The notes beneath the pieces are model-generated. The model searched no databases, was not told the origin of the DNA, and worked only from the letters and a program-made list of their open reading frames with translations. Shown one piece after another: positions 1-64,000 of a stretch of DNA of 64,000 nucleotides. The DNA is from Cloeon dipterum (Eukaryota > Arthropoda > Insecta > Ephemeroptera > Baetidae). How positions within the stretch are numbered: position 1 is the stretch's first letter; every line of letters starts with the position of its first letter. Both the position numbers and the translations under genes were made by a program. Where the stretch lies: positions 18,600,001 through 18,664,000 of the forward strand of contig NC_088788.1 in the NCBI RefSeq assembly GCF_949628265.1. The letters run 5' to 3'.

Positions 1-315
1 AGACACCCAGCCGGTGGGCATGTCCCTCGCCTCGTCCTCCCACTCGGGCCCGACCCGCGTCACCACGTCGATGTACCTCAACATGGCCTCCCCGGTGGAC
101 AGGTCGCCGAGCGCCTTCCACGCCTCCCACTTCTGCTTGGCCGTCACGTTGAACCACGACGGCTGAGCGGTGTCACATCTGCCAACAGTGGCCTGTTTGT
201 ACAGGCCGTACAGCTGCAGCAGCACTTTCGAGTCCAGGTTGCCGGCCACCGACTGCACGTACGTGGAGGCCAACTTGAACCTTGCTTCTAATTCTAAATC
301 TACATTACTAGCCAT
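1..315 (-). CDS. ACBD6: Acyl-CoA-binding domain protein, ACBD6-like (5' part only)
   Basis: The first 105 codons are visible; the gene runs off the left edge. After a short N-terminus the product reads as an acyl-CoA-binding domain (about residues 12-95), with the family signature YGLYKQATVG and, after a short gap, KQKWEAWKALG. Such domains bind long-chain acyl-CoA esters in the cytosol. The run after the domain resembles ACBD6, which has C-terminal ankyrin repeats, but those would lie outside the window, so the subfamily is inferred. The ATG at 315 is the only Met before the domain. It lies 19 bp downstream of the SLIRP stop codon on the same strand, too little space for an independent promoter, so a shared transcript is likely. 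Confidence 0.85.
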   Translation of the reverse strand, partial: MASNVDLELEARFKLASTYVQSVAGNLDSKVLLQLYGLYKQATVGRCDTAQPSWFNVTAKQKWEAWKALGDLSTGEAMLRYIDVVTRVGPEWEDEARDMPTGWVS

Positions 316-334
316 TGCAAATCCAGGGGCTGCG

Positions 335-595
335 TTATTGGTTCTGCTGCACTGGATTGACTGACAAGTGCTGGCCTTCTAGGTGATGATTCTGCTTGTT
401 GAGGGCGTTCGAGTATGCGTTCTGGTTGCCGAAGGTTACAAAGCCGTAGCCACGGCTCATTCCGGTGTTCTTGTCAAAGACGACGTAGGCAGACGCCACA
501 TTGCCGAACTCTGAGAAGTAGGTGCGCAATTCTTGGTGTCCGATCGTCCAGGGCAGGTTGCCAACGAAAACTCTCTGGATAGCGCGAGCGGCCAT
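335..595 (-). CDS. SLIRP: SLIRP-like mitochondrial RNA-binding protein (single RRM)
   Basis: A single-exon 86-residue protein that is almost entirely one RRM: RNP2 is VFVGNLPW near the N-terminus and RNP1 is RGYGFVTF in the middle. The size and RRM match SLIRP, a partner of LRPPRC that stabilises mitochondrial mRNAs. The start chosen is the ATG at 595, the first Met; an in-frame GTG at 601 is not needed. Only two bases separate this ATG from the METTL23 stop (600-598), and 19 bp separate its TAA from the ACBD6 start. In Drosophila a SLIRP gene and an acyl-CoA-binding gene are, as I recall, known to share a dicistronic mRNA, which fits this arrangement. Confidence 0.85.
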   Translation of the reverse strand: MAARAIQRVFVGNLPWTIGHQELRTYFSEFGNVASAYVVFDKNTGMSRGYGFVTFGNQNAYSNALNKQNHHLEGQHLSVNPVQQNQ

Positions 596-597
596 TT

Positions 598-1399
598 TCA
601 CGACTTGGCGATTTCGAGCAGGTGGATGGTGTGATCTTGCATCAACTCGTGCACGTCGATGCCCGACTCAGCTCCTAGAGTGGTCAGCGGAATGTCCTCA
701 CACCGCAAACCCCACTTGTTCAGTAAATAATCAATCGACCAGTCTGCGCTCCTCTCTTGATAGGTGCACAGAAATTTGGCGTGCGGGTTTTTCTCGAGCA
801 AAAAGGAAACAGTTACCAAAATGTCCTCGAAGAGGGAAGGCTCGTAGAAGCAGTCAGAGCCAAGGATCAGGTCGACCGGCCCAAGGTTGAACGAGTTGTG
901 CAGGAAGAGGCCCCAGGACAGTCCAATGACACGCACTCGTCCGGTTAGACCGTTTACGTCACAAACTCGCTGACAGTGCTGAAGACTGCGTGGCAAGCTG
1001 GCGCAGTCAGACAAGGTGACTTCGGCCCCACACTTAGCGGCGACGATGCCGGGTAGACTAGTGCCTGCGCCGATTTCGAGGACTCGTTTGCCTGGCAGCT
1101 CTCGACGGTGTTCCCACAGGAACCAAGCGAGAACCGGTGCAGATGGCCACGTGTAGAAGTTGTAGCTCGCTTGTAGCAGCTGGAAATTGGGCAATCGTTA
1201 GGAAATATTATTGGGAAAGAGGTCGCCGGGGTTAAGCGCCATTATCGGGCTTGGGTGCGGAACAGCATGCGGTGCTAGTTGTTTCAGCTTTTACCTCTGG
1301 AATAATGACTTCAAGGGTTTCCGGCGTGCTCCCGTCGATTATTGGGTTTTTCGTTTTGAATACGAACTTTTTTATCTTTTCACCAGACCCATCAGACAT
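598..1399 (-). CDS. METTL23: METTL23-type methyltransferase
   Basis: Two exons, 1399-1295 and 1179-598, joined in phase 0 across a 115-bp intron (GTAAAA...TTTCCAG), giving 228 aa. Exon 1 starts at MSDGSGEKIKKF; exon 2 begins at LLQASYNFYTWPSAPVLAW. The class I methyltransferase fold is clear: the SAM-binding motif VLEIGAGTSLPGI, the acidic ILGSDCFYEPSLFEDIL and CTYQERSADWS all match METTL23, described as a protein (histone H3R17) arginine methyltransferase. In-frame upstream codons before exon 2 lie in the intron; the exon 1 ATG is the first true Met. Human METTL23 has 190 aa, so this one is slightly longer at the N-terminus. It is the first member of a three-gene minus-strand cluster. Confidence 0.88.
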
Positions 1400-1852
1400 T
1401 AGAAATTTGGAGAAAAGACATAATTTGCCCAAGCTTGATAACCATCACGTTGCACAGTAGCACTCGGTTGCCAACCTAACCAATATAATTTGTGATTGCG
1501 TCATTTTATGTAGCTATGCTTACTGACACAAAAATATGAAAATATGTAAAAAAAACAAATTTAAATTCAACAATTAAATATTTTGCTTTATACTGAACGT
1601 CACAAGGGGCAGAAATTTAGGAAAAAGAAGAAATATTTATTAGCCTTAACAGTTGGCAACTCGATTCTTTTTACCTTGACCTTTCAAAGAGGGCAGCACC
1701 ACTCTGACGGCTGACGGCCGACGACGACGACAGGCCAGGCTTATTTACATGGCGTCTCTCGTTTAAAGTGTCAGTCGTATGAGGTGTGCTCGCTTATTCG
1801 ATTACAGCCCTGTTGTTACGTGAAAAATCGCAGATATTAGGAAAGGAGCAAG
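1400..1852. promoter_or_regulatory. Divergent intergenic region METTL23 / SEC63
   Basis: A 453-bp spacer between two divergent start codons. It should hold both promoters and 5' UTRs, probably as a shared bidirectional promoter. I see no TATA box that I would rely on, and no coding sequence. An A-rich centre around 1540-1630 is followed by a GC-rich stretch (1690-1740) nearer SEC63. Confidence 0.5.
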
Positions 1853-4800
1853 ATGGGAGGACAAAAGTTTCAATATGACGAGAGCGGTGGAACATTTTTC
1901 TACTTCCTCATCTCATTTTTGGCACTTCTTCTCGTCCCCGGGACTTACTATTATTGGCCACGTAGTACAGTTGAAGGTAAATAATCATGAAAATATTAAT
2001 AAATTTTGCTTTTATGTTTTAATTTTTGTATTTTTAGGATGATAGTTAATTTTGTTTACATTGACCCGTTAAAACTAGAACGTTATCAATTTAATTTTTT
2101 AATAATTTATTGTGCTCTTTGCCAATATTTCGCACCTGTTTTGATTTATAACGGTACAATGCACAACACTCCTTTTCGCTCCATGCGCATAGTTTTGCCA
2201 ATCTTGGTGCGTGACTTAACTTTCTGATTGTAACTGTTTAAATGTTTATTTTACAGATCCTGAGAAGGAAAGAAAATTATGTCAATGCGCCGGTTGCAAA
2301 CGGAAAAGAAAAATAATGGAATCCAGCGAACCATGGAAAGGGGCTAAAAATTTTATGAAGTAAATTGCTTTTAAATTGCATCACGCAACATACTGATGTG
2401 GAACTCTCTTGACTGTCCGTAGGAAATTGCTGATTGTTTTGGGCTGGGTTTTCCTTATTTTCCTGACTTACAAGGTTTCCCAATTTGATTATGAAATGGC
2501 AAACTTTGATCCATATGACATCCTTAAAGTCTCATCTGTAAGTTTTAGGTTTTTAAATTTAACACAAATAATTAATTAAATCTAAATAGGGAGCTTCACA
2601 AGCAGAAATTAAGAAGGCCTACAGAAAACTTTCCCTAATTCTCCATCCAGACAAGGAGACTGGAAATGAGAAAGCCTTCATGAAGCTCAATAAAGGTTTG
2701 TTTTTAATTCGATGTTTCAATATTTTGTTCACTATTTATAATATGGTTGTTTACAGCTTACCAAGCGTTAACTGATGATGAGGCAAGAAAGAACTGGGAA
2801 AAATATGGAAACCCTGATGGTCCTGGCGTTATTAACTTTGGTATCGCCTTGCCCTCGTGGATTGTAGAGAAGGAAAATTCTGTTTGGGTATATAATCCCA
2901 TTTAATATATTATAGGACACATACTTGATGAAAAAATTCTCCTAGGTGCTCGGTTTATACGCGCTGGTGTTCATGATCGCCCTGCCCACCGTTGTTGGAA
3001 TGTGGTGGTACAGGTCGATTCGGTACTCAGGAGATCAGGTACTTCTGGACACCCAGCAACTATATTACTACTTTTTCCACAAAACGCCGGTCATGCCGCT
3101 CAAGAGGGCGCTCATGATTTTGGCAGCGTCGCTCGAGTATGACAAAAAGCACAACAGTGAGATCGTTGAAAGGCCCTCGGACAACGTTGAGCTGCCCCAG
3201 TTGATTCGCAACATCGAGAATCTGAATGAAAAGACGCGAGAACGTCCTCTGAGTGATGCCTACTCCCTGAAGGCCCGTGCGTTGCTCTTCGCACACATGG
3301 GTCGAATGTTGCTGCCTGAGAACTCGCTGGAGATCGATCGGCAGTACATAGTCAAGAAGTGCCCCTACCTCATCCAAGAAATGGTCAATTGCGTTTCTCA
3401 GCTCATCATGTTGGCTTATGCCAGGAGAAGTGAGTGTTATTTTCATTGCAAGCGGCAGGGTTTAAAAGGTATTATTTAGTTAACATGCTGCCGAAGATTG
3501 AGACCATTGAGAACGTCATGAAGCTCAGCCCCATGATTGTACAAGGCCTGTGGGACAACAAGAGTCCACTCCGTCAGCTACCTCACATTCAGGAGGAAAA
3601 TCTCAAATGGTTTTCTTCCAAGAAGGTGTGTGTTTTGAATTATTAAATTTGGGCCATTAATTCAATTATTAAAATATATCGTCAGATGCCATTTTTAAAA
3701 AGAGTTTTGCCAAACAAGAAGGAGGTAGATTTGTAAATTACTTTGAAGTTTGCTTCTATTATATACTGAATTTGTATACTAAAAACGATGCGTTTGTTTT
3801 CCAGCGTCACATTAAAAACCTCCAGCAACTTGCTCAACTACCAGCTGAAGACAGAAGAGCACTGTTGAAAAGCATACCTGATGAAAACTATAGTGATATA
3901 ATGAAAGTTTTAGGGAACATGCCATATATTGATTTCCAAGTGAGATGTGAAGGTGAGTGCTGTGTGTTATTTATTTTTTATGTGATGAAACGTCCAGGGT
4001 ACATTTCCGCCACCTTTCCTTTATCACCGCCTGACTTCTGGATTTTCTAGTCAGATTTACATTGAATTTGATATTAAAATGCAGTTTGAGGGGATTTTAT
4101 TTGCAAAATTTGAGAAAGTTTGATACTTTTAATTTGCTGGTGGAAATTATTTTCCCACATGTTTTTATTTTCGTCTGTATGTGAATTCTATATCTGGTGC
4201 AACTTCTAGATAGATTTTTGACCATTTCAGTATTATCAGAAATTAAATATCAACCATCTCACAAACGTTGGTTATCAATTTATTTTTAAATTTTTATAAT
4301 TTAAAAACTTATCTGTCCCTCCAGCGTGATATTAAATCTAATTGTAAAATGTCAAAATTGCTGTGTAAAATTTTTGTTCTGCATTATTTATCTCAACTTG
4401 TCTGGTTTTAACTTTCAGTTATCGACGACGAGGAGCCAACCGTCTACACTGCTGGTGCTATTGTGACAGTCACAGTGATTTTAGAGCGTAAGAGCATGGC
4501 AGTCCTGTTCGGTGACGAGTCAGCCCCCGACAAAACCGCGTATGAAACGAAAGAAGACGAAGAGGAGACCGAGAAGAAAGAGGATGCCGCCCAGGTGAAA
4601 AAGCCCCCTGCATGGTTGAAGCAGAAAAAGGGCAAGAAGAGCAGCAAAAAGGGCTCAAAGAAGCCGGCACCGAGTGCGGTCAAACCGACCACCGCCGCTG
4701 CCGCCGCGCCTGCACCAGCTGCTGCGACACCAAACACAACATCGAGCAACAAGAAGAGTCTGGATAAAGTGGAGGAGGAAAAGAAGGCAGAGTTGTCAGC

Positions 4801-5458
4801 GGATCCAGAGGATAGTGAACTGTCTGACGATGAAGCGGAGCAGTCAGTAGACAGCGACGATGAGCCGGCAAACAAAAAAAAGTCGTCCAATGTTGATGAT
4901 GACGATAAAGAGTGGGAGAAGTTCCAGGACAAGTTAGCCAAAAGAGAAAAAGTCTTAGAGGGAAGAAGCAAAACCTCGCACAGTGTTCATTGCCCGCTCT
5001 ACCCAGAGGTAAGATTTCTGATAAATAGTTGTTGATTTGAGTTAAACGAGTCTATTTTCACAGGACAAGCAAGAGTACTGGTGGGTTTACATTAGCGATA
5101 GGAAGAGCCACACTCTTCTAACTGCACCATACCACGTGACAGCGTTAGTTGACACAGAGGAGATTCAGCTGAAATTCACTGCTCCCAGGTGGCCGGGTGT
5201 CTACACATTCACAGTTTGCTTACGCTCCGATTCATATCTAGGCTTTGATCAGCTTCATGACATTAAGGTAATTTTTCTTTAGAGGGTTAGTAAATTTATT
5301 TTAATTTGAATTTCCAGCTTGATGTTAAAGAGGCGCCTGAAGAAATTACCGATCATCCCCAGTGGGATTTCCCTGAAGGGGAGGAAGAAAAGGAGGGCGA
5401 GGGAAGCGACCTTTCAGAGTTCACAACAGATGAAGATGTCGAGGATGATGCGGAGTGA
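1853..5458 (+). CDS. SEC63: ER translocation protein SEC63
   Basis: Eleven exons: 1853-1976, 2257-2359, 2423-2537, 2590-2695, 2757-2887, 2946-3429, 3480-3625, 3805-3952, 4419-5008, 5064-5267, 5318-5458. All phases agree and give 763 aa (human 760). An N-terminal membrane segment (about 15-35) and a second (about 78-97) precede a lumenal J domain (about 104-170) that keeps the HPD motif (ILHPDKE) for BiP recruitment. A third membrane segment (VLGLYALVFMIALP) leads into the cytosolic Sec63/Brl domain, followed by a Lys/Ala/acid-rich insert (about residues 490-630) and a very acidic C-terminus that in the family binds Sec62. It acts with the Sec61 channel in post-translational translocation. A poly(A) signal lies at 5686-5691. 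Confidence 0.95.
3686..3724 (+). other. Possible 13-codon cassette exon of SEC63
   Basis: Within the intron 3626-3804 there is a 39-bp stretch bounded by GTCAG upstream and GTAGAT downstream. It is open in the SEC63 frame (MPFLKRVLPNKKE) and phase 0 at both ends, so it could be skipped or included without disturbing the frame. My recollection of fly SEC63 joins the flanking exons directly, so I left it out of the main model. Confidence 0.3.
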
Positions 5459-5685
5459 AAACTGTGTGCCTGGATTGCGCTGTGTTGGCTATGTTGATTA
5501 TTTTGTTACGTACTATTTTTTTTGTAAATGTTAAAAAGTGTACTTGTAACACACAAAAAAAATTGTTAATGTTGCTAAATATGAACTATAATTTATTGAA
5601 GGTTGCCAACTGGACAAAACAGTCAAATATTGTGCTGGGCTTTAACTGGAACATGTGGATGTGTGACGCACAGTGTAGAGCATCA

Positions 5686-5732
5686 AATAAACAATTCTTA
5701 TAAACATTTGCAATGAAAGCTTTGCATTTATT
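5686..5732. terminator. Facing poly(A) signals of SEC63 and the C2H2 gene
   Basis: AATAAA at 5686-5691 (plus) follows the SEC63 stop by 228 bp. On the minus strand AATAAA at 5732-5727 follows the C2H2 stop (5757) by about 25 bp. If cleavage occurs 10-30 bp after each signal, the two mRNAs end within or across the same 50 bp, with very little or no spacer. Confidence 0.55.
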
Positions 5733-5756
5733 GGCATCAAGAACAGCTCACTCCAG

Positions 5757-8700
5757 TCATTTCTTGGTTTTTCGCTTGGTAGCTTGGATTTGAGAGCATG
5801 AATTACTTGACTCTTTTTGTTCTGAAACATGTGACACTTCCATAAGTTTCTGCACGAGGTCATCTCTCCCGTCCAGCTTGGCGTGAGTCTTCATGTGCTT
5901 GGAAAGGAACAGAGCCCTCCCATAGACCACGTTGCAGATGACGCACTGGAAAAGTTCTCTGTTCTTGTCCAGGTGAAGTTTCCTTATGTGGCAAATGGCA
6001 GCATGTCTCGTCGGGAATGTGCGTCCGCAGTCATCGCATTTGAAGAGCTGCTCGTGGGACCCAATGTGTGCGACCAGGGCCGCTCTCGTCTTGAATGCCT
6101 TTGGGCAGTAAGTGCAAAGGTACGTCCTCTCATCGCTGTGTTTGCTTCTCATGTGGTTCCTCATACTGCTGTTTGACTTGAAAGCCAAGCCGCATTCGGA
6201 ACATGGGTATGGCCGCTCGTCAGTGTGCGTCCGCATGTGCAGAACGAGCATGTAAGCCAGTCGGAATGACTTTGGGCATAATGTGCATTGGTGATTTTTA
6301 ATGCCCTTGTGGATGAGCTCGTGTTTGTGCCGGTCACCAGCGCGCCTAAAGGTCTTGCTGCAGAAGGTACATTTGAGGTGTCTCGCCCCTTCCGACAGTG
6401 AGAGGTGCGATTGGTGATGAGAGCTAAGCGATTTCACGGTGTCGAAGACGTTCAAGCACAACGGACATTGGAACGTGAGGTCACCTTCAGCATTTTTGTG
6501 CTCTGCCTTGACGTGCATGGCCAGGTTGGAGGTAGAGCAAAACATCTTGCTGCACCCACTGCACCGGAAGAACTTGCCCACGCCTCTCCTATGAATGGTT
6601 TCGTGCACTTCCTTCATATCGAGGTTCACGTTCTCTTCGCACGATTCGCAGAAGTAGAGATCCAATGACGTCGACACTGACTCGTTCATTTGGGCTTCGA
6701 TGTGATTCAAAGATTGGCAGTGTACTCTCAACGCCTCTTTCTCCAAGAAGTATCTGCAATGATTAAAGAAAGCAGTGGTAAAAAATTGTAAAAGGGTGAA
6801 CAACGTGTATAATAAAGGTCGCCGGATTTGACAAGTCACCATGAATCAAGGTAATTTCCGTATGTTTAACTCTTTCTGATTTAACAAACTAGAAAATGTG
6901 TGTAAAATTAATTATTCAACATAGCCAAATGACTTAGGATAAGATTTATTTTCGTAAAATATAATAACGTGAAGGGAACGAGTTTGCAAAATTTATTGAA
7001 ATCTAAATCAGACACCACTTTCAAGAAATCATGGCAGTTTAAATTTTTTTAAAGTCTAATGAATCAAACCTTGGCAAATTTTCATCCTTTATCAAACACT
7101 AATGAAAGGTGGCTAAAAATACCATAATTATCGGGTTAAAGATTAATTATCCTTGTCAGCACAAATGTTCTGAAATTATTCAACATTAGCCGTTATTGGA
7201 AAATGTTCTCACTTAATCTACAGAGGTTTTTACTTTTGTCTTCAATGTTTTGATACTTTTAAGCTACATATTATTCATTTCAGGGTCCAAATTATAAATT
7301 TTAACTATTAAATTTGATAATCTTGATACATACTGCGTGCAAAAGTTGCACTTGAGAAGCTCTGGAAGTTCAGGATGCTTTTCAGCCACATGCTGCAGCA
7401 TTTCTTGCTCAGTGGAGCACCGCAAACGACACTGCACGCAAGAAAACTTGGAATGGATCCCTACGTGCCTCTGGAGATTGGCCACTGTGGAGCACTCCTT
7501 GCCACAAATGTCGCAGTTTGTTTCCTGGGTTTCGATTCCTTTTTTCTTGTGATTTTGTACATGCCTGTCAAATTCTTTCTTCTTGGCAAACTGTTTCTGG
7601 CAGATGGTGCACGTCAACGGCTCAATGTATTCATAGCCCTTCATGTGGCCCATAGCGACCGCATGGACCTCGGCAGTTATTTTCGATTTAAATTTCTTGT
7701 CACAGACGTTGCATTTAGGGACCGTCTTTTTCTTAACAACTGGTACTTCTTCCTCAAAGAGCACCGCATCGCCGTTTTTCTTGTGTATGTTCTGGTGCGT
7801 CCGTAGATCTCCCTTGCGCAAAAAACGTTTCTTACAATAAATGCAGTGGGAAATAGCTTTGCCCATGACAAGATGCGGGGCGTGATTCTTGGCAACCGCA
7901 TGGATGAGTAACGATTTGCTGCTCTGATAACACTTCCCACAATCAGGACAGGTGTGTCCGCCCTTGACAGTAATTGCCAAATCGTGTTTGGTCCTCAGGT
8001 GATTGACAAGTCTACCTCGAGAAACAAGTTTCTTGAGACAGTGTTCGCATTTAAAAATCTTCAAGCCACTCTTGTGCAATTTGTTGTGTAGGGATACGTC
8101 TTTGATGTCTTCTTTGCATATCTTGCAGTGTGACAAGCAAACATCAGACTCTGTAAATTAAATAAAAATAATTTAAGCATATATTTAGATTATTAGGAAT
8201 GAGGTTACCATCAGGTGTTTCGTTTAGGGCTTTCTCCACATCGGTGTGTGCATTGGCGAAGTGCTTTCCCATGCTTGATATAGTGAGCTCCTTTGCCTCA
8301 CAAAAGGCGCAATCAATCTTTGTAGAAGAGATTTTGATAATCTTTTTCTCCTCTTTGACTGAAGCGTCTGGGATGGGGTCCTTCATTTCAGTAATAAGCA
8401 CAACCACTTCTGGAATTTCTTCAGCAACATTTTTCTCTTCATGGTTGTGACCTGAGATTTCAATATGTCTCTTAAACGATTCTTCGCTTAAAAAGGCTGC
8501 TCCGCAGGGGTCGCAGTAGATGATTGGAACTCCTTTATCATGAATTATCTCATGGAGCGGAATCAAGGAATGGCAGATGTACTTCTTGCAAACAGAACAT
8601 GATGCCGTCTCAGCGAGGGGGTCAGTATCTTCCATTTGTACATGCAAGTTTTCCTCCAACATGTGGACTTCTAGTTGACTCAACTTTGAGCATCTGTGAG

Positions 8701-9827
8701 CATTTTTCAGTCTTTCGTCAAATGTTGCAAAGCAGCATTTACTGCATTTAAGAAGAATCTTTGTGTCCTGTTCCACAGGGCTGGCTTCCAAGATCTGTTG
8801 GAAAAGAATATTTTGAAAAAGTTCCTTCATAGATTATTAATTACCTTGGAAGGAGGGGGATCAGATGGTTTTGTAGCACCATCTGCAACAGGAGGTGGAG
8901 CAGAATCTTCTCGGTCAGGTTCTTTGATCAGGTTAGGACTGTCAAGTATGCCTTGGTTGCCAACATCATAATCATGTTCGCTAGAAATATCCACTTGAAG
9001 AACCTCTGTTAGTTCTGGCTTAGCTTTGGATAAATCATTAGTTCTGTTAAACTTCACATCAGAAATTGTACCGATTTCTGCAGTTCTATGTCTCTTTGAA
9101 GCAGCTGCTTCACAATCCTTCTTTTCCTCCTTTGTAGTTTTCAAAATTTGAACCTACAAAATCATGTCAGTTAGGATCCGAGACATTAATTTAACTACCA
9201 TTTTCCTCTTTCCACTTCTCCCAGTGACCACCATTGGAGCAATGATAGTTGGAGTAACAATTTTAAATGATTTTGCAGATGCATCCTTAGTCTGGTTGTC
9301 GAGAATTTTCACAACTTTTAAGCCTGGGCTCTGGGTTGGACTGAGTTTCTGATTTTCTTGTGGCGTTAGAGTTCTGCATGCAAACACTCGTTTTTTAACG
9401 AGCAACGCAGATTTGCAGATCTTCAAGTGGTCATCATAATTTAGTAAGTTGTAAAGCTTTTGAGAACAGGCAAAGCATTTTAAATTGTCAATTCTTCTTC
9501 GCACATCAGCCAAGTGTAACCTCAGTTTTTCAGCGGAGGTAAACGTGGCAGAACAACAACAAGGGCATCTTATTTCCTGGAGGTTGCTGTAATTTTAAAT
9601 TTATATATTGAAATTTTCTAATGAAAATAATTCATTTTAATATAACGTATTTGTTTCTAAAAATTAAAACAACACAAATTTGGTATTTGATCATTGTCAG
9701 ATCAATTTCTCCATTTGATAATTTTCTTGAATAAATGAAATAAAAATATGATTGAAACAATGTATGTTTGAAAAATGTGAATTAGTTACCTAATGTCAAC
9801 GTTTATTTCTTCAGCATCAGCACTCAT
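5757..9827 (-). CDS. Large multi-C2H2 zinc-finger protein
   Basis: Six exons on the minus strand, 9827-9790, 9586-9199, 9153-8845, 8794-8209, 8150-7334 and 6753-5757; phases all agree and give 1044 aa. The N-terminus (MSADAEEINVDI) leads to an unusual Cys-rich pair of fingers (CPCCC, CFACSQKL) with no clear ZAD domain, then a low-complexity Lys/Glu/Ser region. From about residue 300 there are many C2H2 fingers. The last exon holds a regular series with TGEKP-like linkers such as HTDERPYPCSECG and HSDERTYLCTYCP. One finger is split by the last intron (CNFCTQ at the end of exon 5, then YFLEKEALRVH), which supports the join. Likely a nuclear DNA-binding transcription factor; target unknown. The last intron (6754-7333, 580 bp) is AT-rich and empty. 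Confidence 0.88.
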
Positions 9828-11607
9828 TGTATACATAATGTTTGTTGACAATCTGAAATAATGAGTTTAGTTTTAAAAATAGGCGACCACTCGAGGTTGT
9901 GTTCATAATGGGAATAACAACGAGGATGAAGTCTGTTTTCATTTATTCGCAATATAAATGAGAGTTTAGGTATAATTTTCATACATATTATGTACGTAAA
10001 TAAATGCAACTAGAACTTGGGTGTTTAATAAATATATAGTCTGAGAAATTTATAAAATATTTAAATTTCCCCATGAAGGCACCTTCCAATGAACATTGCA
10101 GTGTAATGTAGTTATTTACATTGATACATATTTATGTACATATGTACATAGATAAATAATGTTATGAATATGTAGTATGATACAAGAGTTACATAGATAC
10201 ATTCATACCGGTTTTGCTTTGAATTTTACCTATATGTAACACAATGCAGAATGAACAATAAAATTAGGGATTTTTCGCACCTGAAGACACTCAAGAGGTC
10301 ATCATCGGACGACTTCTTAAATTTTGTAAAATTCAGCGTTTACGGTCGCAATGAACATCACACACACAACTAGAGAGGGAGCTTATAAGCTCTCTACGCA
10401 CAATAATAAACAAAATAATTTTAAGTTCAAACTTCATGGTAACGCCCTTTTTCCAAATCAGTTCTGCCAACCTTGTTGCAACGATCAAAGAACAAAATAA
10501 AAAATTATATTTATGAAATTGAAATTTTTTTCTCTCATTTTCATAAGTTAGTTAAGCTTGCAAATATTCCTTAAGTAAATTGTAAATAATGCTAACTACA
10601 TATTGACCAATAATAAAATAGACGTACACTACTAAGAATAATCTTTTTTATTACAACTACATGGAAACCTTTTAAGTTGTCGGCGTGAATTTCCCCACGG
10701 CTCCCACCACATCACACTCATTGCCTCTGCCACCCGCCCTTTAGTCCCTTTACCACATTCACATTTTCGATCCTTCTCTGCCAGAGTAATCCGACGAGTT
10801 TTGAGCGAAAGGTTCGGCTGCTACATTTATAAGGTGTGACCTGGTTTATTTGGTGCATTGCAGCTCTTTTTTTAAACTATTTATTTCGTTGAATGACTGC
10901 TTGCGTGAGTAATCCATAGTTTTTCGAAAACTATCATTCGTCCGAGCTACATTGATAAATTTCTAAATTACATATTATGTATTGATCGACTGAACAGATG
11001 CTCAGTCTTGAAAATTAATGCTTTATATTTCAATTAATGAACGACTTTAAGTTGTTGTGCCTGTTCATTTCTCTTTTTGTCATTATGCAATAGAATTCTT
11101 CATAGTTTGGCAAATGCGATAAGGCTTCAAAAGTGTCAAGGAATTTCCCTAAACTCACGATTTCTATAGAATATTTTTGACATTCTTATACAATTTTAGT
11201 TCTTTCTTGAATGTTATGATAAATGTTACGGATTTTTAGGGTTATTATTGAGGCTAAAGTTTTTATTTAAAATTAATTATACATAATAATGTAATTTACA
11301 TTTTACCTTGACGTCGCACTTGCTATCATGGTTTGTTTGTTGGTGTTATTCACCAAAAAATAATTAACTCTTGTAATTCCTCATCAAAATGAAAAACAGT
11401 CTAATTTTCCCCACTTTCTTATCACTTTTATCGCTTGCCAACAGAATCACCTCAAGAGAACATTGCATCTGTGTGGCAGCAAGAGGAGAACCTGAAAGTT
11501 AAATAAAAATAGCCGATTCTGGACAGCGGCCAGGAAGCGACGTCACCATATTTATCATAGCTCACGCACCAAACAAATCGCCGGCAGTTCGTGGAATCTA
11601 ACACAAA
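9828..11607. other. AT-rich intergenic region between the C2H2 gene and OGDH
   Basis: 1.8 kb without a coding sequence I can support. It should hold the two divergent promoters and the OGDH 5' UTR. Around 10100-10210 there is AT-rich sequence with repeated tacat/gtaca words. A TATAAG string near 10828 could be a promoter element, but nothing confirms it. Confidence 0.4.
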
Positions 11608-14600
11608 ATGCACCGTGCAAGGACAGTTATCAACAACCTGGTGCCCCTGGCCCCCCTTGTGCCCAAAATTGCCCCCAAGAGGTTCGCCTCGTGGCTCGCG
11701 GCTGCTCCCAACAAGATCATCCTCAACTCGCCGCCAAAACGATGGTACATTGCTCCTGTCTCCTCGGAACCTTTCCTCAACGGAAGCTCCGGAAGTTACG
11801 TCGAGGAGATGTACAACTCCTGGCTGGCCGACCCCAAGAGCGTCCATGCGGTAAGAATGATAAAATTGAAAAAATCTCACATTTTTGTTACTTGTCTAAC
11901 ATGTTGTAAGAGATAAGTTCTATAACCAGTAATGGTTTTTCTGACTGGATAGATGGATATGATAAAGACCATAATATTTTATCGTCCTGGTCCTGGTAAA
12001 ATTTCGCAACTTTCAACAACCAAACATGAATTTCCTTGTTGCAAGAAAAGTTCAACAATCAATACAACAATGAAAATTTGGGTGTTTGTTGAACGTTGCG
12101 CAATTTTACCGGGACCAGGACGTTATGTTTTTAAACTCAAGTGGGTGTTTCTCAACAAGCATTTCCAAATGCAACATGCACTACGCACAGCCAAGAATTG
12201 TTAGTTTGTTTATCATTTGTGCAAAATTAATTTTGGAACTGCTGCAGCTGGCATGCGTTCAGCCTGCATCTAAGTGCAGACTTTGTTGAAGCCGCACGAC
12301 CCCCGGCCTTTTCAAATTCAATCAGCTCAGCTCCGTGTGTACTTTGTCTATCATTGCGACCTATAGCTGAGTACAGCGGTCACAAATTTATTAGAGACGG
12401 GGAAATTCCAAACGACATCCTGGTATTTAACACCACTGCTGCATAGCTATGAGGTCATTCTAGTGACGTCGGCGCTCCAATGGGGGCCTGCTCACGTTTC
12501 CCCGTCCTGATTGGCCGGTCTGGAAACGCAGAACAGTGATAACCCTCAAGACCCCACGTACTGTTCTTATCATAAATCAAATAATTACCATAGAAAATAG
12601 AAATATCTAGATTTGCTTTGTCTCGTTTATTTAATTTTACTAAAATTATGGTTCGTCCAACAAAGTTTTGTTACAAACTTGATTGCGAGAACAGCATAAA
12701 AATAGTTGACACTTCCTGGCTATTTTGCATGGACTCTTGAAAACAAATTTTCACTTGAGGTTTGTTTTATTCTTTAATTATAAATTAATTAAATCCAGGT
12801 TTCTAACAATGAAAAATAGTAATAAATTATTCACTAGATGTGATTTTGCTCTGCGTAAGTTCTCCAGTGTTTTTTTTACTGTGATGACTTTAAAGAACTC
12901 GAAATTACTCTTGTTTGTATTTTGTGCGACCACAAAATCACTTCTGACGTGGTTAAAGCAAAGGGCCATTCTCCTTGATGCACTTAAAGCAGCCTCGAAC
13001 AAATTGCGCAACACGTACCTCGAAAAGTTGACGTCACCCTGCCACTTTCTATGAAAGCAGGTGGATAGAACCGGCTCACCGTATAATAGTTTATTGATTA
13101 CGATAATTTCTAGCGGAAAATTACTCAAAGGAGTGTCCGAATACAAATGAGTAGAGTTTGTAGGTGAACTGTAATTATTATTTTGCTCAATTTTCTCACA
13201 CATTGCATGTGCGGATTCAATTAGACGCATTATTACACTTAGCGCCTGAGAACAAGCTCGAGAGTGAAGGTGGCAACGTGCACAAATCGTGCGTTGAGCG
13301 TGACTGCTTTTTAAATAGAGCGCGTTTCGGATTTTTGGGTTTATTCAATGTTGACAGAATTAGAGATTAGCGATTACCTCCTTTTGCGTTTGCAACCTTC
13401 GATAACCTCTTTATGGTTGGAAATCCACACATTCCTATGAATCGTGATCATTAATATTGCCTGAGGCTGAAATTAACTACTTCACCATAAATAAAGCAAT
13501 ATTAAATTATATATTTGGGCTGAATTATACAACTCGTATCTTATGCCGAAACTGTAATGTTGCAAACACCTCACAAATAATTTAATCAAACTAAAATGCA
13601 TTACTAATTCACTCCTTGCAAGTTAGTATTCTATAATGTTTTAATCCGTGTTCGGCGTGAATAGAAAATAAATAATCAAGTCACGCTGATAACCTTCGAA
13701 CCAGATATATCCAGATCCAGATAAGGGGTTATAAACGAAAATCTCGCTCGGCTGGTGCGTTCTTCTGCATGCTTATCTCAGATGAGTCTCGAAAGCCAAG
13801 GTTTGAGGCATTTCTTTGGACCAGATAGTGACAGTGCAGTAAGAGTTGTTATCGAGTCGATGAGCTCGCTCCCCTAGAGCAAATAAAAGCTAATAGCAGC
13901 AATTCATGTAACCCTCCAAGCGGGCAGCTGCACTCTGAAAGAGAGACATTTCTAATAGATCAGAATATAATGCACAAAACATAGAGCAGCTTGACCCAGA
14001 TTCACACAAACATACGCCAAACTCGCTGCACATTTTCTGAACAAATGAAAGGCTCGTTTCAATGGTGTTCTTTTTTTCTTTCGTCGACATTCGTGCATGC
14101 ATATGCAATTTAGCCACTTTTACTGGCGAATGACAATCCTCTTTCAATTCTTGAGAGGTGTGCTCTTTTAATATTATCCTGTCTCTCATTATCCACTTGA
14201 GCTGTCTGGAGACACGCAATTATTTGCATTCGCCTTTCATTGAAAGATACGCATGTTGATAAACGCAGATTGTCCGAGGGTCAAGGTCCCGAGGTATGCA
14301 TGTGCGAGCGCTGAAAGTTGAAGGCATTCGCTCGCGCTTATTTGTTTTGCGCGAAAAAATCGATGCCTTACGTCAGACGGTGCCAAAATAACCCAGCCAC
14401 CTCAAAAGTACGCAACTGTGTCTCTCTCGTTATCTCACTCGGAGCAGGCGCGACTAATTATTGGGCTTGTTTGCTAGCGTTTTGCAATGTTCCTCGGCTG
14501 TCGCGGGTCGTCCGTGTCGAGCGCGCGAGCTAGCCTGCCTGCCCCCCCGCAAATGCAACGTGCTTGCACAATAAATTGGCGATCAAATGCCATGCAAGTC

Positions 14601-17600
14601 AGCTGGGCTCGACCGAAATAGTAGAGGACCTGGCATATACGTAGGGGCTGCAGTGCCGGCTGGCTGCTTGGCATCGATCGGCGCGCACGCCGAGCCCAGA
14701 CCGCGTGACCCCTTTCTATGCCTCACGAGACGAATATTCATTGAACACCTAACAGCTTTCAAAGTCAATAAAAAACCATCAGAGTGTGAAATAAACAATT
14801 TCTGCCTCTTTCAGTTAAAGTTAAAAAATATAAGATTTTGAGATAAAGATAAAATTACAATTTTATCCGCTAAGGAATTAATAAAATTAACACTAGACCG
14901 GTTTCCGGTTTCAAAAATTTAAATATGTTAGAATTAAAAATAAACGATTTGCTAAACTCTGCGCGAAAATTAATTCAGGCTAGTTAGCTATTAGAGAAAA
15001 TTTGAAAATAAAATATTAAATAACACGCCCCTGTACTTAACAGTAGCTGTTTCTGCCCCTCAGGCCTTATAAGCAGTTCTCAACCTTAAAAACAAAATAT
15101 ATTCCATAGTATTAGCTGCAGAGAATTTTGAATCAGCGATGGTTTAAAATGTCCGGCTTTTGTTGCTGAGCCAAATAAAAAAAATCACAAGCTAATTTCA
15201 AATAGAGGAATTCTGCTTTTTCGAACACGTTTCATTAATTACTTGCGGGTGTATATTTTATTAAACTGAACTACATAAAATCTGTATTTGCAGTCCTGGG
15301 ATGTCTTCTTCCGAAACTCATCGTCGGGCGCTGGACCTGGTCAGGCGTACCAGCCACCACCTTCGCTAGCACTGCCAGGTCGAAACGAAGCTCCCCTGTC
15401 TTCCTTGGCGCCCTTCTTGGGCGGCTCATCGGCCCTTGGAGGTCAGGTGGATGAGAAAATTATCGACGACCACTTGGCCGTTCAGGCCATCATCCGATCG
15501 TACCAGGTAAAACCGAAATACTGGACAACAAAATCATACCGTCGTTGGAGTGAATTTTCGACTTCGCAGTCACATTCGTCCATATTTTTATCCATATTTA
15601 AAAAATGCTGCATATTATATATATTCATGTGCCTTTAATGTTTTAACCGTTGTGATTAGAATAGTATTTACTCAAAACTGTGGCACAATTCCATATCGAC
15701 TCTCAGGACAACAACCCATCACCTCATCCAGAGTTTTTTTTTAAATATATGCATTGTAGGAGTAGCCTTTGAATGTGATTTTGCATTTTAACCGTTAATT
15801 CTCTAAACTATCAATTGCATGAGCTTAAATCTATAACCGTTTGATTTTCCCTCTGAAGTATTAGTTTGAATTCATTGTGTGATGTATATAATAATTTGAT
15901 ATAAAATCCCGCGTCACAGACCCCTCCATCGCTAATCTGCCCAAGTTAAATTTTCATTATCACTTTGTGCACCAGCGAAAGTGTTTTAAGTCAAAATCAT
16001 TGAAACAATTTCGGGGGAATACTTAAAAATTTGTTCTGGTTCCATTGACCGTCCCTCCCAACAGGCCCGGGGGCACCACGTAGCAGCTGTGGACCCTCTT
16101 GGCTTAAAATACGCTGACCTGCATGCTGTCTTCAGCGACCGAAAAGGCGCACCCCCCGAGCTTGTAGTCCGAAACTACATGACTAAAGGGTCATCATTGG
16201 GTAAGACCACTTTCCTGCGATTTTACACTAATGTTTGCTGTCCAATAACGGGGTGAATTAACACGTTTGCGCACTCACGAAATTTGTGTCGTGCGTTAAG
16301 TCTTGAAAAAATTAACGCTGAGCAAGGTAAGCATTTTTGCCAGTGTCCATTATTGAGCCCCTCCTGTAACGCCCTCGCCCCAGGTCCACGTAAATCGGGA
16401 TTTGTTCAAATCACTTAGATTATCGCTTTTAAAAGCAAAATGGCCATGTTCAATCGCGCTATCCTGGGCTTCGGTTGCATGTGGAAACTTAGTTTTGGTT
16501 GTAGGTTGCACATTTGTTTGCACTCCGGGCTTTTCAGGTACACAACTCTGGATCTTATCAAAGTACAGTAAAAATCACCAGCTAGCGACGAACTGGCGCT
16601 TGAAACGGCTGGCTTGATTTCATTCTGAGGTGAATGGGTTGTTCTGATTTGTGACATGCTGCATTCTTGGTCGATGCTATTGAGGCGTTGCTGAAAATCA
16701 CTCAAGCTGACTTGAGCCATGATTTAGAGCTGAAAAACGTTGCTGTGGTTTCTCTACAGATTCGTGGTCATCATATCGCTAAACTTGATCCTTTGGGCAT
16801 CTCCTCAGCGGATTTAGATGACAGAATTCCTCCAGAATTACTCTATAATCATTATTCCTTCGGTAAGATTTCCATTAGCCTTAAAATCTAATGACTTTCA
16901 TATACTTATATTTCTCTATCTCTTTTAATTCATGGTACTGTACTCTCCTATGTTAATTCTGTATTGCAGTGGCTTGGTTCAATTTTGCCGTTCCTTCTCG
17001 GCTTTAGCACCAAAATGCACAGCTGCTGAAAACTGCACCTCTGCACCATCTCAAAATTCAACCAAGTCAAATCGCTGATTCTCATTAGCACTAAATCTCT
17101 TACTATATTAGACGAAACCATTGGCCTATTTTGTTTTTAATTCTTATACATTGATTTCACGCATGTTTAAGGGGTGGGTTATTCAAAATTTTAAACGGAC
17201 ATATTGCATGTCAAATTTTAAAAGAAAATGACGGTAAGCTTGGGCCACTCGTGGCAATTTACTATGGGCATGGAGTAGACGACAGCTTCTGAATTTTCAA
17301 AATCCAGTTGATGTCAGCATGAAAATTGTTTTTGTAGAAAAGCTACCCGCCAGCACAAGTTATTCAGACCTGGAAAGGAAAGTTGCAGCTCTTATGTCGC
17401 GTATGTAACAAAAAAATGTGTCAAAAATGTACTTAAATATTTGACCATTCTTTCGTTTGTCAAGTTGTGCTATTCCGTACCTTTGTCACTTTTTGCACCA
17501 ATTTACATGTGTATGCTCAGCACAATTCAGCGTTTCCTTTACGAATCTGCACTCTTTTCAGTTATCGAATTTTTGTTATAATGTCCCGATTTCGAACAAA

Positions 17601-20600
17601 TTACTTATTATGGACCTTATTTATATTCTGCATGTTAATGGACATCTGTTGTTAAGCTTAAGTTGAACTTTTCGATTTTTGCCTCACTTCTGCCCTTTAT
17701 TTCACTTATGATCATTTTAAAGTTATCCTTGGTTTGGTGCATTGAGGTAAGGGAACTGAGAACATAATGCTTGTGGCACAGTTATGATTTTCTCTTACTA
17801 TTTGCTGACATGCATTGAAAAAGTTTGATTTTGCTTAACCAAGTACTCACATTACTTTTGGAAATGGTCTTTACTTATTTTTTCTCCTTAAAGCAGTTTA
17901 AATTGATATCAATCTAATGGTCATTGTGCATATCATAGAGGAGAGAGACATGGACCGCGTCTTCAAACTTCCATCCACGACGTATATTGGCGGTAAGGAT
18001 AAGGCCCTCCCTCTGAAGGAGATCCTTCGGCGCCTCGAAACCGCTTACTGCCGGCATATCGGTGTTGAGTTCATGTTCATTAATTCGCTGGAGCAATGTA
18101 ACTGGATCAGGCAGAAATTCGAAACTCCGGGTATCATGGAGATGGACAGTGAACAGAAACGTCTCATCCTGGCTCGTCTCACCAGAGCCACTGGGTACGT
18201 CTTTTAAAGTCTACGCTGGATTAGGGAGTTTCATTAATTGTTTGGCAGTTTTGAGGCATTCTTGGCTCGCAAGTGGTCGTCGGAAAAGCGATTCGGTCTC
18301 GAAGGTTGTGAGATATTGATCCCTGCCATGAAGCAGCTCATCGACAAGTCCACCGAGCTGGGCGTCGAGTCGATTGTGATGGGAATGCCACACAGAGGCC
18401 GCCTCAATGTTTTGGCCAACGTCTGCCGCAAACCTCTGGAGCAGATCTTCACCCAGTTCGCTGGTCTTGAAGCCGCTGATGATGTATGACCAGCTTTTCA
18501 AACAACTCGCCATGAGTATATTAATTTTCATTGTTATCTCAGGGATCTGGTGACGTGAAGTACCACTTGGGCACCTACATCGAGCGTCTGAACAGAGTTA
18601 CCAACAAGAACATCCGACTGGCTGTGGTCGCCAATCCGTCCCACTTGGAGGCCTGCGATCCCATCGTGCAGGGCAAGACTCGCGCCGAACAGTTCTACCG
18701 AGGTGATGGCGAAGGCAAGAAAGTCATGTCGATGCTTCTGCACGGTGACGCCGCCTTCTGCGGCCAGGGCATCGTGTTTGAGACCTTCCACTTGTCTGAC
18801 CTGCCCGACTATACCACCCATGGAACCATCCACATTGTGGCCAACAACCAGATTGGCTTCACCACCGATCCCAGGCACTCCCGCTCTTCTCCGTACTGCA
18901 CAGGTAATAATGACAATGCGCCAAACTGAAGATGAACTGATCAAATGCGAATAATTAGACGTGGCTAGAGTTGTCAACGCTCCGATCTTCCACGTCAACG
19001 GCGACGACCCTGAGTCTGTGATCCATGTCTGTAATGTAGCTGCCGAGTGGCGTGCAACCTTCCACAAGGATTGTGTCATTGACATTGTAAGCATTTTTTT
19101 CCAGCGGCTTTAGGGACAAATGTCTAGCGTTTAAATCAAACATCTTGGTGCGCAGAAGTGAAGCGATGGCCATATTTTTAAAGTAAAATTTGAAGTATAG
19201 AATAGCATGAAAAGTAGAGAAACCCTATTTAATGTCACTTCAAAATTATACCGTTGCTCAAAAGATCAAAAATTCTGAATGATGCATACATCTTATTGTA
19301 ATTTGATTTTTTGGAAGAAAAATTTTCAGAAGAAAAAAAATCACGTATCAAAAGCTTGGAAAAAATAACTATGCTCAACAGTACAATTAATGCATTTAAC
19401 ACAAAATTTTTTAGAATTTTATTGTTTGGATTTTGCATGTACATCTAACAAAGTTATAAATTTAGTAAGTAACAGTGCAAGCTTCCATTCATCCCACCAA
19501 ATATAATAATTAATTCGCTTCCCAGGTGTCATACAGACGTAATGGCCACAACGAAATCGACGAGCCGATGTTCACGCAGCCGTTGATGTACCGTAAAATC
19601 CGCAACACCAAGCCTGGCCTGCAACTTTACGCTGAAAAGCTCATTAAGGAGGGCACTGTCACCCCTGAGGAGGTCAAGGATGTCGCTGACAAGTATGAAA
19701 AGATCTGCGAGGAGGCGTACACCAACGCCCGTAAGGAGACGCACATTAAGTACAAGGACTGGCTTGACTCTCCCTGGTCCGGCTTCTTTGAGGGCAAGGA
19801 CCCTCTTAAGGTGTCCCTCACTGGCATCAAGGAAGACACCCTGGTGCACATTGGAAAACGGTTCTCCTCTCCTCCTCCCAACGCTGCCGAGTTCGTCATC
19901 CACAGGGGTCTCGAGCGAATCCTCAAGGCCCGCATGGAGATGGTCGAAGCCCGCATTGCAGATTGGGCCATGGCTGAAAGCTTTGCTTTCGGATCTCTCC
20001 TCAAGGAGGGCATCCATGTCCGTCTCAGTGGACAGGATGTGGAGCGCGGTACATTCAGGTACTTTTTTATTGATCATTTATTCTCCATTGAACATTATAG
20101 TATTACAACCATAAACATCAATTGAAACAAAAAATTCGTAAATAAATTCAGACTCTCAAAATTAAAAAAATCAATCAATTCGTTTTGTCAAGGATAGACT
20201 GTATTCCAACTTAAACAATGATTGGAAATAATTGGCCATTTTTCACAAATGAAAATAGAAATCCTTATAGCTCATCTATTGTTCTAGTTAAAATCTCCTC
20301 ATTGGTTATTTACCTCTAATTTCATGAAAGTCTGCGTGTGTCTTATGAAAAAATATAATAATTTTAATAGTGGTCAGTGTGCGGGATTTTCTTGTTATAA
20401 ACGATAAAATTAACAACAATTCAATGGAAATATTTTTAGCCACCGTCACCATGTGCTGCATCACCAGCTCGTTGACAAGGCGACCTACCGGCCACTCTGC
20501 TTCCTCTACCCTGACCAGGCTCCGTACACCGTGAGCAATAGCTCACTCTCCGAGTTTGGAGTGCTTGGTATAAATAGTCACTATTTATGCTTTTCATCCT

Positions 20601-22651
20601 GAATCAACTGATTAATTTCCCCAGGATTCGAGCTTGGCTACTCAATGACGAACCCCAACGCTCTTGTTTGCTGGGAGGCGCAGTTCGGTGACTTCAACAA
20701 CACGGCTCAGTGCATCATTGACCAGTTCATCTCCTCTGGCCAGGCCAAGTGGGTTCGCCAGTCTGGTTTAGTCATGCTCCTTCCCCACGGCCTTGAGGGA
20801 ATGGTACGTATATTTTTTCTCTTCGTTTCACAACTGACCATTTTTACCTACAGGGACCAGAGCACTCGAGCGCCCGTCTGGAGCGCTTCCTGCAGATGTC
20901 GTCCGACGACCCTGACTACTTCCCTCCAGAGAGCGAGGAGTTCGCAGTTCGCCAGCTGCATGACATCAACTGGATCGTGGCTAACTGCTCCACCCCTGCC
21001 AACTATTTCCACGTTCTGAGGCGGCAGATTGCCTTGCCCTTCCGCAAGCCGCTCGTCATCATGACACCCAAATCGCTGCTTCGCCACCCTGAGGCCAAGT
21101 CCAGCTTTGACGAAATGGTGGAAGGCTCTGAATTCCTGAGGTAAGCGGCATTTTTCTAATCAAGGATTGCAATACATATCAACGTATTCATGTAGAAATG
21201 TAATTTTGGGCTTAGCAAGAGTCTCAAAATCAACGTTAGGATTTTTTTTTATCAAAATTTCTGTCATTAGTTTTGAAATTTCACTTTAAACAAGTTAAAA
21301 TTTTTGATGAAAATCTGATATTTATTTGTGTGAGCTCGCTAATTATGATGGTACAATTATTGCAGCGCCTCCCTGACTCTACTAACATATTCTGCATTTA
21401 ACCAAAAACACTTAAATTTAAATCCAGTATCAGCCAAAAATTATAGATTTGTCCCCGCTTAATTTGCATTCGTTTTTGTTTAAGTATTACATTTACATAC
21501 CTATGAATTAATCTACTTGTATACTGTGTCAGGGAGTTTCCTCAATGTCATGAAAAGCAGCTGGAAACAGGGATATTAGTGAATACCAAACCCATTATTT
21601 CCTGCAACTGATTATTTTAAAAATATTTGTAGAGTGATTCCTGAGACTGGAGTGGCTAGTCAAAACCCATCATCTGTCAAGAAGGTGGTGTTCTGCACAG
21701 GAAAGGTCTTCTACGACATCAAGAAAGCCCGTGGCGCCCGGGAACTTGACAATGACATCGCCATCGCCAGGGTTGAACAGGTAAATTTTGATTCCGTTTT
21801 TATGAATCTTTGTTTTAATTTTAACTGGTGCATTTAGATTTCTCCATTCCCATTTGACCTTGTGAAGCGGGAGTGTGCCAAATACCCGAACGCTCAGCTA
21901 ACCTGGGTCCAGGAGGAGCACAAGAACCAAGGAGCTTGGTCGTACGTCCAGCCCAGGTTCAACACTGCTCTGAACAACACGCGTGTCGTGACGTAAGTCA
22001 TTTTTTGCTTGCTTCCCGATAAATAGGAGAAATAAGAAATTTAGTTATCAAAGCAAGACAGGACAAGAAATTTCCATTTTCATTCAGGCAAAGGACAGGA
22101 ACGCAAAATCCTTCCTATAATGCGCTCTTTGGCACCCAACAATAATTCTTAATATTAATTAACTCTACTAACTTCCTAGGAATGATTTTTTAAGATTTTA
22201 GATTTATTTTTTAATCTCCTTCCCCTATTAACACTGGGAACCCATCTGTGTGAACAGCGGCAGAGCAAGTGGAACCGAATCTGGAATCTTTAGCTCTTTA
22301 GTCGGTGTGTTTAGCAGAAGTGCTAAAGAGGAAGCGTCGCAGCACACTGCTCGCGGCGAGCAACCTAATGTTAAAAGACTGATTAGGTGAGCGGTTCACA
22401 TGCACAGGCCTCCGTAATATAGTGTTGGTTTTGTTTTGCTCTGTCGCTATTCTGTTGATCCCACTACTACTACTACTTCAGTTTCTTGCTTTGTATCTGT
22501 CGCCCGCCTTTCGCTTCCCCACACCACTCACGAACGTATTCGAAATTGCAGATACGCAGGAAGGCCGACCGCTGCTTCACCCGCCACTGGCAGCAAGAAC
22601 CAGCATCTGAAGGAGCACGCTCAACTTCTCGACGATGCCCTGGCCTTGTAA
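11608..22651 (+). CDS. OGDH: 2-oxoglutarate dehydrogenase E1 component, mitochondrial
   Basis: Fourteen constitutive-path exons: 11608-11850, 15294-15506, 16760-16862 (or 16065-16200), 17939-18194, 18249-18483, 18543-18903, 18959-19086, 19526-20058, 20440-20567, 20625-20803, 20854-21140, 21633-21780, 21838-21992, 22552-22651. Phases agree; this path gives 1022 aa (human 1023). It is the thiamine-diphosphate E1 of the TCA-cycle 2-oxoglutarate dehydrogenase complex in the mitochondrial matrix. An Arg-rich transit peptide precedes the [14 protein letters not shown] start of the mature protein. Signatures include [15 protein letters not shown], the ThDP/Mg region [29 protein letters not shown] and the C-terminal [12 protein letters not shown]. 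Introns are 54-59 bp at their shortest (for example 18904-18958, 55 bp), while intron 1 is 3.4 kb and intron 3 region about 1 kb. Alternative exons are listed separately. Confidence 0.95.
11982..12123. repeat. Short foldback (MITE-like) element in OGDH intron 1
   Basis: The left arm reads CGTCCTGGTCCTGGTAAAAT and the right arm, reverse-complemented, CGTCCTGGTCCCGGTAAAAT. The match continues through CGCAAC and TTCAACAA with few mismatches. The arms are about 35-40 bp around a short centre, about 140 bp overall. There is no coding capacity. It looks like a small hairpin-type non-autonomous DNA element; I cannot fix the target duplication. Confidence 0.55.
16065..16200 (+). other. OGDH: OGDH alternative exon 3a
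   Basis: A 136-bp exon flanked by CCCAACAG and GTAAGA, starting in phase 0 and ending in phase 1, exactly as exon 3b does. It encodes [20 protein letters not shown] followed by a Ser/Lys-containing loop ending in MTKGSSLG. It begins with the same RGHH..DPLG core as exon 3b, so the two would substitute for each other. Confidence 0.85.
16760..16862 (+). other. OGDH: OGDH alternative exon 3b
   Basis: A 103-bp exon flanked by CTCTACAG and GTAAGA, phase 0 to phase 1. It encodes [20 protein letters not shown] then [15 protein letters not shown]. The acidic ADLDD run corresponds to the segment that in vertebrate OGDH carries a proposed Ca2+ site and is also alternatively spliced. Exon 3b gives the protein closest to canonical OGDH. 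Confidence 0.88.
17338..17400 (+). other. OGDH: OGDH candidate cassette exon 3c
   Basis: 63 bp between TTTTTGTAG and GTATGT, phase 1 at both ends, so it can be inserted after 3a or 3b and before 17939 without frame change. It encodes about [20 protein letters not shown] plus one residue at each junction. It is fully open and has good splice sites. Flanking intron sequence is AT-rich and non-coding. Confidence 0.65.
22258..22386 (+). other. OGDH: OGDH candidate 43-codon cassette exon near the C-terminus
   Basis: 129 bp flanked by GTGAACAG and GTGAGC, phase 2 at both ends. The encoded peptide is Ser/Gly/Arg-rich ([20 protein letters not shown] then [11 protein letters not shown]...). Skipping it joins 21992 to 22552 and gives the conserved [16 protein letters not shown], so the skipped form is canonical. 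The insert would fall just before the C-terminal ATG-K-HL motif. Confidence 0.65.
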
Positions 22652-23426
22652 CGTGTCTACTCCGCAAAACATTTGTACAGCCCCCGTTCCAAGTGAGCAC
22701 CCCTGGACGATTTGCACTGAGGCTTGCCTGATGTAATTTTACAACACATTAGCGTTAAACCGAATGAAGAAAGAAACCAAATGCTGTCAAAATTTTGCAT
22801 ACTTATTTTGTACTTAACCAAACACATTTCGATGCACTCAAATTAGGCTGTGCTAATATTGCTGGCATTATTGACATGGCTTGGAAATCTTTGCAACAGA
22901 CCCATCCGTAGCCCCAAATCGAATCAATTCGGCAGAGTAAGCCTTAGGTATTATTGTTTCAAGTTGATGTGCTGTTAACGCATTGTTACTGCCTCTTCCA
23001 CAGCATTTTGTCAAATGATCGAAAACCCTAAAATTGCTAAAAGAATGTATTACCCTCACGCTGGGAAGAAGCAATCCAATAATTTAAAATGAATCATTAT
23101 ACTTAGCGTTAAGTAGTAATTTATTTGTGAACCAAACCAGTTGTAGTTAAAGATGATTAAACGTTCATTTTTAATTTATAACGTCCGCCATTGGAAAATG
23201 AGTTCTTAACTGTTGCGAATACGAGAGGAAATGTCTTGGAATACTCATTCAATGACGTGGAATACGTTCACACTGAAATGTTGTGCCGTCTATGCAGGTG
23301 TTGAAACCAAAGGCGTGGAAAGCAGACTGATTATAAAGGTGTTTTCAGACAGCATTGTCGTAATATTCAGTTTTCAAGTTACTAATGGTTACAGATTGTT
23401 GTACCTGCACTGAACAGCCTAATAAA
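22652..23426 (+). other. OGDH 3' UTR and poly(A) signal
   Basis: About 770 bp of AT-rich non-coding sequence after the OGDH stop, ending at AATAAA (23421-23426). The ICT1 gene comes from the other strand, with its own AATAAA (23512-23507) 12 bp after its stop, so the two genes converge with about 80 bp between signals. Confidence 0.6.
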
Positions 23427-23523
23427 TTATTATTTCTGACAGAAATACTGCGCTTTTTAAGGAAAAACATTGATATCAAAAGCCACAAAGTCACAACTTA
23501 ATATGATTTATTGAACGCTTTTT

Positions 23524-24663
23524 TTAATCTAATGATGGTGCTTGTCTATCCTGTTTGGTCATCGAGCGGCTTCTCTTCTCCAACAGCCTCTCTCTGGCAG
23601 CCTTTTCCTTTCTGCTTGACCAAGATATTTAATTATTCAAATCGTTTCAACTAAATTACACATCACCTTCTCCTGGCCATCTCCAAAAACTCAGCAGATG
23701 GGGCAGGCGCAGGTGCGTCGGCCGCGCATGCAGCCCAAATCATTTTCCTTAGCTTTGAAAGACAGTCTGCCAAGTTCATGTGCTGCTGTCTCGTCAGGTC
23801 AGACTTTATAACTAGATATCCTTCTTTGTTTAATTTATTCTTTTGCTGTAAATTAAAAAAAAATAAGACTAGGGAAGCAACAACGTGAAAGTCTCTTACT
23901 ATTTCTAAAAGCTTGGCCCTGATGTCTTCGTTCAGCCATGTCGCAGACTCGAGATGAAATCTCAGATCTACTTTGGTGCTGACGGTGTTCACATTTTGGC
24001 CCCCAGGACCACTGCTTCTGCTGTATGTGATCTGAAGCTCCTCTACAAGAATAATTTAAATTTGAGTTTTCAGATTAAAGAGCCAAAGTAAAAAATATTT
24101 AATAGGTTTTTCATCAGCATCAAAAACATTTCCATTGAGAAATCAATACAGCTTTAATTCTAAAATTTAGCTTGTAAGCCTGAGAGCGTAGTATTATTAT
24201 AATACGCAAACAATGAAGCAAGAGGAAATTTTGAGTAAATGATATAATTTTTTTCGGAACTCTACTAACACTTAGGTCTTTCTTTCACTTTCAAAATTCA
24301 TCGTGTGGCGTTCAGTACCGTACAAAAAGGCGCATCTCCACACAAAATCATACTTACTAACAGGTATGTAACCATTGAATTTTTCGTTGGTTTCAGGAAT
24401 CTGAAATCAATGTGGAAATAATATAAACAGAGCTTAGGTGACTTCAAGTGATACATAAAAACGTGCACTTTTAATTTGTTTTCCAATTTAATGCTGAAAA
24501 TAAACACACATGCCTTGGAAGGAGTTGTCAGGGTTAATTTGCTGTTGGGATACAGGTTTTCCAGAGCAATCGCACTTTTATAATTTGAAGAATGGTTCAC
24601 TTTGATCCCCTTAATCGCTCTAAAAAGCGGAAAAATTCCTGTAAACCTATTAAACTGAGCCAT
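23524..24663 (-). CDS. ICT1: Mitoribosomal peptidyl-tRNA hydrolase ICT1 / MRPL58
   Basis: Five exons, 24663-24514, 24400-24358, 24042-23900, 23845-23667 and 23611-23524, in phase throughout, give 200 aa (human 206). The catalytic GGQ lies in SSGPGGQNVNTVSTKVDLRF, the class I release-factor domain that rescues stalled mitoribosomes. It is followed by KNKLNKEGYLVIKSDLTRQQ and a Lys/Arg-rich C-terminal tail (KEKAARERLLEKRSRSMTK) that in the family sits in the mRNA channel. The N-terminus up to about residue 45 looks like a mitochondrial targeting peptide, then ALENLYPNSKL matches the family. The first intron would need a GC donor (AAG|GCATGT) to keep the frame, so the exon 1 end is less certain than the rest. 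Confidence 0.9.
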
Positions 24664-25345
24664 TTTTTAGTCTTCCGTCAGTGCTGTGATGTTTCAACTC
24701 TCACAATCAGGAAAGAGGGAGGTGTGGCAGCTGTAACTTCAAGGGGCGTGTTGATCGGACCTTAGGCCTACACCTTGCATTTTTCTGGTGCCTTTTTCTT
24801 TTAGCATTTTTGGTCCTTTAAATTCACCTAAAAACACAGAGTTTGCTAATTGCCACAAACTGGCAATAATTAGACAATTTCAATGTTAAATTTCAAAATA
24901 AATACCTATTGCCGCTTTATAATCACATCCAAACACGGTTCACACGCCATCTCTTAAGTACTCAATCAAATAACTTTTAGCCTTGATAACAATGGAAGCT
25001 TTCATGAAGCGATATCGATGGTAAAATTTTGCCAAAAGTGACCTCAAAACGAAACCCTTTGACTACAAATCATTATACTTGCTAAGATGCACTATCTGAT
25101 TGGATATATCTAGTCTCGCTTAAATTTGAATGTCTCACAATTGGCATTAAAATTGCACAAAGCAGGGATAGCAACTTTATACTCCCGGTCAGCAAAATGA
25201 TGATTTGTCCCAGTGCGTGAAATATTTGTTCGACATTTACATTTCTTCTCGGTTTGACCACTCGGTAAATGAAAGGTCACCTTAGTGAGTTGTTAATCAA
25301 TTCTAACTGTAACTTTGATTCAGGTGGAAGAGAATTACATCGGAC
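24664..25345. promoter_or_regulatory. Divergent intergenic region ICT1 / small C2H2 gene
   Basis: 680 bp between divergent start codons. No coding sequence is supported. A TTCAG at 25320 just before GTGGAAGAG suggests that a 5' UTR intron of the downstream gene may end here. Confidence 0.4.
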
Positions 25346-26115
25346 ATGGGGTCATTGAAGTGCCCTTTGTGTTGTAACAAGGAGTTCCCGAACCGGCGCT
25401 CGCTGCAGCTGCACTTGCTGGACACTCTGGAACTTCTCAAGTGTCCCCTGTGCAGCAAGAGCTACCGCAGCATCATCGGACTGGTGCAGCATCTGAGCCT
25501 TTCTAGTTGCTCCGTCGAGACCGGCGTTAACTTTGACGATCACTTCGTCACTTACGTCGATTGCTCTTTTATGAAAAAACCCAAGCAGGAGGTGGTTTCA
25601 CCTACTGGGGAGCAGTCAAAAACTTTTCAATCTGTTGAAGAGAAAGTCTGTGAAAATATGCGTAAAATACACGTAATAATTTTGTAGAAATTAAATTTGG
25701 CGAGACTTATTTTTATTACTTCAGGGCTCTGAAGAAGAAGCAAGGGGCTCATCCAAAGGAGAAGTGATCGTGCCTGATTCTAATTCACAGAACTTGTTGA
25801 TACAATGCACTGACACCAACGAGATTATCTGCATAAACCTAGAAGGAGGTAGCGCAGTTTTTTGTGTAATGCCTAGCGAAAGAAAACCTGAGCATTGTTT
25901 GGTCCGTAGCCAACCTTCAAGGCGCGGGAGCTTATGCCGTGTTGGATGATAAAATCATTCAGAAGACTTTAATATCACCTGCAGGGAACCAAAAATTACC
26001 TAATCAAATGGATCCTTCTAAAACGGTAACAATTATTCAAGAAATGTTTCGAGAAACGTCGCTAATTTTGCACCTTGAAAATTTTAAGGTTTCAGTACCT
26101 CAACGCAAGAGCTGA
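25346..26115 (+). CDS. Small C2H2-type protein, unrecognised
   Basis: Three exons, 25346-25672, 25725-25848 and 25910-26115, joined in phases 0 and 1, give 218 aa. The second intron is only 61 bp. The N-terminus has two C2H2-like modules, LKCPLCCNKEFPNRRSLQLH (first four ligand positions present) and LKCPLCSKSYRSIIGLVQH. The rest is not a known domain: an acidic Ser/Glu linker, then VIVPDSNSQNLLIQCTD and a tail rich in Leu and Ile. Retention of the 61-bp intron would end the protein earlier. Possibly a short zinc-finger regulator; the function is unknown. Confidence 0.72.
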
Positions 26116-27311
26116 TCCACGGTTGTGTACTGATTATGCATGGTCGAGTCTCTCATCCAGAGTGGGATATATGGAAGTAGAGGCCTTTCAACAGCTAGAT
26201 ACCAAAAATAATCATTGCAATATTGCCTCCTTTCATGTAATTTAAGGTGTGCGTCAGTCAAGGATAAGTGAGAACTCAAGGTGGCAGGTGAAGTCTGCAT
26301 TGTTGTTGACGTGTTTTAGGTGCTGTGTTTTTTAAAATGTCAATGTGTGCTCTTTTTTTTCAGTAGTTGATACGCATAAATTGATAATCATATAAATAAC
26401 AATTATTTATTGTACAAAGTTTAACACATACAAATACAAACGTTGGAACATTTCAAACGTAATTGTGAAAACCATCACGCCATTTAGTTTTATTTCAAGA
26501 TTTGTTAAAGCTGACTTCGCTGTTTTCTGAATATTTTAGAGAATCTGAGGTAGATAACAAGAAAACACGAGTGAAATTTGTAAATAAATCAAGATTTATT
26601 AGGTAACATTTTAATTCTTCACATTGCTTTCCCTGCAATAATCACAACTGATTTCTTCCAAGTTGCAAATTGAAAATAAACGACCTTTTAGTTGTCACCA
26701 CAGCCTAATGTAAAAAATTCAGCAGCAGGAAATGAATGGCACCTTGTGTGTTAGTTAAATAAAATTTCAAGTACTGGAACTTTGTTCCCAAAATAAAAGA
26801 TTTTCCGAAGGAACATTTTTGAGGATTGTTGAGCGTCCTGATAAGATGGGACAATTTTATCAGCATATCAAATTTGTGCTTAAACGATTAAAAAAGCTCA
26901 AAATAGTAAACTTTGTATTAGGTACGCAGCCAGGACTACTTAGTTATGAGTCTTGAAATAGAGATTCGTTTGATTACTAACCAAAATAAAAATAATTAAA
27001 AAACTGGTCTAGATATGGTGATGCATTCTGATCGGTTTAAATGTGAAAATTTCCAATTTAAAACGGGAAATACAAATGGCAATAATACATCAAATCAGAT
27101 GGTCTGAAATTTAGAGAAGCTGCTAGAGCGGTGGGGTTAGAATGGTTAAAAAACGACTTTGAATTAGGATATTAGAAAAACAGCTCTACTGCTGGGTAAT
27201 TAAAATTAGGGAAATTTTACTTCTACACAATTAAATAAAGTTGATGGTTGCTATCCACTGGTGGATGTTAAGTGTTTGAATAAACAGAGACTCATTAATT
27301 TAGAAACTCTT

Positions 27312-27366
<55 letters not shown>

Positions 27367-28128
27367 TTTGAGGCTGAACCAGTCATTTTTTAGCCTTTCC
27401 TGCCTTTACAAACTGACAAGAATCTTCTTGCATGATTCTTTACTTCAACATTTTATCAACTAAAATAAAGAAAAAATATAGTTACATGGCCTGGCAGTAG
27501 TGGCAGTCAGCTCAGAAATTTTCAACAGACATTATCTCAAAACGTGAATGACCAAGTAGCCACTTATACCCAGCTAGATAATTTTCCGGAAAGTATCATT
27601 GTTCGGTTTGTCTTATGAAGCAGAGTTTACCTATGAAATATACCACCACAAATGAATGAAAACTGGCTTTACAACTCAATTGCAATGCCATACAGGATTT
27701 TTTACTATTGAAGCTCAATAACCTGCAATCTCCATCAAATAAATAGTAATCGTCTGGTGGTTTCATTGGTGTATGAATTTTACATGTTTCGCAAACAAAA
27801 GAAGAGTCCTTAAGAGTTTCCTATTAAGAAATGTGGGTTTCTTCTGGAAAGCCACAAATAGCGTGGGAGGAGTCCAATTCTCTTGGCGGCATGAACTACA
27901 CATTTTTTATTACCTTCCTATCTTAGCGCGGGCTGCAAACTTAAAGTCCAAATTGCAGCAATAAATTAATAAAAATCGATGGCACACAACACATCACCGT
28001 CCAATTAGGTTGGCAAATCCACCAGTGGGGGCAAAAAATAACTTTCCTAGCAGCAAAGGTGTGATCCAGGGCGGTCAAAGTGATTCTAATACAATAGCTA
28101 CTCTTGACACCTCGAATCTACGTACTAA
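26116..28128. other. AT-rich intergenic region
   Basis: 2.0 kb with no gene that I can support. It contains the 3' ends of the convergent small C2H2 gene and papi, and an (AT)n microsatellite at 27316-27363. Short reading frames here lack family features or splice support. Confidence 0.5.
27316..27363. repeat. (AT)n microsatellite
   Basis: About 24 uninterrupted AT dinucleotides, seen directly in the sequence. Confidence 0.97.
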
Positions 28129-29990
28129 TTACTCGAAAAAACCATCTTCGGCAATGTCTTCTTCTCCGGCAGGAATCATCACTGGAGCAGTCTTCTTTGG
28201 CGATGGTCTCGTTGCAAAGTTATGTTTCACAAGCTCGTCAGCAACCACAATATCCTGAAAAATCATGGTTAAATCAATAGTTCATTGATTGGACTGAATT
28301 TCCTTACTTCCGGTCTGCTTGTGTCCACTAAATCTACTTGAGGGATCGGGCTGGAGGCCCTGTCGATGGGGTTCTCTTTGAATCCCTGCATTTTGGCCAT
28401 CATCACCTTCCACCGCGAGGCATAGGTCAATTCGGCAAACAGGTCGGAGGCGTCTTCAGACCACTCGCCACCTCTAATAAGCAATAATCATTACACTTCC
28501 CTTGGAGTAAATTTGGTACTTACACTGGATTGACCCCAGCGAGCGAGCATTCAATTGCCTGATGTCTAAGCCTAAGGAATTGACTGTTGAGATTATACAC
28601 CTCGCTTTGGCTTTTCACTTCCTCGTCTCCGTAGTCGACGAAGAACACCTCCACTTTGCTCATTAGAGGATCGTAGTCATCCACGACCACGTCCTTCACA
28701 TGAGCACGGTACCACTTGCCGTCCACTGAAAACTGAGCTGCCGCCATCGATCCAACTTCCATTGCCTGCATTTTAGATCTGTTAGCTCATTTTGAAAGAA
28801 AGTGAATTCCTGTCACCTCTCTTGGCTTGCAAACTTCCAGGTTTTCTTCTTGACTGTAAAATTCAGTCATCTTGTCCACCAGTTTATCAAGTTCAACGCT
28901 AGTTGGCCCAACTTTCTGTTAAAATTGTATTAAAATCTGAAATTTTATGGAAAATAATCTGACAAACCTGGATCCAAAATCGGCTTGGATTTTTCATGGC
29001 CGAGACGTACACTTCCAGAAAACCATTCTGCATGGTTGCATTCAATTTCTCGACAAGTCTTTTGCTCCCAGGAGCTGATGCCTCCTTGTAGGGACTGTTT
29101 GTGATGCAAAACTGTCTGGCAGGAGAGCGAGGGGACCGGACCCTCTGCAGGATTCCCTCTCGCAGTTCCCTGTCTTCCTCCACCTTTTCCTCAACTAGGG
29201 ATTTGGCAAGTGCTATTTGTCTGGGAGTGCCGTGAAATGAAACTCGCACTTCCTCGCCTAAAAGCAGTGAATTGATTAGCGGATGTTGCAAGGCCTTGTG
29301 TGTGTGATAATTATACCTTTGGACTCATGCTCGCTGTAAATACTTATTTTCGCTCCAGATATTTGCTGCATTTTCAATAGGTTGGCCTTTTCTCTGCCAT
29401 AAATTCTACCAAGAGCCATCTTTAAGAGGAAATAACATGACCAAGCCTCCTTCAATGCGTATCATTTACAATTAATTTTACCTTTGGAACATTTATTTCA
29501 ATATTTTTCAAGTCTGGCTGGGTAGCCAGGAATTCGCTAATTACAGTCTCTGCTTCTTGAACATTTTCTGCGCTGCCTTGCACAGAATAAATCACAAATC
29601 TACCATCTTTGCCTGTTAAGAAGACAATAATTTTAGACAGATGTCAATTTTTAACGAGCTTCACATACTTTCAGTTTTGTGGGTTATTTTAGTATTGGTC
29701 CTAGTTTCAATTTCCTTGATATTAGATCCCGCTCGTCCAATGAAAACCGCAACTTTTTCTTCAGGAATGAAGACATCAGAGGTGACAGTGTTTTTGCTTC
29801 TCAGCCCTGTCGACCTTTGAATGTATTCAATTGGGTGTCTTGTTTCCTGCTTCAAGAAACCATGAAATATCCTACATATTATAAAATTTCCAAAACTACT
29901 CACATCTTTGAGCAAAAAATAAAGTGCAAGGGCACCAGCGCCTACAATGGAAGCACCAAGGGCGATTCCTGCGGCGACGGGCTTGATCAT
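28129..29990 (-). CDS. papi: Tudor-KH protein papi / TDRKH
   Basis: Nine exons, 29990-29904, 29846-29669, 29612-29482, 29419-29317, 29257-28968, 28915-28817, 28765-28524, 28473-28308 and 28254-28129, phases consistent, give 473 aa. The N-terminal anchor (VAAGIALGASIVGAGALALY) is followed by two KH domains. The first holds FIGRAGSNIKEIETRTNTKI; the second holds ALGRIYGREKANLLKMQQIS. A Tudor domain (about 280-400) includes WYRAHVKDV and FFVDYGDEE, whose aromatic cage reads symmetric dimethylarginine on PIWI proteins. Papi/TDRKH sits on the outer mitochondrial membrane and recruits the trimmer for piRNA 3'-end maturation. It is shorter than fly papi (576 aa), mainly at the C-terminus. It is divergently arranged with the gene at 30710. 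Confidence 0.93.
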
Positions 29991-30709
29991 TTCAGAGTGA
30001 CCGGTTGAGCACGCAACAAATTTCCAGCTTTTAGAGCAATGCCTCCCTGAGCCAGAGTGAGTGCGATTCAAAAACCATTTCTTCGCTCTGCACGAGAAAA
30101 TTGCAAGGTAACCTTTTTTCCTCCTCTACACGCACAATTTGATCAAATCACACGGCCTCCATGCATTTTTGTTGCTTACTGTGGTTTAGATTCTGTTCAG
30201 CGATGGCGCTGGCGTTGCTGACGGACCGAGGGAAGGGAAGTGGGTGTAACAGACCATGCATAGAATAGAATTTTCGAAATTTTCATTTCTTAATTTTCAC
30301 TCTTCACTCTTGTGCATTGTCAATGAAAAGCGGAATTGAACTTTGAGCGGAATCAAGCGACCGGAAAAAAAGAGACCAATGACCAATATTTGTTTTGTTT
30401 CAATCCTTATTTGAAATTTGAAACAATTTGGCGTCTCGTGGAAAACGTTAAGGAAGCTCACATCTGGATTAGATACAGAATATTAGGCGTTGTGCTGCAA
30501 GCTTCATTACGACATTTTGTGCGTATGTATCTTTGGAACCTTTGCTCGTCTGCAAGGAAATAAATAATAATTATGTAATATGTTTTATATTATACATACA
30601 GTTTTAAGAGTGACGGAAGAATTATGTATGTAATGCATTAATTGCTTTATACAGTAAAGTACATTATACATTTTAATGTTTTGATTTAAAGTGAGGTTTG
30701 TGGACAAAC
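29991..30709. promoter_or_regulatory. Divergent intergenic region papi / 30710 gene
   Basis: 720 bp with no supported coding sequence. A GC-richer island near 30190-30250 (GATGGCGCTGGCGTTGC) is a candidate promoter core. TTTAAAG before 30690 could be a 3' splice site of a 5' UTR intron for the downstream gene. Confidence 0.35.
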
Positions 30710-32079
30710 ATGGGTGGCATGGACAAAACTGAAAGCAGCGAGGCGAGTTTTTCCTCTGATGCCACCAATGCCCATGAGTGCTGCCAGAAGAAGTCAAAGG
30801 AGCCTCTTCTGATTGACTTGTATGATGGTGAGGACGTTCACAGAGGGCTGGAAGAACATTCGTCAGCTTATGAAAGCCGAAGGGAGAAAAGCAAGTCTCC
30901 TAGGCTAGAAGATAATGACATAGAGGATATTAAGGTCATTTATTGCCAATCCGTCAAACAAACCTCTGAAATCATGATCATGCCACATCCAAACACTTCA
31001 TGTTCGTTTGTTGGTGTTCCCTTGGTAATTTTTAATTAACAAATTTAAACTGTATTTGGTCGAATTATGTACTTTATTTAAAATTATTTAGACGGTCAGC
31101 GAGGAGAAAGATGAAGTGGTCTTCGTTAAGGCTGTGAAGAAACAAGACAATTTGAAAAATGTCAAATTAATTGACATTTCAGACGACCCAACGGACCCAC
31201 CTGTTGTGGTCGAGCCACAGTAAGATAATCACTATTTTTTCCTTGCTATCATTTCCTCATTGATGTACTTGTTACAGGAATAATACACCAACCAAACCCA
31301 AGACTGAAAACCTTAACACCAAAGTAGCTGTGATTGAGCCTCGGAATTCTAACAGGTGGCGTACATTTCTCAGTCCTCAAGGAGCAGCTTCAGATCTTGT
31401 TAAAACTTTGCTCTCGCGTGGCATTCAACGTGCCAGACTGTCACATAAAAACTATTACCAGTGGGAAATAAACGTCTTGAACAACGCGCAATACCAATGG
31501 CTCAGTGACTTCACTGTGAACCGCCAGGGAGATCATGAGGAGAAGCAGAACTACTGCTGGAGAGTCCGGGATTACACACGGAACGCTCTCTTTTCTCTCG
31601 CCAGACAAATGAGCTGTGAGAGCATTTTGGGAAGGATGATAATTATGAATTTCCATGATCACAATGCAAGGAAGTATCAAAACAGGACTGCGTTTGGAAC
31701 TCCCAAGAAAAATGGTAAGATTTTGGTAGTATATCATTGAAAATTAAAGCCAGAATTTCAATTTATAGCTCAAGCAGTTGCTAAGGCAAATAACAGGCCA
31801 ACAACCACGACTGACGCTAATGCTCCTCTAATTCAGGTTAAAAACGAAGATCTCACCTCTGAAGTCAAAACGGTGGGTCAATATATCCCTTTTTCTTAGT
31901 CATCAATAAATTGTTGGTATTGTCAATAAGTGACATGAGAAACAGTGTGTCTTAAAATGCCGATCGATTCAATTTTTTTTTGTCAAACAACGCGCAAGGT
32001 GTGCTTTCTTTAATGCTTTCTTAAATTAGAATAGTCTTTGACCAGATCATTCTTTTTTCAGAAAATTGAACCAAAGTGA
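30710..32079 (+). CDS. Unrecognised protein, conserved-looking central domain
   Basis: Five exons, 30710-31024, 31092-31219, 31278-31714, 31769-31872 and 32062-32079, joined with consistent phases, give 333 aa; the last exon codes only KIEPK. The first half is acidic, Ser-rich and probably disordered. It holds a short pattern IKVIYCQSV and later VVFVKAVKK and VKLIDISDD, which look like SUMO-interaction-type hydrophobic-acidic stretches. The second half (about 175-295) looks folded: NRWRTFLSPQGAASDLVKTL, then YYQWEINVLNNAQYQWLSDF and CWRVRDYTRNALFSLARQMS. I do not recognise this domain. The C-terminal VKNEDL and KIEPK resemble sumoylation consensus sites (psi-K-x-E). It could be a chromatin or nuclear protein, but that is a guess. 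Confidence 0.75.
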
Positions 32080-32261
32080 CGAGACAGCAATAGTGGCGTC
32101 AATGCGAAGTACCTGGATCAAGAATACAAATGACATTCTGTTTCCTACCTGAATCTTGAGTTCTAAGTAATTTAACGATTTCAACGTATTGATATGAACT
32201 TAAATATCAAATTCAAATAAGATAATGCTTTATTTCTCATAATGAAGAGACTGATCAATAG

Positions 32262-34289
<2,028 letters not shown>

Positions 34290-34540
34290 CTGTGGGCTCT
34301 GTGGAAAGAGTTTATAAATAGAGTGTGTTACATAATTGCTTCATGATTTCATTTTTAAATTTAATTTGTAGATACATAGATACGAACTGTGTACATATTA
34401 TGTATATCTGTACAAATAAATAATAAAGCTGTTATTGCATGATGGATATTATGTAGATACCAAATTATATCTAATGGCTTTACATACCTATCCTTATTAC
34501 ATCTATTCGCATAATTTGAAGAAAAATAAATAGAAATATA
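34290..34540. other. Short spacer between SelO and the transposon
   Basis: About 250 bp upstream of SelO, AT-rich, probably its promoter. No gene is seen. The transposon insertion therefore lies roughly 250 bp upstream of the SelO start codon. Confidence 0.45.
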
Positions 34541-34549
34541 TTTTTTGTT
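34541..34549. repeat. Target-site duplication, left copy
   Basis: TTTTTTGTT here matches TTTTTTGTT at 49208-49216 exactly. Nine base pairs is the usual duplication length of Mutator-like elements. The T-rich composition weakens chance arguments, but both copies lie directly at the ends of the inverted repeats. Confidence 0.75.
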
Positions 34550-34590
34550 GGAAATAGATATATATACAACAAAGTTGTATATACAACAAT

Positions 34591-34790
34591 GTATATCCTA
34601 TATATACAACAATGTTGTATACCTACAACAACGGTATATCCTATATATACAACAATGTTGTATACCTACAACAACGGTATATCCTATATATACAACAATT
34701 GTTGTATACCTACAACAACGGTATATCCTATATATACAACAATTGTTGTATACCTACAACAACGGTATGTCCTATACCTACAACAATAGC
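34591..34790 (+). repeat. Subterminal 43-44-bp palindromic repeats (left)
   Basis: GTATATCC recurs at 34591, 34634, 34677, 34721 and (as GTATGTCC) 34765. Each unit contains ACAACAATTGTTGT or ACAACAATGTTGT and then CCTACAACAACG. The self-complementary centres and their subterminal place suggest transposase-binding sites, by analogy with other MULEs. Confidence 0.88.
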
Positions 34791-34965
34791 AATCTGGCAA
34801 CATCGCAGAATGGGCGGCAACGACAAGCACTGAAAGGCTCGTGGACGACACCGACTGCCGGCGCCGGCTCACGGTCGTCGCCGCCATCTTGCCAAGCGGA
34901 GCGCGGACCGGAGCGGAACTGTGAAAATTCCGGAAAACGAAGCCACGAGCACCAGAAAACAGGAA

Positions 34966-35147
34966 ATGCTAGTGGTAAGCGAACAAAGAAAGCGGTCGCC
35001 AACTTTGCAAATCACACAGGAAGATTCGCCGTATTGTTCACAGGGACAAACGACCTGGGGACGACCCTGCGCGTCCACGTCTGGACGGTGCCGATTCCCG
35101 CGTGGCATGGACACGACCCGAGGAAGGAAGGATTTGGCCTTGTTGAG
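34966..35147 (+). other. Possible first coding exon in the left inverted repeat
   Basis: An ATG at 34966 opens 60 codons plus two bases (MLVVSEQRKRSPTLQITQED ... RGRKDLALL) ending at a GTGAGT donor at 35148. The following 57-bp intron (35148-35204) and 115-bp unit exon (35205-35319) keep the frame open. Its 3' part is related to the end of each repeat-unit exon. A nearly identical copy lies inverted in the right repeat. No known domain; whether it is expressed is unknown. Confidence 0.4.
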
Positions 35148-36235
35148 GTGAGTTTTAGCAGTGAAATTAGCACTGTGGGCTAATAATAAACCTGCCTTGT
35201 CTAGGTTGAGCAGCAGGCCCAGCAAATGTCGTCCGCAGTGGCGACGAAATGCAAAGCACGATACCTGGATGGTGCCGATTTTTGTTCGGTCGAGGAAGGA
35301 AGGGTTAGGCCTTGTTGAGGTGAGATTTAGCAGTGAAATTAGCACTGTGGGCTAATAATAAACCTGCCTTGTCTAGGTTGAGCAGCAGGCCCAGCAAATG
35401 TCGTCCGCAGTGGCGACGAAATGCAAAACAGGACACCTGGATGGTGCCGATTTTTGTTCGGTCGAGGAAGGAAGATTTTTGTGCGGTCGAGGAAGGAAGG
35501 GTTAGGCCTTGTTGAGGTGAGTTTTAGCAGTGAAATTAGCACTGTGGGCTAATAATAAACCTGCCTTGTCTAGGTTGAGCAGCAGGCCCAGCAAATGTCG
35601 TCCGCAGTGGCGACGAAATGCAAAACAGGACACCTGGACGGTGCCGATTTTTGTTCGGTCGAGGAAGGAAGGGTTAGGCCTTGTTGAGGTGAGATTTAGC
35701 GGTGAAATTAGCACTGTGGGCTAATAATAAACCTGCCTTGTCTAGGTTGAGCAGCAGGCCCAGCAAATGTCGTCCGCAGTGGCGTTCAAATGCAAAACAG
35801 GACACCTGGACGGTGCAGATTTTTGTGCGGTCGAGGAAGGAAGGATTTGGCCTTGTTGAGGTGAGTATTTTAGCAGTGAAATTAGCACTGTGGGCTAATA
35901 ATAAACCTGCCTTGTCTAGGTTGAGCAGCAGGCCCAGCAAATGTCGTCCGCAGTGGCGTTCAAATGCAAAACAGGACACCTGGACGGTGCAGATTTTTGT
36001 GCGGTCGAGGAAGGAAGGATTTGGACTTGTTGAGGTGAGTATTTTAGCAGTGAAATTAGCACTGTGGGCTAATAATAAACCTGCCTTGTCTAGGTTGAGC
36101 AGCAGGCCCAGCAAATGTCGTCCGCAGTGGCGTTCAAATGCAAAACATGACACCTGGACGGTGCAGATTTTTGTTCGGTCGAGGAAGGAAGGGTTAGGCC
36201 TTGTTGAGGTGAGATTTAGCAGTGAAATTAGCAAT
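35148..36235 (+). repeat. Left array of 172-174-bp units
   Basis: GTGAAATTAG recurs at 35161, 35333, 35530, 35702, 35876, 36050 and 36222, spacing 172, 197, 172, 174, 174 and 172. The 197-bp unit has a 25-bp internal duplication. Each unit contains an AG acceptor (CCTTGTCTAG), a 115-bp block and a GTGAG donor. Units of 174 bp are 58 codons, so long unspliced frames run through them on both strands; I do not call these genes. Confidence 0.95.
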
Positions 36236-37535
36236 TCATTTATTAAGGAAATTTATATATAAGGTCAAATTCAAGTACATTAGAATTTTGGTAATATATC
36301 ACGCAAGACGTGGGAAAGGAGTGTTTGATAGGAGTCTTGTGTACTTACTTGTTGATGTTACGAACACACAAAAGATGAGGAGATAGTTTGTTTGGAGAAA
36401 TTTTCGGCACTGCATGTGTGAGTGCCTTCGTCAGCTCGCGTAGGTAGAATGAGATGAGAGCGGTGATGATGTAGGAGTACACACGTTATGGTCAGGGTTG
36501 GTGGAGGGGGGAAGGGTAGTTGGTGGAGGTGGTTGTGTGATATATTGCTTGATCTTAAAATTTCTATTTTTTTACTTTTTATTTACATGGTTAAGTCTTG
36601 CTCTGAATTTATTTAAATGTATCTATTTATGCCAGGGACGGTTTGAGATTGGAAATCGTAAATAAAGGCCTGTTCTAATCTACGTAGGTCGCCGGGGGTT
36701 GATTTTTTTGGGAGTGATGTAATTATTTTTACTGTGAAACATTTTTCTAATTCTCTTTTATTGTGACAGAGCGCATGTTCAGCTACCGGAACATCTGCTT
36801 CACGCCGTACCGTTTGTCTGTGGCCATTCATTCGTGATCTCAGGGTATTTATTGTTTTGCCAATATAATGGGCGTCGCAAAATTTGCATTGAAGGAAGCA
36901 AACTAATTTTTCAGTTGTGAAGGTGTTATGGCCTGAAATAAGGTAATTTTTGCCTGTGTTTGGGGCTGTCACAGACTTTGCTGGTTTGTGGATTTGGCAT
37001 GTTTTACACGGCGGGCCTCTTGTGGCTTGGGTTTTGAATTGTTTGCAAGGGTATGAGCCTTGTGGGCCTTTTGGTGGCGCCGGGTTTAGATTTTCCGTTG
37101 TGGGTTTTTTGCAATAATGTTTGCTAAATTGGCGCTCCTTGAGAATGCGAGAGTCGCTGGCTCTTTAAAGATATCTTTTGTGACTTTTGACGAAGTAAGG
37201 ATGTTGGAGGCTAAATTTATTACTTTGCGCATTTTTTGTAAGCTGGGTTGATAAGGGAGTACTAGCGGAGGTATGGTATTTTCCCTATTATTTTTAGATT
37301 TTTTGTGATATATCGTTCTTTTAATTTGCTTTTTAATTAATGACTCGTCATAACCTTGTTTTTTGAAAGCATCTGAGATCCTTGTTTTATATTTTTCAAA
37401 TCCTTCTTCTGTCGTGCATATTCTTTTTCCTTCCTTTACCAAAATTCTAATGTATTTGAATTTGACCTTATATATCAATTTCCTTAATATATGAATTTAT
37501 ATTTCCAAAATGGATAATATTTTCATGAAAAATAT
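36233..37535 (-). mobile_element. Penelope-like element, 5'-truncated fragment
   Basis: The minus-strand coding remnant ends in a GIY-YIG endonuclease domain: a CxxC pair (CKTC, then CKFCDAHYIGKTINTLRSRM) and the downstream HNKRELEKCFTVKII are typical of Penelope-like elements. The upstream part is the region between reverse transcriptase and endonuclease; the reverse transcriptase itself is missing. The two ends (36235-36296 and 37438-37495) are inverted copies of each other. It is inserted into a 172-bp unit of the MULE array, which resumes at about 37541. It is broken (truncated, with about one further break). Confidence 0.8.
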
Positions 37536-37540
37536 TGCAA

Positions 37541-37617
37541 TAAGCACTGGGCTAATAATAAACCTGCCTTGTCTAGGTTGAGCAGCAGGCCAGGTGAATG
37601 CCGTCCGCAGTGGCGAT
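37541..37617 (+). repeat. Partial array unit beyond the Penelope-like insert
   Basis: CACTGGGCTAATAATAAACC and the following CCTTGTCTAGGTTGAGCAGC match the 172-bp unit, with a small deletion before the GTCCGCAGTGGCG block. This shows that the insert split the array. After 37620 the sequence is AT-rich, with a short inverted repeat ACCATGGATAT / ATATCCATGGT (37637-37692). Confidence 0.85.
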
Positions 37618-38246
37618 TAAGATTCAGTGCAAGTAACCATGGATATGGAGGGAGCTGTCATAATCTCCTTGGACTTGATTGGATATCCATGGTAATTAAA
37701 ATTTCAGAGTTGCATTGACAGCAGCAATTAAAAGTATTGGTATATGGAAGCATTTATAATGCAATTTAATTAACATTGTTTCCATTAATAAATATTGAGG
37801 ATTTTTTAAAACATTTCCGTAATATGCGATATTAATGGAAGTGAATATAATTTCTATCAATAATATGCGACTGAATGGCAATGAGAGTGTGACCTTCAAA
37901 GACACAAGAGTAACTGGTAGAACTGCGATGTTAAGAATTTGCATTTAATCATCATAGTCAAAAATTAATTCACATTTTATTTGGAAAAGGATTTTGTTTA
38001 AAATAAATTGTAGATCTGCTTGTTTTATGAATGAAAACTAATGTTCGCGGCGAGTATCTACCAGTATTTTTAAATTTTTAAGAATTAAACGCTGAGTGTT
38101 AATGAATGGAAATTTTATTAAATTTTGCTTTTATTGACAAGTATTTGTAATAAATAATTGTTTACAATCAAATGTGAACCTATTGAACTGACACACATGA
38201 ACAGAAATTCATATTGTTTTACATGTTCACAACTTGCTCTCTAATG
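37618..38246. other. Non-coding transposon interior
   Basis: AT-rich sequence between the left array and the transposase stop codon; it should hold the transposase 3' UTR. No further gene is seen. Confidence 0.5.
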
Positions 38247-41200
38247 TCAATCATTTACTTGCGAATCTTCACAAGTTGAACTAGCACTGTCTGAGTCATT
38301 TAGGCCAAACTCTTTGATTGGCGTCTGCCTGATAGTGACTGTTGCACTCAAATTTTTGTCACCACATAGACCACATTTCCAGTTGGCAATTTCCTTGAAT
38401 GATAAATTCAGGTCACCCTCAATTTCTGCTCTAGGGTGTCCAATACACCTTGGATGTAGCCAATTTTCACAAACAGGACACTGCATTGTGCGTTTGTCAA
38501 ACGATTGGGGCATTTTGCAAATGCAGTTGAGGGGGACAGTAATGACTTCTCGGACAGAAGTTGTGTTCTTGGGACCAGGCTTTGCCTTCGAAGGGAAAGC
38601 AATCAGTTTGTCAGTCACAAGTAAATAGGCCAAATGGCGCTTCATCAAATTTGTTACAAAATGCTTGTTGGGATCAACATGGCCATACATAGCAATCTCT
38701 GTTGCATTTGCAATAGCAAACAGTCCACAATTGTTAGCATCCTTCTTTTGATATTGACAGACCATCTTGTTAATTTTCAACTCATTTAAGTCACAATCTT
38801 TGGCGATATGAGCAAACTGAATTTCTGTAGAATCTGCAATTGGCCTATTTCGCTTTGAATCGTAGTAGAAAAATTCCTTTCCATCAAACCTAACGGTAAT
38901 CCAATGCGCAAGGGTGTGCAAAATCTGCACGTATTCTTTTTTAAGACAAGCTTGGTAACAGTCTACTTGCAATTGCACCAGTGCAGGTGACTGAAGTCCT
39001 TGATATTTTTCTTCTTTGTCCAGCTTCTCAATAAACATGGCCACAAAGTCATCAGGCACCTCAATGTTGTTGTCGAAAAATTCTTCAATCAGTTTCACAC
39101 TAAAAGGTGTTTTTTCCATGAGTAGCTCCTTCAGTTTTTCTATAATATTAAGAAATTTTGCAAATTTCATTAACGTAACTCATTTGATCATTATATATGC
39201 TTCATAATATAATTGCAAATTGTAATTTTTTTACAATATACCATCATCATTTCCAGCTGGATTCTTGCTCTGCGCGTGCTTCTTCAGCTTGTCCCGGTGC
39301 TCGTTACTTGTCCCTTTTGGTCGACCACGGACCTTTGGTTTTAGTGGAAAACCAATCTTCTGCTGAGAAGTGATGTTTCTCAAAAACTCTGATGCTGGAA
39401 GAAGTGAGTTATAATTAGTATGCTCATAATTTATTAATCATGATTTTTGTACCTGAAGTAATTCTGATTGTATCAAATCCAGGCTCAGTTGCAATATCTC
39501 TGCTCTTACTTGCCTCATTTCTGCCTGCATTGTTCTCTGAAATCGAATACATTGTTTTGGTGAAAAATTTACATTTGTCTTACACACATACCACCTTCTG
39601 ATTGCTTGCTGTCCAAGCCAGAATTGATTCCAGTGCTGAGAGCTGAAATCTCAGCCTGGCTTATCTGTTGTAAACCATACTCGCTGATTTCATCTGAACG
39701 CAGAAAAAAGAAAAATTAATAATTTCATACTTTACAATCATCTCAGTACCACTCAGTTTGCTCTGCTCCTGCCTCTCTCTCTGAGAAAGAGCAATGTCTT
39801 CTATTTGTGAAATTTGTCTCAGCGCCTCGTCATCGAGAGCTACGGGAGATAGTTTTTATCAACATTATACAAGATATTGTTGCTGTAAACTAAAAATACC
39901 ATCATCCTGTTCAACAGCATCAACCTCTGCTTTCTCACTTTTGGTAACGCTTGTTGTTGCATTTATCATTTCATCAGATTCATCTTGTAACATTGATTGT
40001 TAGTGGATAAAATACTCTTAGGGAACGGAGTTTTTACCTATTGTAAGATCAATTTCTATCACTTTTTTAGGCGTGCTGCTAATTAGTGGTGGTCCAGCTT
40101 TGGCCTCTTTCACATCATCGCTCTTCTCATAAACCTCGACTTCCCCAGAGCTATCTTTCTCATTCTCTAAATCCTTGCCAGCGTCTTGACCCCTAGAGCC
40201 AAATTCCTCAATTGCAGATTCTTCTTCATGAGCCACTGCAATTTCCACCGAGCCATCTTTATCCTCCTCGAAATCCTTGCCTGCCTCTTGCCCAGCAGAT
40301 TCAACTTCTGACACTTCAACCAGCGCCAATCCGTCTTCCGCAGAGCCAATTTCCCGACCCTGTGACTCCTCAGCTTGCACAGAATAGTTTGCCTGTGCCT
40401 CAACATTATTTCCATCATCTTCGCAAGAGACAGAGCAGACTTCTTCAACGTCAAAAACTCCTACGTCTTCCACTGGACGCAACACATTCGCATTTCTGCC
40501 AGCTATAAATGTGAATTAATGTAAATTTCTAGTACAAATCATATTATTATGTAAAATTACAATTTTTTCCAGCTACAAAGAAAGCTCCTTCAGTGTCAAT
40601 TAATTGCTTAATCTGCTGCAGGTTCAATAGACTATCGTCAAATTGCTTTGTGCCAAGGTGTGATGCAGAATCAGCAATTTGCTTGCAGATGGCCAGAGCT
40701 CTGTTGTATTTTTGTTCTCGGCTCTGTGCTTTGGTAGCCCTTCTCGGAATTTGCACTAGCTGACTCTGAAATACATTTTAATTAAAAATACTAAACCAAA
40801 GTTCAATATTGTACCACATACCTCATCATTTGTTTCAGAAGGAGGCAGCTGCTGCTCACAAGTTTGGTATTGAATGGTCCAGCGCATTGGGATTTCCACA
40901 GCATCGATCATGGGAAGCCCAATTTCCTTCCTCAGAGCCATGATGTGGTAGCAAGGTAATTTAATGCCCTTATAGAAAGGGCATTGACAGTTTAGCTCTG
41001 TAGTTTTGTAAGTAGTGAAGTATTCCCTCTTGCACAAAGGCACATATTTTTCTTGCTTTTCGAGCAGAGTGATGCAGTACTCGGTATAATCTTTGAGAGC
41101 TTTTCGTGCCTCCGAGACCACTGCTCCCTGTTGTGGCCTGTATGTGCTAACCTTTGTTGTGTAGCAGTGCTTCTTGTATTCAAGGCTTACGGTTTTGTCA

Positions 41201-43391
41201 TATTGGAGCATGATGAGCTTTTTGATAGTAAACACTAGGGATCCATTCCGTTTAAGAACCATGGATAAGGCTTTATTGTGCGATTCACAATGATTTGTCG
41301 TCCGGATTCCGAAGTTCTCTGACATGGACCTGCCAAAAGCAGTCCACATTTCTTTGCAACTGTGCCAATTCTTGTCATAGTAGGCCCTGAACTTCTGCTT
41401 GCTATCCGGAATCAGTTGGCACAGTTTGTTGTAGAGTTCCATGTATACAGCTTCTGTTCGTGCTTCGAACATTAGTTTCTCGACAATGGCCTGAATTTCT
41501 TCTTTGACTTCTGGTGGTGCTGCTGTTCTAGCTTCATTTCGCAAGTGCTTGCTGCTATGGAACAGACAGTAGTCAACTTGAGCATGTGGGAAAACAGCTT
41601 GAATGGCTGCGAATTCTGACATGTCCTTATCGATAAAGACAGTCTTAAGCTCCCCAGTGTAATTCTTGTGTGCTTCTTGCAGTGCTTGCAGGGCAGATGT
41701 CACTGTTGAAGCCCTCTCGTCAGCCAAAACACTATAACCAACCACTCTCCCTGCTCTATTTCCATCGACCACCATGAAGCATGTGATTGGTAACCGATAT
41801 GCATTTTTGTTGTAGGTTGAATCAAACAGGAGCAGCTCTGGAAATTTTGCGTAATTCTTCTTCATCTCTGAGGTTGCGATGAAAAGACATGAGAAGTTGC
41901 CCTCCGGACCAGTGATGATTGTGTATGATCCTAATTACAAACATAATATGCAATGGTAAGCTCAATTTAGCTGACATTTTCATAAACACTGGATACCTTC
42001 AGAGTCCTTTTCAAACAAATCCCTCATAGTTTCTGCTGCAAGCATCAATTCCCTCTCATGTGGCTCAAAATTTGCATATTTTTCGGTTTCTTCCCTCTTC
42101 TTCCTTTGTCTGTGATAAAAAGATGAATATAAACCTGTTTCAAGTAAATTCTAAATTTGTTTATTTTTTTTCAGGCAATCTATTGGCATGATATGGTTCA
42201 GGACTTGGGGTCTAAAGGATTGAGAAAGCCTGGTGTCAGATAAGTGAAACATAACAAGTTGATAAATGTGTACTTTGTGAGCTCCTATTTTTTCAGATTC
42301 CGGATGGTGGATCTCCATTGGCAAAAAAATAAGCTGGTATGCGAATGTCATAAATAATATTCAAACCCTCTGAAACGAGAACTAAAGGTGCATGGAGACA
42401 AGATAATACCTAATGAAATCAAAATGTGCTGTCATCGAGAGTTCACTACTTGAGAAACTCGATTTTAATCATATAACCATCTTTAGAATATTTACATGTG
42501 AAAGTATACCATTTTATAATCAATAGAAAATTTTGTAGCCAGATTTTTATGTGTTATATTGATATATTACTTCTCATTGTCCAGATCCTTGGGTAGGACT
42601 GCTTTCCCCGTCTCCTTCATGATAACCTCTCTTATCTTGGTTGGATTCACTCCAAGGTCGTCAAGCTGCTGCAGACGCTCCTTCTCTGTGTTGTTCAATC
42701 TACGCTGCTTAGGGTATTGTGCAAAATCAGCCGGACATGGTTTGTGCACCTTTTCATGTACGTCTGTGGTCACGTGACAGTCGTAGATGTATAGCATTTC
42801 ATTACGAGTGCCCACCTTGAAATAGGCACCACAGCCAAGTTTGTAGGATCTGAAAAATTATTGTTCCTTATAACAATGTAGCTAATGATATGCAATATTG
42901 AAAGAAAAAATTTGGATAATATGTATTGCATACAAAAATCAAAATAATATGTGCTTAGCATTAAGGATATGTGAAGTTTTTGTATTAATGTATTACAAAT
43001 AATCACAATTTTCAAATTAAGGGCACAGTGTAGTGCAAATTATTCTCATGTTTCCAATTGCTCAAAATCCCTCATAACTGAATGCACATGTTGGAAAATA
43101 TGTAATGTATATTTACTTCTGATTGGGGCGCTGCCCTGTCGAACGACCATCAACGGGATCTCCATAATGGATACATGCATATTTGGCAGATCTAATGACC
43201 AATTTGTTCTTCTTTGTCTCCAATTTGGCCCTGGCCGCTGCATCAACCACCTTGTCAGAGATTTTTATGTAGTTGCTGCTTAGGCATGTATACACAATGA
43301 AGGTTTCTTGTTCCAATGCCTTAATTGCCTCTGAAAGATCACTAAAACTTTTGAAGGTCTTGCCATTTGTGATTGACAGTGTTTGTGCCAT
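38247..43391 (-). CDS. MULE transposase with fused Ulp1-type protease and PHD finger
   Basis: Twelve exons: 43391-43117, 42849-42571, 42109-41997, 41930-40822, 40765-40561, 40502-40038, 39983-39900, 39839-39750, 39693-39592, 39536-39453, 39394-39242, 39139-38247. Every junction has GT-AG and matching phase; the 1283-codon frame has no interruption. Residues about 65-150 hold Cys/His pairs (CIHYG, LGCGAYF, YDCHVTTDVH) like FLYWCH/FAR1 DNA-binding regions. The DDE core has Asp about 259 (LLLFDSTYNKN), Asp about 323 (TVFIDKDMSEF), the C..H pair CLFH, and Glu about 438 (NHCESHNKAL). A SWIM finger (CQCPFYKGIKLPCYHI) is near 537. An acidic linker (about 660-850) and an AT-hook-like RGRPKG follow. 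Then a C48/Ulp1 protease has His about 1065 (AHWITV), Asp about 1080, Gln and Cys about 1124 (NNCGLFAIANATE). The C-terminus is a PHD finger (about 1192-1245). Confidence 0.9.
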
Positions 43392-44495
43392 TTTACAAAA
43401 CCGCTTGAATCACAGATCACATACAGACTAAAGAGCAGGAGCACAAGCAAAGAGTACCCAGAGCTGCAGATCTAATTGAATTTGAGCAGTGTTGAAACAT
43501 GTTCTGTTTGCCTGCTGTTCCCCCTCTTACACTCTCAAAGTTCCATTCCCTGATTGCAAGTGAAGATGCAATAATAATACTGTGCTGTCACCTCTTTTTG
43601 TTTGGAGAATGATGTTTATGTATTTGTAGCCAATCTAGCTGCCGCAGATTCACAAAAAAATTATTGTAAAAAATTGTATTAATAAAACACTGATTGTGTT
43701 TTCCCATCGACACCAGAACATTTATTATGAATTTCATAAACATTGGAGTTCTCTGCTACTTACATGTACAGTCGATTCCATGATGCTAAGATTTACAGTG
43801 CAAGCGATATACATCTTGACGTATGAAATCTTAAATACGGGAATGGATATAATCACAACCTCTGGCGGCTTTACCTCCTGAATTTCCTGGCTAAACCAGG
43901 ACCCCCAGCCAACAAAGGGGTGGTCCGAACCGAGGGATTAATAAAATTTAGTGGGTACAAAATTATGACTTCCAATCAGGGCCCCCAGCAATGAAAATCC
44001 ACTTGTGTACTCTACAAACACGTCTGAGTCAAGATATCGAAGTGGTCAAAAATGAGTAATAAGTATTTATATTCCATTTCTCGGACTATGGGTAGTTCAA
44101 AATGTGTATAAGATCTTGGGTGTGATGAAAAATTCAAAGCAGGAATTCATCAGCGGGAGATAAAATTTATTGATAATGGTTCCAATGCAAGTTATAAAAT
44201 TTGACTGCCTGTGTAACAATAATGCAAATCATAGTAGGTACCGTTAAATTTAAGAGAATTGAATTACAGGTTTGCTTATGTAACAATAAATTCCAGGTAT
44301 AGCAAAATATGTAATGCTACACTGAAAAACTTTTAAGAGCTGTCGTAGCTCTTAAAAATACTTGTCACAGGACGAAATCTCGTGCGGTCGTAGCTCTGTT
44401 TAAGGCCAATGCTCGCTCTTCAGAACAGCAGCCGCAGCTCGTCCTAAGTGCTGTAACAGCAGGAACAGAATAATTTTTGCAAATTCCAATTTCAC
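43392..44495. other. Upstream region of the transposase gene
   Basis: About 1.1 kb with no supported gene. It should carry the transposase promoter. A palindrome TTTTAAGAGC...GCTCTTAAAA lies at 44328-44357. Confidence 0.45.
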
Positions 44496-44856
44496 TGCTT
44501 CTTTCTACACATTCCTCAAATTGATGGTTCAAGTGATTGACAGTCATCCGTGAAAAATGTTTACTCACCACTCATTTTAGCATCAATCTAATGGATCACC
44601 CAATCCAAAATCCACCTCTAATTCAACCAACGTCCAGTGCACCCATCATCCATAATATAATAAAAATTTTTACAGTAAACTAGGTACAATTGAATTCACG
44701 GTTACTGTAATTTAATTATATTTTCTCCAAAAAACTGACATACCCCCCCTTTACCAATATTTTGGATTGGGAGATCATAAGATTCATGCTAAAATGAATG
44801 GCGAATAAACATTTGCAAGGATGACTGTCAATTTGAGGTATGTGTAGAAAGAAGCA
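44496..44856. repeat. Foldback element, about 360 bp
   Basis: The left arm starts TGCTTCTTTCTACACAT and the right arm, reverse-complemented, starts TGCTTCTTTCTACACAT. Both continue through TTGACAGTCATCC, CATTTTAGCAT and CCCAATCCAAAAT, over roughly 110-125 bp per arm. The centre is AT-rich. A single unit of the 172-bp repeat follows directly on its right side. No coding capacity. Confidence 0.7.
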
Positions 44857-45031
44857 TTATTAGCCCACAGTGCTAATTTCACTGCTAAAACTCACCTCAA
44901 CAAGGCCTAACCCTTCCTTCCTCGACCGCACAAAAATCGGCACCGTCCAGGTGTCCTGTTTTGCATTTGAACGCCACTGCGGACGACATTTGCTGGGCCT
45001 GCTGCTCAACCTAGACAAGGCAGGTTTTAAT
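44857..45031 (-). repeat. Isolated unit of the 172-bp repeat
   Basis: One complete unit in the right-array orientation (ATTATTAGCCCACAGTGCTA through CTAGACAAGGCAGG), separated from the main right array by the TA-flanked element and unrelated sequence. Confidence 0.92.
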
Positions 45032-45102
45032 GCGCTAAAAGTTATGGTACATATATTTGCATGTATACATTCTCTGTTTGCATTTTGATAATATTTTACA
45101 TA

Positions 45103-46538
45103 TGGCGGAGACACAATTCTGGGCCATTCCACACTTCTGGGCCACTTCCATTTAAATAGCATTGTTTTCATTGTTGATGGGTCCCCACGTGATTTTAAAT
45201 TGAACCAATTGGTTCAATTTTGGTCATTTGGTTCAAAGATTGCACTTTTTTGAACCAATTGATGCAATTATCCTATTAATAGAACCAATTTTGGTTCAAA
45301 ATCAAATCAATGAACCAAGTTGGTTCAATTTTTTGTTTTAATGAAGCAACATACAGAAGTTTTGGTTCAATTTTTTAAAATAAAGAATCAAATCATGTCT
45401 GTAACAGAGTTTTGGTTCTTTATTTCTAAAAAATAGAAGCAAAGTTTGTTTAAGAGTATCTATTGGTTCAATAATTTGCAACAAAGAATCAAAACTTCAA
45501 GCATTCGTATGTATTTTTGACTCAGAATAATGTAAATATTTTGGTTAATATTTAGGAAAAAACGAATAAAAACTTTGGATTTTTTCCATATGAACATCTT
45601 AAAAATTATGTTATGATCCGATTAAATTTTAACTCCTTTCATTAATTAAACAATCACTATGCACAAGAAAACAGGGAATTTGGTTCATATTTTTTAGGTT
45701 TCAATATAGAATAACATTTTAAGTATTGATGGGGTGGAATGTATAATTTTGCTACATTGCTGTTTTCATTCAGAGAACCAAAAACTTCATATGTTTCAGT
45801 ACCACAAAATTAAAAATTTCTCAATTTTTTTCAGTTTATTAACTCATTATTTGCCAACATCAAATGGTGTGTGCAATCATTTTTTAATTTCTTGCAAATA
45901 ACCAAATGCCAAAAAACAAACCTTTTATAAAAATTTGAAAATTTTATTGGTACATAACCCTGGAAATCTTTATTAATAAGTTTTTGTAGGTATATTTAAT
46001 GTTGCAACTGGCCCAATGAGAGTAGAATATAAGTTAAATCAGGACGTTTTCTCACATAATGGCTGATTAGTCACTAAAAGCAGGCGCATCTTCCACGGTT
46101 TTTTCCTATTTGATATATATACGTCAAATTTTTAAAACATATACCGTTACGCGAGTGGTGCAGAGGGTAGAGGATGTGCTCACAAATCACAAGGTTCGAA
46201 TCCAGGTAAGAACTAATTAAGTTATGTGTTTTCAGCCAATTAAATTACAAGACTTAATCAGTCTATTCATCCTTAGGTGCGAAAAGTGCAAATTGCATCT
46301 AAATTTAAAATATATTTAAAATTTTGAAAATTTATTCATTAAACCAATTGGTTCTTTATTTGAAATCATTGCATTAAGGATTTGGTTCAATTTTTGTCCC
46401 CCTTTGAACCAAAAAACTTTGAACCAATTGGTTCAATTTAAAATCACGTGGGTCACAACAATAAAATCCATAAAATCAATGCTTTTCTTATGGAAGTGGC
46501 CCAGAAGTGTGGACTGGCCCAGAATTGTGTCTCCGCCA
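45103..46538. mobile_element. TA-flanked non-autonomous element, 1.4 kb, inside the MULE
   Basis: The ends TGGCGGAGACACAATTCTGG and its inverted partner (46519-46538) are flanked by TA on both sides (45101-45102, 46539-46540). Inverted similarity continues about 110 bp inward through CACACTTCTGGGCCACTTCC to CACGTGATTTTAAATTGAAC. The interior is rich in GGTTCAAT/ATTGAACC words and has no coding frame. A TA duplication with long inverted ends suggests a non-autonomous Tc1/mariner-like element, though the superfamily is not certain. Confidence 0.72.
46146..46210 (+). other. tRNA-like segment (possible SINE head)
   Basis: An A-box-like TGGTGCAGAGG and a perfect B box GGTTCGAATCC lie about 36 bp apart, the spacing of a tRNA gene. 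The acceptor stem does not pair well and a clear anticodon loop cannot be drawn, so this is more likely the head of a tRNA-derived SINE or a degraded tRNA gene than a functional tRNA. It sits inside the TA-flanked element. Confidence 0.45.
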
Positions 46539-46639
46539 TACATATTATATGCAATCTGTTTATGTATGATTATTATGAATAGAAAATCAAGTTCCACCAA
46601 AGAAAATCGAGAAATAATGGCCCAAAATACAGATCCAAA

Positions 46640-49207
46640 TCAGCCCAGTGCTAATTTCACTGTTAAAACTCACCTCAACAAGACCTAACCCTTCCTTCCT
46701 CGACCGCACAAAAATCGGCACCGTCCAGGTGTCCTGTTTTGCATTTGAACGCCACTGCGGACGACATTTGCTGGGCCTGCTGCTCAACCTAGACAAGGCA
46801 GGTTTATTATTAGCCTACAGTGCTAATTTCACTGCTAAATCTCACCTCAACAAGGCCTAACCCTTCCTTCCTCGACTGAACAAAAATCGGCACCATCCAG
46901 GTGTCCTGTTTTGCATTTGAACGCCACTGCGGACGACATTTGCTGGGCCTGCTGCTCAACCTAGACAAGGCAGGTTTATTATTAGCCCACAGTGCTAATT
47001 TCACTGCTAAAATACTCACCTCAACAAGGCCTAACCCTTCCTTCCTCGACCGCACAAAAATCTGCACCGTCCAGGTGTCATGTTTTGCATTTGAACGCCA
47101 CTGCGGACGACATTTGCTGGGCCTGCTGCTCAACCTAGACAAGGCAGGTTTATTATTAGCCCACAGTGCTAATTTCACTGCTAAAATACTCACCTCAACA
47201 AGGCCTAACCCTTCCTTCCTCGACCGCACAAAAATCTGCACCGTCCAGGTGTCATGTTTTGCATTTGAACGCCACTGCGGACGACATTTGCTGGGCCTGC
47301 TGCTCAACCTAGACAAGGCAGGTTTATTATTAGCCCACAGTGCTAATTTCACTGCTAAAATACTCACCTCAACAAGGCCTAACCCTTCCTTCCTCGACCG
47401 CACAAAAATCTTCCTTCCTCGACCGAACAAAAATCGGCACCATCCAGGTGTCCTGTTTTGCATTTCGTCGCCACTGCGGACGACATTTGCTGGGCCTGCT
47501 GCTCAACCTAGACAAGGCAGGTTTATTATTAGCCCACAGTGCTAATTTCACTGCTAAAATACTCACCTCAACAAGGCCAAATCCTTCCTTCCTCGACCGC
47601 ACAAAAATCTGCACCGTCCAGGTGTCCTGTTTTGCATTTGAACGCCACTGCGGACGACATTTGCTGGGCCTGCTGCTCAACCTAGACAAGGCAGGTTTAT
47701 TATTAGCCCACAGTGCTAATTTCACCGCTAAATCTCACCTCAACAAGGCCTAACCCTTCCTTCCTCGACCGAACAAAAATCGGCACCGTCCAGGTGTCCT
47801 GTTTTGCATTTCGTCGCCACTGCGGACGACATTTGCTGGGCCTGCTGCTCAACCTAGACAAGGCAGGTTTATTATTAGCCTACAGTGCTAATTTCACTGC
47901 TAAATCTCACCTCAACAAGGCCTAACCCTTCCTTCCTCGACTGAACAAAAATCGGCACCATCCAGGTGTCCTGTTTTGCATTTGAACGCCACTGCGGACG
48001 ACATTTGCTGGGCCTGCTGCTCAACCTAGACAAGGCAGGTTTATTATTAGCCCACAGTGCTAATTTCACTGCTAAAATACTCACCTCAACAAGGCCTAAC
48101 CCTTCCTTCCTCGACCGCACAAAAATCTGCACCGTCCAGGTGTCCTGTTTTGCATTTGAACGCCACTGCGGACGACATTTGCTGGGCCTGCTGCTCAACC
48201 TAGACAAGGCAGGTTTATTATTAGCCCACAGTGCTAATTTCACTGCTAAAATACTCACCTCAACAAGGCCTAACCCTTCCTTCCTCGACCGCACAAAAAT
48301 CTGCACCGTCCAGGTGTCCTGTTTTGCATTTGAACGCCACTGCGGACGACATTTGCTGGGCCTGCTGCTCAACCTAGACAAGGCAGGTTTATTATTAGCC
48401 CACAGTGCTAATTTCACTGCTAAATCTCACCTCAACAAGGCCTAACCCTTCCTTCCTCGACCGAACAAAAATCGGCACCGTCCAGGTGTCCTGTTTTGCA
48501 TTTCGTCGCCACTGCGGACGACATTTGCTGGGCCTGCTGCTCAACCTAGACAAGGCAGGTTTATTATTAGCCCACAGTGCTAATTTCACTGCTAAAACTC
48601 ACCTCAACAAGGCCAAATCCTTCCTTCCTCGGGTCGTGTCCATGCCACGCGGGAATCGGCACCGTCCAGACTTGGACGCGCAGGGTCGTCCCCAGGTCGT
48701 TTGTCCCTGTGAACAATACGGCGAATCTTCCTGTGTGATTTGCAAAGTTGGCGACCGCTTTCTTTGTTCGCTTACCACTAGCATTTCCTGTTTTCTGGTG
48801 CTCGTGGCTTCGTTTTCCGGAATTTTCACAGTTCCGCTCCGGTCCGCGCTCCGCTCTCCGCTTGGCAAGATGGCGGCGACGACCGTGAGCCGGCGCCGGC
48901 AGTCGGTGTCGTCCACGGGCTTTTCAGTGCTTGTCGTTGCCGCCCATTCTGCGATGTTGCCAGATTGCTATTGTTGTAGGTATAGGACATACCGTTGTTG
49001 TAGGTATACAACAATTGTTGTATATATAGGATATACCGTTGTTGTAGGTATACAACAATTGTTGTATATATAGGATATACCGTTGTTGTAGGTATACAAC
49101 ATTGTTGTATATATAGGATATACCGTTGTTGTAGGTATACAACATTGTTGTATATATAGGTTATTCATTGTTGTATATACAACTTTGTTGTATATATATC
49201 TATACCC
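46640..49207 (-). repeat. Right terminal inverted repeat of the MULE
   Basis: A mirror of the left repeat: about 11.5 units of the 172-174-bp repeat (46640-48605), the GC-rich unique segment (48606-48970), then about four 43-44-bp palindromic units and the tip (48970-49207). It is longer than the left copy only because the array has about twice as many units. One unit (about 47370-47540) carries the same 25-bp duplication seen in the left array. Confidence 0.92.
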
Positions 49208-49216
49208 TTTTTTGTT
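49208..49216. repeat. Target-site duplication, right copy
   Basis: TTTTTTGTT, identical to 34541-34549, directly after the right inverted-repeat tip. Confidence 0.75.
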
Positions 49217-49538
49217 TGCCTCAACAGAGGCTTCTAGATTTTGAGTCGCAGTTTGCAGATTGCTGGTCTGTGATAGAGGGAAAGTTAAGCAGGGGGCGTG
49301 TTATGTTTACTTTCATCATCAGATCTGTACCTGTAGGACGGTTGAACAAGAGCATGTTTGATGGTTTGATGTAGGACACATTTTTTCTCTTTAAACTTGA
49401 TTATATTTTGACAAAAAAAGGGTTCATAACCGGAGACTGTGCATTCATGTATTAAAATATAGCTTGAGGAAACAATTTTCATGGATGAACTTAAAAATAA
49501 TCGCTTGTACTATATTCAAATAAAAAATTAACAGTGCA

Positions 49539-50344
49539 ATGGAGACCGCACTTCAACGTCAGAATTCATTCTCTCTTATTACAGACATGTAAGTTTAGTG
49601 CAAAAATTAATTTTGAGCCTGAATTTTACAGAATTAAATCATTGATTTATAGTGACACTGATTCCCGAGAATCTCCGTCTTGTCCAGAGTGCTTTAAGGT
49701 GTTTCGATGCTTCAAAACTTTTTACTGCCACAAAAGGAAGTGCACCAGAAAACCAATTTTCCCCAAGGAAATAGAAGAATATTCATGCGAGCAATGTGGA
49801 AAAATTTGCTCCACCAAAATTGGTTTAAAACGCCACACCACATCTGTCCATCCTGAAAAGTCAGAAGAGTAAGCTATGTATTAATTTTTGAAACATAAAA
49901 TCGCAGTAACGTACACATGAATTATTGGGAATGTGAAAAATAATAATAATGTGATTTATATTTTGTGTTCACAGTCCAAGAGATGAAGAAATCAAAGAAT
50001 ATGGTGAGAAGGGAGATGTCCAAGATTCGTCATTATTGGTATTGAGGTATAATACAGAGCAATTTTATTAGTCATAAAATATGTATGTTATAAGATCTCA
50101 CTTGGATTCATCATTTTTTTATTGTAGGTCTGATGAAGAAGAAAGAAACGTGGACATTTACGTGTGTTTAGATTGTGGAAAAGTGTGCTCGGGACAAACA
50201 GGCTATTATCGCCATAGGTCAAAATTTTGCACATTTTCAGAGGAATTGTCAAAGACAAGAAGAAAGTTTTGTGAGAGTTGCGATGAGGTGCTGGAATCCA
50301 AGACAGCATATCGGCGTCATGCTAAAATCTGTGGATTAGGGTAG
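49539..50344 (+). CDS. Short C2H2 zinc-finger protein, possibly the 5' exons of the next gene
   Basis: Four exons, 49539-49588, 49653-49868, 49975-50046 and 50128-50344, in phase, give 184 aa starting METALQRQNSF. There are three or four C2H2-like modules: CPECFKVFRCFKTFYCH, YSCEQCGKICSTKIGLKRH, YVCLDCGKVCSGQTGYYRH and FCESCDEVLESKTAYRRH. The TAG at 50342-50344 lies 8 bp before the next ATG. A GTAGTC at 50341 and TTTTAG at 50408 would allow in-frame splicing into the THAP exon instead of stopping, which would make this the N-terminus of a 1087-aa protein. I list it separately because both readings are possible. Confidence 0.7.
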
Positions 50345-50352
50345 TCATAATT

Positions 50353-53300
50353 ATGCCAATGTTAAAAGTTATTCTGGCTAAATTAAATTGCTTTTTGGAA
50401 AATTTTAGGCTGGAAAATGAGATTGCGTTAGTCAACAAGTCAAGGAAATGCCATTATTTCAAGTGTGACTTAAACCAAATAAACATCAACAGTGCTGGCA
50501 AGGAGATGCGATTGTTTAGCATCCCATATCACAGGTAATTTGATTATTGTGTCAATTGTAATCTTCATTAAAAAACTGGACATGTCCAGCCAACGTGCCT
50601 ATCTGGAAAGGATGAATATCGCCAGCCTGGCACCAAACATTCCGCTTTTTGCCAGCCTGCGGATATGCTCAAATCATTTCCCCGACTCTGCTTTCGACCA
50701 AAGGTACCGCTTCAAAAAGCTGTTGAGAGGAAGCTTGCCTTATGACTGGAGAGGCGCATACAGCAAAGAAGAGGTCGAGGAGGTAGTATTTTAAATTTGA
50801 CATTTTATCAGAATTTTGTTTTAAGAAATGGAATTAAAATCTTGTATCATACATCATGCCATTTTGATGTTTCCAGATTGAAAATGGTATGGTTTACAAG
50901 AGTGGACAGGACATTTTAGAGTTCATCAAGAATCTAAGGGCAGAAAACCTGCAACGTGAGGTATATTTTTATGAACATTTTGTGGCCTGATTAAAACCCA
51001 CCTTCATTTCCAGCAAATGGAAATATCTGAAGAAGATGTAGATGAAAACATCAATTCATGTGATTTCAAAACTACTCAGCCTGATTTTCCCATTGTTGTT
51101 GACATCGATTCTCCTATCGCAAACGATGATTCAATTGATGATACTTCGTCAGTCCCTCCTAAAGAAAAAATTTGTCGGATGTGTGGACAAGTGAAAGAGG
51201 GCCTGATAGGGATTTTTGATGCAGCTGGCGTAGACATGGGAATTCCCGAAAAAATCGCCAAAGTGCTGCCCATTAAAGTATGTTTAATAGAAGGTGATTG
51301 ATTTATTTTAATGGGTTTATATTTTCAACAGGTGTGCGAAACCGACACCCTGCCTCACCAAGTTTGCATCCAATGTGCTGGCGGAATCGATTTCATATAT
51401 CAGATGTTTGACACATTTGCAGAGACTGAGAAGCTGCTGACTGAGATTTACGGCCAAACTGAAGAAACTCCCACAGCCGTAGGTTGAAGCCTTTAGTTTT
51501 CAACAAAAAATTAATAATATTTTAATGCCAGGAGACTCCTCAAGTTGTATACATTGATACTGAAGATAGGTAATTTGATCTGCCATTGAAAATTGATTAT
51601 TTTACTTGATAAAAACTTGATTTGCAGAGGGAAAGAAAGTGGCACTGCGCTTGAAGCTACCAAAGGAAATGCAGTGGTAGAAAAGTCTATTCTTCTTGAG
51701 GAAGAACTCAACATAAAAGCATACTCATTTGCTTTTGAAAACAGCAAAAATCCGTTAAACGAAGTGGCTTACTCTCCACTTTTTTGCACTCTCTGTAATT
51801 CTGTGTTTGACAACGTTGATGAATACGTTGACCACCACAGGATTTACCACCTAAAGCATCTCTTGGTCTGTACTCTTTGCCAAACGTTTTACGAAAGCAT
51901 TGGATGCCTTCGAGAACACTGGAATCGGCTGCACTCTCGAAGCCTTGAAAACATGGACGTTGAGCTGGGAAATGGAGAGATTGTAACGCTGAAGAACCGG
52001 AGGGGCAAGTACGAGTGCAAACACTGCCGTAAAACTTTCAATGAGAGATATATTTACAGGTACATAAATAAATAATTATTTTTCCATGTTTGATAATACT
52101 CTCATTTTTCTATCATATCCGTACATTTTTTTACTTAATTCAAGGGCTCATCTGGCAGATGAACAAAGAAAAATAAAGGCACAGAATCCAGCTATGATGA
52201 AGTGCAACTTTTGTGATGAGATTTTTGTTGACACCATGAGTAAAACTTGGCACATGATGCGAACCCACAAAGAATACACCCCCTACCAGTGTTCCATGTG
52301 TGAACGCAAGTTTCGTCTCAAGCACAGCAAAGACATTCATGAGAGAGTGCATCAAAGGGAGGGCCTTGAAGACAAGCACCTCTGCAACATTTGCGGAAAA
52401 TTGCTGCACTCTAAACTGATGCTCCGACAGCACATGCGAGTGCACATGGTATGTTCTCAAATATATTTCCTATTGTTAGACTTTGCTTAAATGCGAATTA
52501 TTAACAAGCCACAAATCATTTTCTTCATATTTGATTTAAAAAAATCAGGTATTTGCATTGTATGACTGTCAAAAACAAATACTCGCCTGCGCAATATTCT
52601 TTGAGAAACCAAACCCTTATTGAAAAAACTATTATTTCCAAATTAGGAGGGTAATTAATTTTTCTATCCAGAACCTTCTGTCATTCGTTTTTTTATAGTA
52701 AGAAAATTATATCCATAGAGTTTCCAGCTAAAAATAATCCAAATCAGATGTGAAAACGGTGGTATAATTTACTTATTTTTTTTTGGGGGGGGGGTTGTAA
52801 TTATTTTTTTAAACGAAAATCAAGCTCTAACAACAATAATTGTTTGCTAAAATGGACACTTAGACAGATAATACGCTTGACTAAAATCCTTTTGTTCACC
52901 CAATTACTAGCAAAAATCCATCAAACACTTATGCAACTATGGTTATTTAATATTCTCCAAAATTTAATATTAGGATCCCCTTCCATGCCAAGTGTGTGGG
53001 AAAATGCTGGTGCCAGACAGGCTGAGAGTTCACATGAGGAGGCACAAGGACCAACGTCCATACTTCTGCACCAAGTGCGGCGCCTCGTTCCAGTTTGCTC
53101 ACAAACTTAAAATTCACATGCACATGCATGCTGAAAGCAAGTTCAGCTGCGAAAGGTGCACCTTCAAAGCGTCAAAGAAAACTGTGCTCAACATTCACAT
53201 GCGGGAGCTGCATGGAGTGGAATTTACCAGCATCATCAAGTGCTCCATCGAAGGCTGCATTGCGGTGTTTGAGACAAATCGAGAACTTTACGAGCACTCT

Positions 53301-54706
53301 TGCAAGGAGCACTCAACAACTGGATGCATCCAAAGAAATATTCTCCCAGGGACAGACGGATACCTTTGCAGGTCTGTTTAGAGTTATTTTATTTGGAATG
53401 AATTGACAATTTATTTAGCTCAAAAGTCTACACAGACATTAAATAAAATAATAAATCATCTGTGCGTTCAAAATTTCGCATTGGTGGCTTAAATTAAAGC
53501 TCCACTCTTTTGATCATAGCTCAAGAAATTGTAAAAGACAATAGGCAAATCATAGTTGATAAAAATACAACCATTCATCTCACATTCAGTTTTTTACAAA
53601 TTAAAAAGTGGGAAGCACGGCAGGCGTCTCCTGTGAAGACATGTCTGTTTGTGAAAAAGGCCGACTTCCAGGTCTAGTCAACTATAAAAATTCAGCATCT
53701 ATTTGAGAAACTTTAAAATGCTGCTTCGGATAGAATATGTCAAAAGCGCTTGAGCTTCTATTTTGTGAAATAATTTAATTGTTTGATCAATTCAAATGGC
53801 GTTGGGCTACACAAGATCTGAATTTTCCTAGAAAATTCTTCAACTTAATTTTATATAAATGTCTCAATTTCAAATAATTTTTAAGTGTTTGTTTAGTAAT
53901 GGTTTGAGCATTTTTTTCAGATACTGTGAGATGCAATTTGAAGCTCCAACTTCTTACTCGAACCACATTCGCAAAGTGCACGCAGAAGTGACAGAGCCAC
54001 TGTTCACGTGCAGCGTTTGCAGACACGAGACGACTAGCCTGATTGACCTAGGTATTCACTTGGAAACACACCCCGAGTGTCGGCGTTTCCAGTGCCAGCA
54101 GTGTCCATTGAAATTTTCAACGTCCCGCAGAAGAGGCTCTCATGAATTTGGGACGCACTTCAGGAAGAAGAAAATTTGTCCTGAATGTGGAAAGGGCGTT
54201 GACAACCTCCAGGATCACATGAACATCCACAAAGGTGAGTTATAAATTGCATATAATTATTGGACCCTTAATGCCTGCTCTATTTCATTCCAGGCTTGCG
54301 ACCATACAAGTGCCCGACCTGCGACTTGGACTTTGCCAGGCTATACAACTGGAAGTTGCACCTGGCCATCCATCTGGACCACCGACCTTACAAATGCAAC
54401 TATTGCGACATTGCCTTTCGTACCAAAGTGGAGCGGAAAAGGCACATTAAGCTCCACACGGCCGATGAAATATTTGAATGTGACTCGTGCAGCTACGCTT
54501 GCACCTCTAAGCCAACATTCAGAAAGCACACCCAAAAGCACCATTTTCAGGGACTGCCAGCTGTCAACAAGAAGGGAGAAGCACAGGTTGCAGTGGATCA
54601 GTTGCTTGAGGAACAAGCCATTGAAGAGCAAGTTCTGCAACATCAAATTATCAATGACGTTTCTGATCAAGTTAATTATTATGTAGTTCATATGGATCCT
54701 AATTGA
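50353..54706 (+). CDS. THAP-ZAD-C2H2 protein 1
   Basis: Eleven exons, 50353-50534, 50590-50782, 50877-50960, 51014-51277, 51332-51478, 51532-51569, 51628-52059, 52145-52448, 52974-53371, 53921-54234, 54294-54706, phases consistent, 922 aa from this start. An N-terminal THAP zinc finger (KCHYFKC, later LRICSNHFPDSAF and LPYDW) should bind DNA. A ZAD domain (ICRMCGQVKEGLIGIFDAAG, then QVCIQCAGGIDFIYQMF) gives dimerisation. About ten C2H2 fingers fill the C-terminal two thirds. Glu/Gln-rich end with poly(A) signal at 54721. The start is uncertain: ATG 50353 is in frame, but splicing from the upstream gene is an alternative. Introns 52449-52973 (with a run of nine to ten G near 52785) and 53372-53920 hold nothing else. 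Confidence 0.87.
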
Positions 54707-55640
54707 TTGAAATTTCAAAAATAAAGAGTCCCACTGTATTATAGAAAACTGCATTAATTTTTATTTAAACCTGGACATTCTAATTTCTAACCAGTAAAAT
54801 TAACCTATATAATTCAAAATGACAATATTTAATTTGTTGTTTCTTTTACAACAATACAATATATATGTATTGTTAATATTAATATTAAGCAGCATACATA
54901 AAAAGCTGTTAAAGGTTTAGACGTGATATGGAACTAATTTTGAATTCAATTTATGTAGCTTTTTAATCTTATCTTTTAACCAAAATACCTTTAATTATCC
55001 TAATTATTATCGTTCATGGCTCAAACTTCTCGTTTTCCTTCTCAAGTATAACATGAAGCGCTCTATTTGGCCGAGAAGTGTGTGACTGTGAACTATAGTT
55101 TTAATTTTTCCATACTATCGCAAAAATTCGATGCTGTCATGTTTGAGCTGTTTGAGAGAAATTTAAAAATAGTTAAATACTCAGCGGGAGAGCTCTCGTT
55201 TCTATTCTACTGATTTGAGCTTTCTCCCCCTCAAGCGAAAAAACAGGCATGAAAGGATAGCTATTTAGCTAATAGAAAAATAAAACTCAGACAATAAAAT
55301 TATTATATTTTCATTTTTCTCGAGGTTTAAATCCAGTTTATATTCCATCTTCAATTTTAAAAACTAAAAACCAATTCTTTGCAAAAATATGCGCGCCCTT
55401 TTAAGAGAGAAAAGGACTGGAGGGGCAGAGACGCACGTTGTTTGGATTCAGTATTAATGCTACGCCTCCTCCGTTCCCGCGGTTCCCGCCCCTTTTCTAC
55501 ACTACTACAAGAAATACAAGCTGCAACCAGATCGTAAACGTAAACATTGGATTGGAAATCTGAACTTCGCCCGTCAAGCAGTCCAGAAATCTTTAGTGTT
55601 GGCAGTTTTGACGTTAATCGAATGCTTTAAAAGAACTAAA
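54707..55640. other. Spacer between the two THAP-ZAD genes
   Basis: AT-rich 0.9 kb with the poly(A) signal of the first gene and the presumed promoter of the second. No gene is seen. Confidence 0.5.
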
Positions 55641-58600
55641 ATGCCGGTTAGGCGGATCAAATGCCATTATTTCAGGTGCAAGACAAATCAGAATAGTGAT
55701 GATTTTCAAGATGTGGGCATTACAGTGCATTCAATTCCAGTCCACAGGTATTATCAACTAGGAGTGCCAGACTTCCAAAGCTAAAACCCGGAGATTTTGG
55801 ACTCGAAAACCCGGAGATCCCTATACTCCCCGTGTTAAATTTTCAGTCCCAAACCCGGAGATCCCTATGCCCCCGTGTTAAAGTTTTCAGTCCCAAACCC
55901 AGAGATCTCCGGTCGAAACCCGGAGAGTGGCAGCCCTATTATCAACCCTTAAATTTCATTTGGAAACTAAAGAAAATGAACACATTTTTTGATGACTTTG
56001 ACTTATAAATTTTTATATCATAAATGATAAATTTGCTACTATATTTACTCTGTACGTTGTTCATGATAATTTTTCTGTCAATAAGCATTTTTGTAACATA
56101 TATATCCGGGATTTTTCAGCAAAAGAGAAGTGCTTGACTGTATGAACATCGCGTATTATGGTGGAAAGATACCAGAGCTCCCATCAATTCGTATTTGCTC
56201 CTTGCATTTCCCCGCATCGGCTTTTGATGGGGAGTTTGAGCACAAAGGTGTCCTTCGTCGGAAGCTGAGCAGAAGAGCTGTGCCTTACGATTGGAGGACC
56301 TTGTGCTCAAAGGAAGAAGTTGAGCGGGCAAGCATATTGTTTTACGCGTCTTCTATAATAAAAGTTAAAATATAATCTCCTGCAGATTGAAGCCAGAACA
56401 TCATTTAGAAAAGGAGATGACATCCTCCAATACATGGATGAACGGAGACGTGGTTACATCGAAGGTCAAAGTGCTCCAAGAATTGAAGTAATAATCTGTC
56501 ATGAAAAGGAGAGCTTCTTTATCTAAGCATTTCTTTAGCATAACTATTCCAAGATTGCTGAAGAGGACAGTGCCCCAACATACATTTCAAGAACTGAGGT
56601 GGAGCTTGTACATAATATGCCAGTCTTTCGGATTGCACCTGGCGTGAACGTCGAAGAAACGATTGAGTACACTAGGAAAATTTACCACCAGAACGTCTCT
56701 TTACAAGCAGCTCAACAGTCTGAACAGCGAAATCAGAAATCAGTTGGAAATGATGACTGTGAAGTTGTTCAAGAGCACATATACACTAACAACAATCTGG
56801 ACGAATCATCTGAAGTGTTTAATGAAGAAGACATCACCACCTGTTCAAATGAAACATTTCCAGAAGTGAGGAATGAGTGCGTCACTCCAAAGGAAAAGAT
56901 CTGCAGACTCTGTGGCGTGGAGAATGTGACCATGATTGCTATTTACGATGTCCTGGGCAGACGTTTGAGTCTCGCTGAGAAGATCAATGCTGCTTTACCT
57001 ATCCACGTAATATTAAAATTATTAGAATCAATTTTATTTTATATCAACGCACAGGTTTCAGAGTTTGACGACATGCCATCTCAAATTTGTCTTCAGTGCG
57101 TGGAGAATGTGGACAAAATGTTCTTTTTCCACAAAAAAATCACTGTGACTGATGAAAAGCTACGAGTTATGTTCAATATTCCAGACCCAAATGCAGATAG
57201 TGCGAAGGTAATATGAATATTTACGATCACCTGTTAATATCTAAATTAAAACCAAAACCTTTGCAGAAGGATATTCTGCGCGCCGTGATGGACGACGTTG
57301 GAATGTAAGTTTTGATCCTGACGAAATTTCAAGGGGTGGGGGACAAAATTTGCTGGAGAAAAACAAACTAAACGAAATTTAATTTACACTAGAAATCAGT
57401 CTTTTCTTTTAGATTGTGGGAAATATTTTTTTACTATATAATTATACATTTTTTACTGTTTTTATCATGGGAATTTTGGAAAATTTGGAGAACACAATAT
57501 CTCACCTCCACGTGACATTTGGTTTCCTGCTATACTGTAATTACTCAACCAGTATTTTTAGAGGGGACGACATGAACGACTTTGACGACAAAGACGTTGA
57601 GGTCAAGAAAGAAGAAAATTACAGTGATGAAGAGCAAGAGGAAGAGATCGATGATTGTGACGTGTTGCTGGAAGTGGATGACACAAACGATGAAGAAATA
57701 CACCTGTCAGCTGTGGAACAAAACAAAGATCCAGCTCATGAGGCAGAGTATGCGCCTTTGGTTTGCTCGACGTGCAATCACACCTTGAAAAGCGCCGAGG
57801 ACTATGTTGTGCACCAGAAACAGCACGGAATAAGGCTGTGGCACTGTCCGCTCTGCATGGTCTTCTACAGCAGCAATATCATGCTGAAGCACCACTGGTT
57901 CCAAATCCACAACAGAAGCATCAGGAATACCACGCCTCACAGCACTGAAGTCCGCAACATTATGAAAAAGTTCAGCTCGAACCCAACCAAACTCATTTGT
58001 AAACACTGCAAAGCTTCCTTTGAATTCGTCGATGAGTACAGGTAACTGCGACAAAACTAATTTCTATTTAATGATTGCAAGACGAAATTTTATATTTTAT
58101 CTCCTGTTAAAAACATAATTCAGGGGAACTGTGATTTGCAGATGGTTTTGTTGCCGTTTGTGCTGTAGTGGCCAATCTTTTGAAACTCTTCCTGAGGATT
58201 AATCTTATTAAATTTTAAAACAAAGAAAATAAAACTTTCTATTTTGTATTGGAAACATATAATTTATTATTTTGGCTATTGAAGGCTATATTGAACGGGT
58301 CTTGAGTTCAGAAATCATTTAATTTTCATCCATTAAATATCATTTTTCTTTGCTGGATTGCGGCTTCAAGGAATGAAATTGACCAAATGATATGTTTTGA
58401 GAAATTTCCCAATACAGATAAATATATTTTTTCATATTTTTTTAAGTTGACTTTCTGTTATTAAATTAATAATTTGTCTCATATAAAATTTATGATTACC
58501 TCAATTTCCTGTGAAACCTCTTATGTTTATAAGTCAAACATCTCTAAATTTCATGATTTGGGCAAACCTTTTTCTCCCATAACGATTTGTAGCTCAAGGC

Positions 58601-61039
58601 AAAGACTCTTCTTTAATTTAGAGGTTGTCTAACAATCTGTATCCCTTTGCCCAGGTCGCACATCATGCAGGAGTTGCGAATTCGCCGGCAAACTCTAAAG
58701 ATCAAGACTCCAGCCACCATCAAATGTGATTACTGTGACGAGATGCACACCACAGTCGCGAAGAAGCAAGCTCACATGCAAAAATTGCACACTGAGTACA
58801 AACCGCATCAGTGCAGCTTCTGCCTGAGAAAGTTCCGCGTCAAGTCTAGCATGAAGGCGCACGAAGACTCTCACAGGGAGGAAAACACGTCACTGTGCAC
58901 CGTCTGTGGCTACCTTTGCAGCTCAAGAGTAATTCTCAGGGCACACATGAGGAAGCACATGGTAACTTGGAATTAAAACTTAATGAGAAAGATCTATTAA
59001 GAGAAGACTGCATGATCCCCAATCCCCAATTTTAATATCTAAGATACCCTAAACACCTTTCAAATATAAAAGAAATTTTTGTATAATTTTTTGCTGATGA
59101 GGACAGGTTGACCAAAATTTAGAGAAAATGCTCCAAACATTTTATTTGCGTGGACACTTTTGTTATTTCAGCATGAACTTCCGTCAAATTCCGTTATTAT
59201 TCTAAATAGAATATAATTTTTCTGCAGCTGTGTTGGGTTTCCCAATAAAACAATTGAATATCACGTTTCAGGACCCTATACCATGCGAAATCTGCGACAA
59301 AGTGATGATTCCCGATCGGCTGAGGGCTCACATGAAAAGCCACAAGTTGGGTCGGCCCCTGAAGTGCCCGCACTGCCCATCCATGTTCCGGATGATGCGG
59401 CACCTGAAGCAGCACCTGCAGGCGCACACAGATTGCCGCTTCACCTGCAACCTTTGCACGTACTCGACTAAGCGCAAACTGATCATGCACTCGCACATGC
59501 GGAGGACGCACGCCATTGATATGGGAGACACGCTCATGTGCGGCTTGCAGGACTGCGGCCAGGTTGTTTCTAGTGCTGCCCAACTGTATGAGCACATCAG
59601 CGAGGAGCACCAGGTTACTGAAAAACTGACAAATCCAATTGGAAATGGAGTGGACAGCTTCTACTGCAGGTGAGTTCAGTGTTGCATTTGTCTACCAGCC
59701 AGATTTTTTTACCACTGACTTTTATTTACTACTCAATTTGTACTAAATTCTTGAGCAAGAAAAATTAATTTTTCCATTTTCACCTGTAAAATCTAAAATT
59801 TGCGATTGGAGTGGTCAAAATTTCCTCTACTATGCAGATTTTTTCATTAAAATTTGCTATTTTCTGCCTCAATTTCTCCAATAAATTATCTCTGACAGTT
59901 TTTCAAGTTGAGGTCATGAGCAAATAATAGAAAATTATTGAAAACTATGGTGCAAACAAGAAACTGGTAAAAATTGTAAAACGTGGCTTTTACCTCTTCA
60001 TTTTATTAAAAATGCGAGTTTTTTGCAACCCTGGGTAAGCGCATGAAGTAGTAATCTCTAAGGATAATTCGCACATCGTTGGATAAATCGCGACTAGAGG
60101 AATCGAAAACAAACGAAAAATCGTAATTTTTTTTGAGAAATTTCGCAAAATCTGAAAATTCACTGTTCTTAGGTCCTAATATCATAATTGCACAGTTAAA
60201 CTGCTTCCTTTCACAAACAATAGACATCCAACTAGCCTAAAATAAACCAAGGAATTTTGTAAAATTTTGCGTTTTGTCCCGGAAATAAAACTAATAATGC
60301 CAAATTTGGAAACTAGGTACTGCCAAGGAACATCCAGCACACCTGCCACCTACGCTTCTCACTTGCGCCAGGAGCATGCTGAGGTCGAGAGCTTCACATA
60401 CACCTGCACAGTTTGCATGCATGACTACAAGTCGCTGAGCGAGCTGATCGAGCACCTCGAGTCGCACCCTGAAAGTCTGCGTTACCAGTGCAGGCAGTGT
60501 ACGAGAAAATTCGTGTCGTCGCTGAAGCGGTTGGCGCACGAGAGCATGGAGCACAGCAGGGAATGGCTGAGGTGCGTCCTCTGCTTTGAGAAAGTGTCGT
60601 TAGAGCTGTTTCATGATCATCTCGAAACGCACAAAAGTATGCAATGAATTCCCCTATGTTTATTCACTTCATTACTTATCTTTTTCCAATTCCAGGAGAC
60701 GATTCCTATTCAACTACTTTCACAGACTATGATAGCTATGCTGACCCCGTGAAAACACACGAAAGCAAAACAGGAAGCTCGAACAATTGGGTGATTTGCC
60801 AACACTGCGCCAAACCATTCCCAAACAAACAGCAATTGGGCTGGCATGAAAACTTACACACTGCGAACTTTATCTACAACTGCGAATCGTGTGACTACGT
60901 GTGTACAAACAAAAAGTCAATTCGCCAGCACAGAAAGAACAAACACATCATGGAAAACACAGTCGACCAGGAAATTGTTACTGTTGAGCCAGCTTCAAAC
61001 AGTCACCCACCATTCACTGCTGTATTTTTAACCATGTAA
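55641..61039 (+). CDS. THAP-ZAD-C2H2 protein 2 (tandem paralogue)
   Basis: Eleven exons, 55641-55747, 56120-56327, 56386-56487, 56539-57006, 57055-57207, 57267-57304, 57562-58041, 58655-58961, 59272-59669, 60317-60636, 60696-61039, 974 aa. It begins MPVRRIKCHYFRC, a THAP domain completed in exon 2 (IRICSLHFPASAF, RAVPYDW). ZAD follows in exons 4-5 (ICRLCGVENVTMIAIYDVLG, QICLQCVENVDKMFFFH), then an acidic linker (exon 7) and about ten C2H2 fingers. Exon order and sizes mirror the first gene; exon 6 (38 bp) and exon 9 (398 bp) are identical in length. Exon 2 must end at a GC donor (CGG|GCAAGC). Introns 58042-58654, 58962-59271 and 59670-60316 hold no other gene. Poly(A) signal 61065-61070. Confidence 0.9.
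55759..55938. mobile_element. 180-bp hAT-type MITE in intron 1 of THAP-ZAD gene 2
   Basis: Ends TAGGAGTGCCA and, reversed, TAGGGCTGCCA are flanked by the 8-bp duplication TTATCAAC (55751-55758 and 55939-55946). The interior has two near-identical copies of a unit containing CCCGGAGATCCCTAT and CAGTCCCAAACCC. Termini and 8-bp duplication fit hAT elements. Confidence 0.78.
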
Positions 61040-61400
61040 AGCTGTTTTTTTTTTTAAGGAAGAAAATAAATTCATAAACACTTAATTGATAGTCTGATTT
61101 TTTTCCCTCTGCTACCAATTGATATTCCATTTATTTTGTTGTTTTCTTTAGGATTGATGGGGTAAATTAACTGCAATCGACTTCCACACTACTTCACTTT
61201 TTCATAAATTTCAAAACACCTGTCAGAGTACTTGCAAAATTCTGCCAAACAAATCGAAACTTTATGTATGTACTTCACCTTGGTTGGTCACCAGTTTTGA
61301 CAATGAGAAATAAAAATATTAAAATAATTCAACAATGTGCAACCAAAAATGAAACTACAAACCATGTGTTGCTGCGAGGAGAAACAACCAGTCACCGCAG
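61040..61400. other. Spacer between THAP-ZAD gene 2 and the 61401 gene
   Basis: 360 bp with the poly(A) signal of the upstream gene and the probable promoter of the next. An ATG at 61349 opens a 47-codon frame with CxxC-like residues, but that frame stops before the splice site and does not join the next exon. Confidence 0.45.
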
Positions 61401-63194
61401 ATGTGTGCCTTAAATGTGAGGAAAATCTCAGACAGTTTTGCAGACTTATTGAGATTTCAAACGCAGCAACTAGAAACTTTTTACAATAATGAGGTGGATT
61501 AGTCAAATTTTAATTTTCACACTATGTTTTACTTCATTCTTTAGAGCGCTTTCAGGGTCCTGAAGCAAAAATGGGATGCTGAAATAGCAGCTCTCGTTGA
61601 GTTTCTGGCTAGCAACCGTCAACTCGTAACATCACGACCTGAATCCTGCGACAAATCTGCCCAGTGCAGTAGTGACAGCCCTGCACTAACTGTTCCGTCC
61701 AGTTGTCACCAGTCCACACAAACCGACTCTCTTCAAGATTCGAACCAGAGTCAAAGACAAATATATTTAAAGGTATTTTTACGAAATTGTTTTTTGTAGT
61801 TTCATTTTGCTTTATAACAATTTAAGATAACCGACTTAAATAAATTCGAAACGTATAAAAGGATTTTTTTGTTTCTATAGGATGTTGCTATTGACTGTCA
61901 GACCGATCTCTTCCCTGAATTGTCCAGAATCCCTGACAGTGGAATGTCTCAAGAAAGAGCCACTACTAGCATGTTAGTCTAAACAACTGATTTTTTAAAT
62001 ATTGATTTGAAAATATCACTTTTTTCCGCACAGCAGAGAGAAAACAGAGCCGATATTTATGCCTAGCAAGACCTCTACTGCCAAAAAGCGCCAGCACCAA
62101 TTTTATGAAGGAAGAATCTTCCAGGAAGGTGAATCCCAGGTGAGATTTTTTAAATAATACTAAAAATGAAAAATGTATTCAAATATGGCATACATGACCT
62201 AAACTATGTTGACCAACCCTTGGAATGGGTCCTCATATTTAGATGTTGTCCTAGTAGATCCAAGGCCCACCTGAAAATTTCAGGTCGAATTTTTTAGAAT
62301 TGCCTATTTTACAAGGGACTCAATGTTGGTCCCTTTTGAAAATTACATTTATTCAAATAAATATAACTATAGAAGAAAATATAAATTTTTAATAGCCAAT
62401 CAATGGGGGACACAACATAATGCATTTTCTAATTTAAGGATACTGCGAACACAAAACGAATGGATTACTCAAAGGCGCATCAATATTTTGGGGCAGGTTC
62501 AAAAAATAATGTTTTGTAAGTCTGGCAGTTATTATTATTATTATTATTCCACTGACATTTTATATTTAAAATACATGCAGCGAGGAAAAACGAAACCTCT
62601 TGTTAAGCTCTGACAACGGCAGCAGGATGAAGCGTAATTCAGGCGGCCGTTTGAAGCACCGATTGCAAACCCGGTCAAAAAATAATGCAAGGGACCTGTC
62701 AGAATCATCAAGGTTAGTAATTTTTAAAGGTTCTCCCAGCAAAATATTTTAGAATAAAAGGTTTGCACTTTTCAATGTCAATCGGTTGTTGACGGCCCTA
62801 GCAGCCTCTTTTCCAAAATCTTTAATTGTTGTGCTCGAATTTTTCAATTTGCAGAAGTGAAACTAGCACTGACAATTCATCCAGTCAGTTCTCACGTTGT
62901 TGTTGCAATAAATCGCCAAATATTGTGAATTCGTCGTCATCGTCTCTGTGCATCGACGAAAAAGAATACTGGGCCGTGTCCAAAGTGACCCATCGCACGA
63001 CCGCAACAGGTGAAGACGTGACCAATTTTGCCATAATGAGAGTGGACAACGTCAAGCCTTGTCCGGTCAGCGACAAACCTGTCGCAGGGGAAATCGTGAT
63101 GACCGCCCCGCTGAGCCACCAGTGCATTGCCAGGGATGTCCCTGGACGAGGCGACTGGCGCTTCTGGGAATTCATTAGTTCAGCTTTAAAATAA
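61401..63194 (+). CDS. Unrecognised seven-exon protein
   Basis: Exons 61401-61493, 61545-61772, 61881-61972, 62034-62139, 62439-62515, 62581-62712 and 62855-63194 join with matching phases and give 355 aa. The first Met after an in-frame stop is at 61401 (MCALNVRKISDSFADLLRFQ). Residues about 10-55 look like an amphipathic helix or coiled coil (QQLETFYNNESAFRVLKQKW). The middle is Ser/Gln-rich and basic (KTSTAKKRQHQFYEG, SRMKRNSGGRLKHRL), probably disordered with nuclear signals. The C-terminal 70 residues (EYWAVSKVTHRTTATG ... GDWRFWEFISSALK) look folded, with many aromatic residues; I do not recognise the domain. Intron 1 is only 51 bp. Intron 5 (62516-62580) holds a short (ATT)n repeat. 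A poly(A) signal (63190-63195) overlaps the stop codon. Confidence 0.7.
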
Positions 63195-63282
63195 AATCTG
63201 TTAAAATAGTTCAGTGCACGCTAAATAAAATTAATGGCTTCGTTCAGATTGTCGTTGCTTTTATTTCAGTGTGTGGACAACA
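63195..63282. terminator. Convergent 3' ends, 61401 gene and C-type lectin
   Basis: 88 bp between facing stop codons. AATAAA occurs at 63190-63195 and again near 63224 (plus) and at 63265-63260 (minus), so both transcripts end within this short stretch. Confidence 0.5.
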
Positions 63283-63994
63283 CTATGGTTCTTCGCACAC
63301 AGAAGCGAACCAGCGACCAGTGCACTCGATGTCGTCCCAGCCATTGGGGAACGCGGAGACCACGACGCAAAATTCTGATCCGGCGGGCAAGTTGGGTTCA
63401 CCGGTTGCCCAGTCGGTGTAGGTTACCTCTTCGCCAGTGGAGCGCCACAGGAACTGACCGTCAGCGAGCTTTGCACCGGATGACCACAGGTTCATATCAA
63501 AATCTGATACGCCAAACAATGTTATGAAACTTAAAGTCTTCCGCCTTGATGAGTTTCATTCACCTGGTTCGAGGAGCAGAAAATTCCTGATGGAATTCCA
63601 CTTCTCCACGGTCTGGTAGCTTATCAAGGTCAAGTTTCTTCTTTCGCAGAGCGCTTGAGCATCGTGCCAGTCTGCCTAATAACGTGCATTGAGTTTTCTC
63701 GTGCGTTAGGCGTTAAACTCTTAAAATGTTCATTACATAGTTTTGCATCTCGAAGTAGTACTGTTTACCATCAATTTCGACCCACTGCGATCCAACTAAA
63801 AATTATTCATGATTGGAACACACTCGCTCTTAATATTAAAAGAACTAGACTTACTTTTGCTGGCCGATTCAGCATTATTTCCCTGCGAAAAATGTTTGGA
63901 TATTCAAGTAATTGACGAAAAAGCGAGAAACTAGTTTTGTTACCTGGATGGCCAAGCCAGCGACTAAAATCAAAATATATTTCATATTTTGCAT
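63283..63994 (-). CDS. Secreted C-type lectin
   Basis: Five exons, 63994-63944, 63882-63855, 63795-63737, 63675-63564 and 63503-63283, phases consistent, give 156 aa. A signal peptide (MQNMKYILILVAGLA) is followed by a single C-type lectin domain. Conserved pieces are WVEIDGKQYYFE, the helix region ADWHDAQALCERRN, FLWRSTGEEVTYTDWATGEP and NGWDDIECTGRWFASVCEEP. The EPN triplet predicts mannose-type Ca2+-dependent sugar binding; WDD takes the place of the usual WND. Four domain Cys are present, enough for the two standard disulphides. Insect proteins of this size act in pathogen recognition or gut-microbe interaction. The gene appears complete: its ATG is 6 bp from the right edge, so its promoter lies outside the window. 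Confidence 0.88.
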
Positions 63995-64000
63995 GTCTCT

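Follow-up and report, generated by a model that had tools for sequence, protein, structure and literature searches.

An element of 14,658 bp lies at the centre of our analysis of the Cloeon dipterum window (the whole stretch of DNA that was analysed, 64,000 nucleotides). Judging by its repeats, copies and domain matches, this element is very probably a Mutator-like DNA transposon of the Rehavkus/Foldback type, recently mobile in its insect host and probably autonomous. An insect host is also indicated by a zf-AD gene, a domain not known outside arthropods; Drosophila is disfavoured by an RPL13 exon, which scores 94 bits against the entries taken as Drosophila (6xu6, 4v6w) and up to 114 bits against many others. 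Elements of the Rehavkus/Foldback type already show the general design; unusual are the size and an apparent flipping of the core, of which the flipping is new here. Core inversions, a fuller 17-kb form and sister families go beyond what the earlier note could see.

Boundaries, layered arms and genomic copies

The element occupies positions 34550–49207 of the window, with exact boundaries. Flanking it are two perfectly matching 9-bp target site duplications (TSDs; TTTTTTGTT) at 34541–34549 (left copy) and 49208–49216 (right copy). The left tip (34550–34603, + strand) is of the GGAAATAG type and shared by all five copies of the element, and the right tip (49154–49207, − strand) is of the GGGTATAG type, common to the same five copies. 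The exact tips, boundaries and TSD bear out the proposal of the earlier note that this is a complete element with matching tips and a 9-bp flanking duplication.

The arms span 34550–36233 on the left (1,684 bp) and 46646–49207 on the right (2,562 bp). In the alignment that had been asked for, 1,684 of 1,684 left-arm bases align with the right arm at 98.63% identity (score 3173, as compared to at most 234 for 20 random window segments). The inverted repeats had been put at no less than 1.7 and 2.6 kb, which holds for these arms; the right arm extends further inward (44856–46639), through a 1,611-bp B layer (45029–46639, + strand) and an inner single array unit adjoining the core (44856–45027, − strand). 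The B layer has no left partner in the window copy; one is present in the copies C1a and C3a.

Both arms contain the three layers proposed earlier, i.e. palindromic units, a GC-rich part and a tandem array. In the window copy, layer 1 consists of ~43-bp palindromic units, four whole ones per arm (34604–34776, + strand, and 48981–49153, − strand), and in single-stranded form the palindromic tip of the left arm folds with z = −8.08 relative to 200 shuffled sequences. Layer 2 is the GC-rich part U, with 329 bp on the left (34790–35118, + strand; an allele that among the five copies is otherwise carried only by C3c) and 336 bp on the right (48632–48967, − strand). Layer 3 is a ~174-bp tandem array with six whole units on the left (35119–36233, + strand) and 11 on the right (46646–48631, − strand), plus partial units. 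The 174-bp unit has at least 104 matches in the genome, and those listed all fall inside the five copies.

Copies with both tips are the window copy (W), C1a, C3a, C3b and C3c. The four besides W, which span 13.0–17.1 kb, all (4/4) have the same boundaries and each its own perfect 9-bp TSD; this genome check, suggested in the earlier note, came out in its favour. Allowing up to three mismatches, we found 12 tip sites in the genome, all in the five copies and one mini copy; for the latter, a scripted test gave no perfect TSD (best: 8/9 with shifted ends). The fullest copy, C1a (~17 kb), has 4.23-kb arms that are 99.23% identical and contain the fourth layer (B) on both sides; beside it, the window copy represents a shorter version of the element. 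The cores of the copies are only 0.05–0.25% apart, and therefore the movement of the element was probably recent. Near-identical cores, perfect TSDs, a MULE domain and an open main exon (see below) together support its description as recent, Mutator-like and whole.

Two related families (11.6–20.1 kb) resemble the element in their arms and likewise show duplications of 9 bp. The arms of C2 and C4 are 99.92% identical. Over the three families together, a 9-bp target duplication was found in 8/8 delimited copies (the C5 relative is not among these); scans for TSDs in the related families gave other 9-mer pairs as well, and the pair at the matching tips was taken.

Coding content of the core

The gene-bearing core (36234–44856) has predicted reading frames on the − strand, including a putative transposase with four exons: exon 1 (43117–43391; ZSWIM3_N-like, under the Pfam cut-off), exon 2 (42571–42849; similar in families 2 and 3), exon 3 (41997–42109; its start differs among three solutions) and exon 4 (40822–41930; donor GTATGT at 40821), which encodes the MULE DDE domain and a SWIM zinc finger. 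PF10551 (MULE) is matched with E=2.4e-16 (60.4 bits, cut-off 27.6) and SWIM is also above its Pfam cut-off; which residues are the D, D and E of the MULE domain is our assumption. The predicted exons 1–4 have GT/AG sites and an open joined frame. The main MULE exon is free of stops in 5/5 copies, so that the transposase gene, earlier described as unbroken, is unbroken in this exon and split by predicted introns as a whole. The matches to ZSWIM1-3 and ZSWIM3_N cross predicted exon junctions, and joining the exons improves the E-value of ZSWIM1-3 from 4.5e-22 to 8.2e-27. ZSWIM1-3 is the best Pfam match of the joined exons 1–4, in which ZSWIM3_N is under the cut-off, FAR1 is weak (E=0.026, under the cut-off) and FLYWCH has no match at E≤10. 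Viral contigs were scanned with the main exon for viral relatives; four stretches fit a pattern and none was confirmed.

An acidic reading frame (40018–40485, − strand) between the transposase and the PHD exon is possibly part of one long gene. The PHD exon is an ORF (38247–39170, − strand; open in 5/5 copies) that encodes a PHD finger and weakly resembles an Ulp1-like (C48-type) peptidase. The PHD match of the window protein alone is just under the Pfam cut-off (22.6 vs 24 bits) and those of families 2 and 3 pass. All three families encode a PHD finger downstream of the transposase on the same strand, and a fusion of the two (exon 4 linked to the PHD exon) is plausible. The PDB matches (E 0.23–0.46) weakly suggest an Ulp1-like peptidase; they rank under three helical-repeat matches, which are probably due to chance, and the cysteine is absent in family 3. 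Structure prediction of the PHD protein from the single sequence gave no usable model (mean pLDDT 32.2).

Within 62-bp inverted repeats (95%) lies a segment (36234–37497, − strand) with a GIY-YIG frame (Pfam match under the cut-off) and an overlapping frame, which we take to be a Penelope-like 3' piece. We rejected a Penelope-type GIY-YIG gene as working cargo: the two overlapping frames do not form one ORF, the segment is found in 4/5 copies, and no match was obtained there when the core was compared with three relatives by tblastx.

Placement among Mutator-like elements

Both marks of Mutator-like elements, a MULE DDE domain and a TSD of mostly 9 bp, are present. By the descriptions of Rehavkus and NOF, beside which we set it, the element is probably a MULE of the Rehavkus/Foldback type, in a very large variant. 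Drosophila Foldback (FB-NOF) elements combine a 9-bp TSD and a MULE-like protein in the loop with TIRs that are long, composite and internally repeated in tandem. The element shares these features, its own long inverted repeats being likewise composite with subrepeats in tandem; Foldback elements are smaller than it and have shorter repeat units. The cited description of Rehavkus gives a 9-bp TSD, a PHD finger in the transposase protein, a minisatellite (in its text, one before the 3' TIR) and, in a table, TIRs of 26–400 bp (PMC6446971). The element is like this in its 9-bp TSD, MULE-like transposase and minisatellite at the inverted repeat (174-bp arrays in both arms), and it encodes a PHD finger that may belong to the transposase protein; its arms of 1.7–4.2 kb exceed that TIR range. 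Rehavkus-1_TC of Tribolium castaneum is described, in the account drawn on here, as 9.5 kb long, with inverted termini in which a 164-bp unit is arrayed, mostly in 5 and 8 copies; the published 26–400 bp range may therefore count only part of the Rehavkus arm. In contrast to Rehavkus-1_TC, the element measures 13.0–17.1 kb among its copies and, unlike Rehavkus as so described, it has arms that reach 4.2 kb and include palindromic, GC-rich and B layers, and cores both ways round.

Tm1 of Meloidogyne (root-knot nematodes) is likewise a MULE with composite TIRs containing tandem repeats, asymmetric terminal motifs and a 9-bp TSD, and the element resembles it in these features and in its MULE transposase (PMC3169594). 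Tm1 differs in that its transposase-bearing copy is 2.6 kb, its repeat units are 13–15 bp and it has FLYWCH, with no PHD finger mentioned in the parts of that paper used here (PMC3169594). With Rehavkus-1_TC, Rehavkus generally and Tm1 as precedents, and Drosophila Foldback/NOF as a further one, the earlier suggestion that no MULE of this design has been described is not supported. Galileo and Tetris of Drosophila share the foldback form, according to the portions of their descriptions cited here, with ~210–220-bp tandem repeats inside TIRs that reach about 1.3 and 1.7 kb, and with rearranged and chimeric forms; unlike the element, Galileo (P superfamily) encodes a P-type transposase and has 7-bp sequences at its boundaries, and no transposase was found for Tetris.

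A less likely placement, to which we give a limited chance, is in another MULE group (e.g. Phantom) not close to Rehavkus/NOF, with long arms grown independently. Tm1, in the same partial account, is a Phantom-type MULE with composite tandem-repeat TIRs and asymmetric tips (PMC3169594), and therefore the design arises outside Rehavkus; ZSWIM1-3 as best match, with FAR1 weak, also fits this placement. However, a PHD finger is encoded in 3/3 families, the array unit (174 bp) is near in size to that reported for Rehavkus-1_TC (164 bp), and the N-terminal FLYWCH of Phantom has no match at E≤10 in the joined exons 1–4. Since some Phantom elements are described, in the text consulted, with SWIM or without any zinc finger, the lack of a FLYWCH match alone does not argue decisively against Phantom.

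Core orientation and its meaning

Relative to the tips, the core is in + orientation in W and C1a and in − orientation in C3a, C3b and C3c, all in one assembly, and the orientation junctions fall in array units. By substitutions in the core, W groups with C3c (4 of 8,623) and C1a with C3b (4 of 8,624), and the arm alleles favour the identical pairing. Each of these two closest pairs contains both orientations, implying that the core was inverted at least twice among the five copies. Family 2, with ends that differ consistently at just two tip positions, hints at core inversion too, although a tiny tip conversion could mimic it there. In the literature searched, in part specifically for internal inversion, we found no description of core inversion in a MULE as far as the sources extend; older Foldback papers may contain one.

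Assembly errors across near-identical inverted arms, such as those of C1a, C2 and C4, could also produce opposite core orientations; we consider this improbable, as the arms of W, C3b and C3c are unequal with a one-sided B layer, and such arms would be resolved by long reads, whose use is implied by an assembly of 10 contigs for 190 Mb. Spread by segmental duplication is highly improbable: contig C3 carries 4/5 copies, but the bases flanking the copies differ and every copy has a 9-bp TSD of its own.

For transposition with inversion, we propose that the predicted DDE transposase would bind the element at sites within its tips and its palindromic units, excise it and reinsert it with a stagger of 9 bp. 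Since each arm consists of kilobases of ~174-bp units and the two form a near-identical inverted repeat, gap repair with homologous recombination or template switching could keep them alike and flip the core between them; it could also delete segments between direct units, from which shortened copies like the one in the window would result. More tentatively, this may be an isomerising transposon, with kilobase arms as a built-in inversion module, whose core flips about as often as copies arise, so that one genome holds both isomers. Flipping would then regularly accompany gap-repair copying in at least two families and might be a reason why the arms persist, in that it would keep the two ends alike and working.

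Arthropod MULEs were surveyed in 2026 in a study that, in the sections cited here, added 5 kb to either side of its hits and took Rehavkus as the outgroup, and that may therefore have missed elements of this type (PMC13359780). According to the accounts used, no transposase was found for Tetris, and in D. mojavensis the Galileo copies with the longest arms lack one; the present system offers five near-identical long-armed copies with open coding exons. It would thus allow a direct test of whether giant arms favour or impede movement, and of whether the core flips during transposition.

Boundaries and copies of the element

We examined the 190-Mb assembly (10 contigs, labeled C1, C2 and so on), in which the window is C3:18600001-18664000. 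The element is real and whole: it covers 14,658 bp (34550-49207) with TTTTTTGTT on either side, and its 1,684-bp left arm aligns over the full length to the right arm with 98.63% identity (score 3173; none of 20 random segments scored above 234). An earlier note had proposed three-layer arms and a recent insertion; the layers are present in the window copy, its arms match across the whole left arm, and the element is probably recent. A SelO reading frame (33726-34289, minus strand) has its first start codon 261 bp away from the left tip of the element (34550), so that the element may be located in the promoter or 5' region of this gene.

Searching the assembly with the tip DNA (up to 3 mismatches allowed) returned 12 sites, two in each of five tip-to-tip copies (family 1) and two in a mini copy. 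Besides the window copy (W, on C3), family 1 includes C3a (C3:2.30 Mb; 13,024 bp), C3b (C3:34.58 Mb; 13,681 bp), C3c (C3:35.13 Mb, reverse; 14,482 bp) and C1a (C1:23.18 Mb; 17,093 bp). All five carry GGAAATAG at one end and GGGTATAG at the other, and the four further copies, of a kind that the earlier note had proposed to search for, each have their own perfect 9-bp target site duplication (TSD), as W does, all five being different (TTTTTTGTT, GTTAAAATA, AACCAAAAC, TTCAATCAA and TATTTATAA). Comparison of their cores gives 4 to 18 substitutions per pair, in 7,323-8,625 compared sites (0.05-0.25%). The mini copy (C1:27341265-27341470, ~0.2 kb) is made up solely of tip units, which share 86-88% identity with the tips, and is an older miniature derivative; no perfect TSD was found for it (best: 8/9 with shifted ends).

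Arm architecture in three families

The fullest copy is C1a, with arms of 4,236 and 4,234 bp (99.23% identity) containing, from outside to inside, the tip, ~43-bp palindromic units, a GC-rich part (U), an array of ~174-bp units, a B layer (1,611 bp) and one more unit, followed by the core. The left B layer is absent from W, C3b and C3c, and C3a lacks the right B layer together with 1,302 bp of core. B is flanked by direct repeats, namely the array and the inner unit, and recombination between these would delete it. The 174-bp unit has at least 104 matches in the genome, and those listed are all inside the five copies. The B layer of the window copy has ~138-bp inverted repeats near both ends (45101-46540; 83% identity), and is perhaps an older nested element. 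A GIY-YIG piece, presumably of the Penelope-like type, is found between 62-bp inverted repeats at 36234-37497; a protein search matched it only in four copies of the family 1 element.

Two related families were identified, taking the 9-mer pair at matching tips as the TSD (the scans gave other pairs too). Family 2 has copies at C2:35601001-35612626 (11,626 bp; AACTAAAAT) and C4:8055860-8067617 (11,758 bp; AAACAAAAA), with arms of about 2.5-2.6 kb and 99.92% identity, and family 3 is found at C3:5456429-5476568 (20,140 bp; TTAATGTAA). Terminal tandem units of ~43-44 bp and longer arrays are common to all three, the long-array period being 174, 173 and 178 bp in families 1, 2 and 3, respectively (family 3 has additional periods of 52, 126 and 319 bp). 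The arm sequences differ (family 1: window 34559-34787), yet the repeat lengths are alike, 43-44 bp and then 173-178 bp, the latter being close to a nucleosome repeat length. Among the three left arms examined, all have ATGGCGG 304-332 bp from the tip (on the opposite strand in family 1), and only those of families 2 and 3 have TGACGTCA. A further relative at C5:0.97 Mb contains stops, and its ends are not delimited.

Predicted coding exons

Four predicted exons on the minus strand (43391-43117, 42849-42571, 42109-41997 and 41930-40822, the last with the MULE domain and a SWIM finger) give an open frame when joined via GT/AG sites, with three solutions that vary solely in where exon 3 starts. 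When the exons are joined, the protein's match to ZSWIM1-3 spans the exon 3/4 junction (E improving from 4.5e-22 to 8.2e-27), ZSWIM3_N spans exons 1/2 below its cut-off, FAR1 matches weakly, and FLYWCH has no match. A donor site at 40821 and a further similar frame suggest that the transposase gene extends past exon 4. Against Pfam, the transposase (40756-43391, minus) scores highest with the ZSWIM1-3 RNaseH-like domain, ahead of MULE, which suggests that ZSWIM1/3 genes may have descended from MULEs of this kind.

Downstream of the transposase exons are an acidic frame and then a PHD-finger exon, and this transposase-then-PHD order is also seen in families 2 and 3. A three-family profile matches PHD fingers in PDB (E down to 3.1e-9); taken singly, the window protein falls slightly short of the Pfam cut-off (22.6 bits vs 24), and those of families 2 and 3 exceed it. 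The main MULE exon and the PHD exon are stop-free in all five copies. The finger is preceded by H, D, Q and C residues, whose spacing matches that of C48 peptidases; peptidase matches are weak (best: 7fiu, E=0.23; SENP8, 0.36), and family 3 lacks the cysteine of this putative set. The transposase and PHD frames may form one long protein, as the description of Rehavkus would suggest.

Core orientation and known elements

With the GGAAATAG tip as reference, W and C1a have the core in plus orientation, and C3a, C3b and C3c have it in minus orientation. The closest cores are W/C3c and C1a/C3b (4 substitutions each; 10-18 in the remaining eight comparisons), and the arm alleles support the same pairing: among the five copies, only W and C3c have a 329-bp U allele, both in the GGAAATAG arm, and only C1a and C3b have a variant of the first palindromic unit, again in the GGAAATAG arm. 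Since each pair includes both orientations, at least two core inversions are implied, as judged from the sequence of one assembly. On the same basis, the two family 2 interiors run in the same direction on their contigs with the two tips exchanged; here, consistent differences between the ends are limited to two positions in the tips, so that a small tip conversion is a possible explanation in place of inversion.

RepeatMasker puts Rehavkus and NOF in one group. The earlier note knew of no described MULE of this design, but the basic design is already known: Rehavkus has a 9-bp TSD, a PHD finger and minisatellite (PMC6446971), Rehavkus-1_TC (9.5 kb) has arrays of 164-bp units in its inverted termini (PMC10218199), and the MULE Tm1 combines composite TIRs with asymmetric tips and 9-bp TSDs (PMC3169594). 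The arms and element lengths here exceed the two ranges with which they were compared, i.e. TIRs of 14-500 bp among the MULEs analysed in PMC6446971 (up to 613 for Phantom in its table), and TIRs up to 1,193 bp in elements up to 10.0 kb in PMC13359780. As far as the literature searched shows, the size, the layering and the cores in both orientations are new.
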